64,000 bases of DNA from Thermanaeromonas toyohensis ToBE (GTDB lineage: Bacteria; Bacillota; DSM-521; Neomoorellales; Neomoorellaceae). Positions 1 through 64,000 of this stretch are shown here, piece after piece (the stretch's first letter is position 1; each line of letters opens with the position of its first letter). The notes under the pieces were generated by a model. It saw nothing but the letters and a program-made list of their open reading frames with translations. It was not told the DNA's origin and did no database searches. The position numbers and the translations under genes were made by a program. Where the stretch lies: positions 2,003,587 through 2,067,586 of the forward strand of contig NZ_LT838272.1 of NCBI RefSeq assembly GCF_900176005.1, read 5' to 3'.

Positions 1-1275
1 AAGTGGCTCCGTCATGGTCACCCAGGCCTTCCACTTCACTTCTTTTTCTGTTTCGCTCAAAGCCTTCCGCTTAACCTGCTTCTTTTCTTCTTGCGCTGGC
101 TTGCCTGCCGGGAATAGGTTGCCTGGCAGCCAGGGCACGTCAAAATCGCTCCCCAAAGGCTCAAGCCCTATCTCCTGCCTCGCCTCGTTTATCGTAAGCC
201 AGCCGTTTTTGACACCAGCCTCAATTTCCTTTATCTTGCGCTCCCAATCCTCGGGCACGGGATTGTCAAATTCCAGCACCAAATCCGGCTCAAACTGCGG
301 AAGCAGGAATTCGTTTAACTGCTGCTCAAGCCGCTTAAGCCTCGGGAGTATAACTCGCTTGGCAAAGGTATATTCGGCGGCTTCGGCGTTGGCCCGGTTT
401 ACATCTTCTGTGATCCCTAGGATATGCTTCGGTACACCGTATATCGCCAGGATGTCGTCACGCAACAACCGTAATTCTTCCGTAAACTGAAGCTCTTTAA
501 GGCTCCTCTGGATTTCCTGGAACTTAAGTCCTGCCCCCAAGACTGCTATCCGGTGTGCCTTAGCAACTCCCTTATGTCCAGCCTCCCACTGCGCTCTTAA
601 CCTGTTTGCGTCACTTTCCTCAATAGGTTGATCCGTAGTGAGTATCCCTGCCGGAGTAGCATCATTGAAGAAGAAATTCCGCACCCATTCCTGCGCATAC
701 TGGTGTATATCCAGCGGCAAAGCAGCGGCTCTGGTAGCCGACCAGCCGCGGTAGTAATCGTAAGGATGAGTGCAGCGTAGCCTTATCACGTCTTCGGGAG
801 GAAACCGCACTATACTTCCTCCAGGCGGCCTGTACTCGACATAGCTCAAAAACTTTTCTGGGTCCTTCTGCAGGTACACCCACGCCGGGACCAGCGGCCA
901 GATCTCTGCCGGTTGCCCCAAGCGGTTTCTCTCCAGTACCCACCACGCCTCGCCCACAAGCTCAAGGTGGATCTGCGTCAGTTCCCGCAGTTCAAATTCC
1001 GTCATCCAGGGGTTAACCTGACCAAGCAAATCCAAAACCGGATGTTGCTCAACTGGTTCCCAATCCCCATTCTTCGTTTTACGGTAAAGCCTGTACGGAA
1101 CGCTAGCCACGTTTTCCGCTATCACCCGGACGCAGGCATAAGTCCAGTAGGTATAAGCACGGAGAAAGTCTATAGTCTTCTTCTCAGGAGGTAAAAACTT
1201 CTGCCACGTCCAGGTGACGAAACGCCCTATGGATCTGGCTATGATTTTATCCATGAAGCGGCTTAACACCGACAC
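1..1275 (-). CDS. Phage portal protein (HK97/PF04860-like), C-terminus beyond window
   Basis: The reading frame is open from a GTG at 1275 to the window edge (425 codons), so the C-terminus is missing. The start follows an AGGAG box 9 nt upstream. The protein has typical portal features: an early YTYWTYACVRVIAENVASVPY segment, an AWWVLERN strand, a DVIRLRC..DYYRGWS stretch, and a central RDDILAIYGVPKHILG motif preceding a helix rich in Asn, Ala and Glu. Portal forms the dodecameric DNA gate at one capsid vertex and docks the terminase. It lies 12 bp after the large terminase gene, the usual terS-terL-portal order. The family assignment is from motifs only. Confidence 0.85.
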   Translation of the reverse strand, partial: MSVLSRFMDKIIARSIGRFVTWTWQKFLPPEKKTIDFLRAYTYWTYACVRVIAENVASVPYRLYRKTKNGDWEPVEQHPVLDLLGQVNPWMTEFELRELTQIHLELVGEAWWVLERNRLGQPAEIWPLVPAWVYLQKDPEKFLSYVEYRPPGGSIVRFPPEDVIRLRCTHPYDYYRGWSATRAAALPLDIHQYAQEWVRNFFFNDATPAGILTTDQPIEESDANRLRAQWEAGHKGVAKAHRIAVLGAGLKFQEIQRSLKELQFTEELRLLRDDILAIYGVPKHILGITEDVNRANAEAAEYTFAKRVILPRLKRLEQQLNEFLLPQFEPDLVLEFDNPVPEDWERKIKEIEAGVKNGWLTINEARQEIGLEPLGSDFDVPWLPGNLFPAGKPAQEEKKQVKRKALSETEKEVKWKAWVTMTEPL

Positions 1276-1287
1276 TCGTACCAGCTC

Positions 1288-2586
1288 CTAAAGCCAGAAA
1301 ATTTGGGGTTGTTTAGTAGCCTTTACCGCCCAACATGCCAGGGCTAAGCTCATTACACAGTCATCATGTCTTCCCTCGGGTGCCTCTGCTTTAACTGTTG
1401 TTCCTCTCCGCACCCTCTGAAAGCACCGGAGTTCGTCACGCAACATCGTATTACCCGCTGGGAGGAGAAGTTTTTTCTGTTCCACCTGTACCACCAAGTT
1501 AGAAATCAACTCTTCCCTGCTCCGGACAGTAAACACGAACGGTTCGCAGTTCCTTACCTGCTCTGCTACCGGGTCGCCTACGCCCGTGGCATCAAGATAT
1601 ACCTTAGCACTATACTTCGCCTGCAACTCGTTCACGTGGGCCACTATATCCCCGTAAAGCCTCCCCCGGTAACGGTACCATTCAGCTATTTTGTAGGGTG
1701 GCTCGCTGATATCAAGCACGGTTATAACCGTGTAGTCCTGGTATTTTGCTAAATCAACACCAATGGAATAGCGGTGGCCTGGCTCTGGTTTTCCCAAGGG
1801 AGTATAATCCTCAAAAACATCCTGTAGTACCGCCCAAGGGAAAACCGCCGTATCATCATCAACGAATTCAGCTAAGTATTCTATCCTGAAAGCCACCTCT
1901 GGTATCTCACGTCTTATGCGCTCTATTTCATCCCTTGGTATCCGGGGGTTGTCATATATCGTAGCGTGAAAACTTTTGTAGTACCCGCTTTCATCTCTGA
2001 GCCCTTGTCCAAAAAGCTGGTAGACGTAACCCTGGGTACCATTAGGCGTGGTTTCTATGCGCACCTTACCCCCACGGTCTAACACCATAGCTCGGATTAC
2101 GTCATAATAAACCTTATCTTTCACAAAGGCTGCTTCCGTAATTGCCACGCCATCCGCACCTTTGCCCCGCAAATAAACACCATCCCGTGAAGTAGACCGG
2201 GCCATGATCTTGCTGCCGTTTACTAGCAATATCTCGGGGAAAGGAGACCATTTGATATCCTTAACCCATACATCCAGCAACGGGTTTTCCAAACGTTGTT
2301 CAAACTCCTGAAAGTATATCCTCGCCTGGTCAATCGAAGGTGCAACCACGTACCACTTCTGGCGAGGTTTCTGGAAACAATGCCAGAATACCTCTAGCAG
2401 GGTTATCAGTGATTTTCCGACGCGTCTTCCCGCCACTTTCGTTGTAATGCGTGGCGCAAGAGAAAACATCTCCCGCTGTTTAGGTGTAAGCTCTACTCCA
2501 AACAAAGAAGCGGTGAACCCTGCTGGATCACCGCTATGCTTCCTCGCCTTTTCTAGCCATATCTCCCGCACCTTCTCCGGCAACAT
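1288..2586 (-). CDS. terL: Phage terminase large subunit
   Basis: A 432-aa DNA-packaging motor. Residues 52-59 (AGRRVGKS) form the deviant Walker A typical of terminases, and GVAITEAAF at 146-154 is the Walker B/catalytic Glu strand. The C-terminal half has RNase H-fold nuclease signatures: GVDLAKYQDYTV, a YLDATGVGD strand and HDDCVMSLALA near the end. It cuts the concatemer and pumps DNA through the portal. The first 52 bp overlap the upstream small-subunit gene, and a GGAGG box sits about 12 nt before the ATG. No frameshift is seen. Confidence 0.92.
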   Translation of the reverse strand: MLPEKVREIWLEKARKHSGDPAGFTASLFGVELTPKQREMFSLAPRITTKVAGRRVGKSLITLLEVFWHCFQKPRQKWYVVAPSIDQARIYFQEFEQRLENPLLDVWVKDIKWSPFPEILLVNGSKIMARSTSRDGVYLRGKGADGVAITEAAFVKDKVYYDVIRAMVLDRGGKVRIETTPNGTQGYVYQLFGQGLRDESGYYKSFHATIYDNPRIPRDEIERIRREIPEVAFRIEYLAEFVDDDTAVFPWAVLQDVFEDYTPLGKPEPGHRYSIGVDLAKYQDYTVITVLDISEPPYKIAEWYRYRGRLYGDIVAHVNELQAKYSAKVYLDATGVGDPVAEQVRNCEPFVFTVRSREELISNLVVQVEQKKLLLPAGNTMLRDELRCFQRVRRGTTVKAEAPEGRHDDCVMSLALACWAVKATKQPQIFWL

Positions 2587-3079
2587 GCTTTGCTAAGTCC
2601 TCCATTAGAGCCGAAAGCGCATCAGCCATTTTCGACGCCCCGTCCTCGCCCAGTAGTTCCAACTTCGTCTTCATCGCCTGTCTCATTTCGCTCTGCAATT
2701 TTTCCCGTAGTTGCACTAGTGCTAGCGGCGGTTTCTTACGCTCTTCAAGAAGCTCTTTAAGCCAGGCCGTGGTAGCTTGGCTGAGTTCAAAGTTGTCGGC
2801 TATAGTGGCGTCGAGCATTTCAATGTCTGACAGCCGTTTCTTAACCTCCAGATCAAACTGCTTTTGGCTTTTCCGATACTGCTCTCTAGCTTCAGCGGCA
2901 ACATCAAAATGCTCTAGCATATGTCGCCGGATCGCCTCATGGCTGATTTTCTCTCCCATTTCGGCCAACCGGCGAGCAACTTCCCTAGCACTTACGCCTC
3001 CTTCTTTGATCCATTTTTCTATTTCGGCCCGGTGCGGTGAGTTACAGACTTTACACCGGGCACTGTACCCAACCGGCAT
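2534..3079 (-). CDS. terS: Putative phage terminase small subunit
   Basis: 181 aa if started at the ATG at 3079, which has AGGAGG 8 nt upstream; an in-frame GTG lies 9 bp earlier. The N-terminus holds a CxxC-type pair (CKVCNSPHR) and a helix-turn-helix-like segment (SAREVARRLAEMGEKISHEAI). A long charged helical region follows (residues 70-150), suited to oligomerisation. Position directly before terL and a DNA-binding N-terminus support a terminase small subunit, which recognises the packaging site. The sequence family is variable, so this rests partly on context. Confidence 0.7.
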   Translation of the reverse strand: MPVGYSARCKVCNSPHRAEIEKWIKEGGVSAREVARRLAEMGEKISHEAIRRHMLEHFDVAAEAREQYRKSQKQFDLEVKKRLSDIEMLDATIADNFELSQATTAWLKELLEERKKPPLALVQLREKLQSEMRQAMKTKLELLGEDGASKMADALSALMEDLAKHVAGEGAGDMARKGEEA

Positions 3080-3088
3080 CCGGGCCAC

Positions 3089-3160
3089 CTCCTGTCAAGG
3101 TTGTCAACGTCAAGGTTGCCATTGACACGGTTGTCAAGCTTGTACACCCCCGGCCCCCGC
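3089..3160. repeat. Direct/inverted repeats of a TTGACAACC-type unit before terS
   Basis: Read on the minus strand, TTGACAACC occurs twice, with partial copies (CTTGACGTT, CTTGACAGG) between and after, in about 55 bp just upstream of the terS start. GTTGTCAAC is also a short palindrome. Such clusters can be packaging (pac/cos) recognition sites or operators. Which one cannot be told from sequence. Confidence 0.5.
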
Positions 3161-3217
3161 CCCTGGCCGCTATACTGGGGTGTACTGACCCGCCCGCGGT
3201 GGGCCACCTATTCACTC

Positions 3218-3295
3218 TGGCAGGGGAAGCGGGATTTGAACCCGCAGCAGACCGGGATTTGGAGTCCCGCGCTCTCCCACTTGAACTATTCCCCT
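3218..3295 (-). tRNA. tRNA-Trp (CCA), prophage-encoded
   Basis: A complete cloverleaf. The acceptor pairs AGGGGAA with TTCCCCT, the discriminator is G73, and the 3' CCA is encoded in the DNA. The anticodon stem CGGGA/TCCCG closes the loop CTCCAAA (anticodon CCA, Trp). The T-arm is GCGGG-TTCAAAT-CCCGC. It sits between the sigma-like regulator and terS, inside the phage late region. All arms pair without mismatch, so it is probably functional. Confidence 0.92.
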
Positions 3296-3336
3296 ACGCA
3301 GAACAAATTAAGCCGCCCTTCGCGGACGGCTCCTCG

Positions 3337-3684
3337 CTAAGTGTCATATTTAGCCGCATAATTGGCTACCAACTTCTTCTTAGCCCTCTCTAACAACACC
3401 TCAACAGGAGTTCTATTAACACCTAATTCGCCAGCGATCTCTGAAATCGTTTTGCCTTCACCATAATACTTACAGACTATAGCTAACTCCCTATCCGTTA
3501 GTCCTTCCACCAGTTCTTCTTTCAATGCGATGTTCACACATGTTTCGACCAAGGCATTTCTTACTCTTCTTTCGCTTTCCCCACGAAACACGATCATTCC
3601 GTGCTCGGAACATTTTATAAAGGTGCCATCTCTAGAATATCTAATAACGTGTTTTGCTTCCTTGCCACACAAAGGACAAAACAT
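3337..3684 (-). CDS. Zinc-ribbon / sigma-70 region 4-like phage regulator
   Basis: 115 aa. The N-terminus is a small zinc site (CPLCGKEAKH, then CSEHG). The C-terminal half, GLTDRELAIVCKYYGEGKTISEIAGELG followed by a basic helix, matches the helix-turn-helix of sigma factor region 4 and similar phage regulators. The likely role is transcriptional control of late genes, since it lies between the RinA-like gene and the packaging genes. The exact family is not certain. Confidence 0.65.
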   Translation of the reverse strand: MFCPLCGKEAKHVIRYSRDGTFIKCSEHGMIVFRGESERRVRNALVETCVNIALKEELVEGLTDRELAIVCKYYGEGKTISEIAGELGVNRTPVEVLLERAKKKLVANYAAKYDT

Positions 3685-3761
3685 TATCTACCAACCCCAC
3701 TCCAAATAGCATTGTAGCACATGTAGCCTTTGTAGAAGTCGCAAAAAAGTCGCATCTTTTT

Positions 3762-4244
3762 TCAGTACCACCCTAACCTTTCGGCTATGCCGTAGATAAA
3801 GCCGTTCTTGTACCTGTAAAAAGTTGCCCTGTCCATGTTCAATATCGCTGCCATATCATCCGGCCTCATATCAAACCTGCTTTTCCCTGCCATAGCAGCC
3901 TGAAGCCAATCTGGAGGCTCCCAAAGTATAGCCAGACCGTACTTCACCCATATAACCCTTCTGGCTTCTTCCTTACACCGAATGTAAGTGTCTCTTATTG
4001 CCCCCGTAATCCTCTCCATCTCCCGCAGAAGAATATAGTCCGCCAGCTTAGTGGCCCTTCTCTCTACACTTGAGCTCCTCCATCCCTCGTTCACAGCCGT
4101 CGGCCTTATCTCCGCATTCCCGGCCAAAATAATGTCCTGCCTCAGCTGTTCTATCTGCTTTACCGTTTCCTCATACGCATATATCTCCGCTTCAATATGC
4201 CTGTACGTAGCCCTTTTCAGCTTCAACCCAGTTGCCACCCCCAC
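3762..4244 (-). CDS. Late-gene transcriptional activator, RinA/ArpU-like
   Basis: 160 aa, mostly helical. It ends in a helix-turn-helix-like stretch (PDDMAAILNMDRATFYRYKNGF). Length, layout and the position just upstream of the packaging genes fit the RinA/ArpU family of phage late-gene activators in Gram-positive bacteria. The start is a GTG with a weak ribosome site; the in-frame GTG two codons in or the TTG six codons in are alternatives. A 10-bp inverted repeat (CCCCCACCGG at 4236-4246 with CCGGTGGGGG at about 4288) flanks the start and may fold over it. Confidence 0.65.
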   Translation of the reverse strand: MGVATGLKLKRATYRHIEAEIYAYEETVKQIEQLRQDIILAGNAEIRPTAVNEGWRSSSVERRATKLADYILLREMERITGAIRDTYIRCKEEARRVIWVKYGLAILWEPPDWLQAAMAGKSRFDMRPDDMAAILNMDRATFYRYKNGFIYGIAERLGWY

Positions 4245-4344
4245 CGGAGTATGGTAATATGTCTATAGCAAAGCCGCTTCTTAAGCCCCGGTGGGGGTTG
4301 TTTTTTTTATGCTTTTTGCGGCACATCTTCTTTGAAATGTGTCC

Positions 4345-4566
4345 TTACTGGTACATCCTCCACTCTGCTATGTTTCTGCGAATTTCTCTATCCAATTCTT
4401 TACATAGTTTCTTTGCCTCTTCTTCTGTTAGCCCATCAGCCACTTTTAATACTTCTTCTCTTCTCCACCAAGGAATCCAGCCATTTTCAGCGGTTGCTTT
4501 AAGACTTTCTACCCATGTACACGCTATATAATCGCCTGCTGGATTTTTTCTAAAATGTCTACCCAT
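4345..4566 (-). CDS. Small phage protein of unknown function (73 aa)
   Basis: Preceded by a strong AAGGAGG box 7 nt before the ATG. It is rich in charged residues and Trp, with an amphipathic C-terminal half containing GLTEEEAKKLCKELDREI. No recognised domain. It lies in the block of short early/middle phage genes on the minus strand. Confidence 0.6.
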   Translation of the reverse strand: MGRHFRKNPAGDYIACTWVESLKATAENGWIPWWRREEVLKVADGLTEEEAKKLCKELDREIRRNIAEWRMYQ

Positions 4567-4584
4567 AATTACCTCCTTCGCATT

Positions 4585-4824
4585 TTAAACAAACCGCGAT
4601 AAAATAAACTTTGCCACCTCATACGTTGCCCACCAGCAGTTGGTTGGCGAGCATTCCCGCGCCGCGGCAATAACTCTATCCCGTTCTACTTGGGGTAACC
4701 CTTGCAACCTCCGCTCTATTTCCTGCAATGCTGCCACCTTATTACGGCTTCTCCAATAAAACTCCGCGTAAGGCTCTAGTACTTTAGAGAACCAAGGTGG
4801 CTCGGTATAGCTCTTTCCGCCCAT
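4585..4824 (-). CDS. Small phage protein of unknown function (79 aa)
   Basis: The frame is open to 4941, but the start chosen is the ATG at 4824. It has a GGAGG box and overlaps the preceding stop by one base (TAATG), the coupling used across this operon. It contains a helical segment around AALQEIERRLQGLPQ and a C-terminal Trp/Tyr-rich end. Function not recognised. Confidence 0.55.
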   Translation of the reverse strand: MGGKSYTEPPWFSKVLEPYAEFYWRSRNKVAALQEIERRLQGLPQVERDRVIAAARECSPTNCWWATYEVAKFILSRFV

Positions 4825-5012
4825 TATATCGCCTCCCTCTCTCCCGGCAATAGTCCCGCCCTTCCGGGTAGTGGTCTTTCCTCCATAATCGTCTTCCACT
4901 GCCGGAATGGAAGAGCTAATATCTTTGCCCGCTCTATCCATTGCCGAAGTCTAGCGGCCACTTCAGGTTGCTTCCACTCGACGTATTCCGCCACTGTTAT
5001 AATTCCGTTCAA
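4824..5012 (-). CDS. Small phage protein of unknown function (62 aa)
   Basis: Starts with TTG at 5012, overlapping the stop of the upstream zinc-ribbon gene by 4 bp (TTGA), and ends at the TAATG junction with the next gene. A helical N-terminal half (VAEYVEWKQPEVAARLRQWIERA) is followed by a basic tail. No domain is recognised. Coupled overlaps on both sides are the main support. Confidence 0.45.
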   Translation of the reverse strand: MNGIITVAEYVEWKQPEVAARLRQWIERAKILALPFRQWKTIMEERPLPGRAGLLPGEREAI

Positions 5013-5173
5013 CTCGCCACCTTCTTCCCATATCTACGGCCAGGCCATATTTCTAATAGCCATCCCGTTCTATAATCTAGCCTGACCAACCTGCCGCAGC
5101 TGGTGCAGAGCCTACCCCACCACTTCCCTTTCCACCTGGCCCGCACCATCTTTTTCCCGCACCTGCATATCAT
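5009..5173 (-). CDS. Small zinc-ribbon phage protein (54 aa)
   Basis: Start chosen at ATG 5173, which follows GGAGG by 7 nt; the frame is open upstream to 5209. Two Cys pairs (CRCG near the start and CTSCG mid-protein) form a one-knuckle zinc ribbon with many Trp and Arg residues. It is one of three consecutive small zinc-ribbon genes. Function unknown. Confidence 0.5.
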   Translation of the reverse strand: MICRCGKKMVRARWKGKWWGRLCTSCGRLVRLDYRTGWLLEIWPGRRYGKKVAS

Positions 5174-5303
5174 GCTCTCGCCTCCAAGTGCGGTATTCCC
5201 AAAGCACATAAATCCTCTCGCAGTTCATACAGCGCCAGCGACGCAATTTATCACCGAAAAATACCTCATGCATCTCCTGGCTACAGCGCGGGCATCTCAA
5301 CAT
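5112..5303 (-). CDS. Small zinc-ribbon phage protein (63 aa)
   Basis: Begins MLRCPRCS and has a second pair CMNC, giving a classic zinc ribbon. Its ATG overlaps the stop of the upstream gene (ATGTTGA), suggesting translational coupling, and its 3' end overlaps the next zinc-ribbon gene by about 60 bp. It could bind nucleic acid or a protein partner; nothing more can be said. Confidence 0.5.
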   Translation of the reverse strand: MLRCPRCSQEMHEVFFGDKLRRWRCMNCERIYVLWEYRTWRREHDMQVREKDGAGQVEREVVG

Positions 5304-5575
5304 TTCCCCATAGCCACCCGTTTCCCCCTTTCATACTCCTCATAATTTGCCTGCGCCTTCCTACGAGCCTCCTCACACTTGCGTATGGTGTATACCCCTT
5401 CTATGCCGGGGCAGAATTTCCAGAAGAAAGGGATCCGGTTCTTGCAATCCGTGCAAATCTTATTAGCCTCCGGCGGCGGAGGCACCTCGGCCCCACACCT
5501 GGGGCATGTCCAGGTAGAAGCTGCCGCCGCCGAGTACATGAGAAAACCGCATACCTGGCATATCCTTTCCTGCAT
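5297..5575 (-). CDS. Zinc-ribbon phage protein (92 aa)
   Basis: Four CxxC-type pairs or half pairs are visible: CQVCG, CPRCG, CTDCK and a lone FCPG further on. The first two make a rubredoxin-like zinc ribbon. A charged helical C-terminus follows (RRKAQANYEEYERGKR). Its ATG shares a base with the stop of the gene before it (TAATG). Role unknown; it sits among early phage genes. Confidence 0.6.
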   Translation of the reverse strand: MQERICQVCGFLMYSAAAASTWTCPRCGAEVPPPPEANKICTDCKNRIPFFWKFCPGIEGVYTIRKCEEARRKAQANYEEYERGKRVAMGKC

Positions 5576-5934
5576 TACTGCCGCCTCCCTACCCAGAGTT
5601 GAAGTTCATCATTCCACTCCGCTCTAAACCTAGTTGGAAGACTAATACCTAGCTCCTTAAGCTTTTCCGCCAGAGCTCTACAGCATACTCTTTTAGCTTG
5701 TGTCTTCTTCCCCTTCGGTCGTTCCATTCTAAATCGCAAACCGGTAGGAGCAGGGCGCAACACCAAGATCGTTCCCTTTTTGTTGAGTAAGAGCTCTATT
5801 CTTTCCCCGTCTTGGAAATTGGCTCCCAGCAGCGAAGAAAGCCGTACATCGCCCCGTGGACTAATAGTAATCCAGTGCGCGGAACTGCTCTTTTGTAACA
5901 CCCTTGCGCTTCCGCCTGCGGTAATTCTCAGCAT
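5575..5934 (-). CDS. Phage protein of unknown function, AbrB-like N-terminus possible
   Basis: Up to 119 aa. The N-terminal half (WITISPRGDVRLSSLLGANFQDGERIELLL) resembles the short beta-rich swapped-hairpin pattern of AbrB/SpoVT-like proteins. The C-terminal half is basic. The ATG at 5934 lacks a good ribosome site; a GTG 11 codons later has GGAAG upstream and is an alternative. It partly overlaps a 42-aa frame. Family not established. Confidence 0.5.
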   Translation of the reverse strand: MLRITAGGSARVLQKSSSAHWITISPRGDVRLSSLLGANFQDGERIELLLNKKGTILVLRPAPTGLRFRMERPKGKKTQAKRVCCRALAEKLKELGISLPTRFRAEWNDELQLWVGRRQ

Positions 5935-5989
5935 CTAGAAACGCTGCCCGGGCGTAACCCACATCCCGGGCCCGCCATGCTTTTTTCAT
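5861..5989 (-). CDS. Possible 42-aa basic phage peptide
   Basis: ATG at 5989 follows AGGTGG by 4-5 nt. The peptide is highly basic (MKKAWRARDVGYARAAF, then NYRRRKRKG) and ends in YY-stop. It overlaps the start of the next gene by about 75 bp in another frame. A good ribosome site and coherent composition favour a real gene, but it is short. Confidence 0.4.
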   Translation of the reverse strand: MKKAWRARDVGYARAAFLDAENYRRRKRKGVTKEQFRALDYY

Positions 5990-6000
5990 CAGAACCACCT

Positions 6001-6330
6001 CTACTTGTCGAATAATGGCACGCAGTTACTTTTTATTGCGTGCTCTGCCTTTTTAGCGATTGCTTCCACCACACCGTCCAAAATCTTCTCTATCGCCTCA
6101 TATGTTTTTCTTCGCAGGGCCTCCTGTATTTCTGGCCGCTTAACATACTCTGCCGCCAAAGTCATGGCCTGTTCAGTAAGCAGTTTTCCTATTTCCCAAT
6201 CCAGATGTAAATCTGTCAATAGCATCCGTGTGAGGCTTTTTGCAATAATCTCCTGCTTCTGCTCTTCTGGGAGAGCTGCTACAACCTTGGCAGCTATCTC
6301 TTGTTGCAAGAATTTTTCCAGAGTATCCAT
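6001..6330 (-). CDS. Helical phage protein of unknown function (109 aa)
   Basis: An almost fully helical acidic protein beginning MDTLEKFLQQEIAAKVV and rich in Ala, Glu, Lys and Leu. The heptad-like spacing suggests a coiled coil. The ATG follows a GGGGG-type ribosome site about 9 nt upstream. It lies between the tRNA-like gene and the short 42-aa frame. Function not recognised. Confidence 0.55.
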   Translation of the reverse strand: MDTLEKFLQQEIAAKVVAALPEEQKQEIIAKSLTRMLLTDLHLDWEIGKLLTEQAMTLAAEYVKRPEIQEALRRKTYEAIEKILDGVVEAIAKKAEHAIKSNCVPLFDK

Positions 6331-6356
6331 TTGGCTTATCCCCCTTCATCCTAATC

Positions 6357-6430
6357 TGGACCCGGCGCCGGGATTTGAACCCGGCCTCCTTTCCCTGTGC
6401 CCGGGAAGGTGCGTCCCCAGCGCCGCCGGG
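6357..6430 (-). tRNA. Aberrant tRNA-like gene, possible tRNA-Cys (GCA)
   Basis: 74 nt. The acceptor CCCGGCG/CGCCGGG has 7 perfect pairs, the T-arm is CCGGG-TTCAAAT-CCCGG, the discriminator is U73 and CCA is encoded. U73 and a GCA triplet in the expected place fit Cys. Several core positions are abnormal: no U8, a 3-bp D-stem joined directly to the acceptor, G33 instead of U33, and a TTCCC/GGGAA anticodon stem flanked by extra bases that could extend it to 7 bp with one bulge. It could be a divergent phage tRNA or a tRNA mimic. Confidence 0.55.
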
Positions 6431-6432
6431 TC

Positions 6433-6798
6433 TTAGGACACTTCCTCCACCCGCCACACCTTTACTTCCACCCGCTCCAGATCACTCTTATTCCGCCGGG
6501 CTCTTATCTCCACGACCTGGCTATCATCGTGCCAGGCCACACCGTTCAGGCCATCCATTACCGCCTTTACTATGTTGTCTAGGTCCCCTATCCGCCCCTT
6601 GCCGGTACCGTAAACCTCTACCTCTATCCCTATCGGCCCCTCCAGCGGCTCTAATATGACCTGAAATGCCGTCCAGCTCACCAAGTTCTTATAAGCCAGG
6701 TAGCGCTGGGCCCGTGTTTTTACCCACTTTCCCCGCTGCGTCATTCGCACAGCCGGCACCGGGCGGCCGGGAACGGTGAAGCTATACGGCTGAGCCAT
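6433..6798 (-). CDS. rusA: RusA-type Holliday junction resolvase
   Basis: 121 aa from the ATG at 6798, which follows a GAGGGG box; the frame is open 7 codons further. Family features are FTVPGRPVPAVRMT at the N-terminus, the GDLDNIVKAVMDGLNG metal-binding segment (Asp residues that cut four-way junctions) and AWHDDSQVVEI. RusA dimers resolve branched phage DNA before packaging. Placement after DnaC-like and before late genes is typical. It ends two bases before the tRNA-like gene. Confidence 0.9.
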   Translation of the reverse strand: MAQPYSFTVPGRPVPAVRMTQRGKWVKTRAQRYLAYKNLVSWTAFQVILEPLEGPIGIEVEVYGTGKGRIGDLDNIVKAVMDGLNGVAWHDDSQVVEIRARRNKSDLERVEVKVWRVEEVS

Positions 6799-6802
6799 TT
6801 CA

Positions 6803-7768
6803 CTAGCCCCTCTCCTCACAGCCTTTTCGGACCTTTAATAGCCCCTCCGCCGCCCGGTCCAGCCTGGCCTTCTGCTCCGACGTGAACTTCTCCAGCCACC
6901 TGGAGGGTATAGCATCAAATCCCCAATAAACTCCCGCTAGGCCACCGGCAATGGCCCCGATGGTGTCCGCATCTCCACCAAGGTTTACGGCCCTGACCAC
7001 CGCATCCTCAAAGCCCTCAGCCTCTATAAACGCCCATATTGCGCAGCGAAAACTGTCCACCGTATATCCCGTTGGCTTAAGGTTGCTACCGTCTCTATTG
7101 ATAGGCGCATCTATGATCTCGCTCAAACTTCCCTGGTAAACTTCCTTTGTCAACTCTCTTGCAGCTTTAGCAGCTTCAGCTAAGGCAATATACTTGTCCA
7201 AGGCCCCGTCTAGAATGTTCCGCACCGCCAGGGAATAAACTGCGCAGGTCAACCCAGCCCTGATATCCCAATGGGTCATCCTGGCTATAATGATGGCCCA
7301 CCGGTAAACGTTACGGGGCTCCGTGTAGGCTATCCCCACCGGTAACGTCCTCATCAGTGCCCCATTACCGGCGCTCATACCACCCAATTCCCGGTGAGCC
7401 CGTTCGGCCGCTATGTGCCACTGGTTCAAATTATCTCTGTCCAAAATACGAAAGACTGTACTGACTGTGTTCCCTATATCCGGCGGATTAGTAGCCCTCC
7501 ACCGCAGGAAGGCCTGTCCGATATGTGGGACCGGGTCCTCTGGATCGGCTATAATTCCCTCGGCCACGGCCAGGGTCATTTCGGTATCGTCTGTCCATTC
7601 GCCGGGGCGGAGGTTAAGCCACCCGCCACCCACGATGTCCCGCAAAACCCCGTAATACCGCCGGATTTCATCCCGGTTTATAAACTCTACCGTGGCACCC
7701 AGGGCGTCCCCGACTGCCACGCCGTAGAGGCCTCCTCTAACCCTATCTTCCAGACTAAGTAGATTCAC
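6803..7768 (-). CDS. ADP-ribosylglycohydrolase family protein
   Basis: 321 aa, a full-length DraG/ARH-fold enzyme. It carries the paired metal-binding motifs: GVAVGDALGA near residue 15, WTDDTEMTLA around 58-67, and LGGDADTIGAIAGGLAG near 265. These enzymes remove ADP-ribose from proteins, nucleic acids or small molecules. It overlaps the helicase loader gene by 14 bp, so it belongs to the phage early operon. A counter-defence role against ADP-ribosylating host systems is a reasonable inference, not shown. Confidence 0.9.
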   Translation of the reverse strand: MNLLSLEDRVRGGLYGVAVGDALGATVEFINRDEIRRYYGVLRDIVGGGWLNLRPGEWTDDTEMTLAVAEGIIADPEDPVPHIGQAFLRWRATNPPDIGNTVSTVFRILDRDNLNQWHIAAERAHRELGGMSAGNGALMRTLPVGIAYTEPRNVYRWAIIIARMTHWDIRAGLTCAVYSLAVRNILDGALDKYIALAEAAKAARELTKEVYQGSLSEIIDAPINRDGSNLKPTGYTVDSFRCAIWAFIEAEGFEDAVVRAVNLGGDADTIGAIAGGLAGVYWGFDAIPSRWLEKFTSEQKARLDRAAEGLLKVRKGCEERG

Positions 7769-8636
7769 CGGCCTTTACCTCCTTTGTCTTTCTTTCCTGG
7801 ATCCTTTCCAAAGCCCTCTTCCTCCGAAAGCTCGCGCCTGTATTCTCTACCACCACGCACATCTCCAGTATGCGGTCGAAAGCCCTCTCCCCTACAGCCT
7901 CCTCTAGCTCCCTTAAGTTGCAGTTGGTAGTAATAATCATAGGCTTTTGCTGCCTGTATCGGTCGTCCACTATGGTGTAAAGAGTAGTTTCAACCCATTC
8001 CGTCCATTTCTCTGCGCCTGCGTCGTCTAACACCACCAGATCGGCCAGCGATAATGCCTGCAAAATATCCGCTTCCGTTTCCCCGCGTTTATCGGAGTAT
8101 GTCTTTCTAATTCTGCCTAGAAGGTTTGGCACATTAGCGAATATAGCGGGGATGCCGCACTTTATTAGCTCATTAACTACAGCAGCTGCCAGATGGCTTT
8201 TCCCATTCCCAGGCCTGCCGTAGATTAAGAGACCTTCCCCGGTTTCCAATTTCTCTTGGAAGTTCAAGACAAAGTTACGTGCTTCTTCATAAGCCCTTTC
8301 AGTGCCGGGCATAGGAACCCACGTTTCAAAAGTGCATTGCTGGAACCTCGGCCCCAGCATACTTTCGTCAAATAGCTGCTTAATCCGCCGCTTCCGTTCA
8401 TTCTCTCGTAACCGTCGCTCTGCTTCCTCCCAGCTTTTAAACCTGCACTCGCATGTTTTGGGGATAACTATTACACCGGATTGAAAAGGATGCCTGAATA
8501 CGTGCGGCTCATTAACTTTTCCGCAGAACTCACACTTATAAGTTTTGGCCTCTATCTCTTCACCTAAGGACGAAAGATTCGTAGTCTTGAATCCCAGTCT
8601 TTCCAGGACTTGTCCTGCTCTTTCCAGGTCTGCCAT
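7755..8636 (-). CDS. DnaC-like helicase loader ATPase
   Basis: 293 aa from the ATG at 8636 (frame open to 8660). The N-terminal zinc site is CEFCG...CECRF. The AAA+ core has Walker A GRPGNGKS around residue 140, Walker B LVVLDDAGAEKW and an Arg-rich C-terminus with a sensor/Arg-finger-like RAFDRILEM. It loads the replicative helicase at the phage origin together with the upstream DnaD-like protein. The first 77 bp overlap that gene. Confidence 0.88.
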   Translation of the reverse strand: MADLERAGQVLERLGFKTTNLSSLGEEIEAKTYKCEFCGKVNEPHVFRHPFQSGVIVIPKTCECRFKSWEEAERRLRENERKRRIKQLFDESMLGPRFQQCTFETWVPMPGTERAYEEARNFVLNFQEKLETGEGLLIYGRPGNGKSHLAAAVVNELIKCGIPAIFANVPNLLGRIRKTYSDKRGETEADILQALSLADLVVLDDAGAEKWTEWVETTLYTIVDDRYRQQKPMIITTNCNLRELEEAVGERAFDRILEMCVVVENTGASFRRKRALERIQERKTKEVKAGEST

Positions 8637-9564
8637 TGAATTCACCCCGTTCCGCTTCACGTTTTAACCGGCGCATAATCCCCCGGGTATACGCCTCTTC
8701 CTTTGTGGGGTACCGTGCCAGATGTATTCTCAGAGCTTCCATCACGATTTCCGGCGGATACCTGCTCCAGTACTCCAGCTCGCGAATTTTAATGCTGTCG
8801 GCTATCTTGGCATTCTTCCTGGTAAAGCGTATAGTTTCCCAGTAGTCCTCAATTAGCTGCCGTTGTTCAGGAGAATATCTGGATAACAAGCCTTCAATAA
8901 GCGAAGGCGTAGACGGCGAAGCCGTCGAGCCTGACAAGTTTTTTGACCCCTCCTCCCCCACACCCCCTCCTTCGCTTTCAGTTCTTTTTTCTTTCTCTTC
9001 TTTTAACTTCTCTTCTTTTCTATTCTCTTCTGTCGTGGTCTGCTCGTCGTCTGTTCGACGACTATTCGTCGAATATTCGTCGAATAGGTATGTCTCTGTT
9101 ACACTACTACTCTCCGAATGTTCGGCAATTAGTGATGACTTGGGGTCTCGATTAGGTATGTACTCAGGCAGGACTTCATAATGCCACTTGTGTTTTTCCT
9201 TCCCGTACTCTTGTTCCCCGTGCCATACGACCCACGGGGGAAGAGGAAGAGAAGGCGGCGAAGGCCTGTCCAGCTTCTGGTGCTTGTGAAAGTTCTTAAG
9301 CCAGGCGTAGGTGCGGCCATTGACCTCAAATTCTACCACTTTGTTAAGTCTGACCAGGGTTTGATAGTAACCTTGAATAGTGGCTATATCGATATTGTCG
9401 CCCGGGAAGATCTTCATCTTAAGCCCGAGTGGATTCGGATCAAATACCCCGCTATCCTCGGCTACGCACCACAGGCCCTGGTAAAAGAGCCTGCCGCCAA
9501 AGTCAAGATTAGCGATAATATCAGGGTCTACGAAAAATTCCGGGTTCAGTATCCTTCGCCGCAT
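8560..9564 (-). CDS. Phage replisome organiser, DnaD-like
   Basis: 334 aa. The N-terminal half (RILNPEFFVDPDIIANLDFGGRLFYQGL) is the winged-helix region found in phage replication initiators. A low-complexity acidic and Ser/Thr linker covers roughly residues 150-215. The C-terminus (EYWSRYPPEIVMEALRIHLAR) resembles a DnaD domain. It likely binds the phage origin and recruits the downstream loader. An AGGAGG box precedes the ATG at 9564. Confidence 0.78.
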   Translation of the reverse strand: MRRRILNPEFFVDPDIIANLDFGGRLFYQGLWCVAEDSGVFDPNPLGLKMKIFPGDNIDIATIQGYYQTLVRLNKVVEFEVNGRTYAWLKNFHKHQKLDRPSPPSLPLPPWVVWHGEQEYGKEKHKWHYEVLPEYIPNRDPKSSLIAEHSESSSVTETYLFDEYSTNSRRTDDEQTTTEENRKEEKLKEEKEKRTESEGGGVGEEGSKNLSGSTASPSTPSLIEGLLSRYSPEQRQLIEDYWETIRFTRKNAKIADSIKIRELEYWSRYPPEIVMEALRIHLARYPTKEEAYTRGIMRRLKREAERGEFNGRPGKSRTSPGKTGIQDYESFVLR

Positions 9565-9575
9565 GTTTGGGCCTC

Positions 9576-9707
9576 CTAAAAGGTGCTTTCAGCTGGGTAT
9601 TCATTCCATTCCCGGCCGTCTAGTTCACGGCCAGCCAACTTTCTGCCAAACCTGTACATTACAGTTCCAATTTCTTCTAGGAACGACTTATCTTCAATTG
9701 GCCGCAT
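9576..9707 (-). CDS. 43-aa phage protein resembling the C-terminus of gp37/DUF5131 proteins
   Basis: ATG at 9707, stop at 9578-9576 just before the next gene's AGGAGG box. It ends GRKLAGRELDGREWNEYP, a motif I associate with the C-terminus of phage gp37-type (DUF5131) proteins. It may be a standalone mini-gene or a remnant of a longer one; a stop lies 8 codons before the ATG. The ribosome site is weak. Confidence 0.45.
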   Translation of the reverse strand: MRPIEDKSFLEEIGTVMYRFGRKLAGRELDGREWNEYPAESTF

Positions 9708-9878
9708 CCGTCCGTCAACATTCCCTAATTAATGGGCTCCCCACCGTCTCCGGCTGCCCCCTCGCGCCCTAGGTGGATAGAGCAGTCTCCTGCTATTTCG
9801 CGCCTTTCCCCGGTCTAGGACGCATCCGACCGCCGGAGTGTCCCTCCACACACTTCCGGCCCGGAGCCAGCGGGGAAG

Positions 9879-10100
9879 TTATGACTGTTTCTTTATAACG
9901 GTGCTTGCAACTGCAATTTTATCGGCCAATTCCTTCAGAATACTTTCGGCCTCATCATGCGACGCAGTATAGTAAATTTTATATCTTTGTTTCATCCCCA
10001 CAGCCACTATCCACCATCCTCCGATACCCGGGTCATCTTCTATAACTAACGTCTCACAATGGTCAAGATTGACCAGAATAGTCTCAGTCTGTATCCACAT
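9879..10100 (-). CDS. Small phage protein of unknown function (73 aa)
   Basis: GGGGA lies 8 nt before the ATG. Predicted beta-strands (WIQTETILVNLDHCETLVIEDD and WWIVAVGMKQRYKIYY) are followed by a helix (DEAESILKELADKIA), an alpha-beta layout seen in small phage accessory proteins. No family recognised. Confidence 0.6.
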   Translation of the reverse strand: MWIQTETILVNLDHCETLVIEDDPGIGGWWIVAVGMKQRYKIYYTASHDEAESILKELADKIAVASTVIKKQS

Positions 10101-10239
10101 AACGTGTTCCCCTTTCTTTTTACCGCCGCCCCAGCCCGGCGCAACTGGAGCGGCGGACAGTGGATAATGTGGATAGCCAGCCCCCGATAACTCGGAGGAT
10201 GCCTCCTTTCCTTTGGATTTTTAAGTTTGAGGCTGGCGG

Positions 10240-10938
10240 TTAAGCAATAAACACCATCTTGCCCGTTAGAGCCTGGATTTCCCGTTTAAAGCGCTCTGCG
10301 TCCGCATTGTTGTCGCTCATGTGCAAAAGGTATATTGACTCAACTTTGCTCAGGTCGTTAGCCAGAAGGAAGTTTTTCGCTGTTTCTAGGCTCATATGGG
10401 TTTTTAACAGCCTCTTTTTTTGCTCTACCGATACAGTTCCCGCTGATATTTGCTCATTTAAAATATCCAGGCTGTAGTTAACCTCTATTAGCACATGAGT
10501 TAAACCCCTAAACCTGTACTTGCAATAGGCGGTATCGCTAATGTAGACCGCCTTAACCCTGCTTTTGTGGGCTAGCAGAAAGTTAAGGGGTTCGGCGGCG
10601 TCATGCACCGCATCGAAGGGCTTCACGGTCCATTCTCCTATTGTCAATTGCTCAAGGGCCCGGATAATGTGTACTCTATGCCCGCTAACTCCTAAAGCTC
10701 GGGCCGTGCCTTCGCTCATGTAGCAGTCCACGCCCATCTTAAGGAGGTCTTTAACGGCCCGGGAGTGGTCCTGGTGCTCATGGCTGACCAAACACCCTAC
10801 CAGTTCGTTAAGGCGAAATCCACACAACCGCTGTATTTCTCTTGCGGGTATTCCCGCCTCCAGGAGGAGGGGGGAGCCACCGGCGATAAGCCGGTAGCAG
10901 TTCCCCTTTGAGCCGGACCCGAATATCTGGACTTCCAT
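10240..10938 (-). CDS. MBL-fold hydrolase, YycJ/WalJ-like, possible exonuclease
   Basis: 232 aa from the ATG at 10938, placed two bases after the RecT stop (TAATATG); the frame is open 49 codons upstream but that part overlaps recT. The N-terminal FGSGSKGNCY and the metal motif SHEHQDHSR (HxHxDH) mark the metallo-beta-lactamase fold, and a later VYISDTAY and YLLHMSD supply further ligands. The closest known pattern is YycJ/WalJ, reported as a 5'-3' exonuclease. Adjacent recT suggests it provides resected ends for annealing; this is inference. Confidence 0.82.
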   Translation of the reverse strand: MEVQIFGSGSKGNCYRLIAGGSPLLLEAGIPAREIQRLCGFRLNELVGCLVSHEHQDHSRAVKDLLKMGVDCYMSEGTARALGVSGHRVHIIRALEQLTIGEWTVKPFDAVHDAAEPLNFLLAHKSRVKAVYISDTAYCKYRFRGLTHVLIEVNYSLDILNEQISAGTVSVEQKKRLLKTHMSLETAKNFLLANDLSKVESIYLLHMSDNNADAERFKREIQALTGKMVFIA

Positions 10939-10939
10939 A

Positions 10940-11902
10940 TTAGAACCCCGGATCATCCCCGAAAAATACCTGCTGCCCTTCTTGGGGTTCACGCCTTTGT
11001 GAATTGGTCGTTTGCGGTTTGCCGTTGCCGGGCTTTTCGGCTTCCTCGGGTACGTAATTTTCCTCGGGTTCCTCGATTGGTTCAATATCGATTACCTGCT
11101 GGTTTGCGTTCTCAGCTATTTCCTGTTCAGCTTCTACCTCCGCCGCAATTTCCTCCGACCGCCTTACTGCCCGGAGAAGCTGGGCGTCATTGGAGGAGTT
11201 AATAATTGGCTTACAGACCTTATTGATAACTGTTCGGATACACATCTCTGCGGTAAACTTATCATGGGTAGTACCAGGCTTGATATTGCCCTTCTCATCA
11301 ACCGGATGGATCGGGCTCTGCCTCCATGCCTGCTTAATCTGATCGATGGTCATAATTTCGGTAGCTATAACCTCGTCGTTGTGATTGATTACCATGGCAT
11401 AGGCCGCCTTGATCTTTTTGGGGTTTATGTTTTCCAACTTCTGCTCGTGGTTGGTCACTATCTTTTTACCCCGGTCTAGCTTGTAGGTAAATACGTCCCC
11501 TTCATAAACCACTTCAGCCACAATATCCGCTATGTCCGGGTTCACCATCTTAGCTACGGCCATGGTGCCGAAATAGCTCCTCTGGCATACAAGCTGATTT
11601 CCATAGGCAATAAAGTAGCATTGCTGTTTAGCTGGATTAAGCCCTTGAATGACCATGTCCATGAGGGCGTTCACTATTGATGCCTTCGTGCAGGTCTGCA
11701 GTACCGGCCTTTTTTCCCGGTCAACGGTATTCTGGAGTATCAGCCAGGCGCTCTTAAGGGCGTTTACCGGGGAGTAGTCGGGCGGCAGGTTGATTTCTCC
11801 GCGCCGCAGATACTCCTGTACCTTTGCAGCCACTAAATCAACGGTATCTTTTTTCAAAAGGGCCAACGAGCCTTTTGTTTGTTGTTCCGCCGTCATCGCC
11901 AT
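10940..11902 (-). CDS. recT: RecT single-strand annealing protein
   Basis: 320 aa. Typical RecT features: INLPPDYSPVNALKSAWLILQ, the conserved ALMDMVIQGLNPAKQQCYFIAYGNQL core, SYFGTMAVAK, and TAEMCIRTVINKVCKPIINSS. The acidic, Pro-rich C-terminal tail (about residues 265-320) is variable in the family. It anneals complementary strands in phage recombination. It sits 1 bp after the SbcC-like ATPase gene and directly before the MBL-fold gene, so the three form one cassette. Confidence 0.93.
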   Translation of the reverse strand: MAMTAEQQTKGSLALLKKDTVDLVAAKVQEYLRRGEINLPPDYSPVNALKSAWLILQNTVDREKRPVLQTCTKASIVNALMDMVIQGLNPAKQQCYFIAYGNQLVCQRSYFGTMAVAKMVNPDIADIVAEVVYEGDVFTYKLDRGKKIVTNHEQKLENINPKKIKAAYAMVINHNDEVIATEIMTIDQIKQAWRQSPIHPVDEKGNIKPGTTHDKFTAEMCIRTVINKVCKPIINSSNDAQLLRAVRRSEEIAAEVEAEQEIAENANQQVIDIEPIEEPEENYVPEEAEKPGNGKPQTTNSQRREPQEGQQVFFGDDPGF

Positions 11903-11903
11903 A

Positions 11904-13877
11904 TTAGATGGCCTCCTTTAGTAAAGTGTCTTCCTCGATTTCTACCCGTAGGGTCTTATCCCGCGGGCTCACCACCAGGCTGATTACCTGGCTATTGACG
12001 GGGATTAAGTTGGTCACACTCTCCCGCTCGTCTATGAAAATCGGGGCGTAGAACCCGTAATGCTCTGCTAGCGTGTTGATTATGTCCAGGCCGATATTTA
12101 TTTTTGCGGCCCCGTTCAGGTCGGGATAAGGGACCCCTTTATACAGGGTCACGCAGGTTTCAGCTATGCCGCCGTTAACCTGCTGCTCGAAGAGCTTAAA
12201 CCGGGCATAGCGGAATTTGGAATTTATCCGCTCCTCCAATAAATTGACTTTGGTCCGGACAAACTGCTCGCACAGGTACAACTCCTTTTCCAGCCGCTCG
12301 TATTCGGCTGCCAGAGCCTTCTCCTGGGCCTTAAGCTCTTCTATCCTTGCCAGGCCGGCCTTGCGGGCTTGGATACGGGCCAGGGTTTGGCTCAGGTCCT
12401 TGATCTGACCGTTGATGGCGTCAATTTCCCGGCGGACCTTTTCTATAGCTTCCCGGTTATCCGCCTGGAGCCGTTCGATTTCGGCCTCCAGTTCAGCCTT
12501 GCGCTCCATAGCGGCTTTTATTGCGTTGTCCAGGGCTATATCAGTATCGTTATTGGCCGCTTCCAGTTCGGCTTTAAGACGGTCAACTTCCGCTTGCCTT
12601 TTTACGAGCTCGGCCTCCATTTCTGCTAGTTTGGCGGAAAGCCAGTTATATTCGCCCATTATCTCCTCGTATTCGGCCCTGCGGCGCTTGCCAAGATTGC
12701 TAATCTCTTCAAGGTCCCGAGCCTTGGCTAGGTTAAACTCGGCCAAGGCCTTTTCCCTAGCCTCAGTTAGCTTTTCTTGCGGCAACGGTTGGCCGCAGGT
12801 GGGGCAGATGGTATCTTGCTCAAAGACAAACTCCTGCTTATTACGTTCATGCCATTGTATCCGCAAGCTATTTATCTCCCGTTCTACGGCCTGTGCATCG
12901 TCCAGAAGCTGGACCATGCGGCGTTTAGCTACTGCAATTTCTGTGGTCAGAACATCCACTTGGCCTTTTGCTTCGATTAATTTCCGTCGCAGTTCTCCCG
13001 TTCGCTCGGCCTGCCTAGCAGCCTGCTCGTTTCGCAGACGCTGAATTTCGGCCTCGCATTCCCGCAAGGCCACCTTGGCCTCGGCTATGGCTCCGCCGGA
13101 AGATACCTGGGCTAAGGCAGCCTGTTTTTCCGCTAGCACGTCATACAATGCCTTAATTTGACTCTGCAATTCGGCCTCGTCAATGTCGGGAACGTCAGGT
13201 AGTGCCCTGGTTGCCTCATCAATACGTGTGGGGATCTCTCTTAGTTCCTGATTGATTTTTGACATGCGGGCTTGAACAATCTTGCGATGATCATCTATGG
13301 ATCTGTTGCCCAAAATGGAGGGAAGCTCAGAAAGGGACGGATCGGAAACAATAACCTCCTGGTCGGTTATGTCTCCGCAGATTTCCATTAGAATGCGGCG
13401 CCTTTCTTGCCAGGATAGGTTACGGTTAAAATGATAGGGGTCGGTAAGCAACCTAAATACAGTCTCATCCGCTAAGGCCGCAACCCGGGCCTGGTACTCT
13501 TTCTCCTTTACTGGTACACCGTCCACGTAATAGAGCGTTTCGTGTCCGGAAAAGATTGTAGTAGCGCTCCCCCGCTTCTTTGTCCATTTCTCGCGGAACA
13601 CTCGCCGCAAGGTGAGTTTGCGGCCGTCGAGGTCAAATACCCCTTCAACTTCATGCTCCAGACCAGGGATGACCTGGCCGTTTTGGTCAAGCGTCTTTAT
13701 TGCGAAATCGGCTCTGTTTTGGCTGTCCCGACCGAACAGTAACCATAAGTAAGCGTCCACTAAGCTAGTCTTGCCAGCCTCATTAGCACCGTACACGGTA
13801 CAATTTGCTCCGTTAGGTTCCAAGGTGAACCTGCGGATGCCCTTGAAGTTTTTAAGGGTTAGCCTCAGTAACTTCAT
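11904..13877 (-). CDS. SbcC/Rad50-like ATPase of the phage recombination cassette
   Basis: 657 aa. Residues about 1-40 hold LKNFKGIRRFTLEP and Walker A GANEAGKTS. Long coiled coils flank a zinc hook (CPTCGQPL near residue 360). The C-terminal half has a shortened ATPase lobe with PIFIDERES as Walker B. Rad50/SbcC proteins use ATP to control a nuclease partner; no SbcD-like gene is adjacent. It is shorter than host SbcC (about 1000 aa), as in other phage versions. It likely works with RecT and the MBL-fold protein. Confidence 0.85.
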   Translation of the reverse strand: MKLLRLTLKNFKGIRRFTLEPNGANCTVYGANEAGKTSLVDAYLWLLFGRDSQNRADFAIKTLDQNGQVIPGLEHEVEGVFDLDGRKLTLRRVFREKWTKKRGSATTIFSGHETLYYVDGVPVKEKEYQARVAALADETVFRLLTDPYHFNRNLSWQERRRILMEICGDITDQEVIVSDPSLSELPSILGNRSIDDHRKIVQARMSKINQELREIPTRIDEATRALPDVPDIDEAELQSQIKALYDVLAEKQAALAQVSSGGAIAEAKVALRECEAEIQRLRNEQAARQAERTGELRRKLIEAKGQVDVLTTEIAVAKRRMVQLLDDAQAVEREINSLRIQWHERNKQEFVFEQDTICPTCGQPLPQEKLTEAREKALAEFNLAKARDLEEISNLGKRRRAEYEEIMGEYNWLSAKLAEMEAELVKRQAEVDRLKAELEAANNDTDIALDNAIKAAMERKAELEAEIERLQADNREAIEKVRREIDAINGQIKDLSQTLARIQARKAGLARIEELKAQEKALAAEYERLEKELYLCEQFVRTKVNLLEERINSKFRYARFKLFEQQVNGGIAETCVTLYKGVPYPDLNGAAKINIGLDIINTLAEHYGFYAPIFIDERESVTNLIPVNSQVISLVVSPRDKTLRVEIEEDTLLKEAI

Positions 13878-14061
13878 CTAGAGTTTCCTCCTTCAACAAT
13901 ACTTTGGAAATCTTGTCAATAAGTTGCCTCGCATTCTCTTTTGTGAGGTAAGCCGCTTGGATATCGCCTCTTCCAGTCTCAAATCTGATTACCACGTGTT
14001 CTTTGCCACCTGGAAATGCAGCAACTTTCAAGGGTTCGTCAAGAACAATTGTGAAGAACAC
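13852..14061 (-). CDS. Small phage protein of unknown function (69 aa)
   Basis: Beta-rich N-terminal half (FFTIVLDEPLKVAAFPGGKEHVVIRF) and a helical C-terminus (LTKENARQLIDKISKVL). The stop overlaps the start region of the SbcC-like gene by 26 bp, so the two are probably co-translated. No family recognised. Confidence 0.6.
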   Translation of the reverse strand: MFFTIVLDEPLKVAAFPGGKEHVVIRFETGRGDIQAAYLTKENARQLIDKISKVLLKEETLDEVTEANP

Positions 14062-14149
14062 TCTTCCCCACCTCAGTTTTTGCGGGTCTGCCGCCCTGCC
14101 GTCTAGCGAGGAATTATCCTTGCACCGTCACGGACAGGGCAGCCAGTCC

Positions 14150-14245
14150 TTAATTTAGCGCCCTTTTCATTCTTTTGAGGTAAACCCTAAACCCGCTTAC
14201 AGGTCCCACATAAACTGCTATAAGCTTCTTAGGCCTGCTCAGCAT
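14150..14245 (-). CDS. Possible 31-aa phage peptide
   Basis: ATG at 14245 preceded by GGAGGAG at ideal spacing, overlapping the end of the upstream gene by 17 bp. The peptide is short and very basic (starts MLSRPKKLIAVYVGP, ends in KRMKRALN). A strong ribosome site is the main support; function is unknown. Confidence 0.4.
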   Translation of the reverse strand: MLSRPKKLIAVYVGPVSGFRVYLKRMKRALN

Positions 14246-14630
14246 CTCGCTCCTCCACCTTCCAGCCGAATTTGCGGTAAAAGCACCCACAGTCTAGGCA
14301 AAAGGCGGTAATTATGTCGTACCTGCTGAAGGGAAGCTCCCTTTCCGTATGGATGTAGCGCCAGGCACTGCTACCGCAGGCGGGGCAAGCCTCGCTAACC
14401 CTTTCCCTACCATGAATGTGGATTATCGGAAGATCCCCGAAGTCGCATGTGTAAACTACCTCGTAACGCCCTAGTGGGAGCCGCTTTATTCCGTGAAGTT
14501 TTAAAACCGTTGCTACGGCCCGCATCATGGTGTTATGCCGTATTAGTCCCCAGGCGAAATTTTTAACCCACCTGTCCACCAGGTCCCGGACCTCCTGGGG
14601 GACTATTTCATACACCTTTGCCCCGCTCAT
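14229..14630 (-). CDS. Zinc-binding phage protein of unknown function (133 aa)
   Basis: The C-terminal half has CPACG and CLDCGCFYRKFGW, a likely zinc ribbon. The N-terminal half is helical (VRDLVDRWVKNFAWGLIRHNTMMRAV). Its ATG overlaps the stop of the DUF6011-like gene by 4 bp. Function is not recognised; the context is early phage genes. Confidence 0.6.
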   Translation of the reverse strand: MSGAKVYEIVPQEVRDLVDRWVKNFAWGLIRHNTMMRAVATVLKLHGIKRLPLGRYEVVYTCDFGDLPIIHIHGRERVSEACPACGSSAWRYIHTERELPFSRYDIITAFCLDCGCFYRKFGWKVEERDAEQA

Positions 14631-15067
14631 ACGGCCATCCGCCCCTTCCGCGCCTGGCGTTTGGCTTCTTTCATGGATTGGTAGGCCATCGCTGTATAGG
14701 TTGGCCCCGTGGCAATTGCCTCACGATATATCGCCTTCAAGTCTTCGCTCCTTGCGAACACAATTTCACGCTCGCCACGGGGGTCAAAAACAACTCCATA
14801 AGCTTCAAAAGCACCATCTCTATACCGAACGCTTATGCGCATATTAACGCTAAAGCCATTTTCGAGAGGGTATCTCCAGTTCGTGCCGAAGTCGATTTCC
14901 CCGCCTCTACGCAAGTGTTCTTCCCGGCGGGCCCACTCTTTTTCATCTGCCTGTAGGTCGCTGTCGAATATCCCGCCATCGGCCAGCTTGTAGCATTTTG
15001 GCCCTAACTGGCGGGCGATCGAGTGCGGATTAGTAAGCTTCCTATTGCATCTTGCACAGGTAGGCAT
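14627..15067 (-). CDS. DUF6011-like zinc-finger phage protein
   Basis: 146 aa. The N-terminal CARCNRKLTNPHSIARQLGP followed by a Cys two residues later is the DUF6011 signature, a four-Cys zinc site found in many phage and plasmid proteins. The rest is alpha-beta with a basic C-terminus (KEAKRQARKGR). The ATG has GGAGGG upstream. Function unknown. Confidence 0.7.
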   Translation of the reverse strand: MPTCARCNRKLTNPHSIARQLGPKCYKLADGGIFDSDLQADEKEWARREEHLRRGGEIDFGTNWRYPLENGFSVNMRISVRYRDGAFEAYGVVFDPRGEREIVFARSEDLKAIYREAIATGPTYTAMAYQSMKEAKRQARKGRMAV

Positions 15068-15080
15068 CTCATTCCCTCCA

Positions 15081-15109
15081 TTGACAGCCCCATCTAGGCG
15101 TGCTAGAAT
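15081..15109 (+). promoter_or_regulatory. Strong plus-strand promoter, antisense to the phage early genes
   Basis: TTGACA at 15081-15086, a 17-bp spacer, and TAGAAT at 15104-15109. It points rightward, against the surrounding minus-strand genes, and is followed 30-50 bp later by a plus-strand intrinsic terminator. The predicted start of transcription is near 15116. Confidence 0.6.
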
Positions 15110-15115
15110 GGAGCC

Positions 15116-15170
15116 AGGTAGTTGGCTGTTATTCTTACAGTGCGGCTCGCAAAGCCGCTTTTTCTTTTTG
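15116..15170 (+). ncRNA. Candidate short antisense RNA (about 55 nt)
   Basis: Between the promoter above and an intrinsic terminator (stem GCGGCT/AGCCGC, loop CGCAA, at 15142-15158, then TTTTTCTTTTT). A second hairpin, AGCCA/TGGCT, lies at 15112-15127. The RNA would overlap the 3' end of the minus-strand HTH gene that stops at 15135. No coding frame of note. Candidate only. Confidence 0.45.
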
Positions 15171-15629
15171 TTTGGGCATTAAACTCGTTAGGCTTATGCC
15201 TATCCTCGCCGCAAACTGCTTAAGTTCTCCGATTTCCCGTTCTAACTCCACCACTTCCTTAACGATTTGCTGAAATTCCGGCCGCTCGTTCTCATCTACT
15301 TGCCCATCAGCCGCAATCGATATAAGCCTGGATTTGACCTTTTCAACGTCCTCTAGCTCCTTTAACAACCCTAAAACCATAGTGGCCACGTTGGTCTTCT
15401 CAAAGTGATGCGCAATTAGCTGCCCAATCGGGCACATCTTTGCGCAGTAATTTGCAGGAAGGTCTGGCCTGTTATATACCTCGGCCATCTTTAGCACTAT
15501 CTCTGGTGGCACCACCGATTGCCCACTTTCATAGGCAAAGAGCGTTCTGGTGCCTATGTGCAGTCTTGCGGCTGCCTCTTCTCGGCTCAAGCCCGCTTGT
15601 TTTCGTGCCTCTCGAAACATTGCTTGCAC
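15135..15629 (-). CDS. XRE-type HTH phage regulator (164 aa)
   Basis: The N-terminal 60 residues are a Cro/CI-type helix-turn-helix (FREARKQAGLSREEAAARLHIGTRTLFAYESG). A middle region contains a Cys pair (YCAKMCPIG), and the C-terminus has a helical coiled-coil-like segment and a Lys/Ala tail. Probably an early-gene regulator. Its last codons lie opposite the plus-strand terminator of the candidate antisense RNA. Confidence 0.75.
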   Translation of the reverse strand: MQAMFREARKQAGLSREEAAARLHIGTRTLFAYESGQSVVPPEIVLKMAEVYNRPDLPANYCAKMCPIGQLIAHHFEKTNVATMVLGLLKELEDVEKVKSRLISIAADGQVDENERPEFQQIVKEVVELEREIGELKQFAARIGISLTSLMPKQKEKAALRAAL

Positions 15630-15724
15630 CTACCTTCTGTGGTGTAATTTACTTAGAAGCTCCTGCCACCCCGGCATCAGGGCCCGGTGCCGGGGAACTA
15701 AGCCTACCTAGTGTCGTAGAGGAA

Positions 15725-15919
15725 CTATCCCCTCTCTACCCTCAACACATCTGCCATTTCGCTGGCTTCAGCATACTCCCGAGATATTTCAGCCAGCTCC
15801 TGCCGCAGCTTGCGGAGTCTCTTCTCCGCTGCTTCGGCAGCCTTGATTATTTGCTTGCATTCGGCTATTTGGGCTAATACTGCTGCAAGATGTTTCTCTA
15901 CCTGTTCGCGGGTCCGCAA
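15725..15919 (-). CDS. Small coiled-coil phage protein (64 aa)
   Basis: TTG start at 15919 with GGAGGTG 8 nt upstream. The sequence is a near-continuous heptad helix (VEKHLAAVLAQIAECKQIIKAA, then KRLRKLRQELAEI). It overlaps the 3' part of the preceding gene in another frame. Function unknown. Confidence 0.5.
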   Translation of the reverse strand: MRTREQVEKHLAAVLAQIAECKQIIKAAEAAEKRLRKLRQELAEISREYAEASEMADVLRVERG

Positions 15920-16055
15920 TCTTTATCACCTCCTCCTCTTTTGGGGGTTGGTACTCTAGAAGGATCCGCAGTGCTTTTACCATGCGCTCCATGTCGGGCT
16001 CAAACATGGGGACGTACTCTATGTCTCGGGGGGCTTCAGCCGGTCGGCGTGCCAC
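15789..16055 (-). CDS. Small phage protein of unknown function (up to 88 aa)
   Basis: GTG start at 16055 with GAGGAG 10 nt upstream. The N-terminal half (PRDIEYVPMFEPDMERMVKA) looks like genuine protein. The last ~40 residues are low-complexity Ser/Gln/Ala and lie over the start of the coiled-coil gene in another frame, so that end may have been acquired by a frameshift. Confidence 0.4.
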   Translation of the reverse strand: MARRPAEAPRDIEYVPMFEPDMERMVKALRILLEYQPPKEEEVIKIADPRTGRETSCSSISPNSRMQANNQGCRSSGEETPQAAAGAG

Positions 16056-16056
16056 A

Positions 16057-16236
16057 TCAGGAAGCCTCCTCAATAGGCATCCAGCATTCCTTGTTGTCGG
16101 GGTTACCGTTCCATTTCTCCTGGAGCGCCTTGCTGTAGTCTTCATCGCTGGGGTACGGGCAGTTGGGGTTGCCGCAAACCCAGCATTTCTTGTGCTTCAC
16201 GGCAGTCTGGTAAAGTGGGTCAACAAGGGTGGGCAT
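16057..16236 (-). CDS. Small zinc-site phage protein (59 aa)
   Basis: Start chosen at ATG 16236, with GGAGGTG 6-7 nt upstream; an in-frame GTG is 9 bp earlier. It contains CWVCGNPNCPYP, a compact Cys cluster, and a C-terminal CWMPIEE. It is the second gene after the cro-like gene in the leftward early operon. Function unknown. Confidence 0.55.
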   Translation of the reverse strand: MPTLVDPLYQTAVKHKKCWVCGNPNCPYPSDEDYSKALQEKWNGNPDNKECWMPIEEAS

Positions 16237-16249
16237 GGAAGTCACCTCC

Positions 16250-16495
16250 TTATTGGTTGATGGCAGGGTTAGCTACCACACTGGTAGGTTCATCTGCATA
16301 TAACTCATCAACTGTAACACCTAAGATAGCGGCAATATCTGCAAGCCTTTCGGCAGTGATGCGACGCTTCCCAGTTTCTAAGTAATGGTAGCCAATAGCA
16401 GTCTCATATCCCAAGGCTTGCGCCATGTCTTCTTGGGTTAATCCTTTTTGCTTCCGCAGAGCTTTGATCTTCGCGAGGTCTATATAGCGCTTCAT
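16250..16495 (-). CDS. Cro-like XRE repressor, first gene of leftward operon
   Basis: 81 aa with a complete helix-turn-helix (LAKIKALRKQKGLTQEDMAQ through RRITAERLADIAAILG). It is transcribed divergently from the CI-like gene, across the four-operator region, from a perfect consensus promoter. By analogy it acts as the Cro partner in the lysis-lysogeny switch. Confidence 0.8.
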   Translation of the reverse strand: MKRYIDLAKIKALRKQKGLTQEDMAQALGYETAIGYHYLETGKRRITAERLADIAAILGVTVDELYADEPTSVVANPAINQ

Positions 16496-16513
16496 GGCTT
16501 TCAGCCTCCTTTC

Positions 16514-16646
16514 CTACCAATTCGGTAGCCTTCGCTTATGATTATAGACTACCAATGTGGTAGTGTCAAGGGGTAACTTGCCAGTTTGGTAGAAAATATT
16601 TTAAAAACATTTGGGTCGTGGTAAAATACAATTACCAAGATGGTAA
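16514..16646. promoter_or_regulatory. Lysogeny operators: four 15-bp palindromes
   Basis: O1 16514-16528 CTACCAATTCGGTAG, O2 16549-16563 CTACCAATGTGGTAG, O3 16578-16592 TTGCCAGTTTGGTAG, O4 16632-16646 TTACCAAGATGGTAA. The shared form is YTACCAN-NN-TGGTAR. O2 sits exactly in the spacer of the leftward promoter, and O4 overlaps the expected start of the rightward repressor transcript, just after a TAAAAT at 16622-16627. Confidence 0.85.
16541..16569 (-). promoter_or_regulatory. Leftward early promoter (consensus sigma-70)
   Basis: On the minus strand: TTGACA (16569-16564), a 17-bp spacer, TATAAT (16546-16541). All six positions of both boxes match consensus. The spacer contains operator O2, so a bound repressor would block RNA polymerase. 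It drives the cro-like gene and the early operon. Confidence 0.85.
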
Positions 16647-16661
16647 ATCGGTGGTGTCAAA

Positions 16662-17018
16662 ATGGACGTGCAGGAGCAAAACGTTACAAAGAAACTTGGG
16701 GAACGCCTGAGGAAAGCGCGAGAAGCAAAAGGACTTACCCAAGCTCAATTAGGAGCACTATTAAATGTATCCGACGCTACGATAAATAGATACGAAAAGG
16801 GGCAAAGAAGCCCAGATCCCGAAATGTTGGTCAAACTGGCAGAGGCATTAAACGTCTCTACCGATTATTTGTTGACCGGCAAACAGGCATCAATACTTGA
16901 ATACGAAGCCGCCCACCGCACGGATGATTCCACGGATGAGCTTCCCGAGGAGGCTCGACGTAGCTTAGAGGAGTTCAAAGAATTTATGCTGCGAAAGTAT
17001 GGGAAGAAACGAGATTAA
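16662..17018 (+). CDS. CI-like XRE phage repressor
   Basis: 118 aa. A strong helix-turn-helix (GERLRKAREAKGLTQAQLGALL, DATINRYEKGQRSPDP) is followed by a short acidic C-terminal part (DELPEEARRSLEEFKEFMLRKYGKK) typical of ImmR-type repressors rather than a self-cleaving LexA-like domain. Inactivation by the ImmA-type peptidase encoded 1.1 kb downstream is therefore likely. It presumably binds the four palindromes upstream of it. Confidence 0.85.
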   Translation: MDVQEQNVTKKLGERLRKAREAKGLTQAQLGALLNVSDATINRYEKGQRSPDPEMLVKLAEALNVSTDYLLTGKQASILEYEAAHRTDDSTDELPEEARRSLEEFKEFMLRKYGKKRD

Positions 17019-17039
17019 TACCGGAAGGAGGGCCCTGCT

Positions 17040-17384
17040 TTGGAAAATCCTGCGAATACCCCGAAGAGCAGTCCTCAACTAGAGAGCAGATTAATTGCTA
17101 CAGAACCGTCAGCGTTACAGATCCAGTTCGCTGACCTTGTCCAAGCTAATGTTAACCCAGAAAGAGTTGTCCTAACATTTATTCAAAACTTACCTGGCAA
17201 TGCTCCACCGGAAGCGATAAATACTGGCAATGTTATCGATGGTCGTGTTATCGCTCAGATTGCCGTTAGCTGGCCTCATTTGGTCAGGATCAGGGACTTA
17301 CTTACTCGTATTATTGAACACTATCGCCAGGAAGTAATACGCTCAGTTAATTCTGCTTTAGGGGAGGCCGAAGAAAGTGAGTGA
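17040..17384 (+). CDS. DUF3467 family protein
   Basis: 114 aa, TTG start after a GGAAGGAGGG box. A middle segment (LIQFADLVQANVNPERVVLTFIQ-like) and the C-terminal helix (HLVRIRDLLTRIIEHYRQEV) fit the DUF3467 family, small proteins resembling the fold of archaeal/phage regulators. It overlaps the next gene by 8 bp. Function unknown; it lies inside the lysogeny block. Confidence 0.6.
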   Translation: MENPANTPKSSPQLESRLIATEPSALQIQFADLVQANVNPERVVLTFIQNLPGNAPPEAINTGNVIDGRVIAQIAVSWPHLVRIRDLLTRIIEHYRQEVIRSVNSALGEAEESE

Positions 17385-17844
17385 AGAGTTTATTACTTCC
17401 TCGGGTATTACCAGGAGAACTCTTTTTGATATATTAGGAGTAGAAAGACGGCAACAGACACAGATGCCCCAAATAGTACCTGGCACGATAATCGTCAATG
17501 TTAATATTGAAAACTCTACTATTAATGTTCCTTCCCTCGAGCCTTCAACTAAAAAAGGAGTGAGGGCCAAAATGGGAGGCGGTGTTTTTACCTCCTTTAT
17601 TGATGCGGCGATGAAAGAAGCCATAGTAGAAAAATTGTCCGATGGTACATTTTACGCCGAAATACCCTCCTGTCCTGGAGTTTGGGCAGATGGGAAAACC
17701 AAGAAAGAATGTTTAGAAACCCTCCAGGAAGTTCTTGAAGAATGGTTATTGTTCAAGCTCCGGGAGGGCGATAGGGATTTTCCTGTATTAGGTGGCGTGG
17801 ATTTGAATAGGGAATGGACCGAAGACCGCTCCTGGGCAGGTTGA
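17377..17844 (+). CDS. hicB: HicB-type antitoxin with an N-terminal extension
   Basis: 155 aa. The C-terminal half carries the HicB core (KLSDGTFYAEIPSCPGVWADG, then ECLETLQEVLEEWLLFKL). The first ~75 residues are an added segment of unknown function, with a Thr/Asn-rich beta-like stretch (IVNVNIENSTINVP). GTG start overlapping the DUF3467 gene. It would neutralise and, with its extension, may bind DNA for autoregulation. The order antitoxin-then-toxin is one of the two known for this family. Confidence 0.8.
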   Translation: MSEEFITSSGITRRTLFDILGVERRQQTQMPQIVPGTIIVNVNIENSTINVPSLEPSTKKGVRAKMGGGVFTSFIDAAMKEAIVEKLSDGTFYAEIPSCPGVWADGKTKKECLETLQEVLEEWLLFKLREGDRDFPVLGGVDLNREWTEDRSWAG

Positions 17845-17850
17845 TATACG

Positions 17851-18060
17851 ATGAAGCCTCTCAAAAGAAGAGAATTAATTGCGAAATTGAAGCACTTTGG
17901 CTTTGAAGGTCCCTTTCCCGGTGGTAAGCATTCATATATGAAACGAGGAAGTCTAAAAATAAGGATACCCAATGAACACGGCACAGATATTAGTGAAGAT
18001 TTACTGCAAAGGATTTTAAAGCAGGCCGGCATAAGCAAGGAAGAATGGGACAGAACATAG
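17851..18060 (+). CDS. hicA: HicA-type toxin
   Basis: 69 aa, a full-length HicA: MKPLKRRELIAKLKHFGF, the catalytic GGKHSYM (His in the double-stranded RNA-binding fold) and a C-terminal LLQRILKQAGISKEE helix. HicA toxins cleave mRNA. It starts 6 bp after hicB. The pair is likely an addiction or anti-phage module maintained with the prophage. Confidence 0.88.
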   Translation: MKPLKRRELIAKLKHFGFEGPFPGGKHSYMKRGSLKIRIPNEHGTDISEDLLQRILKQAGISKEEWDRT

Positions 18061-18090
18061 GTAGAACATAATATGCAGGCCTATCATTTC

Positions 18091-18124
18091 CCTGCTGCTC
18101 TGTCTAGGTAGCAGGCTTTTGTTT
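18091..18124 (+). terminator. Intrinsic terminator after hicBA
   Basis: CCTGCT (18091-18096) pairs with AGCAGG (18110-18115), followed by CTTTTGTTTT. Placed 30 bp after the hicA stop, it ends the repressor-hicBA transcript. Confidence 0.65.
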
Positions 18125-18173
18125 TATAATGGGCATTTGACACGTTTCGACATAATCCGCAGGGGTGTTGGAC

Positions 18174-18620
18174 ATGCCCATGAAACTATTCGCTTTAGCG
18201 GAAAAAGAGGGAATCAAAATTGAGTGGTGGGACTTCAAACCGCCGCTGGAGGCTGTCTATTGGTACCGCCCGGGCCTTCCTCCTATTATAGGCTTATCGC
18301 ATACTTTACAAAGCGCCCCCCGCTCCTACTTCAGATGTGTTCTTGCCGAGGAAATAGGGCATTTCTATACCACCATTGGGGCGATACATATTCCACGGAC
18401 GCTACCCCGCTATCACCAGCGTACTAACATAGGAATTTACGAATATAGGGCCCGCAGGTGGGCAGCGGAGCATCTTATTCCGCTACCGGATCTGATACGA
18501 GCCTTTAAGGAAGGGGTGACCTATCGCTGGGAGTTGGCGGAGTACTTCGATGTAACTGAAGAGATGGTAGACTTCAGGTTGCGGTTGCCGGACCTAGTCA
18601 CAGTTCGGTATGCTTGTTAG
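18174..18620 (+). CDS. ImmA/IrrE-type metallopeptidase
   Basis: 148 aa from ATG 18174 (AGGGG 8 nt upstream); a GTG at 18165 is an alternative. The active-site segment LAEEIGHFYTT gives the ExxxH metal site of this family, and ARRWAAEHLIPLPDLI is a second conserved block. ImmA enzymes cut ImmR-type repressors to induce the prophage, so this pairs functionally with the CI-like gene at 16,662. Confidence 0.8.
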   Translation: MPMKLFALAEKEGIKIEWWDFKPPLEAVYWYRPGLPPIIGLSHTLQSAPRSYFRCVLAEEIGHFYTTIGAIHIPRTLPRYHQRTNIGIYEYRARRWAAEHLIPLPDLIRAFKEGVTYRWELAEYFDVTEEMVDFRLRLPDLVTVRYAC

Positions 18621-18662
18621 AATAAAAGCTCAAGCATTGATTGCGGGGGAGGGTTTCTAAGG

Positions 18663-19988
18663 ATGGAAAATATAGTTCAAAAACGGTGGTATCTGAGCAC
18701 ATGGGTTATAGCGATTTTGATAGCACTTTGGCCTATAAGTTGGATTCCGACAATTATAGGCTTAATACTGATAATAATGCAGCAAAAGGTATACGGCTCC
18801 GCAGTAGACATACTAAATAAGGCTACCCAGGAAGCAGAAAACCTTATTAATGAAGCCACCCAGCAAGTTGAGCAACTTAACAGGGAAAAAGAATCTCTTG
18901 AGAAACGTTTAGCCGAAATGAACAAAGAATATGCACAACTTCAGGATGAATTGAAAAGCCTTACTAAAGAAGTTATAACGGCCACTGTTGATATTTCGGC
19001 CTATGACCAATTTACTTCAGAAGAAATAAAAAATAAGCTTCAGATGTTAAGGCTCAATCAGCAGGACCTGATAAAAAAAGATAAAGCCCTGATAATCACA
19101 GCGACAGATAAAAAGAAAATAGTGGAGAATAATGCAAAGCAAATTCTTAGATGCTTTAATGCTGAATGCGAAAACATCATTTCCCAGGTAAATGCTCGTA
19201 ATGTGGATACAGCTAGGGGTAAGATTATAAAGTCTTTTGAAACTCTCAACAGGATTTTTGCTACAGATGGCATTGCTATATCTAAAGAGTACTTGGAAGC
19301 CAAGTTGGAAGAGTTAAATCTTGTATATGCATATGCCATTAAGAAAGAACAAGAGCGGGAGTTACAAAAGGCTATTCGTGAACAACTTCTAGAGGAGGAA
19401 AAAGCCCGTAGAGAACTCGAAAGAGAACGATTGAGACTAGAAAAAGAAGAGACCCACTTTAGGAACGAAATTAAAAAGCTTATGGCCCACATGCAAAAGG
19501 CAACTACTGAAGTAGAAAAGAGCTTCTATATAGAGCAAATTAAATCGCTGGAAGAAAAATTAGAGCAGATCGTTAAAGATAAAGAGGACATTATTAACCG
19601 TGAACAAAATACGAGAGCTGGCTTTGTTTATATCATATCCAATATAGGCGCATTTGGCGAAGATGTTTACAAAATAGGTATGACCCGTCGGCTAGATCCG
19701 TTAGACAGAATTTATGAATTAGGAGATGCCTCAGTACCCTTCAAATTTGACGTACACGCAATTATCTTTAGTGAAGATGCTCCAGCCTTAGAAGCAGCGC
19801 TACATGAGCGTTTCAGGGAATATGAACTAAATAAACTTAACCCACGAAAAGAATTTTTTAAGGTACCTCTAAGCGAAATTCAGAAAGCCGTTAGCGAGCT
19901 TCATAGCGGTCCTGTTAGTTGGACAATAGAACCACCAGCGGAGGAATACAGAGAAAGCCTTAGAAGGGCTGGTAAGCTGGCTAGTTAG
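18663..19988 (+). CDS. Membrane-anchored coiled-coil protein with T5orf172 (GIY-YIG-like) domain
   Basis: 441 aa. Residues 11-40 form a hydrophobic hairpin or two short membrane segments. A long coiled coil follows, with a DUF4041-like middle (about 45-310). The C-terminus (about 320-400: GFVYIISNIGAFGEDVYKIG, ALEAALHERF, KEFFKVPL) is a T5orf172/MUG113 domain related to GIY-YIG nucleases. AT-richer codon use than the neighbours suggests separate acquisition. It sits in the plus-strand lysogeny-conversion block; a role in superinfection exclusion or defence is possible but unproven. Confidence 0.75.
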   Translation: MENIVQKRWYLSTWVIAILIALWPISWIPTIIGLILIIMQQKVYGSAVDILNKATQEAENLINEATQQVEQLNREKESLEKRLAEMNKEYAQLQDELKSLTKEVITATVDISAYDQFTSEEIKNKLQMLRLNQQDLIKKDKALIITATDKKKIVENNAKQILRCFNAECENIISQVNARNVDTARGKIIKSFETLNRIFATDGIAISKEYLEAKLEELNLVYAYAIKKEQERELQKAIREQLLEEEKARRELERERLRLEKEETHFRNEIKKLMAHMQKATTEVEKSFYIEQIKSLEEKLEQIVKDKEDIINREQNTRAGFVYIISNIGAFGEDVYKIGMTRRLDPLDRIYELGDASVPFKFDVHAIIFSEDAPALEAALHERFREYELNKLNPRKEFFKVPLSEIQKAVSELHSGPVSWTIEPPAEEYRESLRRAGKLAS

Positions 19989-20080
19989 TTTAAGACCTAG
20001 GTATAGTATAGCAGAAAGGCCGACGTTGGTCATGGTGGCTTTAGTGTATAGATAAAATACAACAAAGGAGGAGGAACTTG

Positions 20081-20419
20081 ATGAATGGTAAACCTGTAAT
20101 CTACAATTACGAAGTAAGTCCCCGCTATACGGAATTTCGGGTAGATAGCGTGTGGGGTGTAGTATCTTCGGCGGGAGAGCTGGAGGTTTACCTTTGTGAA
20201 GATGTCTTCCCTTTACCAAACAGCATTAAGGTTATTCCATCTACGGACCCTAATACCCCGCCTAGACAAGAACAGGACCCCGATTATAACCAGCTATCGG
20301 AAATTAATATCCGCCGTGTCTGCCATGCGCGAGTCATAATACCGATCAAGGTGTTGCCTAGCATTATCGAGTGGCTACAGTCTAAGGTTGAAGAATATAA
20401 AAAGATGGAACCACGTTAA
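20081..20419 (+). CDS. Phage protein of unknown function (112 aa)
   Basis: GGAGGAGG lies 5-6 nt before the ATG at 20081. It is mainly beta (NYEVSPRYTEFRVDSVWGVV, ELEVYLCEDVFPLP), with a C-terminal helix (VLPSIIEWLQSKVEEYKKM). A possible promoter, TTGGTC-17-TAGATA, precedes it at about 20,029-20,057. No family recognised. Confidence 0.6.
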   Translation: MNGKPVIYNYEVSPRYTEFRVDSVWGVVSSAGELEVYLCEDVFPLPNSIKVIPSTDPNTPPRQEQDPDYNQLSEINIRRVCHARVIIPIKVLPSIIEWLQSKVEEYKKMEPR

Positions 20420-20443
20420 CGGCCACTATTAGGGGGGCTCAAG

Positions 20444-21052
20444 ATGGCGGTTCTCGAAAATAATATAGCCCCGCAATTTGCAAGGAAGACACCACCTTCG
20501 CTTTCCCAAGCTTCCGGATTTGCCTCTAAGGGAATGGCCTCATTGAACAAAATTAGGCGAGGTCGTGCAAATGTTAGTAGGGATTGGTGGGAAGGATTTG
20601 GACCTACTTCCGCAGTGCCCACCGTGGTACATTCTGCTTTGCCAATATTGGAGGAAGAAAAACCAATAGACTATAATAAAGGTATGAAAGCCCAGAGTAG
20701 CCCTGCGAAGGTTTTTGGTGGAATTGTAAGGGCTAGGGAGATGATAGATATGGACTGGCAAGAAAAATACCTTGATAAGCTTAACCAGGATATAGGAGAT
20801 ATAAAAGCCTCTTTGAAGTCTACTGAGGACCGAATCGCCCATATGATTAATCAAACTCTATCTGAAATGAGAGACAGAGATAATCAAAGGCATGCTGAAA
20901 TTTTGGCACTTAGAAGCGATATTCAAGCCATCAGGACCGATAACGCAGAAACTAGGCGCTGGATAATCGCCATGGTAATTAGTGCTATTGGGGTAGCTTT
21001 GGCTGCTATTATTGGGATTGCTTCTATCGTATATCAGGCATTAATAAAGTAA
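20444..21052 (+). CDS. Tail-anchored coiled-coil membrane protein of unknown function
   Basis: 202 aa. The first ~60 residues are Ser/Ala/Arg-rich and may be disordered. Residues about 100-165 are a coiled coil (MDWQEKYLDKLNQDIGDIKA onward). A single C-terminal membrane helix follows (WIIAMVISAIGVALAAIIGI). The coiled coil plus tail anchor resembles XhlA-type phage proteins. It lies between the unknown 112-aa gene and the integrase. Confidence 0.6.
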   Translation: MAVLENNIAPQFARKTPPSLSQASGFASKGMASLNKIRRGRANVSRDWWEGFGPTSAVPTVVHSALPILEEEKPIDYNKGMKAQSSPAKVFGGIVRAREMIDMDWQEKYLDKLNQDIGDIKASLKSTEDRIAHMINQTLSEMRDRDNQRHAEILALRSDIQAIRTDNAETRRWIIAMVISAIGVALAAIIGIASIVYQALIK

Positions 21053-21079
21053 AAAGCATCTCAACTACAAGAGGTGCCT

Positions 21080-22243
21080 ATGATGCCCACCGGCCATCTC
21101 GAAAAGCGCTACAAAAGTTCCTGGACCATAGTTATAGAACTCGACCGTGACCCAGTAACCGGCAAACGCAAGCGTATCACCAAAAGCGTTAAAGGTACCA
21201 AAAAAGAAGCCGAAAAAGAAATGGTCCGGATGCTAAACGAGCTTGAACGGGGTACATACGTGGAGCCTTCTGGAATGACTGTAGGTGAGTATCTGCTTCA
21301 CTGGCTGGAGGCCTATTGCAAGCCCAACTTGGCACCCAAGACGCTGCAAAGCTACAGTTACATCATCCACCAGCATCTAATTCCGGCTTTGGGGCACATA
21401 AAACTTGACAAGCTACAGCCCCTCCATTTGCAAGAATACTACAGTAAAGCCCTTCAGTCAGGCCGTAAGGACGGTAAAGGCGGCCTCTCTCTCCGCTCCG
21501 TCCAGTACCATCACCGCATTTTACATGAGGCCTTGGGCCATGCGCTCAAGTGGCAGCTAGTACATAGGAATGTGGCCGAAGCCGTAGAAGCCCCACGTTA
21601 TAAACGGCCTGACGTGAAAGCGTTATCCCCTGAAGAAGTAAATAAGCTCTTGGCCAAGGCTAAGGAGATTAATCATCCTGATTATGCCCTGCTAGTCACG
21701 GCAGTTTACACGGGGATGCGCCAGGGCGAGCTTCTGGGGCTACGCTGGCAGGACATCGACATGACTGCTGGCGTGGCCTATGTGAGGCAAATACTCCAGA
21801 AGCTTCCTGGCCAGCCGGTAATGTTCAAGGAACCCAAAACGCAGGCCGGGAAGCGACAAGTAGTGTTATCCCCTGCCGTAATAGACATTTTGAAGGCTGC
21901 AAAAAAGCAGCAGGCTGAAAATCGACTACGCTTAGGGCAGGCATATCAGGACTATGGGCTTGTATTCTGCCGCGAAAATGGCTTGCCTCTTGATCCTTTT
22001 ACTGTTACTCACCGCTTCAAGAAGCTGGCTAAGCTGGCTGGCTTCCCCGAGTTACGTTTCCACGATCTGCGGCATACTCATGCTACCCTATTGCTGGCCC
22101 AGGGGGTACATCCAAAGGTGGTCCAGGAACGCCTCGGGCACCGGAGCATTACTCTGACGCTCGATACTTATAGCCACGTTTTACCCACGTTGCAAAAAGA
22201 GGCAGCTGCTAAAGTCGAAGAGGCCTTAAAGCACAGTAAATAG
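21080..22243 (+). CDS. int: Tyrosine integrase
   Basis: About 387 aa. An AP2-like N-terminal arm domain (YKSSWTIVIELDRDPVTGKR) and a SAM-like core-binding domain (TVGEYLLHWLEAYC) precede the catalytic domain. The catalytic residues are present: Arg in YTGMRQGELLGLRW, the HDLRHTHATLLL box, GHRS and the nucleophile Tyr in LDTYSHVL. It lies 146 bp from the tRNA-Lys fragment, as expected for an integrase that uses a tRNA 3' end as its site. Confidence 0.95.
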   Translation: MMPTGHLEKRYKSSWTIVIELDRDPVTGKRKRITKSVKGTKKEAEKEMVRMLNELERGTYVEPSGMTVGEYLLHWLEAYCKPNLAPKTLQSYSYIIHQHLIPALGHIKLDKLQPLHLQEYYSKALQSGRKDGKGGLSLRSVQYHHRILHEALGHALKWQLVHRNVAEAVEAPRYKRPDVKALSPEEVNKLLAKAKEINHPDYALLVTAVYTGMRQGELLGLRWQDIDMTAGVAYVRQILQKLPGQPVMFKEPKTQAGKRQVVLSPAVIDILKAAKKQQAENRLRLGQAYQDYGLVFCRENGLPLDPFTVTHRFKKLAKLAGFPELRFHDLRHTHATLLLAQGVHPKVVQERLGHRSITLTLDTYSHVLPTLQKEAAAKVEEALKHSK

Positions 22244-22271
22244 CGTTGCCGACCGTTGCCCAACCGTTGCC
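22244..22271. repeat. Three CGTTGCC direct repeats, possible integrase arm sites
   Basis: CGTTGCC occurs at 22244-22250, 22254-22260 and 22265-22271, a spacing of about one helical turn, immediately after the int stop and before the att core. Tandem same-face repeats here fit integrase arm-type or excisionase binding sites. Confidence 0.5.
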
Positions 22272-22388
22272 CAAATTCATAGTCCATAGCAGGATTCCAA
22301 CGGATGATGTCGTATATAAAAATAACCGGAAGCTAGAATTTATAATACTTTGACGTACCGAACCGGATGAGGCCGGATAGACTTTATC

Positions 22389-22436
22389 GGACTCTTAATC
22401 AGCGGGTCGTGGGTTCAAATCCTACCTGGCGCACCA
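22389..22436 (+). other. Right attachment site: 3' fragment of tRNA-Lys (CTT)
   Basis: The sequence gives an anticodon loop CTCTTAA, variable loop, a T-arm GTGGG-TTCAAAT-CCTAC and CTGGCGC-A-CCA, but no 5' half. It is therefore the 3' part of a tRNA-Lys left at the integration boundary. The intact tRNA should lie at the left end of the prophage, outside the window. This marks the phage right end. Confidence 0.8.
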
Positions 22437-22446
22437 ACAGAATCAA

Positions 22447-22476
22447 GGCCTCCCGGGATCGGGAGGCCTAAAAATT
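22447..22476 (+). terminator. Hairpin after the tRNA-Lys fragment
   Basis: GGCCTCCC (22447-22454) pairs with GGGAGGCC (22461-22468), followed by TAAAAATTT. It may be the original terminator of the tRNA-Lys gene and can also act on the minus strand. Confidence 0.5.
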
Positions 22477-22479
22477 TGC

Positions 22480-23335
22480 TGCTTTGACAGCAATTTGACA
22501 GCAAAACGATGTATCTGCCTCCCCCTTCTCCAGCGCCCTGGCGAGGTCGGCCGCCGAGGGCCTGGTGTATACTGCCGTACTGTCGAGTCTAGCGTGCCCG
22601 AGCACGGTACTTCAATAAGATTGGCCCCGGACCGGAGCATGTTCGTGGGCGCAGGTGTGCCTTAAGGTGTGGGAGTGCAGAACCGGTATCCTGGCCCTCC
22701 AGGCGTACTTCTTCACCACCCGCCACGCGGCGCTGGTGGTCAGGGGCTTTTCGTCCTAGGCCTCAGGGAAGAGCCAGGGCGAGCGGGGGTACTTCTTCTT
22801 CCTCGCGGCCAGCCACTCCCGGAGGCCCTCCATGGCCTCAGGCGGCACGGGCACCTCCCTGTACTTGCCGCCCTTGCCGCCCCGGACCACGATTACCCCG
22901 CGCCTCTCGCCTATGTCTACGTCCTCCAACCTTAGCGACACGGCCTCCGATACCCTCAGCCCGCAGGAGAGCATCAGCCTTATTATTAAGCCCGCGTCCC
23001 TGGGGTCGCCTTCCCTCTCGACCTCCTGAAGGAGCCTGTTGACCTTGGCCCTCTTCAGAGCCTGGGGTACCTGCCTGGCCTCCGGGACGCCCTTCGGAAA
23101 GTACGGCAGCCCGGGGGCCAGGCCCTCGTTCACGCACCAAGAGAGCCAGGACTTCAGGGCCTTCATGCGGTGGTGACGGTGTTGGGCTTTAACCCCTTCA
23201 CGTTCCGCATCCAGCCCTGGTACTCCCGGAGGTCTATGCTGATGGTCTTCTCCGGTTCCGGCTCCTCACCGCAGGTTTCCAAGTACCACCGCCCGAAGGC
23301 CAGGAGGTCCTTGCCCAAGTTTTTGATACCACCAA
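22480..23335 (-). pseudogene. Broken XerC/D-like tyrosine recombinase
   Basis: A GC-rich remnant in several frames. The N-terminal SAM-like part (LLAFGRWYLETCGEEPEPEK) ends in a frameshift near 23,165. The longest intact piece (22,756-23,166) keeps LSCGLRVSEAVSLRLEDVDI, then WLFPEA-stop. Downstream, SHTLRHTCAHE (the HxxR box) and, after another shift, LRSGANLIEV are still readable, followed by more indels. It is clearly degraded and not functional. It lies against the tRNA-Lys site, suggesting an older element at the same target. Confidence 0.8.
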
Positions 23336-23520
23336 AGGAGTTAAGCTTACCGGTAGTATGTTCGTAAGCAAGCGGAAAGTTTTGGAACTCTTGTCTCCCT
23401 CCTAAACTCTTTTTGTAGGGAGAAGGATTTCGGTTTCTTATGGAGAACTATTTGTTATAGTTTACAGAAGCAAAAGTTATATTTTTAGGAAAAACCTCAT
23501 CAGTCAAGGGGTAAGATAGC

Positions 23521-25506
23521 ATGAAAAAGGTAGGAGTCTTTGTCTGCCATTGTGGCAGCAACATTGCAGGGGTGGTGGATGTAAAACGGGTCGCAGAAGC
23601 AGCGGAAAGTTTTCCAGCGGTAGTATTTTCTACGGACTATCAATATATGTGTTCTGACCTCGGTCAGGAACTTATCCGTAAGGCTATCAAGGAACAAGGC
23701 TTAAACCGGGTGGTAGTAGCTTCTTGTTCACCCCGCTTGCACGAACCCACGTTTCGTAAAACTGTAGAGAGCGCAGGGCTTAACCCATATCTTTTGGAGA
23801 TGGTCAATATTCGAGAACAGTGTTCCTGGGTGCATATCCAGGATAAAGAAGGGGCTACGACCAAAGCTATTGAGCTGGTCCGCATGGCCGTGGCTAAAGC
23901 TGTGCACAACTTTCCCTTAGAATCGAACACGGCCATTAAGATTACTAAACGGGCTCTGGTTATTGGAGCCGGCATTGCCGGTATTCAGGCGGCCTTAGAT
24001 ATTGCCGATACTGGGTATGAAGTTGTCCTGCTGGACCGACAGCCGAGTATCGGTGGAAACATGGTCCGGCTGGATAAAACCTTCCCTACCCTGGACTGCT
24101 CTGCTTGCATTTGTACTCCCAAAATGGTGGCTGCTGCCCAGCACCCTAAAATCAAGCTAATGACCTATTCTGAAGTGGAGAAAGTAGCAGGTTTCGTGGG
24201 CAACTTTGAGGTGACCATCAGAAAGAAGGCCCGCTCAGTAGATGAGAACAAGTGTACCGGATGTGGCACTTGTTGGGAGAAATGTCCCACCAAGGTGGAT
24301 AACGAATTCGAACTCGGATTGGGTAAAAGGAAAGCCATATACGTACCGTTTCCGCAAGCTGTCCCCGCTGTTCCGGTGATCGACCGCGAGCATTGTCTTC
24401 GGTTTACCAGGGGAAAATGCGGTGTGTGCCAGAAAGCGTGTCCCAGACGGGCTATTGATTATGAGCAGCAAGATGAAATCGTAACCGAGCGATTTGGAGC
24501 CATAATAGTAGCTACCGGCTATGAACTCTTCCCCTGGGAAAAGGTATACGGCGAATATGGGTACGGGTTGTATCCCGATGTAATTACCAGCATGCATTTT
24601 GAGCGGTTGGTCAATGCTTCCGGACCTACAGGAGGGAAAATTTTAAGGCCCTCAGATGGGAAAGAGCCTAAGGTAGTAGTATTTATTAAATGTATAGGCT
24701 CGCGAGATGAGGCAAAAGGCAAAAGCTATTGTTCCCGAGTTTGTTGCATGTACACCGCCAAGCATGCCCATCAAGTTCTGGAGAAGATACCCGATGCCCA
24801 GGTTATTGTCTTCTACATGGATGTGCGTACACCGGGCAAAGGTTATGAGGAATTCTACCAGCGGACAGTCCACGAGGGAACTATATACATAAGAGGCCGC
24901 GTAAGCCGTATTTACCAGGAAGGGGACAGACTTATAGTGAGTGGCGAAGATACGCTCTTGGGACGGCAGGTGATGGTAGCCGCCGATCTAGTGGTATTAG
25001 CTACGGCCATGGTACCCAGCCAGGGGTGGGAAAACCTTGCTAAGATGTTGGGTATCAGTACCGACAAGGATGGTTTCTTCCAGGAAGCCCATCCCAAATT
25101 GCGCCCGGTGGAAACTTTTACGGCAGGAATTTTTCTGGCTGGGGCCTGCCAAGGGCCCAAGGATATTCCTGATACTGTGGCCCAGGCCGGTTTTGCCGCT
25201 GCAAAAGCTTGCCAGCTCCTCGCACGAGACGAGCTGGTCACCGATCCCATGATTGCGGAGGTAGATGAGCGCCTTTGCTCTGGTTGCGCTACCTGCCAGT
25301 CTATCTGTCCTTACAAGGCTATAGAGATGAAGACTATTACTGAGAAGGTGGCTGGTAAAATAGTTACCCGCCAGGTAGCCACCGTTAATAGCGGATTGTG
25401 CCAAGGGTGCGGTGCTTGTACAGTGGCCTGTCGTTCTAGCGCTCTGAATTTGCGAGGCTTTACCAATGAGCAGATTTTGGCGGAGGTGAAGGCAATATGT
25501 CTGTAA
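23521..25506 (+). CDS. hdrA: HdrA-type FAD/iron-sulfur electron carrier, second copy
   Basis: 661 aa, full-length HdrA. The N-terminal [18 protein letters not shown] domain is followed by an FAD Rossmann motif ([14 protein letters not shown]), the [10 protein letters not shown] region, a central [12 protein letters not shown] cluster and CGVCQKACP, and two C-terminal ferredoxin motifs ([23 protein letters not shown]). HdrA is the flavin core that splits electrons between acceptors. It overlaps the mvhD-like gene by 10 bp, but no hdrB, hdrC or hydrogenase genes are near. The partner enzyme is therefore unknown. AAGGGG precedes the ATG. Confidence 0.9.
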
Positions 25507-25931
25507 ATCAGGAGGCTCGTTCTTGGGAACCGAAAATTATAGCTTTTTGTTGCAACTGGTGCTCTTATGCAGGTGCCGATTTTGCCGGCTTAAGCCGAAT
25601 ACAGTACCCAGCTAATGTCAGAATAATACGGGTTCCCTGTTCGGGGCGCGTTAATCCTCAGTTCGTATTACGGGCTTTCCAGTGGGGCGCTGACGGGGTT
25701 TTAGTAGCAGGTTGCCATCCCGGTGACTGCCATTATGTCAGCGGCAACTACTTTACCCGGCGCCGTTTTCTTCTTATGAAGAGACTGTTTGAATATGTGG
25801 GGCTGGAACGCGAACGCTTGCAAATACATTGGATCTCTGGCTCAGAAGGCGCCAGATTTGCTGAAGTCGTTACCGCTATGGCAGAAAAAATCCGAACCTT
25901 GGGCCCCAATAGAAAACTAGTGCAAGGGTAA
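25497..25931 (+). CDS. mvhD: MvhD-type iron-sulfur protein, second copy
   Basis: 144 aa. Cys motifs typical of Mvh[12 protein letters not shown] near residue 20, VPCSGRV, and GCHPGDCHY. It carries a [2Fe-2S] centre and passes electrons from a hydrogenase or dehydrogenase to HdrA. It overlaps hdrA by 10 bp. The last 15 bp overlap the truncated hicA frame on the other strand. Confidence 0.88.
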
Positions 25932-26009
25932 ATTTCGGTTTATGTGGTAGCCATACCTGGTCAAGAGTTTCGCCAATTCTGCTCCACTCACGTCCCTGGG
26001 TAGCCTCAC
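25917..26009 (-). pseudogene. Truncated HicA-type toxin
   Basis: The frame starts with GTG at 26009, overlapping the hicB stop by 3 bp (GTGTGA), and reads MRLPRDVSGAELAKLLTRYG before ending after only 30 aa. The opening matches HicA/YcfA proteins closely, but the catalytic GSH-type motif and the C-terminal half are missing. The break point coincides with the 3' end of the mvhD copy, pointing to a rearrangement. No active toxin is expected. Confidence 0.65.
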
Positions 26010-26254
26010 ACCGCCATAACCTCGTCTTTCACGATGTGTAGCCGGATCACCCGCGGCATGTCTTTATCCTCAAAATGGCAGCGTACGGCGTCCCGGACGT
26101 TGCTCCTTATTTCGTCCAGATCCTCGCCTTCAGTGAATATGGAGTGACCGAGGGCGCGTGCCGTGTACCCGCCCTCCGGGGCCTCCTCGACCAAGAAGAT
26201 TATCTCCTGATCCAATCGAGTTCCCTCCCCGATTTGGAGTTTTCTCTGTGCCAA
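26006..26254 (-). CDS. Orphan HicB-like antitoxin
   Basis: 82 aa with the pattern LDQEIIFLVEEAPEGGYTAR, ALGHSIFTEGEDLDEIR and DAVRCHFEDKDMPRVIRLH, typical of the HicB-like group often labelled 2-oxoisovalerate dehydrogenase E1. TTG start with GAGGAAG upstream. Its cognate toxin gene is reduced to a 30-aa remnant just downstream, so it is now an orphan. Confidence 0.75.
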   Translation of the reverse strand: MAQRKLQIGEGTRLDQEIIFLVEEAPEGGYTARALGHSIFTEGEDLDEIRSNVRDAVRCHFEDKDMPRVIRLHIVKDEVMAV

Positions 26255-26351
26255 GGAGATTTACTTCCTCGCATTCCCCGCTGGGCACTTGAAGGCCTTA
26301 CGGCCAATATACCATACGTTGATGCAGGTTTCAATTGATCCCCTATATAGT

Positions 26352-26582
26352 GTGAGCAAAGGGAGAGGATAGAGGAAACGCGTAAGTAGCTGCAAGATAA
26401 CTGGGAGGGGTTAAGGGACTGGCGGCAGACAGAAGTGGCTAAGAAAGTAACTATTGCGGAGCCTCACGGTTTGGGGGCCAGTGAAGCGGAAATAAACCAT
26501 GTTTTGGCGGTCAGGATGAAGAAGCGGGGCATGAGCTGGAGCGAATGCGGAGGGGGTTTTTTCTTTAGGCATATTCTACGTC
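26352..26582 (+). pseudogene. ISLre2/UPF0236 transposase C-terminal remnant
   Basis: In one frame the sequence reads EQREERIEETRK-like residues, an in-frame TAG, then LQDNWEGLRDWRQTE and EINHVLAVRMKKRGMSWSE. This resembles the C-terminus of UPF0236 (ISLre2-family) transposases, where an H-V-L-S-x-R-M and GMSWS block is conserved. No upstream part and no inverted repeats were seen. It is a decayed fragment. Confidence 0.55.
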
Positions 26583-26716
26583 AACGTTACTTTGGTTAGA
26601 GCGGAGTTGAAGTGGAGTTGAAGCGGAGGGAAAGCGGAAGTGCGCAAGTTTTGCTTGCGACGGAGACTTTGCGGAGCGAAAATAAAGACAGGACTAGGTT
26701 CATAAAGTAGGGCAAC
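26583..26716. repeat. Non-coding repeats between the transposase remnant and arsR
   Basis: GGAGTTGAAG appears twice with a third partial copy (AGCGGAGTTGAAGTGGAG). A short hairpin CGCAAG/CTTGCG follows near 26,643-26,659. No coding frame seen. Confidence 0.4.
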
Positions 26717-26768
26717 TTGACAGGGAGCAAAAGGGTAAAATAATATATAAGCAAGTATTTATATATTA
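26717..26768 (+). promoter_or_regulatory. arsR promoter with ArsR/SmtB-type operator
   Basis: TTGACA at 26717-26722 and TAATAT at 26741-26746 (18-bp spacer). A palindrome of 10-bp arms, TAATATATAA (26741-26750) and TTATATATTA (26759-26768) with an 8-bp spacer, covers the -10 box. Its core TATATAAGCAAGTATTTATA resembles the 12-2-12 sites of ArsR/SmtB sensors. Autoregulation by the gene 55 bp downstream is likely. Confidence 0.7.
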
Positions 26769-26822
26769 AGATAATACGCTATAAGGAATTAGGGCCAATC
26801 GCTTTAGGAGGTTGATCAATGC

Positions 26823-27188
26823 TTGAAAATAAAAGAAGCTGAAAAAATATTTAAGGCCCTGGGCCAAAGCCTACGCTTAAAAATCATTGCCCTCTTGGCC
26901 GAGCAGGAGTTTTGTGTGTGCGAACTGGAGGAAATCTTTGGCGTTTCCCAGCCGGCCATTTCCCAGCATTTGCGCGTTCTAAAAGAAGCCGGCCTGGTGG
27001 AGGAGGAAAAAATAGGTCAGTGGGTATTTTATTCCTTGAAAAAGAAATTCCTAGAAAATTTCCTGCAAGATTTCTCCTCCTATCTTTTCTCTCCTTTAGA
27101 AGACAAAAAGGGTTTGGAGCAGGAAAAGCTACAGGTTGAAAAGTTAAAGCAGAATCCCAAAGTCAGTTGCCGGCCAGTTAAAAGGTAA
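26823..27188 (+). CDS. arsR: ArsR-family metalloregulator
   Basis: 121 aa with a winged helix (VSQPAISQHLRVLKEAGLVEEEK). FCVCELEEIF in the third helix gives the CxC metal-sensing site of arsenite/antimonite-type ArsR proteins. TTG start with AGGAGG 11 nt upstream; an ATG four bases earlier is out of frame. No efflux or reductase gene is adjacent (the next gene converges), so its regulon must be elsewhere. Confidence 0.85.
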   Translation: MKIKEAEKIFKALGQSLRLKIIALLAEQEFCVCELEEIFGVSQPAISQHLRVLKEAGLVEEEKIGQWVFYSLKKKFLENFLQDFSSYLFSPLEDKKGLEQEKLQVEKLKQNPKVSCRPVKR

Positions 27189-27210
27189 AATGCGTATGAT
27201 TAGGAAGCGC

Positions 27211-28434
27211 CTATTCTCCCCTTATACGGGCTTCCAAAAGCTTAAGGTCTTGGGGACGACCTCGCAAGAGTACCTCCACCCCCTGGGGTAAATATTTTTC
27301 CTTAACCACTTCCACACGATCCCTTACCCGGGCCAATTCTCCTAGCCGGGTGAAGGGTATCCACAAGGCAATTTCCTTTACAGGAAAAAGTTCCTCTTCC
27401 AAGCGCCTTAAGAGGATAGGGAGGTTGATACCATGGAGGGCCGAGATGGCTAAGCCGTCCACTGGAGGGATCCCGGTAAACTTGTCTACTTTGTTATACA
27501 CTTTAAGAAGAGGGCGATGGGCCAAACCTAGTTCCTTTAAGATGTCCTCTACCGCGGCTACCTGTCGTTCCATGTAAGGGCTGGTCAGATCAATAACATG
27601 GAGCAAGAGATCAGCAGAAGCTAGTTCTTCTAAAGTAGCTTTAAAAGCCTCCTTTAGCTTAGCAGGCATATGCTGGATAAAACCCACAGTATCGGTAAGT
27701 AATACCTGGCGCCCCGAGGGCAGCCGGACGCGCCTGCTTACAGGGTCGAGGGTGGCAAAAAGGCGATCTTCAGCCAATACCTTGTTCTCGCTTAAGGACA
27801 GGGCATTAAGGAGGGTAGACTTACCTGCGTTGGTATAACCTACTAGAGCGACTACAGGAATAGCGTTTTGGGTTCGCCGCTGACGGAGAACCTCACGGTT
27901 CCGGTGTATTTCTTCTAGTTCCTGGCGTAGATGATATATACGCCGGCGGACAGAACGGCGGAGTACCTCTAGTTTTGTTTCTCCGGGGCCCCGAGTCCCG
28001 ATCCCTCCTCCAAGCCGGGAAAGCATCTCTCCCAGGCCCATCATACGTGGATAAAGATAAGTAAGGCGGGCAAGCTCTACTTGGATCTTCCCTTCTCTGG
28101 AATGGGCACGCCGGCGGAAGATCTCTAAGATTACCTGGGTACGGTCCCATATCTCCACTTTATCTAGTCTTTCTTCAAGCCTTAAGATCTGGCGGGGGGA
28201 AAGTTCTAGGTTAAAAATAACAGCTTCTATGTTTTCTTTTTCTACTTTTTCCTTTAGTTCCCGAACTTTACCTTCTCCCAAAAGATAGTTGGGGTCTGGG
28301 CGTCGGCGTTGAAGCAGATGATCTATAATTTCTATGTCGATATTTCGAGCGAGTTCCTTTAGCTCCTCTACGTTGTAAGTGATCTCCTCATCCTTTTCCT
28401 CTTGGGCAAGATAGCAGAGAACACCTATCTTCAC
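27211..28434 (-). CDS. hflX: GTPase HflX
   Basis: 407 aa. An N-terminal HflX domain (NVEELKELARNIDIEIID) with a GGGIGTRGPGETKLE linker is followed by the G domain with P-loop GYTNAGKST, TDTVGFIQ and NKVD. HflX binds the 50S subunit and splits stalled or hibernating ribosomes. It is convergent with arsR and upstream of nothing in the same operon. Confidence 0.93.
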   Translation of the reverse strand: MKIGVLCYLAQEEKDEEITYNVEELKELARNIDIEIIDHLLQRRRPDPNYLLGEGKVRELKEKVEKENIEAVIFNLELSPRQILRLEERLDKVEIWDRTQVILEIFRRRAHSREGKIQVELARLTYLYPRMMGLGEMLSRLGGGIGTRGPGETKLEVLRRSVRRRIYHLRQELEEIHRNREVLRQRRTQNAIPVVALVGYTNAGKSTLLNALSLSENKVLAEDRLFATLDPVSRRVRLPSGRQVLLTDTVGFIQHMPAKLKEAFKATLEELASADLLLHVIDLTSPYMERQVAAVEDILKELGLAHRPLLKVYNKVDKFTGIPPVDGLAISALHGINLPILLRRLEEELFPVKEIALWIPFTRLGELARVRDRVEVVKEKYLPQGVEVLLRGRPQDLKLLEARIRGE

Positions 28435-28537
28435 CCTGGACCCTCCTTTGGGTTATGGGTCCATAAGAGATTATTACACCTGGTTCTATAAATGCTGGTT
28501 AGACGAATTTTGGATATTTCCTTCTTAAAAAAGAAGA

Positions 28538-28560
28538 AAAGGGGGTCCTTTACCCCCTTT
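28538..28560 (-). terminator. Intrinsic terminator of the small CxxxC genes
   Basis: AAAGGGGGT/ACCCCCTTT stem (28538-28546 with 28552-28560). On the minus strand it is followed by TTTTCTTCTTTTTT. It lies downstream of the 57-aa gene. Confidence 0.7.
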
Positions 28561-28588
28561 GAAAAAGTAGTTTAGGAGAAAAAGTTTT

Positions 28589-28762
28589 TTAGCGGATCTG
28601 CTGAGCAGCGAACTCGCATTCTTTGATGCACATTTCTAAATGATGTACTGATTCGTTTAGAGTAGATCTAGCCACTCCGGAAGCCTGCCCAGCTAGGGAA
28701 CGTAGCTGATTAGCCATTTTTTGGCAATCCTGAATAAACATTTGAAGATCCTGGGCTGACAT
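28589..28762 (-). CDS. 57-aa Cys-containing helical protein
   Basis: ATG with AGGAGG 8-9 nt upstream. Sequence pattern: MFIQDCQKMANQLRSL, then HHLEMCIKECEFAAQQI. Single Cys followed by a C-x3-C pair on predicted helices. It is a shorter relative of the gene just upstream (shared EMCI..C). No family assigned. Function unknown; a metal-binding helical bundle is possible. Confidence 0.6.
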   Translation of the reverse strand: MSAQDLQMFIQDCQKMANQLRSLAGQASGVARSTLNESVHHLEMCIKECEFAAQQIR

Positions 28763-28793
28763 TTACCTTACCTCCTGTTATTTCTTAGAGCTC

Positions 28794-28976
28794 TTATCCT
28801 TTTACAAACTCTTTAGCATCCAGGCAGCCATGTATGCACATTTCCATATACCGCGAAGCTTCGGCCAAAGCATACCGGGCTCGGTGATCCACCAGCCCAT
28901 TGGAGAGGTTGCGTATCCTTTGGGCCAGGCTTGTACACTGGTCTATACACCGCTGGATATCCTGATCAAGGGGCAC
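28794..28976 (-). CDS. 60-aa protein with two CxxxC motifs
   Basis: GTG start with AGAGGTG 6-7 nt upstream. CIDQCTSLA near the N-terminus and EMCIHGCLDA near the C-terminus put four Cys on two helices, a pattern like that of DUF326/Csp-type copper-binding four-helix bundles. It pairs with the 57-aa gene 31 bp downstream. Function is inferred weakly. Confidence 0.6.
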   Translation of the reverse strand: MPLDQDIQRCIDQCTSLAQRIRNLSNGLVDHRARYALAEASRYMEMCIHGCLDAKEFVKG

Positions 28977-29113
28977 TTTATATCACCTCTTTTAAACCGA
29001 TATGTTTGTCTCCCTAATAGTTTGCATCTCTAAAGAAGCCAGTATACAAAAAGTAAGTTAACTACCAGAACAGGTTTACTTAAGGCTTACCTCAGGGCTA
29101 TATTCCATATCCT

Positions 29114-29150
29114 TAAAAAACTAGAGTTACCTAGAAAGAGGTAACTCTAG
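29114..29150 (-). terminator. Intrinsic terminator after the NrfD gene
   Basis: CTAGAGTTACCT (29121-29132) pairs with AGGTAACTCTAG (29139-29150), loop AGAAAG. On the minus strand it is followed by TTTTTT. A perfect 12-bp stem ends the molybdoenzyme transcript. Confidence 0.85.
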
Positions 29151-29210
29151 GAGAAAGGCTAGATACTGATGATACTAGATGGGTATACTTTATTTATAAA
29201 GTCTTAGGTC

Positions 29211-30509
29211 TTATAGATTAAGGCTTTGGGTTGTGGAGAAAGGTATGGTTCTAGTTTTTCCCTCCCAGGTAGTGGGCAGCAGGTTATAAGAGCTAATCAT
29301 CCAGGAGCAAGTTATAAGAGCTAAAGCAAAGGGCAATAGATCAATAATTATTTCCCATGCACTGGGTACATAGGGCCATGTGCTAACGAATATAGGATTT
29401 CCAGGCTGGAATTGGCCTACAGCTACGGGATAACTCCAGAGCTCACTTTCTGTTCCCGGGAGAGTTAGGGCCAAGGGGAAGTGGTTGAAGGCCGGGAAAA
29501 GGAGGTTAAGGCGATGGATAAAGACACCGGCCAGTAAAATAAGGCATCCACCAAGGAGGGCGCGGGGCGAACTTATACCCCGGGAAGTTAAGAAATACAC
29601 CATGCTGAAGACGGTCAAGACTACTTCTAAGCCGTAAAGGGCTCCGTAGCGGCGGAAGAGAAGGGATAAGAGCTCAAGTTCTTCCGGGTTACCCCACCAC
29701 CAATGTATCACCAGATCCGTGGCTACCAAGAATAAATGTACCAATAGGGACCCAGCTGCAATCCGGCTTAAGATAGTAAAGGCAGCAGCATAGTGGGGGA
29801 ACCCTTCCTCTCCTATTCCTAAGAGGGCAATTAAAAGGCATAAAGCTGCACCAGAGGATACTGCTACGGCGATAAAATCAGCAGGCAGGATTGTCGTATA
29901 CCACCACTCGCGGGAAACCTGGGTGGCAAAAATAAGGGCGGTGATGGTGTGGATCAGTATAGCTACGGGCAGACCAACGAAGGCTATGCGTTTGCTCCAA
30001 GTAGTAGATATCTTTTTTACTTCCTCTTGGGAAAGTTTTCTAGTCCAATGGTTAAGAAAACCCCGGCCTTCCCTTTTCCAGTCGGGGAGGAGCTGGAAGT
30101 ACACGCTCAAAAAGGTGAGAACAATGTAAGAGGAAACTACAATAACATCCCATATCAGGGGTGAACGGAAATTGGGGTGTAGCAACAAAAAGTAGATTCT
30201 ATCCACCCTTCCTAGATCAGGGAGTATAATAACAGCAGCAGCCAAGATACTGGCGAAGGCGGATAAAGAAGCTATGCGGGTGAAGGGTTTTAAGGCTTCT
30301 AGACTAAATAAATAGACCGCCGAAGAAACTATTAATCCGCCCGCAGCTATGCCCACAAAAAAGGCAAAAGTAGCGATATATAAACCCCAGCTAAAGGGGT
30401 TACGCATATGGGTGATAATAAGGCCTGCTCTTACTTGATAGACCCAGGCTGATAAGCTGGCCAAAAGGAGAAAAAGGGCTAAAATTAAAGCTCGATTTCT
30501 TCTACGCAT
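29211..30509 (-). CDS. nrfD: NrfD/PsrC-type membrane quinol oxidoreductase subunit
   Basis: 432 aa with about ten hydrophobic segments (for example LILALFLLLASLSAWVY, GLYIATFAFFVGIAAGGLIV, WEIIIDLLPFALALIT). This is the NrfD/PsrC fold, which exchanges electrons with the menaquinone pool and anchors the FeS and Mo subunits. GAGGTG precedes the ATG. A gap of 96 bp separates it from the FeS subunit gene upstream, with which it forms one locus. Confidence 0.87.
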   Translation of the reverse strand: MRRRNRALILALFLLLASLSAWVYQVRAGLIITHMRNPFSWGLYIATFAFFVGIAAGGLIVSSAVYLFSLEALKPFTRIASLSAFASILAAAVIILPDLGRVDRIYFLLLHPNFRSPLIWDVIVVSSYIVLTFLSVYFQLLPDWKREGRGFLNHWTRKLSQEEVKKISTTWSKRIAFVGLPVAILIHTITALIFATQVSREWWYTTILPADFIAVAVSSGAALCLLIALLGIGEEGFPHYAAAFTILSRIAAGSLLVHLFLVATDLVIHWWWGNPEELELLSLLFRRYGALYGLEVVLTVFSMVYFLTSRGISSPRALLGGCLILLAGVFIHRLNLLFPAFNHFPLALTLPGTESELWSYPVAVGQFQPGNPIFVSTWPYVPSAWEIIIDLLPFALALITCSWMISSYNLLPTTWEGKTRTIPFSTTQSLNL

Positions 30510-30605
30510 CCCTAATTCACCTCTAGTTACCTTAATAGTTAACTTGATACTCTTTATTCTTAACCTGCTAGGTTGGGCTTTGGAATTAAAGCTAAAGCTT
30601 CCCCC

Positions 30606-31292
30606 TCACTTGCGAGGTGTTGTAGGGGGCAGATAGAATACTTTGGGTCGGGTACCCAGCTCCTCTTTAAGGCGGAAAGCCTGGCGCTGACGGAGCACTT
30701 GATTTACTTCTGAACTGGAATCCTCCAGATCCCCGAAGAAGCGAGCTCTAGCAGGGCAGGCCTGAACGCAGATGGGTTTTTCGCCGTTATCTGTATATTG
30801 GACGCAGAAAGTACATTTTTCCACCACACCTTTAGGCCGGTTAGGCGTATAAACTAGGCGCCCATTTTTATCTCTGTGGGGGAAGGGATAACCGTACTCA
30901 TATCCCTCCATGTACCCTGCTTTTCTTTTGGCTTTTTTAGGGTTTTCCCAGTTAAACTGACGGACTTGATAAGGACAGGCGGCCAGGCAATAACGGCACC
31001 CTATGCAACGCTCTAAATCCACCTGTACCCTACCCCAGTCATCGGTATAGGTTGCCCCTACCGGGCATACCTTTTGACAGGGAGGGTTATCGCACATCTG
31101 GCAGGCTACAGGCAAGAAATACATTTGAGGCTGTCCCTTTTGAAGGGTGGGTACTTGGTGCTCCCTACTTCCAGGAGTAAATACTCGGTTCCACCAGGTA
31201 CCTGGGGGCTGGGCGTTATGGGATTTGCAGACCACCATGCAGGTGCGGCATCCCACACAACGGTCCAGATCGATGACCATCCCTAGCTTCAT
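30606..31292 (-). CDS. Four-cluster ferredoxin-like subunit (PsrB/DmsB type)
   Basis: 228 aa from the ATG at 31292, which overlaps the Mo-subunit stop by 4 bp (ATGA); a longer frame to 31355 lies inside that gene. Four cluster motifs are present: CVGCRTCMVVC, CQMCDNPPCQKVCP, CIGCRYCLAACP and CTFCVQY...CVQACP. It conducts electrons between the membrane NrfD subunit and the molybdopterin subunit. Confidence 0.9.
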   Translation of the reverse strand: MKLGMVIDLDRCVGCRTCMVVCKSHNAQPPGTWWNRVFTPGSREHQVPTLQKGQPQMYFLPVACQMCDNPPCQKVCPVGATYTDDWGRVQVDLERCIGCRYCLAACPYQVRQFNWENPKKAKRKAGYMEGYEYGYPFPHRDKNGRLVYTPNRPKGVVEKCTFCVQYTDNGEKPICVQACPARARFFGDLEDSSSEVNQVLRQRQAFRLKEELGTRPKVFYLPPTTPRK

Positions 31293-33853
31293 TTTTCTTC
31301 CGCCACCTTTCTTACATCGCACAGAGTTTCGTTCCAGGCCGTATTGGGTGCCCATATGCCAGGGACAAAATAGATCTCATGGGTAGGCTTAATAAAGGGG
31401 TAAGTAAGGGAGTTATAGGAATCTCCTTGGAGATACCGGCTCCACCAGCCCTGCTCAAAGACTACTACTTTTCTGCTTAAGCCGGGGTCTAGGACGGCCC
31501 ATCCCCTTACCCGTCCCCGGTCATTATAGGCTTCTATCAGGTCTCCCTCCTTAATCCCTTTGGGGGCGGCATCTTCCGGGTTAAGGAATATCTTAGGCCT
31601 GTTATCCTGTAGTTCGTTCATCCATATATTGTTAGAGTGGGTGGAATGGACCCGGTACAGGGAATTGCGGGTAAGGAATACGAACTGGTACTTTCCTTTG
31701 GCCCCGGGGTTTAAAGCGTATTCGCTCTCTTCAAAGGGCGGTTTATGGACAGGCAAAGCTTCCCCGCGGGCTAAAAACCCTTCTTCCTCCCTGTAAAATT
31801 CGATCCGGCCGCTTTTTACGAATTTGGCAGTAGCCTCCAAGGGCGCTGGACGGCTTAAGGGAGGGAAGGGCTTACGGAAGTGGATTTGCTCGTAGAAGGG
31901 TATTTGCCGGTTACCTGGAACTTCCGATTTAAGACGGACCGGTCCCTTTTTAAGCTGTTCGATAGTGATACCTTCCACAGGAGGGCCGCCCGTCTTAAGG
32001 AGTAGCTCAATAACCTTTTCCGCTGCTTCCTTCTCCTCTAAACCCGGGAAAAAGTGGGCTTCAAACTGGGGATTAAGCCTTTTGGCTATCTCCCGAGCGA
32101 TCCACAATTCAGACCGGGATTCAAATAAGGGTTCAATGGCGGGCTGCTGGAGTTGCATATAGGGGTGCAAGGGGGTGGTAACCAGTTCAATCTTTTCATA
32201 CCAGGTGGCTACCGGGAATACCACGTCGCTATAACGGCAACTCGTAGTCATCTGATAATCCAGGGCTACAATTAATTCCAGTTCCCCCTTTTCGGCCATA
32301 TCCCTTAAACGGTTAGCCATATTATGCTGGTCGAAGGGGTTCCCCCACCCAAAGATGAGGGCTTTAAAGCCGTTTTGGGGATAGGGGGCGGTCATGGTTT
32401 TAGTGGGCCCATGGAGGAAATAAAGCCACGGGGTCCAACGGGGTGGCTTGGGGAACCACCATTCTTTCACATTGAACCGTATCCTGTACTGGCCGGCATA
32501 AGTGGAAATACCCGCGCCAGGTTGGCCGAGATTCCCCGTGAGCACAGGTATCAGGGCTAGGGCCCTCCCCTTTAGATCTCCGTGGTACCATTGGTAGTTG
32601 CTAGCTCCATAGATTACATGTAAGGGCTTGATAGTGGCCATCTCCCGGGCGAGCCTCTGTACAACTTCCTTACCTACTCCGGTTTCCTGCTCCACGTATT
32701 CTAACGTGTAGGTTTTAAGGTGCTCTTTTAACAGCTGGAAGATGGGTTTAACCTTCACCCTTTGGCCGTCTTTTAACTCCACTTCCCTTTCGCCTTCCAG
32801 TATTACGTCCGGGGGGAGGTTTAAGTCTTCTGGATGCACAGCAAGGAAATTTCCGTTATAGGCCACAAAAGCTTCTCGGTAAGGCGGGAGATCTTTAGGC
32901 CGATCCAAACCCTTGACTTCTTCTGCCTTTAGCCGGCGTTTGGTGTCTAGCCGCACCAGCAGAGGTAGATCGGTAAAGGTTTTGATAAATTGTTCATCAT
33001 ATAATTTCTCTTCAATAATAATCCGCGCTATCCCCAAGGCCAAGGCTGCATCGCTGCTCGGCTTAAGGCTTACCCACTCATCAGCTTTAGCCGCTGTAGG
33101 GCAGTAATTGGGGTCAAAGACTACTAGCTTAGCTCCTTGGTTTCTGGCCTGGATGAGAAGGTCAGAATCGACCAGCCTGGTAACAAGGAGATTGGAGCCA
33201 AATACAGCGATATACCTGGAGTTCAGCCACTCCAAGGGTTCTAGCTCTTCTGTTTGTACACCGAAGGTCTGGGGCCAAAACATAGGTAGATCGCCGTTTT
33301 TATCATAGGGATGGAAGAGGGTCCAGCCTGCCAGGGTAGAAAGGGCGATCCAGGCCCCTTTCTGGACGTGCCCCGTTCCTCCTACCTGGAAGCTAAAACT
33401 TATGCTTTCCGGACCGTACTTGCTAGCTATCTCCTTAAGGCGAGCTGCTGTATAATCCAACGCTTCTTCCCAGGAGACTTCCTTAAACTGACCGCTTCCC
33501 CGCGGTCCGGTTCTGATTAAAGGGCGCTTTAAGCGATCAGGTCCGTAAATGAGATTGATGTAGCTTAGACCCCTCAGGCAACCTCGTGGTCCATATAGCG
33601 GCTCTGGATAATCATCGGTAGGAAACAGGGTTTTGATCTGACCGTCCACTACCATAGCTTTGATACCACAGGCACCCGTACAGTTGGGCGAACAAACGGA
33701 GCGCACAAACTTGAACTGGGAGTTCTTTTCTTCCTTAGCTCCAGATGAGGGTATAAAATAGGCAGGTGAGGCTGCAGCACCGGCCAGAGCCGCAGCTACT
33801 GCCGAAGCTTTTAAAAATTGGCGCCGTGTAAGTTTAAGACCTTGTTTTTTCAT
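31289..33853 (-). CDS. Molybdopterin oxidoreductase catalytic subunit with Tat signal
   Basis: 854 aa. The N-terminal KLTRRQFLKASAVAAALAGA is a twin-Arg export signal, so the enzyme works outside the membrane. CSPNCTGACG is the [4Fe-4S] site. GDLPMFWPQTFGVQTEELE and an upstream PYDKNGD favour the DMSO reductase superfamily of the DMSO/selenate/chlorate/tetrathionate class; the substrate cannot be read from sequence. It is followed by the FeS and NrfD genes (PsrABC-like operon) and preceded by a sigma-54 promoter. Confidence 0.85.
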   Translation of the reverse strand: MKKQGLKLTRRQFLKASAVAAALAGAAASPAYFIPSSGAKEEKNSQFKFVRSVCSPNCTGACGIKAMVVDGQIKTLFPTDDYPEPLYGPRGCLRGLSYINLIYGPDRLKRPLIRTGPRGSGQFKEVSWEEALDYTAARLKEIASKYGPESISFSFQVGGTGHVQKGAWIALSTLAGWTLFHPYDKNGDLPMFWPQTFGVQTEELEPLEWLNSRYIAVFGSNLLVTRLVDSDLLIQARNQGAKLVVFDPNYCPTAAKADEWVSLKPSSDAALALGIARIIIEEKLYDEQFIKTFTDLPLLVRLDTKRRLKAEEVKGLDRPKDLPPYREAFVAYNGNFLAVHPEDLNLPPDVILEGEREVELKDGQRVKVKPIFQLLKEHLKTYTLEYVEQETGVGKEVVQRLAREMATIKPLHVIYGASNYQWYHGDLKGRALALIPVLTGNLGQPGAGISTYAGQYRIRFNVKEWWFPKPPRWTPWLYFLHGPTKTMTAPYPQNGFKALIFGWGNPFDQHNMANRLRDMAEKGELELIVALDYQMTTSCRYSDVVFPVATWYEKIELVTTPLHPYMQLQQPAIEPLFESRSELWIAREIAKRLNPQFEAHFFPGLEEKEAAEKVIELLLKTGGPPVEGITIEQLKKGPVRLKSEVPGNRQIPFYEQIHFRKPFPPLSRPAPLEATAKFVKSGRIEFYREEEGFLARGEALPVHKPPFEESEYALNPGAKGKYQFVFLTRNSLYRVHSTHSNNIWMNELQDNRPKIFLNPEDAAPKGIKEGDLIEAYNDRGRVRGWAVLDPGLSRKVVVFEQGWWSRYLQGDSYNSLTYPFIKPTHEIYFVPGIWAPNTAWNETLCDVRKVAEEK

Positions 33854-34164
33854 CGTTACCAGTCACCCCACTCCTTCCTTGACAAGCAATTGTCTTCCTG
33901 AACACTAATCAAATCAAGCGAGCTTGGCCCAGGCTATTCAATATTTCTGGATGATGAGCCCCTATTTGTGAAGTTGTACTCATGTTTTCCGGAAAATCTT
34001 CTCTAGCAAATTTCGTGCCAAACACAAAAAGCCCTAGAATAAGATTTCTAGAGCTTCGAAAATAGGTGTTTTTAGAGCTTTGAAGATAGTATTTTAGAGC
34101 TTGTGAGAAGCCCTTTTAAGACCATCTCTCTAAAATCCTAGAAAGGGTCTCTAAATTTTTAGAA
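33854..34164. promoter_or_regulatory. Control region of the molybdoenzyme gene: sigma-54 promoter and AAGCTCTA repeats
   Basis: 311-bp gap. TGGCACGAAATTTGCT at 34020-34005 (minus) matches the -24/-12 consensus TGGCAC-N5-TTGCT exactly, giving a start near 33,994 and a leader of about 140 nt. AAGCTCTA (minus) occurs at 34056-34049, 34080-34073 and 34102-34095, 55-108 bp upstream of that start. Two more CTCTAAA half-sites follow in inverse orientation. These are good candidates for binding sites of the activator encoded at 36,439. Confidence 0.75.
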
Positions 34165-36396
34165 TCAGAGTCCAGAATTAGGCAGCAATGATAGCTCCTT
34201 TCCAGATTCTATTTTTTCTAGGCGGCAGGTACCTACTTTGGTCAAAGGCTGGCGTGAGATAGGATCCGTTATCCGCGATGTTAAATGATTAGCTGCCTGG
34301 GGTTGCTGCCTTTCTCCTGGGTCGAGGTCCCCGAAATGGAAGGGTAAAAATACTTCTCCTTTGGATACTACTGGGGTAACGCGGGCCCGTACCTTCACCC
34401 AGCCCTGGCGGGAAACCACCTTAACCCAATCCCCTTCCTTAATCCCAAGGGCCGCCGCATCCTGGGGATTTATTTCCACGAAGGGTTGGGGGATCAAAAC
34501 ATTTAACTCTAGGATACGCTTAGTTTTAGTACGAGTATGGTAATGCTCAATAACCCGGCCAGTGTTCAACCAGAAGGGGTAATCCGGATCCTTAAAAGGG
34601 GACGGGGGGTGGTAAGGTACGGCCCAGAGCTTAGCTCGGCCCGGGTTAGCGTTAAATTCGCCATAGGCTTGGGAAACTGCAGGATCGGTAGGGAAAAAGC
34701 CATCGGTATATAACCGGGCTGTACCGGTTTTAGCACCTTCGGGGCAGGGCCACTGGATACCCCCTTCAGCTTTAAGGCGGTTATAGGTTATACCTGTCAA
34801 ATCGTTAGGACGGTGACGCGTCAACTCTTTAAGCTCGTTAAATACTTCTTCTGGTCCTGGCCAGGGGAAAAGCCTTCCTGCTCCCAAATTACGGGCTACC
34901 TGGCATATAATAGTTAGGTCATCTTGAGCCTTTCCTGGTGGCTGGGTAACTTTCTGTACTAGGTTAACCCGGCGTTCAGAATTGGTTATGGTCCCTGTTT
35001 TTTCTCCCCATTGGGCAGCGGGGAGGAAAAGATCGGCATAGTAAGCAGTCTCCAGGGGATAAAATATATCCTGTACCACCAGGAATACTCGTTCCAACTG
35101 CCTCCGTACGTACTGCTGGTCTGGCAAAGACACAGCAGGGTTAGTACCGATCACCCAAAGCACCCGCAGGCGCCCGGCGTCGATAAGTTCTAACATAGTG
35201 TGGATATCATTGGTGTGCTGGGGCAATATTTTCTCCTCTACACCCCAGAACCGGGCTACTTCGTGGCGGTGCCTAGGATTCTTGGGATTGCGCAACCCTG
35301 GTAGACTTCCTGCTCCTCCTATCTCCCTCATGCTTAAAGACGAAGATTGGCCAGTTAAAGAAAGAGGTGCACACCCTGGGCGGCCTATCTTGCCAGTTAT
35401 AAGGTGTAGGGAATTGATGAGGGTGACCGTATCCACCGCTTGGAGGCTTTGGTTTACCCCCTGGCAGAAGAGGGTGACGGCTGTAGCTGCTCTTCCAAAT
35501 AGATGAGCAGCCTGGATAATATCCCTGGCTGGTACCCCGGTCAACTCCTGAGCTACTTCCGGAGGGAAATCCTGTGCTGCTACCTTTAGATCCTCGAATC
35601 CTGCTGTAGCCTTGGTAATGAATCCCCAGTCCAGCAAGTTTTCTCGGATAAGCACATAAATAATGGAGTAAACCAGGGGTATGTTGGAGCCACACCGTAG
35701 CCGAAGGTGCAAGTCAGCCACACTGGCCGGCAAGGTGAGACGGGGGTCAGCCACTATGAGTTTAGTACCTTTGCGCTGGCGGTTGCGTAAGATACGCTGC
35801 CAAACTTGGGGATGCATTTCCGCAGGGTTGGCGCCCAGGATAAAGATAACCTCAGCCGTATCCAGATCTTCATAACACCCCGGGGGAGCATCGATACCGA
35901 AGGAACGGATATATCCCATGGACGTAGAAGCCATGCAGAGGCGGGTATTAGCATCTATATTAGGAGTACCGAGGACACCTTTGGCTAGCTTATGCAAGGC
36001 ATAATATTCTTCTAGGGTGAGCTGTCCTCCATGATAAATACCTATAGCTTCTGGGCCGCCCTGTTCCAAGGCTTCCCGTATTTTCCGGGCCAGAGTTTCA
36101 TGAGCTTCCTCCCACGTTATAGGGACCATTTTCTCTCCTACCCGCCGGAGAGGACGGGTGGCCCTTTCGGGATGTTCTAATGTTTTCCAGGCATATATAC
36201 CTTTAAGGCATAATTGCCCTTGGTTTACGGAAGAAGAGGGGTTAGGTTTCACGGCCACTGCCCGGCCCTTTTTAACCCCCAGATATAACCCGCACCCGGT
36301 TCCACAATAACCGCAGGTTGTGTATATCCAGCTGTCCACCGTTTCCTCGTTATGGAGCAACTCTTCTAGAGAACGCCTGAATTCTAAATTATACAT
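34165..36396 (-). CDS. Nitrate reductase-like molybdopterin oxidoreductase
   Basis: 743 aa, cytoplasmic (no signal). CGYCGTGCGLYLGV is the N-terminal [4Fe-4S] motif, and ANTRLCMAST holds the Cys expected to bind Mo, as in NasA/NarB/NapA rather than the Sec/Cys of formate dehydrogenase. A C-terminal MopB-type domain (EHYHTRTKTKR, GDWVKVVSRQG) is complete. A partner gene for electron supply is not adjacent. Assimilatory nitrate reduction is the best guess; related formate dehydrogenase-like proteins cannot be excluded. Confidence 0.78.
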   Translation of the reverse strand: MYNLEFRRSLEELLHNEETVDSWIYTTCGYCGTGCGLYLGVKKGRAVAVKPNPSSSVNQGQLCLKGIYAWKTLEHPERATRPLRRVGEKMVPITWEEAHETLARKIREALEQGGPEAIGIYHGGQLTLEEYYALHKLAKGVLGTPNIDANTRLCMASTSMGYIRSFGIDAPPGCYEDLDTAEVIFILGANPAEMHPQVWQRILRNRQRKGTKLIVADPRLTLPASVADLHLRLRCGSNIPLVYSIIYVLIRENLLDWGFITKATAGFEDLKVAAQDFPPEVAQELTGVPARDIIQAAHLFGRAATAVTLFCQGVNQSLQAVDTVTLINSLHLITGKIGRPGCAPLSLTGQSSSLSMREIGGAGSLPGLRNPKNPRHRHEVARFWGVEEKILPQHTNDIHTMLELIDAGRLRVLWVIGTNPAVSLPDQQYVRRQLERVFLVVQDIFYPLETAYYADLFLPAAQWGEKTGTITNSERRVNLVQKVTQPPGKAQDDLTIICQVARNLGAGRLFPWPGPEEVFNELKELTRHRPNDLTGITYNRLKAEGGIQWPCPEGAKTGTARLYTDGFFPTDPAVSQAYGEFNANPGRAKLWAVPYHPPSPFKDPDYPFWLNTGRVIEHYHTRTKTKRILELNVLIPQPFVEINPQDAAALGIKEGDWVKVVSRQGWVKVRARVTPVVSKGEVFLPFHFGDLDPGERQQPQAANHLTSRITDPISRQPLTKVGTCRLEKIESGKELSLLPNSGL

Positions 36397-36438
36397 ATCC
36401 CTTTAACTACCTTTCCATCCTTGATGAAAATTGGGGGA

Positions 36439-38124
36439 TTACCCCTCATTAAGGTTATATTTCTTAAGTTTTTGGTAAAGGCCAGAAGGATGTATCCCCA
36501 GTAGCCGCGCAGCTTCCTGTTTATTACCTTTGGCTGCCAGGAGGGCTTTCTTGATAGCTTCTTGCTCAGCTAGGGCAACTGCCTTTTTTAACTCAAACCC
36601 ACCCGAAGAAATAGATTGAGGAAAGGTAGGAGGTAGATGCTCGGGTAATATCAATTTATCCTCGGGATCTAGGAAATTAAACGCGTATTCCAGCACATTT
36701 TCCAGCTCCCGCACATTGCCCGGCCAGGAATATTCTTCAAAAAGTTCCTTAACTTTAGGGCTTAAGCCTTGGACTTCTAGCATGTACTTGATATTAAATT
36801 TCTGGATAAGACTGCGGCAAATGGGTTCGATATCCATGGGGCGTTCCCGGAGGGGAGGGATATGAAGGGTGATAACGGCCAGGCGATAATAAAGGTCTAA
36901 ACGGAATTTACCTTCTTTCACGAGGGACACCAGATCCTTATTGGTGGCTGCTATGATCCTAACATCAACGTTTAGGGTTTTTCTGCCCCCTATCCGCTCG
37001 AAGGAGCGTTCTTGCAGAACACGCAGTAACTTGGGTTGCATACTTAAAGGTAGATCGCCTATTTCGTCCAAGAACACGGTACCCCCATCGGCAAGTTCAA
37101 ATTTACCTGGCTTCCCACCACGAGCTGCTCCAGTAAAAGCCCCCTCTTCATACCCAAAAAGTTCCGCCTCCAGGAGATTTTCTGGTATGGCTGCACAATT
37201 AATTTTTATAAAAGGCTCTTTCCTCCTTCGGCTGGCCTGGTGGATAGCCCGGGCGAAGAGATCTTTTCCGGTACCGCTCTCACCTAAAAGAAGAACATTG
37301 GCTTCTCCTTGGGCTACCCGGGCAGCTAATTTTTTAAGCTCCTTTATTTGAGGGCTAATCCCTTGTATGGCTACCCAGGGGGATAGGTTTTCCTGTAGGA
37401 ATTCTAGTTCATCTTTATATAAAAGGAGCCTATTTTCCATTATTTTGAACTGATGGTAAAAATCTTTAAAGTTATCTTGTAGTATAGCCTCCTGGGGAAG
37501 CACCCGGCTTATTCCTCCTAATATCTCACCGCTTTTATTCTTTAACGGTATCTCCGCCAGACAAAGCCGCTGACCTTTAAACTGTACTTCAGGATTTAAG
37601 TAAGACCGACCTGTAGTAACAACTTCGAACAATCTAGAAAAGGGAAGTACCTGTGCCACGGGCAATCCTACAGCTGACTCCTCCCTCCAGCCGACCAGCG
37701 AAGCACAGTATTTATTGATAAATACTAGTTTCCCTTCTTTGTCCACGACCGCCAGACCTAGGGGTAACTCTGCCAGGAGGGCTTCATAAATTTCAGCGAG
37801 GTCATGCCCCGTGTCCCATTGTTCTAAAACAATTACAGTGTTACCTTCCCCCTCCGGTAGCGGAAAATAGCTAACTCGTATAGCACCCTTTATCCCTTGA
37901 ACCTTGGTACCTACTAAAGGCTGTCTAGTAGTCAGGACCTCAGAAAGGCGGGAGGCTGGGAAAACCTCAGTCAACTTTCGCCCGCGTACATCCTGACCAG
38001 GTACCCCCAGGATAACCAAGGCTTGGGGGTTAAACTCGGTAATAATACCTGATTTGTTTACCCATATCAGGCCATGGTTAAGAAGAGTTAAAATATAAGT
38101 TACCAAGTTATCTAGGCTAGGCAC
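36439..38124 (-). CDS. PAS-containing sigma-54-dependent activator
   Basis: 561 aa. Two PAS-like sensor regions (about 15-110 and 125-210) are followed by an AAA+ domain with GESGTGKD Walker A, EGAFTGA (sigma-54 contact loop), DEIGDLP and [11 protein letters not shown]-type Arg fingers, and a Fis-type C-terminal helix-turn-helix ([19 protein letters not shown]). It is 42 bp from the nitrate reductase-like gene and near the sigma-54 promoter of the Mo-subunit gene, its likely targets. Confidence 0.92.
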
Positions 38125-38188
38125 TTCTCAAGTTTTCACCATCCTTAATCCTTGAAGACCTTGAAGAAAGACTTGGGCTTAAAAACCT

Positions 38189-39013
38189 TTACGAGCGTAA
38201 CTGCCTGCTTGTATCAGAACCCAAAGCTTCCGAAATGGCTTGGGCTGCCCGACATACCGCTTCCACTAGCTTAGTCTGGATAAGCTCTTCGGTTATACGG
38301 CTGCTAGGGCCAGAAACGCTTAAGGCAGCCACGACCCGTTGCTCGTGGTTTTTAATGGGAGCTGCCACACACCGGACGCCTTCTTCCAGTTCTCCCCTAT
38401 CTATGGCGAACCCCTGTTGTCGAATTTGCTCCAACTCTCTTTTCAAACGTTCTATACTAGTAATGGTTGCCGGAGTGTAAGGATATAAGTTAAGGTTGCT
38501 CAACACCCTTTCCAGCTGAAAAGGAGGTAAGCCTGCCAGCAACACCTTACCGGCTCCGGTACAATAGGCTGGCCCTCTGGTACCAGGCCTAGCTAGCATT
38601 TTTACCATGTTTCTGGATTCTACTTGATCTATATATACTACTTCCGTACCATCTAGGACGGCTAAATTGGCTGTTTCATTAAATTCTTCCACCAGCTGTC
38701 GGAGGAAGGGCCGGGCTACTGCCCTTATGTCTAGGGAATATAAGGCCCGGTGACCGATTTCGAAGAGCTTTAACCCTAATCGGTACCTACCCTGATAAGG
38801 CTCCTGCTCTACAAACCCCCTCCGGGCGAGGGTATTTAACAAGCGATGGACGGTACTAATGTGTAATCCTACTTCTGCGCTTAAAGAAGAAAGCGTTACC
38901 GGACCTTCGGCCCGGGCCAAGGCTTCAAGAATAATAAGGGCCCGATCTACTGCCTGAACACCTTTTATTTTTTTGGTATTCGGATTTCCTTGGGTTCCCT
39001 TTTTTTGTACCAC
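38189..39013 (-). CDS. IclR-family regulator
   Basis: 274 aa. N-terminal winged helix (VQAVDRALIILEAL, LHISTVHRLLNTLARRGFV) and the C-terminal IclR effector domain (GFAIDRGELEEGVRCVAAPI). Ligand not known. It lies between the sigma-54 activator and the FMN glutamate synthase gene, transcribed in the same direction, and could control either. Confidence 0.9.
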   Translation of the reverse strand: MVQKKGTQGNPNTKKIKGVQAVDRALIILEALARAEGPVTLSSLSAEVGLHISTVHRLLNTLARRGFVEQEPYQGRYRLGLKLFEIGHRALYSLDIRAVARPFLRQLVEEFNETANLAVLDGTEVVYIDQVESRNMVKMLARPGTRGPAYCTGAGKVLLAGLPPFQLERVLSNLNLYPYTPATITSIERLKRELEQIRQQGFAIDRGELEEGVRCVAAPIKNHEQRVVAALSVSGPSSRITEELIQTKLVEAVCRAAQAISEALGSDTSRQLRS

Positions 39014-39060
39014 GGTTTTATAGCCCCATTTCTTTTATTTTTAGCCTCGGATTATAAGGA

Positions 39061-39109
39061 TTAAGGAGGGCTTTTCACAAAAAAGAAGATGTTTTTAAGC
39101 CCTCCTTAA
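39061..39109 (-). terminator. Long-stem hairpin between gltB-like gene and iclR
   Basis: TTAAGGAGGGCTT (39061-39073) pairs with AAGCCCTCCTTAA (39097-39109) over a 23-nt loop. It may end the FMN glutamate synthase transcript, though no strong T-run follows on the minus strand. Confidence 0.45.
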
Positions 39110-39157
39110 CCTATAATACAATTATTTTATGCAATTTTCTAGAGTAAGTTTAAACCT

Positions 39158-40741
39158 TTAGGATTCCAGGATGCGCTCCGCTTCCTCGGCATCCAGGTCC
39201 ATTACATAAGGGATACCGCTTAGTCTTGCAGCCTCCGGAGTTAAGGCTACCAGATCATCCCGCGTTATATACTGTAAAGCAAATTTACGTGCACCGCACA
39301 TGAGCTGCTTAAGCCCCACACTGAGACGCTCAAAGAATGTATATACGCCGATGGCCCCTGGGGGTATTTCAGCAAAGGCTTCGCCGTACTTGGCCTTAAG
39401 CTCAGACGCAGCTACAAAGATTTGTTCCAGCGTGGTACCGTACTTATTAGAGATCTCTGCTGGTACTTTCCCGTTCTTTATAGCCTCCCCTAAGGTCTTA
39501 CCCACCATGGCAGCGGTTAACGGTGCTCGGGCCATGCCTACCGCCTTGATGTAGGGTGCACCCAAAGCCAAGCCTTTAAAGACTTGATCTTCTAGGGCAA
39601 AGCCTCCAGCTATAGCTACGCTGGGAATGAACTTGCCGCGCTCAGCTAGCTTATTCAGGTATTTATAGAGCAAGCATTCCAAATAAACTGTGGGTATACC
39701 CCATTCGTTCATCATACGCCAGGGACTCATTCCGGTACCTCCACCGGCTCCGTCTACTGTCAAGAGATCGATCCTGGCATCAGAGGCATATTTCACAGCC
39801 CGGGCTAGATCAGCCGGCCGGTAGGCGCCTGTCTTAAGAAAAACATATTTAGCTCCATGGCGGCGGAGCTGTTCTACCCTAGCTAGGAAGGAGTCATATT
39901 CTACCATTCCCAGGCGGGAGTGGCGCTCAAACTCCTTAAAAGCACCCTGCCGGAAGGCTTCTTGGACCGTGGGATCTTCGGGATCAGGGTGGACAATATA
40001 TCCCCGGCTTTTAAGTTGCAACGCCCGTTCTAAGGAATTTAGCTTTACCTCTCCTCCAATATCTTTAGCTCCCTGCCCCCACTTAAGCTCAACAGCCTCT
40101 ACCCCCAGCTTATCGATAACATATTCTAGTACTCCCAGTTTAGTATCTTCAACATTGCTTTGGACTACGATGGTACCATAACCATTATACCATTTTTGGA
40201 AAAGCTTTACCCTCCGTTCCATATCCGGGGAACGGACCACCCGACCGGAAGAGAACTCAGCGTCTGGATCCATACCACAGACGTTTTCACCTATAGTAGC
40301 TATTACACCACTAATAGCGGCACCAATGGCTAGGCCTTCCCAGTTCTGTGAAGCTACATTAGTGGAACCTAATCCTGAGATAACTACAGGGAGTTTTAAC
40401 TTAATTTGCCCATTAGCTCCTACTGCGCTTTCGATATTTACAGCAGGGAAAATGGCTTTATCGCTGTCAGGCTCGATACCTTGGGCCCCTACGGTGGTAC
40501 CCATTATGTTGAAGTGCGACAAGTCGATAGGATAATCCTTTTCCGCAGCTGCTGTTATAGGCCCAAAGGGCTGGGGATAGATTACCTCCCGTCCCCGGTA
40601 GGCTGAACGGCCTACCTCACATAAACCGGTACACCCTTCCTGGCAAGTGGCACACATGCCGCTCGTGGGGCAGACGCTGCCGGGTGTACGGTTTCTGGTA
40701 AGGGTGGCAGCGCTAGCATTAATACCTTTGCTGAAACTCAT
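39158..40741 (-). CDS. FMN-binding glutamate synthase-like protein
   Basis: 527 aa. The N-terminus has a Cys cluster (CPTSGMCATCQEGCTGLC) followed by a GltB-type alpha/beta barrel: VVISGLGSTNVASQNWEGLA, ELKWGQGAKDIGGEVKL, LLTVDGAGGGTGMSPW and VAIAGGFALEDQVFKGLALG. The glutaminase domain is absent, as in archaeal-type glutamate synthases and related FMN proteins. It may act on glutamate or on another alpha-keto acid; the true reaction is not determined by sequence. IclR is next to it. Confidence 0.82.
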   Translation of the reverse strand: MSFSKGINASAATLTRNRTPGSVCPTSGMCATCQEGCTGLCEVGRSAYRGREVIYPQPFGPITAAAEKDYPIDLSHFNIMGTTVGAQGIEPDSDKAIFPAVNIESAVGANGQIKLKLPVVISGLGSTNVASQNWEGLAIGAAISGVIATIGENVCGMDPDAEFSSGRVVRSPDMERRVKLFQKWYNGYGTIVVQSNVEDTKLGVLEYVIDKLGVEAVELKWGQGAKDIGGEVKLNSLERALQLKSRGYIVHPDPEDPTVQEAFRQGAFKEFERHSRLGMVEYDSFLARVEQLRRHGAKYVFLKTGAYRPADLARAVKYASDARIDLLTVDGAGGGTGMSPWRMMNEWGIPTVYLECLLYKYLNKLAERGKFIPSVAIAGGFALEDQVFKGLALGAPYIKAVGMARAPLTAAMVGKTLGEAIKNGKVPAEISNKYGTTLEQIFVAASELKAKYGEAFAEIPPGAIGVYTFFERLSVGLKQLMCGARKFALQYITRDDLVALTPEAARLSGIPYVMDLDAEEAERILES

Positions 40742-40771
40742 CCCTGGTCCCCCCTGAAAAAAGTTTTTCTA

Positions 40772-40849
40772 TTACCCTTAGGGTAAGAGAACCCTAAGGA
40801 CAAACCGTAACCCCAGCTTTATTCTAATGGCCCCTTCCCGGCATGTCAA
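40772..40849 (-). promoter_or_regulatory. Promoter and CCTTAGGG palindromes before the FMN glutamate synthase gene
   Basis: TTGACA (40849-40844), 17-bp spacer, TAGAAT (40826-40821). Downstream, the palindrome TTACCCTTAGGGTAA (40772-40786) and a second ACCCTAAGG copy (40791-40799) lie in the leader. They look like an operator pair, perhaps for the adjacent IclR regulator. Confidence 0.6.
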
Positions 40850-40887
40850 TGAAATTTAATTTCATGATATGAAAAAGATATGGTCTT

Positions 40888-40922
40888 AAAAAAGACCCTA
40901 AAAAACTTAGGGCCTTTTTTTT
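40888..40922. terminator. Bidirectional terminator
   Basis: GACCCTAA (40894-40901) pairs with TTAGGGCC (40907-40914). T-runs follow on both strands (40915-40922 plus; 40893-40888 minus). It overlaps the stop codon of the 67-aa zinc protein. Confidence 0.75.
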
Positions 40923-41110
40923 AAATCACATTCGATAAGTCCTTCATAGCATTCATCACAGAGGAATTGCCCGCATACTGGGCAAATACGCATATCAGGA
41001 GGATTTATATCTAGGCATTCATAGCAATAGGCTGTATCACAATGGCGGCAAATCACACCTTCTACCTTCTGGGCCTTGCACCGGTCACAGACCGGTATTT
41101 TCATGTTCAC
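40907..41110 (-). CDS. Small zinc-binding protein (67 aa)
   Basis: Six Cys/His pairs: CDRC, CRHC, CYEC, CPVCGQFLCDEC. The spacing resembles a double zinc ribbon or B-box-like fold. It is transcribed alone from 41,110 to a terminator at its own stop. Function unknown. Confidence 0.65.
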   Translation of the reverse strand: MNMKIPVCDRCKAQKVEGVICRHCDTAYCYECLDINPPDMRICPVCGQFLCDECYEGLIECDLKKRP

Positions 41111-41191
41111 CCTCTCCTTGTTTGTTTTTACGGTTTTTAAAATTATTCTTCTTCTAGGCTCATCCTTCCTCCTTAAATTTTAAATAGAAAA

Positions 41192-41211
41192 TGCTCCCTT
41201 TTAAGGGAGCA
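41192..41211 (-). terminator. Intrinsic terminator after pduL
   Basis: TGCTCCC (41192-41198) pairs with GGGAGCA (41205-41211). On the minus strand it is followed by TTTTCTATTT. Confidence 0.75.
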
Positions 41212-41242
41212 CCATAAAGCTTTACATTATACTTTTAGTTTT

Positions 41243-41869
41243 TTATCCTGTTAACCCTAAGGCTAAGGGTTGTCTTATTAATAACTGTTCGGATGAGATT
41301 TGTACCTTGGCTCCACTTGTTAGTAAGCAGGCATTGGCTTCGTCAGTATCTACATGGAATTCCAAAGCAGCATCGGATTGTACCCGGACCAGCACGTTTT
41401 GGAATATTATTCCTCGTTCCCCGTTTACTTCCACAGCAACTACATCTTTATCTTTAAAGCCATATCTCTTAGCTTCTTCTAGGGGCATGTGGATATGACG
41501 GAGGGCCAAGATAACTCCGCGCTCCAAAGTTACAATGCCAGCTGGTCCTATCAAGACACACCCGGGAGTACCCTCCAGATCACCTGAGTCTCGTACAGGA
41601 GGATTAACTCCTAGTTTAAAACAGTCCGTCCGGGATACCTCTACTTGGGTATAATCCCGCAACGGTCCGATGATACGGACGTTTTCTAGCACTCCTTTGG
41701 GTCCCACTACTGTTACAGTTTCCCGCGCCGCAAATTGACCAGGTTGGACCAGATCTCGTAATTTAGTCAAAGACGCGTCCGGCCCAAAAAGTTTATGAAA
41801 ATGTTCTGGTGTAAGGTGAACATGCCGCCCGGATACTCCCACCGGGATTTCCAGCAGGCGTTTGTACAT
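41243..41869 (-). CDS. pduL: Phosphate acyltransferase PduL
   Basis: 208 aa. GVSGRHVHLTPEHF at the N-terminus and LRHIHMPLEEAKRYG in the second half carry the conserved His residues that bind metal. PduL converts acetyl- or propionyl-CoA to the acyl-phosphate. Moorella relies on PduL-type enzymes instead of the usual Pta, so this gene completes acetate formation from the acetyl-CoA made by the CODH/ACS operon in the same window. No encapsulation peptide or microcompartment genes are seen nearby. Confidence 0.92.
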   Translation of the reverse strand: MYKRLLEIPVGVSGRHVHLTPEHFHKLFGPDASLTKLRDLVQPGQFAARETVTVVGPKGVLENVRIIGPLRDYTQVEVSRTDCFKLGVNPPVRDSGDLEGTPGCVLIGPAGIVTLERGVILALRHIHMPLEEAKRYGFKDKDVVAVEVNGERGIIFQNVLVRVQSDAALEFHVDTDEANACLLTSGAKVQISSEQLLIRQPLALGLTG

Positions 41870-41945
41870 TAACTGGCCCCCCTCCCCTTGCTATTCGGCA
41901 TTGAAAACCTACCATTAAGGATTAATTTTCTACCATTCACCCTTA

Positions 41946-41974
41946 TTATATTACCGTTTACCCTATAAAGCAAG
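41946..41974 (-). promoter_or_regulatory. pduL promoter
   Basis: TTGCTT (41974-41969), 17-bp spacer, TATAAT (41951-41946). The leader contains AATGGTAG twice and an earlier ACGGTAA copy, a possible operator or attenuation element. Confidence 0.6.
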
Positions 41975-41997
41975 GGGAGGAAGTTGTTTTTTGAATT

Positions 41998-42147
41998 TTA
42001 AGTTCTTGTTTTCACTTTTTTGTTTTTACATCCCCTGCAACTGCTACAAGGGAAGTACAGCAGCGCATTACAGCGAGGACACCGGAAAGCTTGTGGGGAA
42101 GAAAGGGGGTAGCTGCACCTGGGGCAACTTAAAAGACACCGCTCCAT
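41998..42147 (-). CDS. Small zinc-ribbon protein downstream of feoB (49 aa)
   Basis: ATG at 42147 follows GGAGG by 8 nt and lies 13 bp after the feoB stop. Residues CLLSCPRCSYP, CPRCN and PCSSCRGC give several CxxC pairs. Small Cys-rich proteins are often linked to feoB; this one is soluble in appearance rather than membrane-bound. Function not known. Confidence 0.6.
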   Translation of the reverse strand: MERCLLSCPRCSYPLSSPQAFRCPRCNALLYFPCSSCRGCKNKKVKTRT

Positions 42148-42159
42148 AAGCCTTACCTC

Positions 42160-44001
42160 CTAAATCAGGATATGGGCGAGGATTCCTCCAATAAGAAAGG
42201 CTAGCACTAAGATGGTGGGCCAGATTACCAGAGCTTCTCGTATCCCCCGTTCTTTTAAAATCACCAGGGCAGAAGCAATGCAAGGGACAAAAATGGTAAT
42301 AGTGACCAACGCTACCAAGGTTTGTTCAGGTGTAAGGGGTAGGGAGTATAAGCCGGCGGCCCCGAAGTCCCGGCGGATAAAGCCCATGATGAAGGCCGTA
42401 GCTGCTTCTTTGGGAAGCTTGAGCCAGCTGACTGTAAGGGGGGAGAGTAAAGCCTGAATAACCTCCAGCAGCCCTGTTACCTGTAGAAGGCCGATAAGCA
42501 GGGCGCCTCCAGCAAAGAGGGGTGTGGCCTCGCGGAGGAATAAAGCTACCTTGGTATAGGTTTTTTTAAGGACGTTCTGGGCTTGGGGCCAACGTAAGGG
42601 AGGTAAATCGATAAAAAGGTCACTAGGTTCCCCAGGGAGAATCCGGTTTACTACAGTACCAGCTAGTACGAATATGGTGAAAATCAAAGCTACATAGGCT
42701 ACTACATAGCGCGGTCCTAGGGGTGCTAGCATACTGGCGATCACTCCTAGCTGTGCTGAACAAGGTATGGTCATAGCTAGGAGGAAAGTAGCTATAGTCC
42801 TTTCCCGGGGGGTGCTGAGCAGGCGGGTAGTGATGGTGGCAGCGGTAACACAGCCGGTACCTAAGATAAGGGGTATGACCCCCCTTCCATTCATCCCCAG
42901 CTTCATAAGTATACGGTCCACTAGAACAGCTATGCGGGGGAGGTACCCGGAATCTTCTAGTATGGAAAGGCTCAAATAAAAACCTACTACCAGGGGTAAT
43001 AAAAGGCCTAAGATATAGGTTACAGTCATAGTTAAAAGCCCGAATTCACCTATTAACAGCGTGCCCAAAGGGCCTTGCCCAAGCCACGGGTCCAGTAGTT
43101 CTTGGATAAAGGGTTGGTAATAACCTTGCATTATCCTTTCCTCAGTAATCTCTACTACTGTCTGGGCTATAAAAACCCCGATAAACTGGTAGAGTAGGTA
43201 CAGAACGCCCAATAATATAGGAATACCGGTCAGAGGCTTAAGCATCCATTTGCTTAAAATGCTCCTAAAAGAAGCCCGACTCATATCCTCCTGAACAACA
43301 GCATTAACCAACTCATCCACCCGGCGGCGGCGTAAAAGATAAATCTCTTCCCGCTTATCCATAGGTTTTAAGCGGTGACGAGCTGCGATCCAGGGATCTC
43401 CTTCTAAGATGAGTAAGGTTTCTGCCCGTCTGTGCACTTTAGGCAAGAGTGGCGCCAGCATCTCTTCTAACTCAGGTATAGGATGGCCTGGCCGGGCATA
43501 GGCCACGGCCTTCTTTAACTCCTCTATCCCTTGCCCTTTTACGGCTATAGTAGGAACTACGGGTACCCCCAGGAGCTGGGCGAGCTTATCATGGTCTACC
43601 TTTATCCCTTCCCGGGCGGCCTCGTCCACCATATTGAGGGCTACTACCACAGGTAAGCCCATATCGATCAATTGTTGGGTAAGAAATAAGTCGCGGTCCA
43701 AGTGGACAGCGTCCACCACGTTTATAACTATGTCAGCAGCTAAAATGATATCCCGCGCCACCCTTTCTTCATCATTAAAAGAGGAAACCCCATATATGCC
43801 GGGGGTGTCAATAATGCAGTCGTTCCCTACCTGGCCGTGGTTTATTTCTAAGGTGGTGCCGGGAAAGTTAGATACATCTACATAAAGACCAGTTAAAGCA
43901 TTAAAAAAGACCGATTTACCTACATTGGGATTACCTACCAAGACTATCTTACGCAAGTGGGAAGGGAAAGGTAGGCGCAAACGGGGCTCATGACAGGCCA
44001 T
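42160..44001 (-). CDS. feoB: Ferrous iron transporter FeoB
   Basis: 613 aa. N-terminal G domain: GNPNVGKS P-loop, DTPGIYG, NMVDEA. A helical GDI-like spacer is followed by the membrane domain with two GATE-type regions (LLPLVVGFYLSLSILEDSGYLPR, GLLPLTPEQTLVALVT). It imports Fe(II). It overlaps feoA by 14 bp, so the two are co-translated. Confidence 0.93.
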   Translation of the reverse strand: MACHEPRLRLPFPSHLRKIVLVGNPNVGKSVFFNALTGLYVDVSNFPGTTLEINHGQVGNDCIIDTPGIYGVSSFNDEERVARDIILAADIVINVVDAVHLDRDLFLTQQLIDMGLPVVVALNMVDEAAREGIKVDHDKLAQLLGVPVVPTIAVKGQGIEELKKAVAYARPGHPIPELEEMLAPLLPKVHRRAETLLILEGDPWIAARHRLKPMDKREEIYLLRRRRVDELVNAVVQEDMSRASFRSILSKWMLKPLTGIPILLGVLYLLYQFIGVFIAQTVVEITEERIMQGYYQPFIQELLDPWLGQGPLGTLLIGEFGLLTMTVTYILGLLLPLVVGFYLSLSILEDSGYLPRIAVLVDRILMKLGMNGRGVIPLILGTGCVTAATITTRLLSTPRERTIATFLLAMTIPCSAQLGVIASMLAPLGPRYVVAYVALIFTIFVLAGTVVNRILPGEPSDLFIDLPPLRWPQAQNVLKKTYTKVALFLREATPLFAGGALLIGLLQVTGLLEVIQALLSPLTVSWLKLPKEAATAFIMGFIRRDFGAAGLYSLPLTPEQTLVALVTITIFVPCIASALVILKERGIREALVIWPTILVLAFLIGGILAHILI

Positions 44002-44260
44002 AATTTAACCACCTTTTCCCTTCCCGTCTTTCCAGTTGCGTAGATATAGGTTCTATTTCTATTTTCCTCGCCAGCCCCCGGCCTATGGCGATCTCTTGAT
44101 GATTGCGTCCTATGATTACAGGCCCCTTAGGGATGACTCCTTTACACTTTATAACTGCCCCTTCCCACAGCCCAAACCGGATAGCCTGGCTACGGATCTC
44201 CTTTCCTGGGAGTTTAAGGATGCGATAAAACTCTCCTTCTTTTCCTTGTTCAAGGGTCAT
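43988..44260 (-). CDS. feoA: FeoA protein
   Basis: 90 aa from the ATG at 44260, which has AGGAGG 10 nt upstream; the frame opens to 44314 but that part is promoter and Fur site. SH3-like fold with KLPGKEIRSQAIRFGLWEGA and IGRNHQEIAIGRGLARKI. FeoA aids FeoB and is part of the same transcript. Confidence 0.88.
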   Translation of the reverse strand: MTLEQGKEGEFYRILKLPGKEIRSQAIRFGLWEGAVIKCKGVIPKGPVIIGRNHQEIAIGRGLARKIEIEPISTQLERREGKRWLNYGLS

Positions 44261-44292
44261 GATTGTTTTACCTCCTACCGGGATAACACATT

Positions 44293-44348
44293 GAGAAAAA
44301 TTATCATTACCCACCTACCATTATAGAGCAATTGAAAATGGTTGTCAA
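44293..44348 (-). promoter_or_regulatory. feoAB promoter with Fur box
   Basis: TTGACA (44348-44343), 17-bp spacer, TATAAT (44325-44320), all consensus. GGTAATGATAATTTTTCTC (44311-44293, minus) matches the 19-bp Fur consensus at 15 positions and covers the start site. Repression by Fe-Fur is expected. Confidence 0.8.
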
Positions 44349-45178
44349 TAGCGACGTTCTTCCCGGCTTAAGATCAGACGGATATCCTGTTCTACAGGAA
44401 GGTGATAAGACCGGCAGAGCTGCAGAAGGCGAGAAGTAGTCCGCTCTCCTAGATATTCTTCTAACTGCTTTAGATCTAGATTACTGGTGACCACGGTGGG
44501 TAGTTCATAAATTAACCGGTAATTTATGAGGGAATAGATTTTATTGCGGGTCCATTCTGTGTAGTTGTGGGCCCCCAAATCATCTAAGATTAAAACTTTA
44601 GCATCCCGGGCTGTGGTCAGCAATTCTAGCTCGGTAGGGCTTTCTTCTTCCGGCCGTCGGTCATAAGTAGCTCGGATTTGGTCTAGGAGATCGGGGACTA
44701 CTACGAAAAGCACATTTATGTTTAAAGAGGCCAGGGCATTGGCGATAGCGGCAGCAAGGAAGGTTTTACCGCTTCCCACTGGTCCAAAGATAAACAGCCC
44801 TTTAGTAGGTTGTTGCTGTGCACACTGCGCTACAAAGTTTTTGCACGCCTCCAAGCACCGGCGAGCGCTCTCGTAATAACTTGTCCCCGTTAGCTCATCA
44901 TAGGCCTGGCGTGAGTAAAACCTTAAGTCAAAATTGGCAAAGGTATGCCGGCTGAGTTGGGGAGCAAGATGGGCGGAACGGAGGCGGTTCTGCCACGCTC
45001 GAGCCTCCATACACTTGCAGCGGTAAGCTCGTCCTTCGCGTAAAATTACGCCCCGGTCTTGGCAGTAAGGGCAATTTATGGTAGGGGCTTCGGGTTCGGG
45101 CGAAGTAGCCTCCCTTCCTTGTCCCCCTTCTAACGTGGGCTGTTTTAAAAAAATAGGTGGTATCTGGATGCGTTCCAT
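44345..45178 (-). CDS. dnaI: Primosomal helicase loader DnaI/DnaC-like
   Basis: 277 aa. N-terminal zinc site CPYCQDRG...CKC, Walker A GPVGSGKT near residue 132, Walker B VLILDDLGAHNYTEW. DnaI loads the replicative helicase in Firmicutes. It follows the dnaD gene. Its stop overlaps the -35 box of the feoA promoter. Confidence 0.9.
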   Translation of the reverse strand: MERIQIPPIFLKQPTLEGGQGREATSPEPEAPTINCPYCQDRGVILREGRAYRCKCMEARAWQNRLRSAHLAPQLSRHTFANFDLRFYSRQAYDELTGTSYYESARRCLEACKNFVAQCAQQQPTKGLFIFGPVGSGKTFLAAAIANALASLNINVLFVVVPDLLDQIRATYDRRPEEESPTELELLTTARDAKVLILDDLGAHNYTEWTRNKIYSLINYRLIYELPTVVTSNLDLKQLEEYLGERTTSRLLQLCRSYHLPVEQDIRLILSREERRY

Positions 45179-45207
45179 AATCTTCCCCCCTCGTGGGGCC
45201 TAGGCTT

Positions 45208-45954
45208 TTAGGGTTCCGGGTCTAAACGGTAAAGGTCTCGGTACTTATCATCACCGGAAGCCTCACTAGATTTCTTTTTTCCTGCTTTTTTACTCAGGAG
45301 GCGGTCGTCATAATTAATGGCCTCTTGTACTGTGCGGATATTATGCCGGATCCAATCCCGCAGGATGGAGTCTATGTAGCGAAAATTCAAGGCTCCCCGC
45401 AGGACTGCCCGTTTTAATGCTTCGATTATGAGCTCCGGGCTTAAATTAGTATTATGATACCAATCAGCGAGCTGGCTGCTTTCTATAGGAGACAAAGGGC
45501 GGCCGAACTCCTTCTCAAATATACGATATAGCTCTCCCAAGCCGGGGTCTACAGTTGCCGCCTGCTCACTAGGAGCTGTTTGTAGCAAGGATTCCCTGGT
45601 TAAGATATGGGCTAGCTTCTCCCACAAATTATACAAGGAGAAGGCATTGAGCCACCGTCCGGTTACCGGGCTATAGTAAGGTTCTACGCTTAGGAGCTTT
45701 TTTTCAATTAGACCAGCTAATATATTTTTAACCTCTTCACTATCCATGGATAGATACTGGCTGAGCTTTTCTGGGGAAGGGAAACGGTCATGTTCTATTT
45801 GGCGCCAGCGGAGCAAATGAATAATGATCATTACCTCTGTTTCTGTAAGGCCCAGGCGATTATAATATTTAAGTAAAGGTTCGGGAACTACCACGGTACT
45901 ATCTTCCAATAGTGAGCTTATTATAGCCGAGGGCCAATTGTCATTTGCTGGCAT
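45208..45954 (-). CDS. dnaD: DnaD-like primosome protein
   Basis: 248 aa. A winged-helix N-terminus (LTETEVMIIIHLLRWRQIEHDRFP, EEVKNILAGLIEKKLL) and a C-terminal DnaD domain (LSPIESSQLADWYHNTNLSPELI, YIDSILRDW). Works with DnaI in restart and initiation. A promoter TTGGAG-17-TATAAT lies at 46,008-45,980. Confidence 0.88.
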   Translation of the reverse strand: MPANDNWPSAIISSLLEDSTVVVPEPLLKYYNRLGLTETEVMIIIHLLRWRQIEHDRFPSPEKLSQYLSMDSEEVKNILAGLIEKKLLSVEPYYSPVTGRWLNAFSLYNLWEKLAHILTRESLLQTAPSEQAATVDPGLGELYRIFEKEFGRPLSPIESSQLADWYHNTNLSPELIIEALKRAVLRGALNFRYIDSILRDWIRHNIRTVQEAINYDDRLLSKKAGKKKSSEASGDDKYRDLYRLDPEP

Positions 45955-45979
45955 GAGAGGTCCCTCCCTGATACTTTAA

Positions 45980-46008
45980 ATTATAGCATTGTACCAGGAG
46001 GCCTCCAA
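45980..46008 (-). promoter_or_regulatory. dnaD-dnaI promoter
   Basis: TTGGAG (46008-46003), 17-bp spacer, TATAAT (45985-45980). It serves the dnaD-dnaI pair and faces the divergent gene starting at 46,085. Confidence 0.55.
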
Positions 46009-46084
46009 GGTGTTACTCTACTGACCGGCTTATGTTTAAAATTGGGGTCATCCAAGCTAATTTAATAGGGGAAGGAATAAATAT

Positions 46085-46903
46085 ATGGAAGTAATAGCCT
46101 TTATAGGGCCCAGCGGGAGCGGAAAAAGCCACCGCGCCCAGGCAGTGGCTTATGACTACCAAGCTGAGGCTATAATCGATGATGGTCTTCTAATTAAGGG
46201 AAGCCGTATATTGGCTGGCGTTTCGGCTAAAGAGCAGCCGACCCGAGTGGGTGCCATTAAGACTGCCCTTTTTACAGATCCCCAACATGCAGCTGAAGTT
46301 AAAGCCCAGATAGCTGCTTTGGCTCCTTCCCGGCTTCTGCTTATCAGCACCTCCCGAGAGATGGCGTGCCGTATTGCTAAACAACTGGATCTTCCACTGC
46401 CTAGTTTATTTATTGATATTACGGAAGTAGCTACACCCCAAGAGATCGCCAGGGCCAAGCAGATCCGGAAACAGTTAGGGAAACATGTTATTCCCGTACC
46501 TACAGTAGAGGTAAAATCCCGTTTTAAGGGGAACTTTATTGAGCCCTTAAAGACCTTTTTGCGCCGGCGTTCAGCTCCTTTGGGGAGGCCCAAAAGTCTA
46601 TGGATAGAACAAACTTTGGTCCGCCCCACTTTTAACCTTTTAGGCCACTTTTATATTTCTGAGAAGGTTATAGAGCAATTGGCTACTTATTTAGTAAGGG
46701 ATGGGGTAATAAGCCATCCCAAGGTAGAGGTAGAAGATACTTCTGGGGGGCTATCCCTTAATATAGAAGTTATGGCTCGCTATGGTATTCCCTGGAGGCC
46801 CCACCTTCAAGCTGCCCAGGCTAGGGTTAAGGAGGGGGTAGAAAACCTAACCGGACTTACGGTTAAAGCCGTTAATATTATTGTCCGGCAGGTTTTCTTT
46901 TGA
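46085..46903 (+). CDS. P-loop NTPase fused to Asp23/Gls24-like domain
   Basis: 272 aa. The N-terminal half has a kinase-like P-loop (FIGPSGSGKSHRAQAVAYDY) with a mobile-NTPase pattern. The C-terminal ~100 residues (SEKVIEQLATYLVRDGVISHPKV through LTVKAVNIIVRQVFF) match the Asp23/Gls24 fold found in envelope-stress proteins. The combination is unusual and its role is unknown. GGGGAAGGA precedes the ATG. Confidence 0.65.
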   Translation: MEVIAFIGPSGSGKSHRAQAVAYDYQAEAIIDDGLLIKGSRILAGVSAKEQPTRVGAIKTALFTDPQHAAEVKAQIAALAPSRLLLISTSREMACRIAKQLDLPLPSLFIDITEVATPQEIARAKQIRKQLGKHVIPVPTVEVKSRFKGNFIEPLKTFLRRRSAPLGRPKSLWIEQTLVRPTFNLLGHFYISEKVIEQLATYLVRDGVISHPKVEVEDTSGGLSLNIEVMARYGIPWRPHLQAAQARVKEGVENLTGLTVKAVNIIVRQVFF

Positions 46904-46907
46904 TTTC

Positions 46908-48119
46908 TTATCCATGGGCTACTGCCTTAGCTACTCTTAGCTGGCGGGCCACAAAGCGTTCAATTCTGTTTAGAGCTTCCATAAGCTCCTGGAGGGAGGT
47001 TGCATAAGAGCAACGGATAAAACCCTCACCGCTAGGACCGAAGGCGTTCCCTGGCACAACAGCTACCCGTTCTTCCTTAAGCAACCGTGCAGCAAATTCC
47101 TCTGAGCTTAGTCCTGTGGCAGCAATGGAAGGAAATACGTAAAAAGCTCCCCCTGGCTCAAAACAATCTAGTCCCATCTCCCGGAGTCGGCTTACCACTA
47201 ACCGGCGCCGTTGGTCATATTGTTCTACCATATAAGCCACATCTTTAAGTCCCTGTTGTAAGGCTTCCAGCGCAGCCATCTGGCTCATGATGGGTGCACA
47301 GAGGATAGTATATTGGTGAATCTTGACCATAGCTGCTAGGAGCTCAGGATGGGCAGCCACATACCCTATGCGCCATCCTGTCATGGCAAAGGCTTTGGAA
47401 AAGCCACTTACAAGTATGGTGCGCTCCTGCATACCTGGCAAAGCGGCAAAAGATATGGGAGGTCCGTCGTAGCGGAGCTCGGCATATATCTCATCTGCCA
47501 GTACAAGGAGATTGTGTTTCTCCACCAACCGGGCTATAGCTGCCATGGTTTCCCGAGCTAAAACTGCTCCAGTGGGATTGTTTGGATAGCAGAGGATAAG
47601 TAATTTGGTTTTAGAGCTGATACGCTTTTCTATTTCTAAAGGACTGGGCTGGAAATCCCGCGCACGGGTAGTAGGTACCTCTACTGGTACCCCGCCGCAT
47701 AGCAGAGTTATGGGTTTATAGGAGACATAACAGGGTTCGGGAATGAGAACTTCATCCCCAGGATTAAGCACAGTACGCAGAGCCAAATCCACGGCTTCAC
47801 TTGCTCCAATGGTAACAAGTATTTGCTTATCAGGGTGGTAGGAGAGGCCAAAGCGTTCCTCCAAGTATTTGGCAATAGCCCTTCTAAGTTCAGGCATTCC
47901 TAGGTTAGAAGTATACATGGTGTATCCTTTTTCCAGAGCCTGGACGCAGGCTTCCCGGATGTGCCAGGGGGTAACAAAATCTGGCTCCCCTACCCCCAGG
48001 GAAATAACCCCTTTTGTGTTAGCTACAAGGTCGAAAAAACGACGAATCCCTGAGGGTTGCAAATTTTTAACTACAGGGGAAATAAACTTATGGGCCTCAA
48101 AGGTAGGGTTGGGATTCAT
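46908..48119 (-). CDS. alaT: Class I aminotransferase, alanine transaminase-like
   Basis: 403 aa, fold-type I PLP enzyme. YTMYTSNLGMPELRRAI, CYPNNPTGAVL, the PLP-Lys motif SGFSKAFAMTGWRIGY and FIRCSYATS are present. It resembles the YugH/AlaT group, which is paired with an Lrp-type regulator. Its ATG overlaps the regulator stop by 4 bp. The T-box upstream points to alanine. The exact substrate is inferred from context. Confidence 0.8.
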   Translation of the reverse strand: MNPNPTFEAHKFISPVVKNLQPSGIRRFFDLVANTKGVISLGVGEPDFVTPWHIREACVQALEKGYTMYTSNLGMPELRRAIAKYLEERFGLSYHPDKQILVTIGASEAVDLALRTVLNPGDEVLIPEPCYVSYKPITLLCGGVPVEVPTTRARDFQPSPLEIEKRISSKTKLLILCYPNNPTGAVLARETMAAIARLVEKHNLLVLADEIYAELRYDGPPISFAALPGMQERTILVSGFSKAFAMTGWRIGYVAAHPELLAAMVKIHQYTILCAPIMSQMAALEALQQGLKDVAYMVEQYDQRRRLVVSRLREMGLDCFEPGGAFYVFPSIAATGLSSEEFAARLLKEERVAVVPGNAFGPSGEGFIRCSYATSLQELMEALNRIERFVARQLRVAKAVAHG

Positions 48120-48598
48120 GGCTGCACCACCTGCCGGCGTTCGATTACCTCTTCTTCAAAGATGACCCCATCTTGCTTATATTTCTTAAGGATAAAATGG
48201 GTAACGGTGCTTTGTACATGTTCTAGGGTGGCCAGTTTCTGGGCCACGAAGGAGGCGACTTCTTTTAAACTTTTACCTTGCACCAACACGGATAAGTCAT
48301 AGCTTCCGGACATAAGGAATACTGATTTGACCTCCGGGTACTGGTAGATACGGGCGGCCACTTCGTCAAAGCCTACATCCCTTTGGGGAGTTACCTTAAC
48401 ATCGATCAAGGCTGCCACTTCTTCTTCTCCCACTTTCTCCCAGTTGATGAGGGTGGTATAGCGTAGGATTATTTTCTCTTTTTCCATTTCCGCAATTTCC
48501 TGGGCCACCTGATCTGGCGAAAGGCCTAGCATTAGAGCTATTTCCTTAGGAGTCAATTTACTATTGCTTTCTAGAAGCTTAAGTATCCTTTTCCGCAT
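48116..48598 (-). CDS. alaR: Lrp/AsnC-family regulator, AlaR-like
   Basis: 160 aa. N-terminal helix-turn-helix (LLESNSKLTPKEIALMLGLSPDQVAQEI) and the C-terminal RAM ligand domain (ALIDVKVTPQRDVGFDEVAARI, VFLMSGSYDLSVLVQG). Co-translated with the aminotransferase, like yugG-yugH (alaR-alaT) in Bacillus. It probably senses alanine or a related amino acid. GGGGAGGGG precedes the ATG. Confidence 0.83.
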   Translation of the reverse strand: MRKRILKLLESNSKLTPKEIALMLGLSPDQVAQEIAEMEKEKIILRYTTLINWEKVGEEEVAALIDVKVTPQRDVGFDEVAARIYQYPEVKSVFLMSGSYDLSVLVQGKSLKEVASFVAQKLATLEHVQSTVTHFILKKYKQDGVIFEEEVIERRQVVQP

Positions 48599-48623
48599 CC
48601 TGCCCCTCCCCTATAAATAATTT

Positions 48624-48915
48624 AGCCTCCTGTCCCTAAGGGACGGGAGGCTTTCCCGCGGTACCACCCTTATTGGCCATAAAATGGCCCACCTCATTTA
48701 GCGCCTAAAGCAGGCGCGACCGATAACGGGGTCTTCCGTCCTGGCCTACTTAGGTTTACCCTTTCGGCTGGAAGCTCCAGGGTGGCTTTCAGTAGGAGAT
48801 GGTTACCGGGCTTCCACCTTATTCCCGGCTCGCTGGAAACCTTCTACCTACCTACTTTCCCTTTCCTAGCCTTTGGCTTTAAGTAGATTTTTATACTTAT
48901 ACGCTTATCCTTTGT
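48624..48915 (-). ncRNA. T-box riboswitch, probably sensing tRNA-Ala
   Basis: Minus-strand leader of alaR. The conserved AAGGGTGGTACCGCGGG (48671-48655) is the antiterminator T-box; its TGGT bulge needs a tRNA discriminator A. Stem I contains AGTA opposite GAA, the loop-E form, with GCC (48786-48784) followed by A in the specifier position. GCC is an Ala codon; the alternative AGC (Ser) would need a G discriminator, which TGGT does not match. The terminator stem AGCCTCCYGTCCC/GGGACRGGAGGCT (48624-48652) has few T residues after it. Confidence 0.8.
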
Positions 48916-48921
48916 AGCGTC

Positions 48922-48951
48922 ATTTTAGCACTAGTAGGTGCGCCCTGTCAA
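48922..48951 (-). promoter_or_regulatory. T-box leader promoter
   Basis: TTGACA (48951-48946), 18-bp spacer, TAAAAT (48927-48922). The -35 box overlaps the stop codon of the upstream gene at 48948-48950. Confidence 0.7.
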
Positions 48952-49706
48952 CAAGGGTTTGAGGCTGCCTGTAAGCTTCCTGGCCGGCGTAAACGTCTGG
49001 CTAGAGCTAGCGGATTCCGAAGCTCTCCTTCGGTCACCTTTATAACCCTGATCCCTGCCTGGCGCAGGAAAAATTCTTTTCGCCAGTTGGGGGCCGCGGA
49101 ATTAAGCTCAAACCCCAAATTCAAACGCGGTAAAAAGTAATCTAGCTTCCCTCCCCGGGTAACAAAATTTTCAAGGAGTTCTTCTCCAGGAAAAGCTTGC
49201 TCCAAGGCGAGGCGCAACCCCTTTAATTTGGCTACCAAAGATTTGGACTCACCCTGTTCCTTTTTCTGTTCTAGCCTGGCTTGGGCGCTGGTGGGAACTT
49301 CGACTGCTCCACCAGTGAGTGTACCTTCGTCTGGCTGTTCGCTTACGTTAAGAGACGGGTATTCTAAACTTGCACTTTCTCCTGCATCGGAACCCTTGCT
49401 TTTAAGGTAGCTACTTACTCCTCGCTCGATAATCTCCTGCAGGTCACGAGAGAAATGCCCAAAGCTCTGCAGTACCCGGCGGTCAGGTAAGCGCTGGGCA
49501 GCGAGCTGCTCTACTAAGGATTTCAGGTGCTCTTCCCTGCCCTCCAGAGCCTCTACTAATAAATGGCCTATTTCTTGGATAATGGCTGCGCCACGCTCTA
49601 TTTCTTCTTCCCGCGCTTCTCCCTCTTTAAGACCAGCAGAAATGGCACACTGTACTAACTCATCAATAGAACTCAAAATCTGGGCTTCTAATCTATTGTT
49701 ACGCAA
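48948..49706 (-). CDS. Unknown protein with PD-(D/E)XK/DUF559-like C-terminus
   Basis: 252 aa. The N-terminal half is helical and acidic (coiled-coil-like, EEIERGAAIIQEIGHLLVEA). The C-terminal ~70 residues read KLDYFLPRLNLGFELNS, then FFLRQAGIRVIKVTEGEL, the order of a DUF559/VSR-like nuclease fold, but the usual Glu-x-Lys pair looks degraded. TTG start with GGGAGGGG upstream. Function unknown; it may be an inactive nuclease or a structural relative. Confidence 0.55.
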   Translation of the reverse strand: MRNNRLEAQILSSIDELVQCAISAGLKEGEAREEEIERGAAIIQEIGHLLVEALEGREEHLKSLVEQLAAQRLPDRRVLQSFGHFSRDLQEIIERGVSSYLKSKGSDAGESASLEYPSLNVSEQPDEGTLTGGAVEVPTSAQARLEQKKEQGESKSLVAKLKGLRLALEQAFPGEELLENFVTRGGKLDYFLPRLNLGFELNSAAPNWRKEFFLRQAGIRVIKVTEGELRNPLALARRLRRPGSLQAASNPC

Positions 49707-49719
49707 TCCCTACCCCTCC

Positions 49720-49745
49720 CTGATGGGGGATCTCCTCCCCATCAG
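49720..49745. terminator. Hairpin upstream of the 252-aa gene, no U-run
   Basis: CTGATGGGG (49720-49728) pairs with CCCCATCAG (49737-49745). It lies in the leader of the gene at 49,706 and downstream of metF, so it may end the operon transcript or regulate translation. Confidence 0.45.
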
Positions 49746-49771
49746 TATATTCATAGGGGAACGGGAATAGA

Positions 49772-49800
49772 ACACTATCTTGCATTTTTTAAGCTGTCAA
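49772..49800 (-). promoter_or_regulatory. Promoter of the 252-aa gene, overlapping the metF stop
   Basis: TTGACA (49800-49795), 17-bp spacer, TAGTGT (49777-49772). The -35 box covers the TGA stop of metF. The -10 is a poor match, so this is tentative. Confidence 0.45.
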
Positions 49801-50726
49801 TCTACCTGGGGGCGCGGGTAAAGTCCGGCTTCTTTGACAATGGTGGGAATAATATCTTCCCACATTATGGCCATGATGTGAATACCGGCTACTCCTTCTA
49901 TGGTGCGTAAATGCTTGATTTGTTCTACACATATGGCTACACCTTCGGCCTTGGGGTCTTTAGCCTTTTCCATCCGAGCCACGATCTCTTCGGGTACTAT
50001 CATACCTGCCACTGATTGTTGCATGTATCTTGCTGCGCGAGCAGATTTTAAAGGGGTTACCCCGGCTAGGATATACGCTTTTTTGTGCAGCCCCCGCTCC
50101 CTTACCATGGCCATGAATCGCTCGAACCGTTCCATATCAAAGATACACTGCGTTTGGATGAAATCTGCACCTGCATTGATTTTCTTTTCTAGCCTCAAGA
50201 TCCGAAATTCAAAGGGATCTGCAAAGGGGTTAGCAGCTGCTCCGATGAAGAAACGAGGCTCATGCTCTTTGATTTCTTCACCACAGGCGAACCTTTTTTC
50301 ATCCCGCAGATCCTTGACTATACGTATAAGCTGAATGGAATCAATGTCATGCACATTTTTGGCTGTAGGATGATTCCCAAAGGACTGGTGGTCCCCTGAA
50401 AGGCAGAGTACATTACGTATCCCTAAGCTGTAGGCTCCCAGGAGATCGCTTTGTAAGGCTATCCGGTTACGGTCACGTACGGTCATCTGTATTATGGGCT
50501 CACACCCAGCCCTTAGCACATGGACTCCCGCCGCTATGCTAGACATACGCACTATAGCTGTCTGGTTATCGGTCAAGTTTATGGCATCCACGTAATCCTT
50601 AAGGAGTTCAGCGTGGTGGAGGATACCGTCTGGAGAGGCGTGCTTAGGTGGACCTACCTCACCTGTTACTACAAAATGTCCCTGGGAAAGGAGTTTTTCC
50701 AATTTGCTACCTGACTTCCAGCTCAT
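49797..50726 (-). CDS. metF: Methylenetetrahydrofolate reductase MetF
   Basis: 309 aa TIM-barrel flavoprotein. FVVTGEVGPPKHAS holds the catalytic Glu; LCLSGDHQSFGN and GADFIQTQCIFDMERFERFM bind FAD/folate. It reduces methylene-H4folate to methyl-H4folate. Its ATG overlaps metV by 4 bp. In Moorella MetFV forms a complex with HdrABC-MvhD, all encoded upstream here. Confidence 0.93.
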   Translation of the reverse strand: MSWKSGSKLEKLLSQGHFVVTGEVGPPKHASPDGILHHAELLKDYVDAINLTDNQTAIVRMSSIAAGVHVLRAGCEPIIQMTVRDRNRIALQSDLLGAYSLGIRNVLCLSGDHQSFGNHPTAKNVHDIDSIQLIRIVKDLRDEKRFACGEEIKEHEPRFFIGAAANPFADPFEFRILRLEKKINAGADFIQTQCIFDMERFERFMAMVRERGLHKKAYILAGVTPLKSARAARYMQQSVAGMIVPEEIVARMEKAKDPKAEGVAICVEQIKHLRTIEGVAGIHIMAIMWEDIIPTIVKEAGLYPRPQVD

Positions 50727-51403
50727 TCTATCCTCACATCCTCCCGTACCACTTTGCGCGGGCCGCCGTCCCTGGCTTTAGACCAGTCTTTGGGCGGCTG
50801 GATTTCTAGCAGCAGTTCTAACTTGTTTAAAGCCTTGAGGCGATCATATATTAATTGCCAGGCGCAAGGTATATCTTTATTGACTTCACATCGCCCGTTT
50901 TGGGAGCCTCCACAGGGGCCGTTGAGGATGCTTTTGGAACATCTGATTATAGGGCAAATACCCCCTGTCTTGTGCAGGATACATTCTCCACATAGGCCAC
51001 AGCGCTCTTCCCATACCCCGTGTTCTATCGTTCCACCGGCGAATTTGGTATTAAGGGCAGGTATTACCCATTTGTTGTAATGCTCGGCTAGGAATTGCAC
51101 CCCTACACCACAGGCCAGGGAAAGTATGCAATCGATATCTTCCGTAATATATTTTTCTAGCATCTGCACATATTCGGGATCACATTGCCGGGTAAGGGTA
51201 ACTTCTATAGTTTCCAGCTCTTTACCATTTTTTTTGTACATCATACGCAGGGCTGCAGCCAGTATCCCCACCTCTTTTTCACCGCCGGCCAAGCAGACGG
51301 TAACACATCCGCCGCAGCCAACCACCAAAATTTTACGTACCTCTCCTAAAAGCCCTGCTATCTCGGTCAGGGGTTTAGCTTCGGCCACAATCACTTTTTT
51401 CAC
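50723..51403 (-). CDS. metV: MetV, zinc/iron-sulfur partner of MetF
   Basis: 226 aa. C-terminal Cys-rich block (CGLCGECILHKTGGICPIIRC, then NGPCGG) typical of MetV, and an N-terminal VVGCGGCVTVC motif. It is needed by acetogenic MetF enzymes for electron entry. It lies between mvhD and metF. Confidence 0.9.
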   Translation of the reverse strand: MKKVIVAEAKPLTEIAGLLGEVRKILVVGCGGCVTVCLAGGEKEVGILAAALRMMYKKNGKELETIEVTLTRQCDPEYVQMLEKYITEDIDCILSLACGVGVQFLAEHYNKWVIPALNTKFAGGTIEHGVWEERCGLCGECILHKTGGICPIIRCSKSILNGPCGGSQNGRCEVNKDIPCAWQLIYDRLKALNKLELLLEIQPPKDWSKARDGGPRKVVREDVRIE

Positions 51404-51430
51404 CTACCTAACATGACTTGTAATAAATCC

Positions 51431-51898
51431 TTACGACACATTTTTTTCTTTGGCTTCTTCCTGGGAACAGGTGTTATGTTTCTTAAGGGGGTTAGGCCCT
51501 AACTGCCTTATTTTTTCTGTAAATTCCCGGGCTATTTCAGCGAAGCGGGGGCCCATGGAACTTGCGAGATTGAACATCTCTAGACGCTCACCCCCGATAC
51601 CAATTTCATCTAGGAGTTTTTTAGCATACTGCACACGCTTTTTAGCCCGGAGGTTTCCCTTAAGGAAATGGCAATCTCCTTCCAGACAGCCAGCCACATA
51701 CACACCATCAGCTCCATTTTCAAAGGCCTCTAGCAGCACTCGAACATCGGTTTTACCTGTGCAAGGCATCTCGATTAAGCGTACGTTGGCTGGATATTGC
51801 AAGCGCATGGAGCCGGCGAGATCAGCTGCAGAATAAGCGCAATAGTAACAACAAAAGGCGATTATTTTAGGCTCAAATTGGGTAGAGGAATTGCTCAT
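51431..51898 (-). CDS. mvhD: MvhD-type iron-sulfur protein of the MTHFR complex
   Basis: 155 aa. CCYYCAYSAADLAG, MPCTGKT and GCLEGDCHF are the characteristic Cys motifs for a [2Fe-2S] centre. It follows hdrA by 9 bp. It transfers electrons between HdrA and MetFV. It is a paralogue of the isolated copy at 25,497. Confidence 0.9.
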   Translation of the reverse strand: MSNSSTQFEPKIIAFCCYYCAYSAADLAGSMRLQYPANVRLIEMPCTGKTDVRVLLEAFENGADGVYVAGCLEGDCHFLKGNLRAKKRVQYAKKLLDEIGIGGERLEMFNLASSMGPRFAEIAREFTEKIRQLGPNPLKKHNTCSQEEAKEKNVS

Positions 51899-51907
51899 AT
51901 TTGCCTT

Positions 51908-54900
51908 TTACACCTCCCTAAATAGGCCGGCCACCTTGGCCAGGAGTTGCTCATCTTTATAATGCTGCAGCTGGATAGCCTTGGCCGGGCACTCACCAGC
52001 GCAGGTACCACAACCTTGGCACTGGACAGCATTTATTTCTGCCACATTACGTTCATTGATGCGCGGAACGCTATAGGGGCATACCCGTACACAGGTGAGG
52101 CAGGCAGCGCACTTGGTCTCATCCACTACCGCCACAACCCCGCCTACTAAGAGGTGTTCTTTAGCTAGGATAGTACAAGCCCGAGCCGCAGCGCCTTGGG
52201 CCTGGGCTATGGCCTCGGCTAGGGATTTGGGCGAGTGGGCGGCGCCACATAGGAATATACCTGCCGAGGGGAAGTCGATGGGCGCCAGTTTAGCATGGGT
52301 TTCTACAAAGAAGCCATCTTCATTTAAGGGGAGCTTAAATAAGGTGGCTAACCTTTCAATGCCTTCGGGAGCTACAGCACCCGTGGCCAGGACTACTTGA
52401 TCAGGCCATAAAACGAGGGTTTTACCAGAAGATGGGTCCTTTACTTCTATTTCTAGCAACCCGATCTCCCTCTGCCGGATTACCGGTTTAGCCGTAAGAT
52501 CATATTGGATAAATATAACCCCCATTTCCCTGGCTTTCCGGTAATAATCCTCCATGAACCCATAGGTGCGCATATCCCTATACAGGATGTAGACTTTGGC
52601 CTCCGGATTAAGCTCCTTTATTTTCAAGGCATTTTTGAGGGACTGGCCACAACAGGTCCGGCTACAATACAGGCGCTCCCCTTCGCGGGAACCCACACAC
52701 TGGATAAATACCACCTGTTTATTAGCCTGTACATTAAAGCGGCCTTCGGCTAGCTCCTGTTCCAGGTGGGTGTTGGTGATTACCCTGGGATCCTGGCCTA
52801 ATCCATATTCGGAAGTAGAAGCTTCCTTAATACCTGTAGCTATAATGATAACTCCGTGTTCTAGCTTAATGGTCCGGCGGATATGTTCGCGACCTGGGGC
52901 CCCTTGGGAAATGGTGGTAAGGAAATGCCCCTGGTGGCCGCCGAACTCCTCTACCTGGGCAGAAGTATAAACTTGGATACGCGGATGGGCTCGCACTTGG
53001 GATATAAGATCCTTAAGGAAGGACTGGACATCGCTGCCTTCTAAGGTGAAACGTAAGTAGCGAGCATATCCGCCCAATTCTTCTTCTTTCTCTACCACGT
53101 AAACATCATAGCCTTGATCAGCTATAGTCAGCGCGGCGGTTAATCCTGCTACTCCACCGCCAACAATCAAAGCCCGGCGTACTACAGGCACTGGTTGGAG
53201 ATGCAGAGCTTCATGCTTTATAACCTTTGCTACAGCCATACGCACGAGATCTTTAGCCTTTTCTGTGGCCATATCGGGTTCTTGGCGGTGGACCCAAGAA
53301 CACTGGTCACGGATGTTAGCCATCTCAAAGTAGAAGGGGTTTAGGCCAGCTTCCCTTAAGGTTTCCCGGAAAAGGGGTTGGTGCGTACGGATGGTACAAG
53401 AGGCTACCACTACCCGGTTTAACCGGTGCTCCTGGATTATCTCTTTTATCTTTTTCAAAGTATCTTGGGAACAGGTATAAAGGTTATTTTCTGCATATAC
53501 CACATGGGGAAGCTGCCGAGCGAACTCTACCACGGCCGGTACATCCACTACCCCAGCAATGTTTATCCCGCAATGGCAAATGAAGACCCCCACTCGGGGC
53601 TCCTCTAAGCTTACATCCCTCTCTGGCGGGTATTCTTTAGGCCGTACTAGAGTATTACGTGCAGGGGCCAGATCCCTTCCAGCGCACGCTGCGGCCGCGC
53701 TGGCATTAACAACTGTTTCCGGGATATCCCGGGGGCCTTGGAAGGCGCCGGCTACATAGATACCTTCTCGGGTGGTGGCCACCGGTTGCCATTCTGGAGT
53801 TTTAGCGAAGCCGTAAGGGTTAAGCTCAATACCACATATCTCGGCGAGTTTTGTTGCCTCTTTCGGCGGGCGCACGCCTAAAGCTAAAACCACCAGCTCA
53901 AACTCTTCCCGGATTATTTTTTCGCCGTTAAAGTATTGGATGATCAAGTTCTTGGTTAAGGGATCTTCTTCTACCCGGGAGATCATGGCCCGCACATAAC
54001 GGACTCCGGCTTGTTTAGCAGCCTCTACGTATTTATCGAAATTTTTACCATACGAGCGCATATCAAGATAGAAGATAGTGGGCTTTATACGGGAGTCATG
54101 CTCCCGGGCAATAATGGCTTCCTTAGTGGAATACATGCAGCAGATACCAGAACAGTAGGGGCTACCTTCTCCCTCGCAGTCTCGGGAGCCCACGCATTGG
54201 ATAAAGGCTATCCTTTCCGGCACCTTACCATCAGAAGGCCGTTCCACATGGCCTTGGGTAGGGCCGGTGGAGCTTAAGAAACGCTCGAATTCCATACTGG
54301 TGATGACGTTGTCGTAATATCCGTAGCCATACTCGCCAGCTAAGGAGGCATCGAAAAGCTCGTAACCAGGGGCAAGTATTATGCTCCCCACAGTTAATTC
54401 TTCGTATTTTTCCTTCTGCCAGTGTTCCACCGCCTTTTTCTGGCAGACAGCTTCGCACTGGAGACATTCAGAGCATATACCGCAGTTTAAGCAGCGGCGG
54501 GCCTCTTCCTGGGCCATCTCTGGAGTGTAGCCCAAGTAAACCTCCCGGAAGTCCCGCACCCTTTCTTCTGGGGGGGTCATCCGTTGCCTGAGGCGCCTTG
54601 CCGGAAAGGGTATAATGTTTTCCGGCGGGCCTAGTTTCTCCTGGCGCGGGGTTTCTCGGCCTTCGGCCAGGTCTTGCCCGTTTAGGTATCGTTTGACGGT
54701 TTCAGCAACCTCATGCCCAGAAGCTACGGCCTCCACTACTGAACTGGGGCCCCGGACCACATCCCCGCAGGCAAAAACACCTGGGACATCTGTAGCTAAG
54801 GTTACTGGGTCAACCGCTATAAGGCCTTTAGCGGTCCGAATGCTGCTTTGCTCACCTAAGAAACTTAAATCAGCAGCTTGGCCAATGGCCACGATAACTG

Positions 54901-56368
54901 TGTCTGCGGGGATGGTAGTGGTTACTTCAGGGTTATATTGGGGATTAAACCGGCCTTCTTCATCGAAGACGCGAGTACATTGCATCAATTCTATAGACTT
55001 GACTTCGCCTTCCCCTAGGAATCTCTTGGGTCCCCAGGAGTTGTGCAGGATAATACCTTCCTCTAAAGCTTCTTCTATTTCCCAGGAGTGGGCAGGCATC
55101 TCCTTACGGGATTCCAGGCAAGCTACATGGACTTCCTCTGCCCCGAGTCGCCGGGCCGTACGTGCCACATCCATGGCTACGTTTCCGCCGCCTATAACTA
55201 CTACGCGACGGCCTACTTCCACCTTCTCGCCTTGGGCCACCTGGCGGAGGAAATCCAGGCCAGGGAGGATCCCTTTAAGTTCTGCACCAGGGATGTTAAG
55301 GAGCCGGCTCTTTTGTAAACCGACAGCCAAAATAACAGCTTGGTACTGGGAGCGTAGTTCCTCTAAAGTTATATCTTCCCCTAGCCGAGTATTGGGGACA
55401 AACCGTATCCCCAAGTTCAAAATACGTTGGGTTTCGCGTTCTACTACTTCTAGGGGCAACCGGTAGCGAGGAATACCTGCCCTGAGCATCCCTCCAGGCG
55501 AGGCTAGGGCATCGTATACGGTAACCTGGTAGCCTTCCAGGGCTAAATCTTGGGCAGCGGTTAAGCCCGCTGGGCCTGCACCTACAATAGCCACCTTTTC
55601 TGGACGAACTTGGCGTGGCCGGTAAGTTTCTTTTTCTTTTTCCTGAGCCTCTTCCCAGCCATAATCATAAGCTGCCCGTTTAAGCCAAGCTATGGCCACC
55701 GGCTCGTCATACTGCCCTCGGTTGCACTCGGTTTCACACGGATGGTGGCAAATACGACCGCATATACCGGCAAAAGGCATACGGCGGCGTACAACCTCCA
55801 GGGCCTCGGCAAACTTACCCTGGGAAATTAGAGCCACATACCCCTGGGCATTGGTTCCTGCCGGGCAAGTACTGCGGCATGGAGGTATACCCCGTTTCTC
55901 TATCAGGTACTTATTAGGCACGGCCTGGGGGAAGAGTTTATAAACCGCCTTGCGCTCTCCTCGCCCCTGGTTAAATTCATTGGGCACTCGAACAGGGCAA
56001 ACCTGTTCGCAGTCACCACAAGCTGTACATTCATCCAGGTTTATATATCGCGGCCTTTGGCGAATCCCAACTCGGAAATTACCTTTCTCTCCTTCTACTT
56101 TTTCCAGGGACGAACAAGTATACAGGCGTATATTGGGGTGGTTTAAAGTATCTGTCATACGCGGGCCCAATAAGCACATGGCGCACTCGTTGGTGGGGAA
56201 AGTCTTGTCCAATTGGGCCATTTTACCGCCTATGGAAGGCGACTCTGTCACCAAGTGCACCAGGTAACCCGCGTTAGCTAAATCTAAAGAAGCCTGCATA
56301 CCAGCGATACCGCCGCCGACCACCAAAACCGAACCTGTCACTTCCGGCCTTTCCCTTTGCTCCCTCAC
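51908..56368 (-). CDS. hdrA: Giant HdrA with inserted GltD/NfnB-like module
   Basis: 1486 aa. Residues about 12-155: HdrA N-part with FAD motif (VLVVGGGIAGMQASLD), ECAMCLLGPRM and CTACGDCEQVCP. About 160-590: a GltD/NfnB-like insert with CRSTCPAGTNA, CGRICHHPCETECNR, VAIVGAGPAGLTAAQDLA and an NAD(P)-binding VVVIGGGNVAMDVART. About 620-910: return to HdrA (CLNCGICSECLQCEAVC, VGSRDCEG). About 950 onward: a second complete HdrA unit ([32 protein letters not shown]-terminal CAACLTCVRVCP and CQGCGTCAGECP). It should take NADH electrons and distribute them in the MetFV-HdrABC-MvhD complex. Confidence 0.9.
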   Translation of the reverse strand: MREQRERPEVTGSVLVVGGGIAGMQASLDLANAGYLVHLVTESPSIGGKMAQLDKTFPTNECAMCLLGPRMTDTLNHPNIRLYTCSSLEKVEGEKGNFRVGIRQRPRYINLDECTACGDCEQVCPVRVPNEFNQGRGERKAVYKLFPQAVPNKYLIEKRGIPPCRSTCPAGTNAQGYVALISQGKFAEALEVVRRRMPFAGICGRICHHPCETECNRGQYDEPVAIAWLKRAAYDYGWEEAQEKEKETYRPRQVRPEKVAIVGAGPAGLTAAQDLALEGYQVTVYDALASPGGMLRAGIPRYRLPLEVVERETQRILNLGIRFVPNTRLGEDITLEELRSQYQAVILAVGLQKSRLLNIPGAELKGILPGLDFLRQVAQGEKVEVGRRVVVIGGGNVAMDVARTARRLGAEEVHVACLESRKEMPAHSWEIEEALEEGIILHNSWGPKRFLGEGEVKSIELMQCTRVFDEEGRFNPQYNPEVTTTIPADTVIVAIGQAADLSFLGEQSSIRTAKGLIAVDPVTLATDVPGVFACGDVVRGPSSVVEAVASGHEVAETVKRYLNGQDLAEGRETPRQEKLGPPENIIPFPARRLRQRMTPPEERVRDFREVYLGYTPEMAQEEARRCLNCGICSECLQCEAVCQKKAVEHWQKEKYEELTVGSIILAPGYELFDASLAGEYGYGYYDNVITSMEFERFLSSTGPTQGHVERPSDGKVPERIAFIQCVGSRDCEGEGSPYCSGICCMYSTKEAIIAREHDSRIKPTIFYLDMRSYGKNFDKYVEAAKQAGVRYVRAMISRVEEDPLTKNLIIQYFNGEKIIREEFELVVLALGVRPPKEATKLAEICGIELNPYGFAKTPEWQPVATTREGIYVAGAFQGPRDIPETVVNASAAAACAGRDLAPARNTLVRPKEYPPERDVSLEEPRVGVFICHCGINIAGVVDVPAVVEFARQLPHVVYAENNLYTCSQDTLKKIKEIIQEHRLNRVVVASCTIRTHQPLFRETLREAGLNPFYFEMANIRDQCSWVHRQEPDMATEKAKDLVRMAVAKVIKHEALHLQPVPVVRRALIVGGGVAGLTAALTIADQGYDVYVVEKEEELGGYARYLRFTLEGSDVQSFLKDLISQVRAHPRIQVYTSAQVEEFGGHQGHFLTTISQGAPGREHIRRTIKLEHGVIIIATGIKEASTSEYGLGQDPRVITNTHLEQELAEGRFNVQANKQVVFIQCVGSREGERLYCSRTCCGQSLKNALKIKELNPEAKVYILYRDMRTYGFMEDYYRKAREMGVIFIQYDLTAKPVIRQREIGLLEIEVKDPSSGKTLVLWPDQVVLATGAVAPEGIERLATLFKLPLNEDGFFVETHAKLAPIDFPSAGIFLCGAAHSPKSLAEAIAQAQGAAARACTILAKEHLLVGGVVAVVDETKCAACLTCVRVCPYSVPRINERNVAEINAVQCQGCGTCAGECPAKAIQLQHYKDEQLLAKVAGLFREV

Positions 56369-56416
56369 GACTTTTGCTCACCAACCTTTCCCTCAGGAAG
56401 GGTAACCTTAAAGAAA

Positions 56417-57283
56417 TCAGGCAGTAAGGCTTAGGTTACAGCTTTTTAATACCGGGGAAGGATCGATTATGTGCTTGTTCAACCAGGGTGCTGAGATACC
56501 TAGGGCTAGCCCCAATATTTCGCTTATATAGAGCACCGGGAGGTTATAGCCTTCCGGCTGCCTAGTGTCCAGGTTAGTTTGACATAAGGGGCAGGCGGTC
56601 ACCAGAACATTGGCTCCTGCCCTCACGGCGGCTTGCACAATCTTCTTTACCAACTCATATACTATTTCCGCAGCAGGAATAGATAAGCTAGCTCCGCAAC
56701 ATTCAGTTTTGTGACTCCAAGATACAGGTTCGGCCCCTAAAGCTTTAAGCAAGCGGTCCATAAGCTGGGGTTGCTCAGCATTAGCTTCAAAGTTTACTAT
56801 TTTTGGTGGCCGTGTTAAAAGGCAACCATAATAGGCGGCCGGTTTAAGTCCTGCCAAGGACACTTTTTGCTTTTCCTTAAGCAAAGATAAGACCTCGGGC
56901 GCTCCCAAAACCTCCAGGAGGTGGTGTACCTTTAGAACGCCCTTATACTCCCGGCCCATAAAGGAATTTATATCCTCCTTAAGTTTCTTTGCTTCTTTTT
57001 CCCCGCTCTCCAGGAAGGCCTGGGTGGAACGTAAGGCATTGTAACATGCGGCACAAGGTACAACCAGATGAGGAGCTACTCCTTCAGCTAGCACCAGGTT
57101 GCGCAAGGCTAGGGAGTGGGATAAATAGGTGTTGAGGGAGTGCCCAGAAGTAGCGCCACAACAGTTCCAATCAGGGACCTCTTTAAGGGGTATATTTAAA
57201 GCCTGAAATACAGCGCGGGTAGAAGCATCATATTCTGCCGCCGTGGAATGAAGGGAACACCCTGGATAGTAACCGAAAAGCAC
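56417..57283 (-). CDS. hdrB: HdrB, CCG-domain heterodisulfide reductase-like subunit
   Basis: 288 aa. Two CCG domains: GCSLHS, DWNCCGAT, PCAACYNAL in the N-half; GCLLTRP, TECCGASLS, ACPLCQ in the C-half. These bind non-cubane [4Fe-4S] clusters. It shares its first base region with the hdrC stop (1-bp overlap). Part of the MTHFR complex. Confidence 0.9.
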   Translation of the reverse strand: MLFGYYPGCSLHSTAAEYDASTRAVFQALNIPLKEVPDWNCCGATSGHSLNTYLSHSLALRNLVLAEGVAPHLVVPCAACYNALRSTQAFLESGEKEAKKLKEDINSFMGREYKGVLKVHHLLEVLGAPEVLSLLKEKQKVSLAGLKPAAYYGCLLTRPPKIVNFEANAEQPQLMDRLLKALGAEPVSWSHKTECCGASLSIPAAEIVYELVKKIVQAAVRAGANVLVTACPLCQTNLDTRQPEGYNLPVLYISEILGLALGISAPWLNKHIIDPSPVLKSCNLSLTA

Positions 57284-57840
57284 TAGGCCTCTCCCCTTGC
57301 CCTTTTAAAAATAGCTTGAAGTTCTTCTTTTTTTTGTACGCGATGGGGCCAAAGTCTAAATTTACCTTTGCGGAACATTTTTAGCCCTAGGGATAGATCC
57401 TTCCAGTAATCGCGGCTCTTTAATTTATAAGCCATAACCAAGCCTAATTCATGGACCCGCCCATACCTTTCTACGGAAGCCAGGAACTCTTGATGGAAGG
57501 CCGCAACCATCGGGGAAGCAGGAGGTACTCCCCGGGATAGGACTCGGGCCTTTAAAGCATCGTTCACACCGGCAATATCTATACCGTTAGGGCACCTGGC
57601 CTTGCACGTGTGGCAACTGGCGCAAAGCCATATGGCTTTACTTTTTAAAAGTTCCTCCTCCAGCCCTAAGTTTAGATACCGGATTATTTGGTGGGGTAAA
57701 ATGTCCATAAAAGCTGCCACAGGACAACCGCCGGTACATTTATAACATTGATAACACCGGGTGACCGGCTGACCAGAGGTTTCTTGTACCCAACTCAGAA
57801 GGTGGGGTTGCGGCAGCACCCTATTTTCTAGCAACCCCAT
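57283..57840 (-). CDS. hdrC: HdrC, ferredoxin-like subunit
   Basis: 185 aa. Two [4Fe-4S] motifs, CYQCYKCTGGCPVAAF and CASCHTCKARCPNG, within a helical protein. It links HdrA to HdrB. It is next to acsE (26 bp) and hdrB (overlap). Confidence 0.9.
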   Translation of the reverse strand: MGLLENRVLPQPHLLSWVQETSGQPVTRCYQCYKCTGGCPVAAFMDILPHQIIRYLNLGLEEELLKSKAIWLCASCHTCKARCPNGIDIAGVNDALKARVLSRGVPPASPMVAAFHQEFLASVERYGRVHELGLVMAYKLKSRDYWKDLSLGLKMFRKGKFRLWPHRVQKKEELQAIFKRARGEA

Positions 57841-57866
57841 CCCTCCTTTCTTTGTTTATAGTGGTT

Positions 57867-58667
<801 letters not shown>

Positions 58668-58682
58668 TTATTAGGTTATGGA

Positions 58683-59654
58683 TTAATAGGCATTACTTTC
58701 CATTAACTTTTCAATATTGTCCTTAACCAAGGCCACAGCCTTGGGATGGCGCATAAGAAGAAGGTGGGCTCCCGCCTGAAGTAAAGCAGCTGCGGTAACT
58801 GCTTCCCATAAGATCCCCCGTTCCTCGGTATCTCCCCAGCCGGGAAAGTCAGTGACTGGAGCTACAGCTTCTTTAGTGCGCCAGGCCTCATACCCTACTG
58901 TACATAACACTGGCATGGATAGCATCCGGTCCCCTTGAAGGGCCCCTAGGCGTGTACGCTCCATGATGGAGTAGGCATATTCAATACCGTAGCCTAGACT
59001 ACCAATGGAAGGATCGATTACTATCCGATTAGGAGGCATGTTCATTTCTGTAATTAAAATATTGAGCTGCTTGCAGATGTTAATATCTAAAGGTGATCTA
59101 GCGATTATATTGTGCTTGTGCACAAGGCAAGCAGCGGTCAAAGATTTATAGTTATCTTGCTCAGCGTTCCCCAGCAGAAGGTTTTCTCCCGCGGCAGCCT
59201 CGGCCACCGCTTCCAGGACCTCTTTATCCTTTTCTACTTCCCCACAACCTACCACGATAAGGGGGACTCCCACAGCTTGCAAAACTTCTTTTACCGCAGC
59301 AACACACTGCTCCACAGAGCGGTTGGCACCTTCGGGGTCAGCCCCATCCAGTTTAAGATAGATAAGGTCAGCACCATATTCCTTGACACATTTTTCTGCC
59401 CAACGCCCGGGCTCCTTCATCACGTCCGCAAAGCATTTTTTCAAAGCGTCCGGCCAGTCCGGCTCTATATCTTGTACCTCCATGGCAACCACCGGCCGGT
59501 GGGGTATTTCTCCCTCAAAATGATGAAAAGGTAATGCTGCGTCCCCACCAATGGTTATGGTATGGGTACGGGTACCTCCTTCCTCTTTAGTAGCTCCTAA
59601 AGTCACTTTCTGGACACTCGCCCGGCTTTTTTCTTTAAGGAGTTGTACAGGCAT
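58683..59654 (-). CDS. acsD: AcsD, corrinoid iron-sulfur protein small subunit
   Basis: 323 aa. [50 protein letters not shown] and [19 protein letters not shown] are family blocks. It forms the barrel that caps the cobalamin with AcsC. The 105-bp gap to the cooC gene holds AAGGAGGG and a small GGTCC-TGT-GGACC palindrome. Confidence 0.95.
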
Positions 59655-59759
59655 AAGGTTTAAACCCTCCTTTTTGGTGTTTTGGGGGGCCAGGGTTACC
59701 CGCGTTTTAAGCCCTAAGGCTATCCTGTAAAGAGTAGGTCCTGTGGACCATTCTATTCT

Positions 59760-60509
59760 TTACAAAGCGAGCCCTTCTAAGATCCGCTGGGTTTCACGCA
59801 CAGCCAAAGAACTAGAAGGCAAGTCAAAAAGGGGCCTTCCTAGTGCGTCATACTCCACTACTAGCGGATCGAAGGAAATAGTACCTGCTAAGGGTAACCC
59901 GGTGCGCTCTATCTCCGGCACCAGGCCATTTAGGGAACCTTGCACCCTGGTAACTACTAGCAGCATATGTGGGATGGGGAGCTGCAACTCCTCCACCAAC
60001 TGGCGCACCCGGCCTGCTGAGCGTATTCCCCGGATGGTAGCATCGCTCAATACGAAGAGAAACTCCACACCTTGGATTATGCGGCGGCTTATGTGCTCCA
60101 GCCCTGCTTCGCTATCAATGACTACGTATTGGTAGTTTCGCGATAAGGTCTCCAAATGTTTGCGCAAAATATCGTTGGGGTAGCAGTAACAACCTGGGCC
60201 TTGAGGCCGCCCCATGACCAGAAGATCTAGCCTTTCTGTCTCTACTAGAGCCTGGGCCAGCTTGTATTCTATAAACATATCTTTAGTCATTCCAGGGGGT
60301 ACACCTTTGCTATCTTTAGCTTCTTCTAAGATGTCGGCGACAAAATTACTTACTGGAATACCTAAGGCTTCATTTAAATTGGCATTGGGGTCTGCATCGA
60401 CGGCTAAAATGCTCTTTTTCCCTTTTTCTAGTAAGTAGCGGATAAGGAGGGCGGCGAAAGTAGTTTTCCCCGTACCACCCTTACCTGCCACAGCTATGTT
60501 CCTGGCCAT
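59760..60509 (-). CDS. cooC: CooC-like MinD-type ATPase
   Basis: 249 aa. Deviant Walker A AVAGKGGTGKTTFAAL, VDADPNANLNEALG, and IDSEAGLEHISRRI. It belongs to the CooC/AcsF maturation group for CODH/ACS nickel sites. Its ATG overlaps the RACo stop by one base (TAATG). Confidence 0.9.
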   Translation of the reverse strand: MARNIAVAGKGGTGKTTFAALLIRYLLEKGKKSILAVDADPNANLNEALGIPVSNFVADILEEAKDSKGVPPGMTKDMFIEYKLAQALVETERLDLLVMGRPQGPGCYCYPNDILRKHLETLSRNYQYVVIDSEAGLEHISRRIIQGVEFLFVLSDATIRGIRSAGRVRQLVEELQLPIPHMLLVVTRVQGSLNGLVPEIERTGLPLAGTISFDPLVVEYDALGRPLFDLPSSSLAVRETQRILEGLAL

Positions 60510-62422
60510 TATCCTGCCACCCTCTCCCCCGGCGCATATTTAGGTGCATAGCTAGCTACCGAGGGGAAGAGGTTTAAATCCGTATGGGGTAGGAAGAGGG
60601 CGGAGACAAACTCTTCCATAAAGAGATTTCCAACCGAAAGCTCAAGGTAAGTCAGCTTGCGCCCTATTTCCCGGGCCTCTTCCCACTTATCGCGACACAG
60701 CAAGACCTCTATGGCTCCCTTAAGGGAAGTGTTACCGGCAAAAATGTAGCGGTCTAAGGGGAGATCTGGAAGTAGTCCGATTTCTATAGCGTTAGGGATA
60801 TTCAAGTAATTACCGAAGCCGCCAGCGATGATGATTTTATCTATAGTATCTAGTTTAAGCTGAACTGTTTTTAGTAAGCTCATGATCCCAGCAAAAACAG
60901 CTCCTTTAGAACGGATGAGAGTTTTGATATCACCTTCAGTAAGTACTATATCTTGGCCGTTGCCGCTCTCTTCCTTCCAGGCCAGGACAAACTCGCATCC
61001 TTCATCAGTACGCCGTAGGCGGGGCGTGGGTACCTCCTGAAAATTCCCTGTGCGGTCGATGATCCCGGCCCTTCTGAGCTTGGCTAAAGCGTCGATAAGA
61101 CCAGAACCGCAGATACCCATCGGCTTAGTACGTCCGATCACCCGCCATTTAACTTCCAAAGTAGCGGGATCTATTTCTACTCCTTCGATAGCCCCCTTCA
61201 TGGCCCGCATGCCAAAGGTGATACCACCGCCTTCAAAGGCTGGGCCTGCCGAACAGGCGCAAGAGATTAGCCAATCGCTGTTACCTAGTACCATCTCACC
61301 GTTAGTACCGATATCCACGAACAACACTAGCTCTTGGCTCTTGGCTATACCGGTGAATAAAGCCCCAGAAACTATATCTCCTCCCACATAGCTGGCTACG
61401 GAAGGGAATACTAACACAGGAGCCGAGGGGTGTATATTTAGCCCTGTTTCCCCTGCTCTAACCAGCGGGAATTCGGTGGCGGTGGGTATATAGGGCTGGA
61501 GGCGTACATACTTAGGGGTAAGCCCCAGGAACAAATGGGTCATGGTAGTATTTCCGGCTAAGGAAGCCGCCACCACTTGCTGGTAGGAAATCCCTTTTTC
61601 TTTAAGGAGCTCACTTATTACCTCGTTAATGCTCGCTAGAGCGGCTTCTTGTAATTCCTTTAGCCCCTGCTCTGTAGTAGTAGCATAGATAATACGAGAA
61701 ATAACATCATCGCCAAAGCGCGACTGGCGGTTGTAAGTACCTCCCTGAGCGATAATGCGCCCCTTTATCAGGTCTACTAGGGCCACGGCTACAGTGGTGG
61801 TACCTAGATCTATGGCAACTCCATAAATGTCCTTTTCGTTGGCCGAAGTTACTCGGATAACCTCTGCTTGGCCGTTAAGCCGGGCCAGGCTTACAGCCAC
61901 CCGCCAGTCAGCCTGACGCAGGGCTTCGGCTAGTTCCTGCAAAGTAGATAGGCTGACTTTAATGCTAGTTTCTGGGAAATAACGCCGCAGGGCTGTCTGG
62001 ACTCGGCTCCAATCGCTAGCATTTTCGGTTAGAGTAGGCGGTTCTAATTCTAGGGATACTACTTCACATAAAGGCTGGAGGGTACAGGGGCTTTCTACAC
62101 TCGCTCCCTGCTTATCATCGAGTAAGACCTGATGCTCATCCAGGCGTGAATCCTTGGGTACTTCCACCTGGACATCGCCCAGCACTTTGGTGCGGCAAGC
62201 CAGGACATACCCTTCACCAGGTAGGGACAACTTCCGACGAGCGGGTTCACTGGCTACATGACCTTCTTTGACGCGTACTACACATCGGCCACAGCTTCCC
62301 TGACCGCCACAGGTACTTTTTAGAGCGATACCTGCCTCGGCTGCGGCTTCCAGCAAAGTAGTTCCTGCAGGCACGCTAATTTCTATTCCTTCTGGCCAAA
62401 ATGTAACCCTGTACTCCTCCAT
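60509..62422 (-). CDS. RACo, ATP-dependent corrinoid activator (orf7)
   Basis: 637 aa. N-terminal [2Fe-2S] ferredoxin domain (CGGQGSCGRCVV), then an ASKHA-type ATPase domain (VAIDLGTTTVAVALVDL, FVDIGTNGEMVLG) as in DUF4445 proteins. It reactivates the Co(II) form of AcsCD to Co(I). In Moorella the equivalent is orf7. Confidence 0.92.
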   Translation of the reverse strand: MEEYRVTFWPEGIEISVPAGTTLLEAAAEAGIALKSTCGGQGSCGRCVVRVKEGHVASEPARRKLSLPGEGYVLACRTKVLGDVQVEVPKDSRLDEHQVLLDDKQGASVESPCTLQPLCEVVSLELEPPTLTENASDWSRVQTALRRYFPETSIKVSLSTLQELAEALRQADWRVAVSLARLNGQAEVIRVTSANEKDIYGVAIDLGTTTVAVALVDLIKGRIIAQGGTYNRQSRFGDDVISRIIYATTTEQGLKELQEAALASINEVISELLKEKGISYQQVVAASLAGNTTMTHLFLGLTPKYVRLQPYIPTATEFPLVRAGETGLNIHPSAPVLVFPSVASYVGGDIVSGALFTGIAKSQELVLFVDIGTNGEMVLGNSDWLISCACSAGPAFEGGGITFGMRAMKGAIEGVEIDPATLEVKWRVIGRTKPMGICGSGLIDALAKLRRAGIIDRTGNFQEVPTPRLRRTDEGCEFVLAWKEESGNGQDIVLTEGDIKTLIRSKGAVFAGIMSLLKTVQLKLDTIDKIIIAGGFGNYLNIPNAIEIGLLPDLPLDRYIFAGNTSLKGAIEVLLCRDKWEEAREIGRKLTYLELSVGNLFMEEFVSALFLPHTDLNLFPSVASYAPKYAPGERVAG

Positions 62423-62459
62423 ACAGCAGCTCTTACCCCCTTACAGGCTCTAAAGGCCT

Positions 62460-63797
62460 TTAAGCAAAGTTATTACGGGCAAAGGAGGGGATACCAGAGG
62501 ATTCCCGCGGTCCTACTAATACTTTCCAACCAGTCAAGTCTTCCAACTTCCCTTTAAGAACTGCTACTACTCCTGGAATAACTAGGGTACGGTGCTTAAC
62601 TTTGTTTTCAATACCTAACTTCTTTATAACACTAGCAATTTTTTCTGCATCGAATTTGCCGTCAGCGTAGGCCGTCAGCACAGAAAGGCCATTGGTATCT
62701 ACGGGAATAATATAGCCAGGGATCCTGCTGCTTTCCACTTCACCTTCCACCGAATAATAGGTAAGGGAGAAGTTAGTAGTGATATACACAGGAGAGTTTT
62801 CGTTGACCTCGCCCACCTCGTAGATCTTTTCCTCCACCCGGATGGGAACCTGGGGATCAGTATAGAGGTTCTGCCTCCAGGAAAGGAGAGGTAAGAGATG
62901 AGCCTTGGCTATGGTATTGAGCACTATCAAGCTGGCATACTTAGCAATATAGTTTACTGCTTCTAGGACTTCGGCCAAAGGATCGCTAGAAGTGGTTAAC
63001 GCTATAATGGGATAGCCAAAGGGGCGGAAGCGTTTCTTTATGGCCAGCCGCCGGATCTGGGTGAAGTCTGCCACCGCCCGGGAAAGGCTCCGGGCTCCTG
63101 GATCTAGGACCAATTGCTTATACCCTAAACCCGCAATCTTTTCCACCAGCCCTGCGAGTTCCTCTAGATCAGAGCCTCTAACGGCCAAGGGGCAGCCGTG
63201 CTCCTTAGCTAGGGAAACCATGGCTTCATAATTGCTGGCGTTAGCCGCATAGAGCAAAGGTTTGCGGGCCGCAACTTTCGGTAGCACTGGGCTTAATACA
63301 GCCGGGTCCTCGACCATCAAAACCAGATTTAGGTCGGTGTTAGCTGCTATCAGTTCCACTGCTCGTGCAAAGCTCCCCGGTTCTGGAGCCTCATGGGTGA
63401 TGGCTATAGCCTGGACCGTGTAATGCTGGCCGACACGATCAAAGGAAAGATCGTTGATGGCCTGCACCCGGGAGAGGATCTCCTCCTCAGATAAGGCATC
63501 GCTCACCCGCAAGGCTATGGCCGGTTCATGGTAAAAACGCTTATCATGACGGAAGAGTTCCGTTTCATCCCCCATCTCTACCGCTTTATCCCCAGTGCCT
63601 AAGATAACTTTGGCTATAGGGGGAGCAGCAGCAGACTCCAGCGCTTCTCGCGCTTCAGGAGAAACATAGGGGCAGGCATCTAAGCTCGCTTTACCTGCAG
63701 CCAGGTTCATGGCAAAGGCCAGGCAGGTAGGGGTACCGCACTCCCCGCAGTTCTTTTTGGGTAGTTGTTTGTAGATTTCTAACCCCGTCAAAGCCAT
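62460..63797 (-). CDS. acsC: AcsC, corrinoid iron-sulfur protein large subunit
   Basis: 445 aa. N-terminal [4Fe-4S] domain (KNCGECGTPTCLAFAM, then DACPY), a TIM barrel (LRVSDALSEEEI, LVLDPGARSLSRAVADF), and a C-terminal corrinoid-binding domain (YYSVEGEVESSRIPGYIIPV, LSVLTAYADGKF). It carries the methyl group to ACS. It lies directly after acsB. Confidence 0.95.
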   Translation of the reverse strand: MALTGLEIYKQLPKKNCGECGTPTCLAFAMNLAAGKASLDACPYVSPEAREALESAAAPPIAKVILGTGDKAVEMGDETELFRHDKRFYHEPAIALRVSDALSEEEILSRVQAINDLSFDRVGQHYTVQAIAITHEAPEPGSFARAVELIAANTDLNLVLMVEDPAVLSPVLPKVAARKPLLYAANASNYEAMVSLAKEHGCPLAVRGSDLEELAGLVEKIAGLGYKQLVLDPGARSLSRAVADFTQIRRLAIKKRFRPFGYPIIALTTSSDPLAEVLEAVNYIAKYASLIVLNTIAKAHLLPLLSWRQNLYTDPQVPIRVEEKIYEVGEVNENSPVYITTNFSLTYYSVEGEVESSRIPGYIIPVDTNGLSVLTAYADGKFDAEKIASVIKKLGIENKVKHRTLVIPGVVAVLKGKLEDLTGWKVLVGPRESSGIPSFARNNFA

Positions 63798-63844
63798 GCT
63801 CGATAACCCCTTTCTCCTAACGTGGTCTTCTGAAAAAGCCGAAC

Positions 63845-63883
63845 CCTTTCCCGGGGGAAGGGGGCTCCCCTTCCCCGGAAAGG
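63845..63883 (-). terminator. GC-rich hairpin between acsB and acsC
   Basis: A near-perfect inverted repeat (CCTTTCC...GGAAAGG with CCCC/GGGG core). On the minus strand it is followed by GTTCGGCTTTTTC. It could attenuate acsB read-through into acsC. Confidence 0.5.
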
Positions 63884-63893
63884 TAAGACCTAC

Positions 63894-64000
63894 CTACATC
63901 AGCGGGTCCATAGTTAAAGCAGGATGTCCTTTCTCCTCTAAGAAGGGAAGGATTTCTTCTACTGTGGTCCCTATGGTCTCATCGGCTATTTTATCTATGA
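63894..64000 (-). CDS. acsB: AcsB (acetyl-CoA synthase), C-terminal end only
   Basis: The minus-strand frame runs in from the window edge and stops at 63896-63894. The last residues, EEILPFLEEKGHPALTMDPLM, match the C-terminus of acetyl-CoA synthase. Position before acsC agrees. Only 34 codons are visible, so nothing can be said about the active site. Confidence 0.8.
   Translation of the reverse strand, partial: IDKIADETIGTTVEEILPFLEEKGHPALTMDPLM

What the first reader, a model, noticed from the sequence alone, without database searches (positions are those of the whole stretch)
10240..13877. Prophage recombination cassette: SbcC-like ATPase, RecT and MBL-fold protein
RecT normally pairs with a RecE/YqaJ-type exonuclease. 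None is present. An MBL-fold protein of the YycJ/WalJ exonuclease type follows recT at 1-bp spacing, and a Rad50-like ATPase precedes it. The MBL protein may supply the 5'-3' resection, making a Red-like system with a different nuclease.
Basis: inference. Interest (0 to 1): 0.6.

Follow-up and report, generated by a model that had tools for sequence, protein, structure and literature searches.

The report
Phage recombination cassette with swapped nuclease
A prophage carries a DNA-recombination kit in which the usual end-chewing enzyme appears to be replaced by a Rad50-like ATPase plus a metallo-beta-lactamase-fold enzyme, and the annealing protein carries a short tail peptide found only when those two partners are present, which points to a physical machine rather than the antibiotic-resistance or immune-evasion gene that such enzymes have been called in print.

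Summary
The three genes are real and lie on the minus strand: Rad50/SbcC-like ATPase (13877-11904), recT (11902-10940) and MBL-fold hydrolase (ATG at 10938, to 10240), with 1-bp gaps. No YqaJ, DUF3799 or over-cut-off PD-(D/E)XK match lies in the prophage region. Of 321 loci usable after dropping duplicates and short flanks, 220 carry ATPase and MBL together and no exonuclease, 99 carry an exonuclease (DUF3799 or YqaJ) and neither of the two, and none mixes them. Order is ATPase-annealase-MBL in 219 of 220. The pair sits with annealing proteins of three PHROG families and has swapped with exonucleases at least three times on a RecT tree. The MBL is closest to chromosomal WalJ/YycJ, reported as a 5'-3' exonuclease. 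New here: a tail motif (E[IV]xENANxE[VI]IDI) in annealases paired with ATPase+MBL, absent from exonuclease-paired ones (0 of 53, 0 of 57). A test on fresh loci confirmed its specificity, but a divergent branch lacks it. recT next to 'lactamase B2' without an exonuclease was already in print (2021), read there as resistance-gene spread. Nuclease activity, polarity and docking are inferred.

The parts
11904..13877 (-). Rad50/SbcC-like ATPase, 657 aa, first gene of the cassette
   Evidence: PHROG 77 E 3.4e-91; AF2 model mean pLDDT 87.4 with long coiled-coil arms; PDB matches Mre11-Rad50, MukB, Smc, JetABC and SbcCD heads
13767..13790 (-). Walker A (GANEAGKT, residues 30-37)
   Evidence: N32 and K36 invariant in 62 homologues; the name Walker A is recalled
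12795..12806 (-). CxxC zinc-hook-like turn (C358, C361) at the tip of the coiled coil
   Evidence: both Cys invariant in 62 homologues; lies between helices 262-347 and 367-443 of the model
12021..12044 (-). Walker B region (residues 612-619, PIFIDERE)
   Evidence: D616 invariant, P612 and E619 at 90% or more
10940..11902 (-). recT, single-strand annealing protein, 320 aa
   Evidence: PF03837 E 1.7e-35; PHROG 148 E 1.2e-62
11081..11134 (-). C-terminal linear motif of RecT, residues 257-274 (EAEQEIAENANQQVIDIE), proposed docking peptide
10943..10960 (-). acidic tip of RecT ending in F (GDDPGF)
   Evidence: final F in 114/145 RecTa+MBL, 5/5 RecTb+MBL and 22/23 SSAPc+MBL against 23/53 and 9/57 of exonuclease-paired RecT
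10240..10938 (-). WalJ/YycJ-like MBL-fold metallohydrolase, 232 aa, proposed resection nuclease
   Evidence: PHROG 392; AF2 mean pLDDT 97.1, pTM 0.93; groups with chromosomal WalJ
10765..10782 (-). HxHxDH metal-binding motif (residues 53-58) of the MBL
   Evidence: H53, H55, D57, H58 and also H112, D135, H181, H206 invariant in 63 homologues

Best explanation
This is a two-part recombination module of the Red/RecET kind in which the PD-(D/E)XK exonuclease has been replaced by two proteins that travel together: a Rad50-like, zinc-hook ATPase and a WalJ-type MBL-fold metallohydrolase. Most likely the ATPase binds and opens DNA ends and feeds the MBL enzyme, which resects the 5' strand; RecT coats and anneals the 3' strand. 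RecT is probably tied to the pair by the ENAN motif just behind its annealing core, as the Redbeta C-terminal domain is tied to lambda exonuclease. Shown: the obligate three-gene order, mutual exclusion with exonucleases, repeated partner swapping on the RecT tree, intact metal ligands, WalJ kinship, and a partner-specific tail motif shared by several annealase families. Inferred: nuclease activity, polarity, which of the two partners holds the motif, and complex formation.
For: Mutual exclusion: 220 / 99 / 0 mixed of 321 usable loci, order ATPase-SSAP-MBL in 219 of 220. Whole records of MBL+ATPase phages: YqaJ over cut-off 0 of 30 and 0 of 50, DUF3799 0 of 45 against 5 of 5 controls, PDDEXK_1 over cut-off 0 of 45, SbcD-fold Metallophos 0 of 45. 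Named phages of Aeribacillus, Bacillus, Brochothrix, Staphylococcus, Paenibacillus, Cellulophaga, Porphyromonas and Stenotrophomonas share the order. Partner swaps: 5 changes on the RecT tree, at least 3 forced by well-supported branches; Stenotrophomonas BUCT704 RecT (ATPase+MBL) is 47% identical to Listeria A118 RecT (YqaJ). Motif: model trained only on RecTa, above the best of 5,820 shuffled tails in 138/145 RecTa+MBL, 5/5 RecTb+MBL, 23/23 PHROG-2185+MBL, 1/1 PHROG-561+MBL, 0/53 RecTa+DUF3799, 0/57 RecTb+YqaJ. MBL: seven metal-ligand positions invariant in 63; WalJ 100-116 bits, other MBLs up to 31 bits.
Against: No activity was measured. The MBL profile matches WalJ well, but the only biochemical claim for WalJ (5'-3' dsDNA exonuclease, Yang 2013) was seen only as cited in PMC4801191. 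On new loci only 32 of 61 RecTb+MBL annealases passed the motif threshold; over all sets 207 of 242 pass, 14 are borderline and 21 show no trace, so the motif is not essential everywhere. A differential-conservation test could not say whether the MBL or the ATPase binds it.
Confidence: 0.68

Rival explanations
1. The ATPase and MBL form an SbcCD-like or T4 gp46/47-like endonuclease that opens hairpins, blocked ends or branched intermediates; bulk 5' resection is done by host AddAB/RecJ. The module is recombinational, but the MBL is not the processive exonuclease.
For: The ATPase has a Rad50 head, coiled coil and CxxC hook and no SbcD-fold partner in 45 of 45 viral records, so the MBL sits in the nuclease slot of an MR complex. 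PDDEXK_1 matches with frames of 1,154 and 1,223 aa, AddB/AddA-like by size, are in this genome.
Against: The pair excludes exactly the 5'-3' exonuclease families, which a helper endonuclease would not need to do. WalJ is cited as a 5'-3' exonuclease.
Confidence: 0.2
2. The MBL is an anti-Pycsar (Apyc1-like) cyclic-nucleotide phosphodiesterase, as the Porphyromonas phage homologue is annotated.
For: Annotation in PP754928 and PMC10367356; the fold search returns YhfI and Apyc1 among the best (TMq 0.75 and 0.62); the profile finds Apyc1 at 33.5 bits.
Against: Apyc1 scores no better than RNase J (35.8 bits), while WalJ scores 100-116 bits with the phage profile. An anti-defence gene has no reason to be locked behind an ATPase and an annealase in 219 of 220 loci or to exclude exonucleases. 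The Porphyromonas copy itself sits behind an SbcC-like gene and recT.
Confidence: 0.07
3. The MBL is an antibiotic-resistance beta-lactamase spread by phages.
For: Proposed in PMC8093625 and for a Halomonas phage in PMC10305713.
Against: Class B core model 27.2 bits against a cut-off of 100; WalJ kinship; fixed place in a recombination cassette.
Confidence: 0.02
4. The tail motif docks a third protein (for instance SSB or the helicase loader), and ATPase and MBL have separate tasks.
For: The motif's target was not identified; the tip ends in F like an SSB tail (resemblance recalled).
Against: Exonuclease-paired RecTs in the same kind of phage lack the motif (0/53, 0/57), although they need SSB too.
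Confidence: 0.15

Closest known systems
lambda Red / RecET / A118 gp47-gp48 (annealase + exonuclease 'SynExo')
   Same: Adjacent annealing protein plus nuclease gene in the phage early region; an annealase C-terminus that contacts the nuclease is known for Redbeta (PMC8303780, passages).
   Different: No PD-(D/E)XK exonuclease; two proteins (ATPase+MBL) take its place, and the annealase tail carries a different element.
recT-'lactamase B2' neighbourhood of Bacillales prophages (PMC8093625)
   Same: The same gene pair, the same lack of a nearby exonuclease.
   Different: That paper reads it as spread of a resistance gene, does not make the ATPase part of it, limits it to Bacillales and reports no tail motif (passages read only).
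WalJ/YycJ
   Same: Closest cellular MBL family by profile and tree; shared metal-ligand pattern.
   Different: Phage-borne, in an ATPase-annealase operon rather than walHI-walJ-htrA; about 230 aa.
SbcCD / Mre11-Rad50
   Same: Rad50-like ATPase with coiled coil and CxxC hook next to a metallonuclease candidate.
   Different: Nuclease candidate is MBL-fold, not a calcineurin-like SbcD (0 of 45 viral records); shorter ATPase (657 aa).
Apyc1 / YhfI
   Same: MBL fold, HxHxDH.
   Different: Low identity (15-20%) and recombination context.

Membership tests
RecT/Redbeta annealing proteins | RecT domain PF03837 over cut-off | tested here: met
   122.8 bits, cut-off 24
SynExo two-component recombinase | paired PD-(D/E)XK exonuclease (YqaJ, DUF3799, PDDEXK_1) | tested here: not met
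   none in the prophage region
SynExo two-component recombinase | physical annealase-nuclease complex | not testable with these tools
WalJ/YycJ | sequence closer to WalJ than to other MBL families | tested here: met
   WalJ 100-116 bits against up to 31 bits for others; tree
WalJ/YycJ | complete metal-ligand set | tested here: met
   H53 H55 D57 H58 H112 D135 H206 invariant in 63
WalJ/YycJ | wal operon position | tested here: not met
   phage cassette; the wal-type neighbourhood is seen only for L441-L445
WalJ/YycJ | 5'-3' dsDNA exonuclease activity | not testable with these tools
   needs an assay
SbcC/Rad50 | split ABC head, coiled coil, CxxC hook | tested here: met
SbcCD/Mre11-Rad50 complex | calcineurin-like SbcD/Mre11 partner | tested here: not met
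   PF00149 in 0 of 45 viral records; none of the 7 matches in the window's genome lies in the prophage
Apyc1 | Apyc1-specific loop and dimer residues E74/Y112 | not tested
   named in PMC9117128; residue mapping not done
class B beta-lactamase | NCBIfam class B core over cut-off | tested here: not met
   27.2 bits, cut-off 100

The most novel reading that the evidence does not exclude
A widespread phage end-processing complex in which a Rad50-type ATPase drives an MBL-fold nuclease instead of Mre11/SbcD, and which different annealing-protein families plug into through one portable peptide (ENAN motif). The motif and the ATPase-MBL pair move together between annealase families, so a single docking code decides which nuclease a phage annealase uses.
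Probability: 0.45. Interest if true: 0.8.

Novelty: new variant of a known kind. Interest (0 to 1): 0.62.

Why it matters
It gives a function to a large set of phage MBL genes now filed as antibiotic-resistance, auxiliary-metabolic or anti-Pycsar genes, and to 'SbcC-like' phage ATPases that have no SbcD. It explains how a class of RecT phages can do without an exonuclease, and it predicts a transplantable docking peptide, which would be directly useful for dsDNA recombineering in Gram-positive hosts, where information on annealases and their exonuclease partners is short (PMC8093625, passages).

Tried and rejected
Rejected: beta-lactamase and Apyc1 readings (see rivals). PADLOC gave only weak SMC-like ATPase matches (LmuB and others) and nothing for RecT or the MBL. 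phmmer of the single MBL against the PDB found nothing. The fold search cannot separate WalJ from YhfI, Apyc1 or RNase Z, since no WalJ/YycJ-named structure is in the 50 rows shown. A search for a chromosomal WalJ in the window's own genome found none among 10 Lactamase_B_2 matches, so WalJ was taken from five Bacillales genomes. The genome-contig scan meant to fetch WalJ returned only a second prophage MBL branch; it served as an independent check, with RecT near it in 11 of 12 loci and an ATPase match in 10 of 12 (L435 is cut by the contig end, and in L432 no ATPase was matched). Differential conservation between motif-positive (207) and motif-free (21) loci did not point to the MBL or the ATPase. 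Alignment A8 (a read-through of RecT and MBL with RecT-only and MBL-only rows) was misaligned and dropped.

Caveats on counts: the annealase and partner scans each return the best matches of a capped list, so they measure association, not abundance. Classes were set by in-session HMMs within 5 kb of the annealase gene. In one search, of 500 loci, 126 duplicate proteins, 51 short flanks and 2 without an annealase were dropped. The two 'neither' loci, L463 and L480, show a neighbouring frame that looks RecE/DUF3799-like by eye (untested). The Fisher value printed there (7.8e-82) ignores relatedness. The motif PSSM was trained on all MBL-paired groups and is partly circular; others (leave-group-out; new loci) are the fair tests. 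In one search, 14 of 106 loci were set aside because their contigs had been seen before, and duplicate proteins were not counted.
Full report
What is there. The window holds a prophage early region, transcribed leftwards, with an integrase at 21074-22243(+) and terminase and portal genes at the left edge. The cassette comprises a 657-aa ATPase, recT and a 232-aa MBL protein with 1-bp gaps, followed by a replication initiation protein, a DnaC-like loader and RusA. The families are PHROG 77 (SbcC-like), PF03837/PHROG 148 and PHROG 392. No exonuclease of the YqaJ, DUF3799 or PDDEXK_1 type lies in the prophage region; the genome's only YqaJ match is about 73 kb to the left in another prophage, beside a different protein of PHROG 10048.

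How common. tblastn finds the MBL in 199, the ATPase in 171 and the RecT in 142 of 50,697 phage records. The order ATPase-RecT-MBL is annotated in phages of Aeribacillus, Porphyromonas, Bacillus, Brochothrix, Cellulophaga, Paenibacillus, Stenotrophomonas and Staphylococcus. Streptococcus EJ-1, Lactobacillus LF1 and Listeria A118 have recT with an exonuclease and no ATPase or MBL nearby.

Survey. Seven viral-contig scans were annotated with in-session HMMs. First pass: 75 of 80 loci of the first RecT scan have both ATPase and MBL, and the other 5 have RecT at a contig end. Of the second scan, 16 of 80 have both, 63 have DUF3799, and 1 has RecT at a contig end. Of the A118-type scan, 79 of 80 have YqaJ. 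Pfam confirmed DUF3799 in all nine exonuclease frames sent. Final count: of 500 loci, 321 remained after dropping 126 duplicates, 51 short flanks and 2 without an annealase. MBL+ATPase without exonuclease 220; exonuclease without either 99; neither 2; mixed 0. The order is ATPase-SSAP-MBL on one strand in 219 of 220 (exception L050). Whole-record searches agree: YqaJ over cut-off in 0 of 30 and 0 of 50 records (one sub-cut-off hit of 16 bits), DUF3799 in 0 of 45 against 5 of 5 controls, PDDEXK_1 over cut-off in 0 of 45 (one of 14.7 bits below it; only 2 of the 5 controls ring for this family), and the SbcD-fold Metallophos in 0 of 45.

Swapping. On a RecT tree without the tail, partner type changes 5 times, at least 3 of them forced by well-supported branches (quick method, some long branches). 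The clearest case: the BUCT704 RecT (ATPase+MBL) is 47% identical to A118 gp48 (YqaJ). The same ATPase-MBL pair also serves annealases of PHROG 2185 and PHROG 561. Repeated replacement of one by the other is what functional equivalence predicts.

The tail motif. Annealases paired with ATPase+MBL carry, behind the annealing core and a median of 53 to 65 residues from the end, the pattern E-V-x-x-E-[IV]-x-E-N-A-N-x-E-[VI]-[IL]-D-[IVF]. In the window it is residues 257-274. A model trained on RecTa alone scored above the best of 5,820 shuffled tails in 138/145 RecTa+MBL, 5/5 RecTb+MBL, 23/23 PHROG-2185+MBL and 1/1 PHROG-561+MBL, and in 0/53 RecTa+DUF3799 and 0/57 RecTb+YqaJ. Trained on nine PHROG-2185 windows only, it found 130/145 and 5/5, with 0/53 and 0/57. 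In a scan of all other frames of these loci only annealase frames scored above 10 (all). On fresh loci with the model fixed, 12/12 PHROG-2185+MBL, 32/61 RecTb+MBL, 0/5 YqaJ, 0/2 DUF3799 and 0/3 unclassified carried it. Over all MBL+ATPase sets 207 of 242 pass, 14 are borderline and 21 show nothing. The motif is thus highly specific for the partner type but not universal: a divergent RecTb branch lacks it. Exonuclease-paired RecTs more often carry another short tail element, [KR]D[VI]T[PED]: 25/53 and 41/57 against 3/145, 0/5 and 0/23. Redbeta's C-terminal domain binds lambda exonuclease and SSB (PMC8303780, passages), and partner binding by the RecT tail has been suggested for the Listeria RecT (PMC9772228, passages), so a docking role is the natural reading.

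The enzymes. The MBL model is confident (mean pLDDT 97.1). All metal-ligand positions are invariant in 63 homologues. Chromosomal WalJ was identified in five Bacillales genomes by its neighbours, which look like walH, walI and an HtrA-type protease (these names rest on recall and on sequence appearance, not on a family search). The phage profile scores WalJ at 100-116 bits and other MBLs at no more than 31; a tree groups two phage branches and WalJ apart from seven of eight other MBLs (weakly supported there, and the eighth is a very long branch). PMC4801191 cites WalJ as a 5'-3' dsDNA exonuclease in B. anthracis mismatch repair (passage), and PMC9836290 lists it so in B. subtilis (passage). 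The ATPase is Rad50-like: head, coiled coil and an invariant CxxC turn. With no SbcD-fold protein in the records, the MBL sits where the MR nuclease would.

What was known. PMC8093625 (passages) reports recT-lactamase B2 in Bacillales prophages that lack a recognisable exonuclease and reads it as resistance-gene spread. PMC10305713 (passages) calls such a gene an antibiotic-resistance AMG, and PMC10367356 (passages) calls the Porphyromonas copy anti-Pycsar. My searches (listings) found no paper proposing the ATPase-MBL pair as the replacement nuclease, nor the tail motif; subscription journals are mostly outside that library.

Verdict. Activity, polarity and docking remain to be shown.

Noticed in passing
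window 3218-3295 (-): A tRNA-Trp (anticodon CCA) lies inside the prophage between sigma-factor-like and terminase genes.
   Followed up: no
window 6803-7768 (-): ADP-ribosylglycohydrolase (PHROG 6572, E 1.1e-61) between the helicase loader and RusA in the prophage early region; possibly counter-defence or regulation.
   Followed up: no
L093:8915-9772 (-) next to L093:9785-10723 (-), window's own genome: A second prophage pairs a YqaJ-type nuclease with a 285-aa protein of PHROG 10048 (unknown function, no Pfam match): a candidate uncharacterised annealing-protein family.
   Followed up: partly
L424-L434 and L006: A second phage MBL branch (Paenibacillus larvae type) sits with a shorter ATPase (about 509 aa) and several RecT subtypes that share a different C-terminal domain ending near D-[DE]-L.
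   Followed up: partly
RecT tails of exonuclease-paired loci (e.g. L333, L098-L142): A short [KR]D[VI]T[PED] element in 41/57 YqaJ-paired and 25/53 DUF3799-paired RecT tails, rare in MBL-paired ones: a possible docking element for exonucleases.
   Followed up: partly
window 17377-18060 (+): Two small genes next to the repressor look like a HicB/HicA toxin-antitoxin pair (by eye, recalled; PHROG search of the first gave nothing).
   Followed up: no
window's own genome: No WalJ/YycJ orthologue stood out among 10 Lactamase_B_2 matches; the prophage MBL scored best, next best 35.5 bits.
   Followed up: partly

Follow-up and report, generated by a model that had tools for sequence, protein, structure and literature searches.

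The window analyzed here, i.e., the whole stretch of 64,000 nucleotides from the thermophilic anaerobe Thermanaeromonas toyohensis ToBE, carries on its minus strand a three-gene operon encoding a TAT-signal, type-II-like DMSO-family molybdopterin reductase (gene 1, 31289 to 33853; identified by profile and structure matches), a 4Fe-4S electron-transfer subunit (gene 2, 30606 to 31355) and an NrfD-like membrane subunit (gene 3, 29211 to 30509), followed on the same strand by a terminator-like hairpin with a 12-bp stem and then TTTTTT (29121 to 29150). Upstream of this operon, also on the minus strand, lie a gene for a Nap/Nas-like molybdoenzyme of 743 aa (34165 to 36396) and a gene for a sigma-54 activator of 561 aa (36439 to 38124) with two PAS domains, an AAA+ domain and a Fis-type HTH. 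The reading frames of the reductase and the 4Fe-4S subunit share 67 bases (31289-31355), and this overlap is conserved in relatives.

The nearest named relative of the reductase is encoded in a Thermanaeromonas MAG (92% identity), with Moorella species next; 11 other genomes from the same family (Moorellaceae) encode reductases with 78-92% identity to it. As its score for the type II DMSO reductase subfamily model TIGR03479 was 447.7 bits, compared to a cut-off of 984.75, the reductase is, judged by its sequence, type-II-like only. Its best solved-structure match is the perchlorate reductase PcrA (4YDD), which like NarG is a type II DMSO-family reductase, and its residue D188 aligns to the conserved Asp D170 of that protein, a Mo ligand. 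Unlike PcrA, where the FS0 motif has His first, the FS0 motif here (C-x3-C-x3-C, residues 54-62) has Cys first, which is unusual for a type-II-like enzyme; the NrfD-type membrane subunit also differs from those of type II DMSO-family reductases.

The first-pass annotation of this DNA had read TGGCACGAAATTTGCT (34020-34005, minus strand) as a -24/-12 promoter, and this reading stands. The box has the -24 GG and -12 GC at the fixed spacing (consensus TGGCAC(G/A)-N4-TTGC(A/T)), is the only perfect TGGCACGNNNNTTGCW match in the 64-kb window and would place the start of transcription at about 33994; a single full-length RpoN gene (Sigma54_DBD) is present in the genome (C1:497791). Upstream of the 11 Moorellaceae reductase orthologs, a strict sigma-54 pattern was found in 8 and a slightly relaxed one in 2 more, and the last (locus L011) has AGGCATAAATATTGCT at the equivalent position. 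The box also recurs outside Moorellaceae, in at least 3 other lineages (loci L059/L072, L060 from Paradesulfitobacterium, L100 and L172). No sigma-54 box was found in the upstream DNA examined at Desulfosporosinus reductases, which contains neither the molybdoenzyme nor an activator bearing the recognition helix described below. Given its recurrence upstream of orthologous operons, we consider that the sigma-54 promoter predicted for the reductase operon is real.

Further upstream, two 17-bp dyads represent candidate enhancer elements on the minus strand. Dyad A, TTCTAAAAATTTAGAGA (34148 to 34164), directly follows the stop codon that ends the 743-aa gene, and dyad B, TTCTAGGATTTTAGAGA (34127 to 34143), lies 21 bp from it; their centres are at approx. 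-162 and -141 relative to the predicted start. Inverted half-sites had previously been noted near a set of direct repeats (see below); these half-sites are present, but they are parts of the two complete palindromes, which reach 34164 and had gone unresolved. All syntenic loci likewise have two dyads between the molybdoenzyme stop codon and the terminator, with the consensus YTCTAnnATTTTAGAGA (TTCTAnnATTTTAGAGA) and a spacing of 21 bp (20 bp in L007 and L011); in L059, L060, L072 and L172, TTCG replaces TTCT in one or both left halves.

When the whole window was scanned on both strands with a dyad matrix trained on other genera only, dyad A ranked first and dyad B second of all positions. The matrix scan covered the window; genome-wide tests for dyads were pattern searches. 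With no more than 1 mismatch, the tandem pattern was found in 11 of the 18 family genomes (Moorellaceae), in 10 of them at the reductase promoter and essentially once per genome; the one second match among these 10 (in genome G011) is apparently due to chance. The eleventh genome, G017, has a chance-like match elsewhere only, its own promoter site being spaced by 20 bp. Beyond the 10 genomes, the tandem is present at this promoter in two more family genomes with a spacing of 20 bp. A reversed tandem pattern, used as control, gave no match in the 10 family genomes. The distance from the start of dyad B to the TGG of the promoter is 78-81 bp in most genomes, representing several families, as compared to 102 bp in L100 and 123-125 bp in Thermanaeromonas. 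The element thus has the properties of an upstream activating sequence, i.e., a repeated dyad 80-250 bp upstream with conserved sequence and phase, and the conserved element of this promoter region, likely its enhancer, is the pair of tandem TTCTAnnATTTTAGAGA dyads, located further upstream than the direct repeats.

Single dyads also occur elsewhere in the genome (e.g., at C1:823841 and C1:247231). As these are located downstream of weak sigma-54-like boxes and as the activators beside them have other recognition helices, they were not taken as targets. A wider dyad regulon was rejected, since the tandem marks essentially one place per genome.

The first-pass annotation had also placed a PAS-type sigma-54 activator near the promoter. 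The 561-aa protein (38124-36439), whose gene is separated from the promoter by the 743-aa molybdoenzyme gene, is such an activator: its Sigma54_activat AAA+ domain contains the GAFTGA motif and both Walker motifs (A and B), a Fis-type HTH is present as well, and VFLDEIG is visible in its sequence. An orthologue of the activator (at least 57% identity) was found in each of the 12 family genomes that encode a full-length reductase and in none of the 6 that do not. Of the reductase loci, 43 had 3 kb or more of upstream DNA; among these, dyads were present in 7 of 7 loci encoding an activator with this recognition helix and in none of the 36 without it (P = 3e-8, Fisher's exact test; uncorrected for kinship and thus optimistic, because the loci are related by descent). 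The recognition helix is unchanged across orthologs that share only 47-54% overall identity, while paralogues from the same genome differ in it. A search of 398 genomes of the phylum, with the activator as sole query, retrieved a new family, represented by L172, with an identical recognition helix; here two dyads 21 bp apart are followed after 78 bp by TGGCACGTTTTTTGCT and then by the reductase. Overall, comparative evidence supports the earlier proposal that a sigma-54 promoter linked to the PAS activator makes the reductase operon an inducible unit. The genome does encode about 18 sigma-54 activators, so another of these could act at this promoter. In genome G009 (locus L157), the activator orthologue contains an in-frame TGA, with enhancer, promoter and reductase looking intact; either the sequence is in error here or the gene has recently become a pseudogene.

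Taken together, these data suggest, with a probability that we put at approx. 0.85, that the locus contains a dedicated enhancer-promoter unit in which the activator (38124-36439), bound to the dyads, loops to the sigma-54 polymerase and turns on the reductase operon. An activator oligomer would bind the two TTCTAnnATTTTAGAGA dyads, which lie on one face of the DNA at a spacing of 21 bp, just past the last gene of the activator's own transcription unit; a DNA loop spanning the terminator would bring the activator to the polymerase, its AAA+ ATPase would open the sigma-54 polymerase that waits at the -24/-12 box, and the three-gene respiratory molybdoenzyme operon would be switched on by a signal sensed through the PAS domains. 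We infer binding, ATP-driven activation, start site and signal in this scheme. The dyad-promoter spacing in Thermanaeromonas, which differs by about 44 bp, counts against it.

A different binding site had been proposed for the activator in the first-pass annotation, which reported three AAGCTCTA repeats upstream of the promoter and took them as a candidate binding motif. The repeats are indeed there (34102-34095, 34080-34073 and 34056-34049, minus strand), as exact copies about two helical turns apart. The 3.33-Mb genome has just four places with paired AAGCTCTA copies 8-24 bases apart, and two of them are the promoter cluster, so this very rare cluster is not due to chance; moreover, the core of repeat 1, CTCTAAAA, is kept in the sister genome, 44 bp from dyad B in both. 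However, a search upstream of orthologous genes in relatives found no AAGCTCTA upstream of any orthologous reductase gene checked, including all those whose activator shares the recognition helix. This is the very absence that the annotation had named as a refutation, and AAGCTCTA was rejected as a conserved motif because no ortholog carries a copy. Scored as full sites by the dyad matrix, the three copies ranked 178th, 1510th and 983rd. The AAG part of AAGCTCTA is its least conserved part, repeat 2 (34073 to 34080) is private to this genome, not being kept in the sister genome, and repeat 3 forms the 5' arm of a hairpin at 34057-34028. We therefore regard recognition of these direct repeats, located 55-108 bp ahead of the start, by the activator as very improbable. 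Repeat 1 contains a half-site, CTCTAAAAT (34091 to 34099, minus strand), which is 79 bp from the TGG, the position where relatives have dyad B; that this half-site, with CTCTAAAA as the relevant core, represents a remnant or, at best, an auxiliary activator site is an attractive but unproven idea. The remaining two places with paired AAGCTCTA are identical copies of AAGCTCTATGCGCTGCTTAAGCTCTA at distant sites (G000:C1:324624-324649 and G000:C1:2074427-2074452), which suggests a duplicated gene or mobile element.

The hairpin that includes repeat 3 (34057-34028, minus strand) has a 12-bp stem followed by T's and a folding energy of -14.6 kcal/mol (z -4.7); as a stable hairpin with a T run placed after a gene, it is a predicted intrinsic terminator. 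Most relatives have a hairpin and T run ahead of the -24 box even where the arm sequences are quite different, so the activator/molybdoenzyme transcript most likely ends at this structure. In L172, an obvious terminator is missing from the equivalent position.

One possible explanation for the dyads other than binding of the sigma-54 activator is that they bind another regulator, e.g., the IclR-type protein encoded at 39013-38189, with the activator using sites that escaped us. IclR proteins also bind palindromes, and the IclR-family gene adjoins the activator gene both here and in the sister genome. Nevertheless, no IclR homologue was detected beside the activator in other syntenic loci with dyads (e.g., L053, L098, L060, L072, L100 and L172), and the dyads track the helix of the activator across families; we thus give this explanation little credence. 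Even less probable, in our view, is that the palindromes function within the RNA or mark the 3' end for the upstream gene, and that the reductase is expressed through read-through or from a sigma-A promoter. While the dyads are located directly past the upstream gene, in a region that folds better than shuffled sequences and includes a sigma-A-like match (9/12, at 34119-34091), such matches occur near chance level in this region (21 found versus 16 expected). The terminator-like hairpin, furthermore, stands between the two units, and both the sigma-54 box and the 21-bp spacing of the dyads are conserved, a spacing that RNA hairpins would not need.

Binding of the dyads by the sigma-54 activator remains the preferred reading, and the signal sensed is probably nitrate, nitrite or another oxidized electron acceptor. 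This guess is drawn from the neighbours, as relatives in the activator family sit beside nap/nrf genes, the partner molybdoenzyme has a Nap/Nas-type Cys-Met active site, and the target is similar to the reductases for perchlorate and nitrate. The active site of the partner is presumably formed by its NTRLCMAS motif, with Cys-Met as in Nap/Nas enzymes and unlike the Cys/Sec-His of formate dehydrogenases. As Thermanaeromonas species have been described as thiosulfate reducers (PMC7427185), the reductase may also act on a substrate other than a nitrogen oxide.

The 743-aa molybdoenzyme is a constant partner of the activator. In L174, L175, L176 and L177, which represent other families, the activator and the Nap/Nas-like molybdoenzyme are adjacent and no reductase is present. 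L175 and L176/L177 still have the molybdoenzyme beside the activator and, downstream, a sigma-54 box that precedes nrfHA or Rieske/cytochrome b/napA genes; the activators of these loci have the helix LGI(H/Q)RSAFYQKLK, and dyads are absent. L174 also has a different recognition helix, with neither reductase nor dyads nor a sigma-54 box on that strand. In this small sample, enhancer and helix therefore seem to change together. In L175 (7033-7050) and L176 (8765-8782), the DNA that separates the molybdoenzyme gene from the sigma-54 box contains the sequence TGTCC-N8-GGACA; as this sequence was not rarer than its control genome-wide, it represents only a lead for the enhancer of the nap/nrf-linked homologues. 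It is tempting to speculate, although we consider this rather unlikely, that the activator and the adjacent molybdoenzyme form a fixed two-gene sensing module, with the enzyme as trigger enzyme or signal producer, and that parallel changes of helix and enhancer have directed this module to different respiratory operons (that of the reductase in this genome, nrf/nap in others).

Sigma-54 regulons have been reconstructed for 57 Clostridiales (Nie et al. 2019; PMC6615313); there, an activator typically has a single target next to it and several sites, many motifs being of the type TGT-N10-12-ACA. The activator described here resembles the one-component PAS-type activators of that study in its PAS, AAA+ and Fis-type HTH domains and in having its gene beside the target; multiple upstream sites and a sigma-54 box that fits TTGGCATNNNNNTTGCT are further shared features. 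Unlike the common TGT-N10-12-ACA type, the site here is TTCTAnnATTTTAGAGA. The reductase operon was not found in the main text of PMC6615313 or in its table, and our literature search brought up no publication dealing with this operon or with sigma-54 in Moorella or Thermanaeromonas. The best NCBIfam model for the activator (residues 108-557) is NF041552, the equivalog model for PrdR, a sigma-54 activator of proline reductase genes; with 427 bits compared to a cut-off of 795, the activator is not PrdR. It also differs from PrdR in its target and in its sites, those of PrdR being of the TGT/ACA type (PMC6615313). Overall, the switch is of a well-known type, and the enhancer motif has apparently not been described before.

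These analyses replace a doubtful motif with a specific enhancer sequence assigned to one of about 18 activators, and they place an uncharacterized respiratory molybdoenzyme under probable electron-acceptor control. With its varied helices and varied enhancer regions at equivalent positions, the activator family also represents a natural experiment on the specificity of Fis-type HTH domains.

In L060 (Paradesulfitobacterium), the sigma-54 promoter is followed first by a universal-stress-protein-like gene (5440-5980) and then by the reductase gene, and the two genes apparently share one operon. In L005, L006, L009 and L010, the leader from promoter to reductase start contains a short ORF behind a GGGGAGG site; this Moorella leader ORF (MTxNTT..., hydrophobic, approx. 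24 codons, in some out of frame) is possibly the remnant of a small membrane protein.
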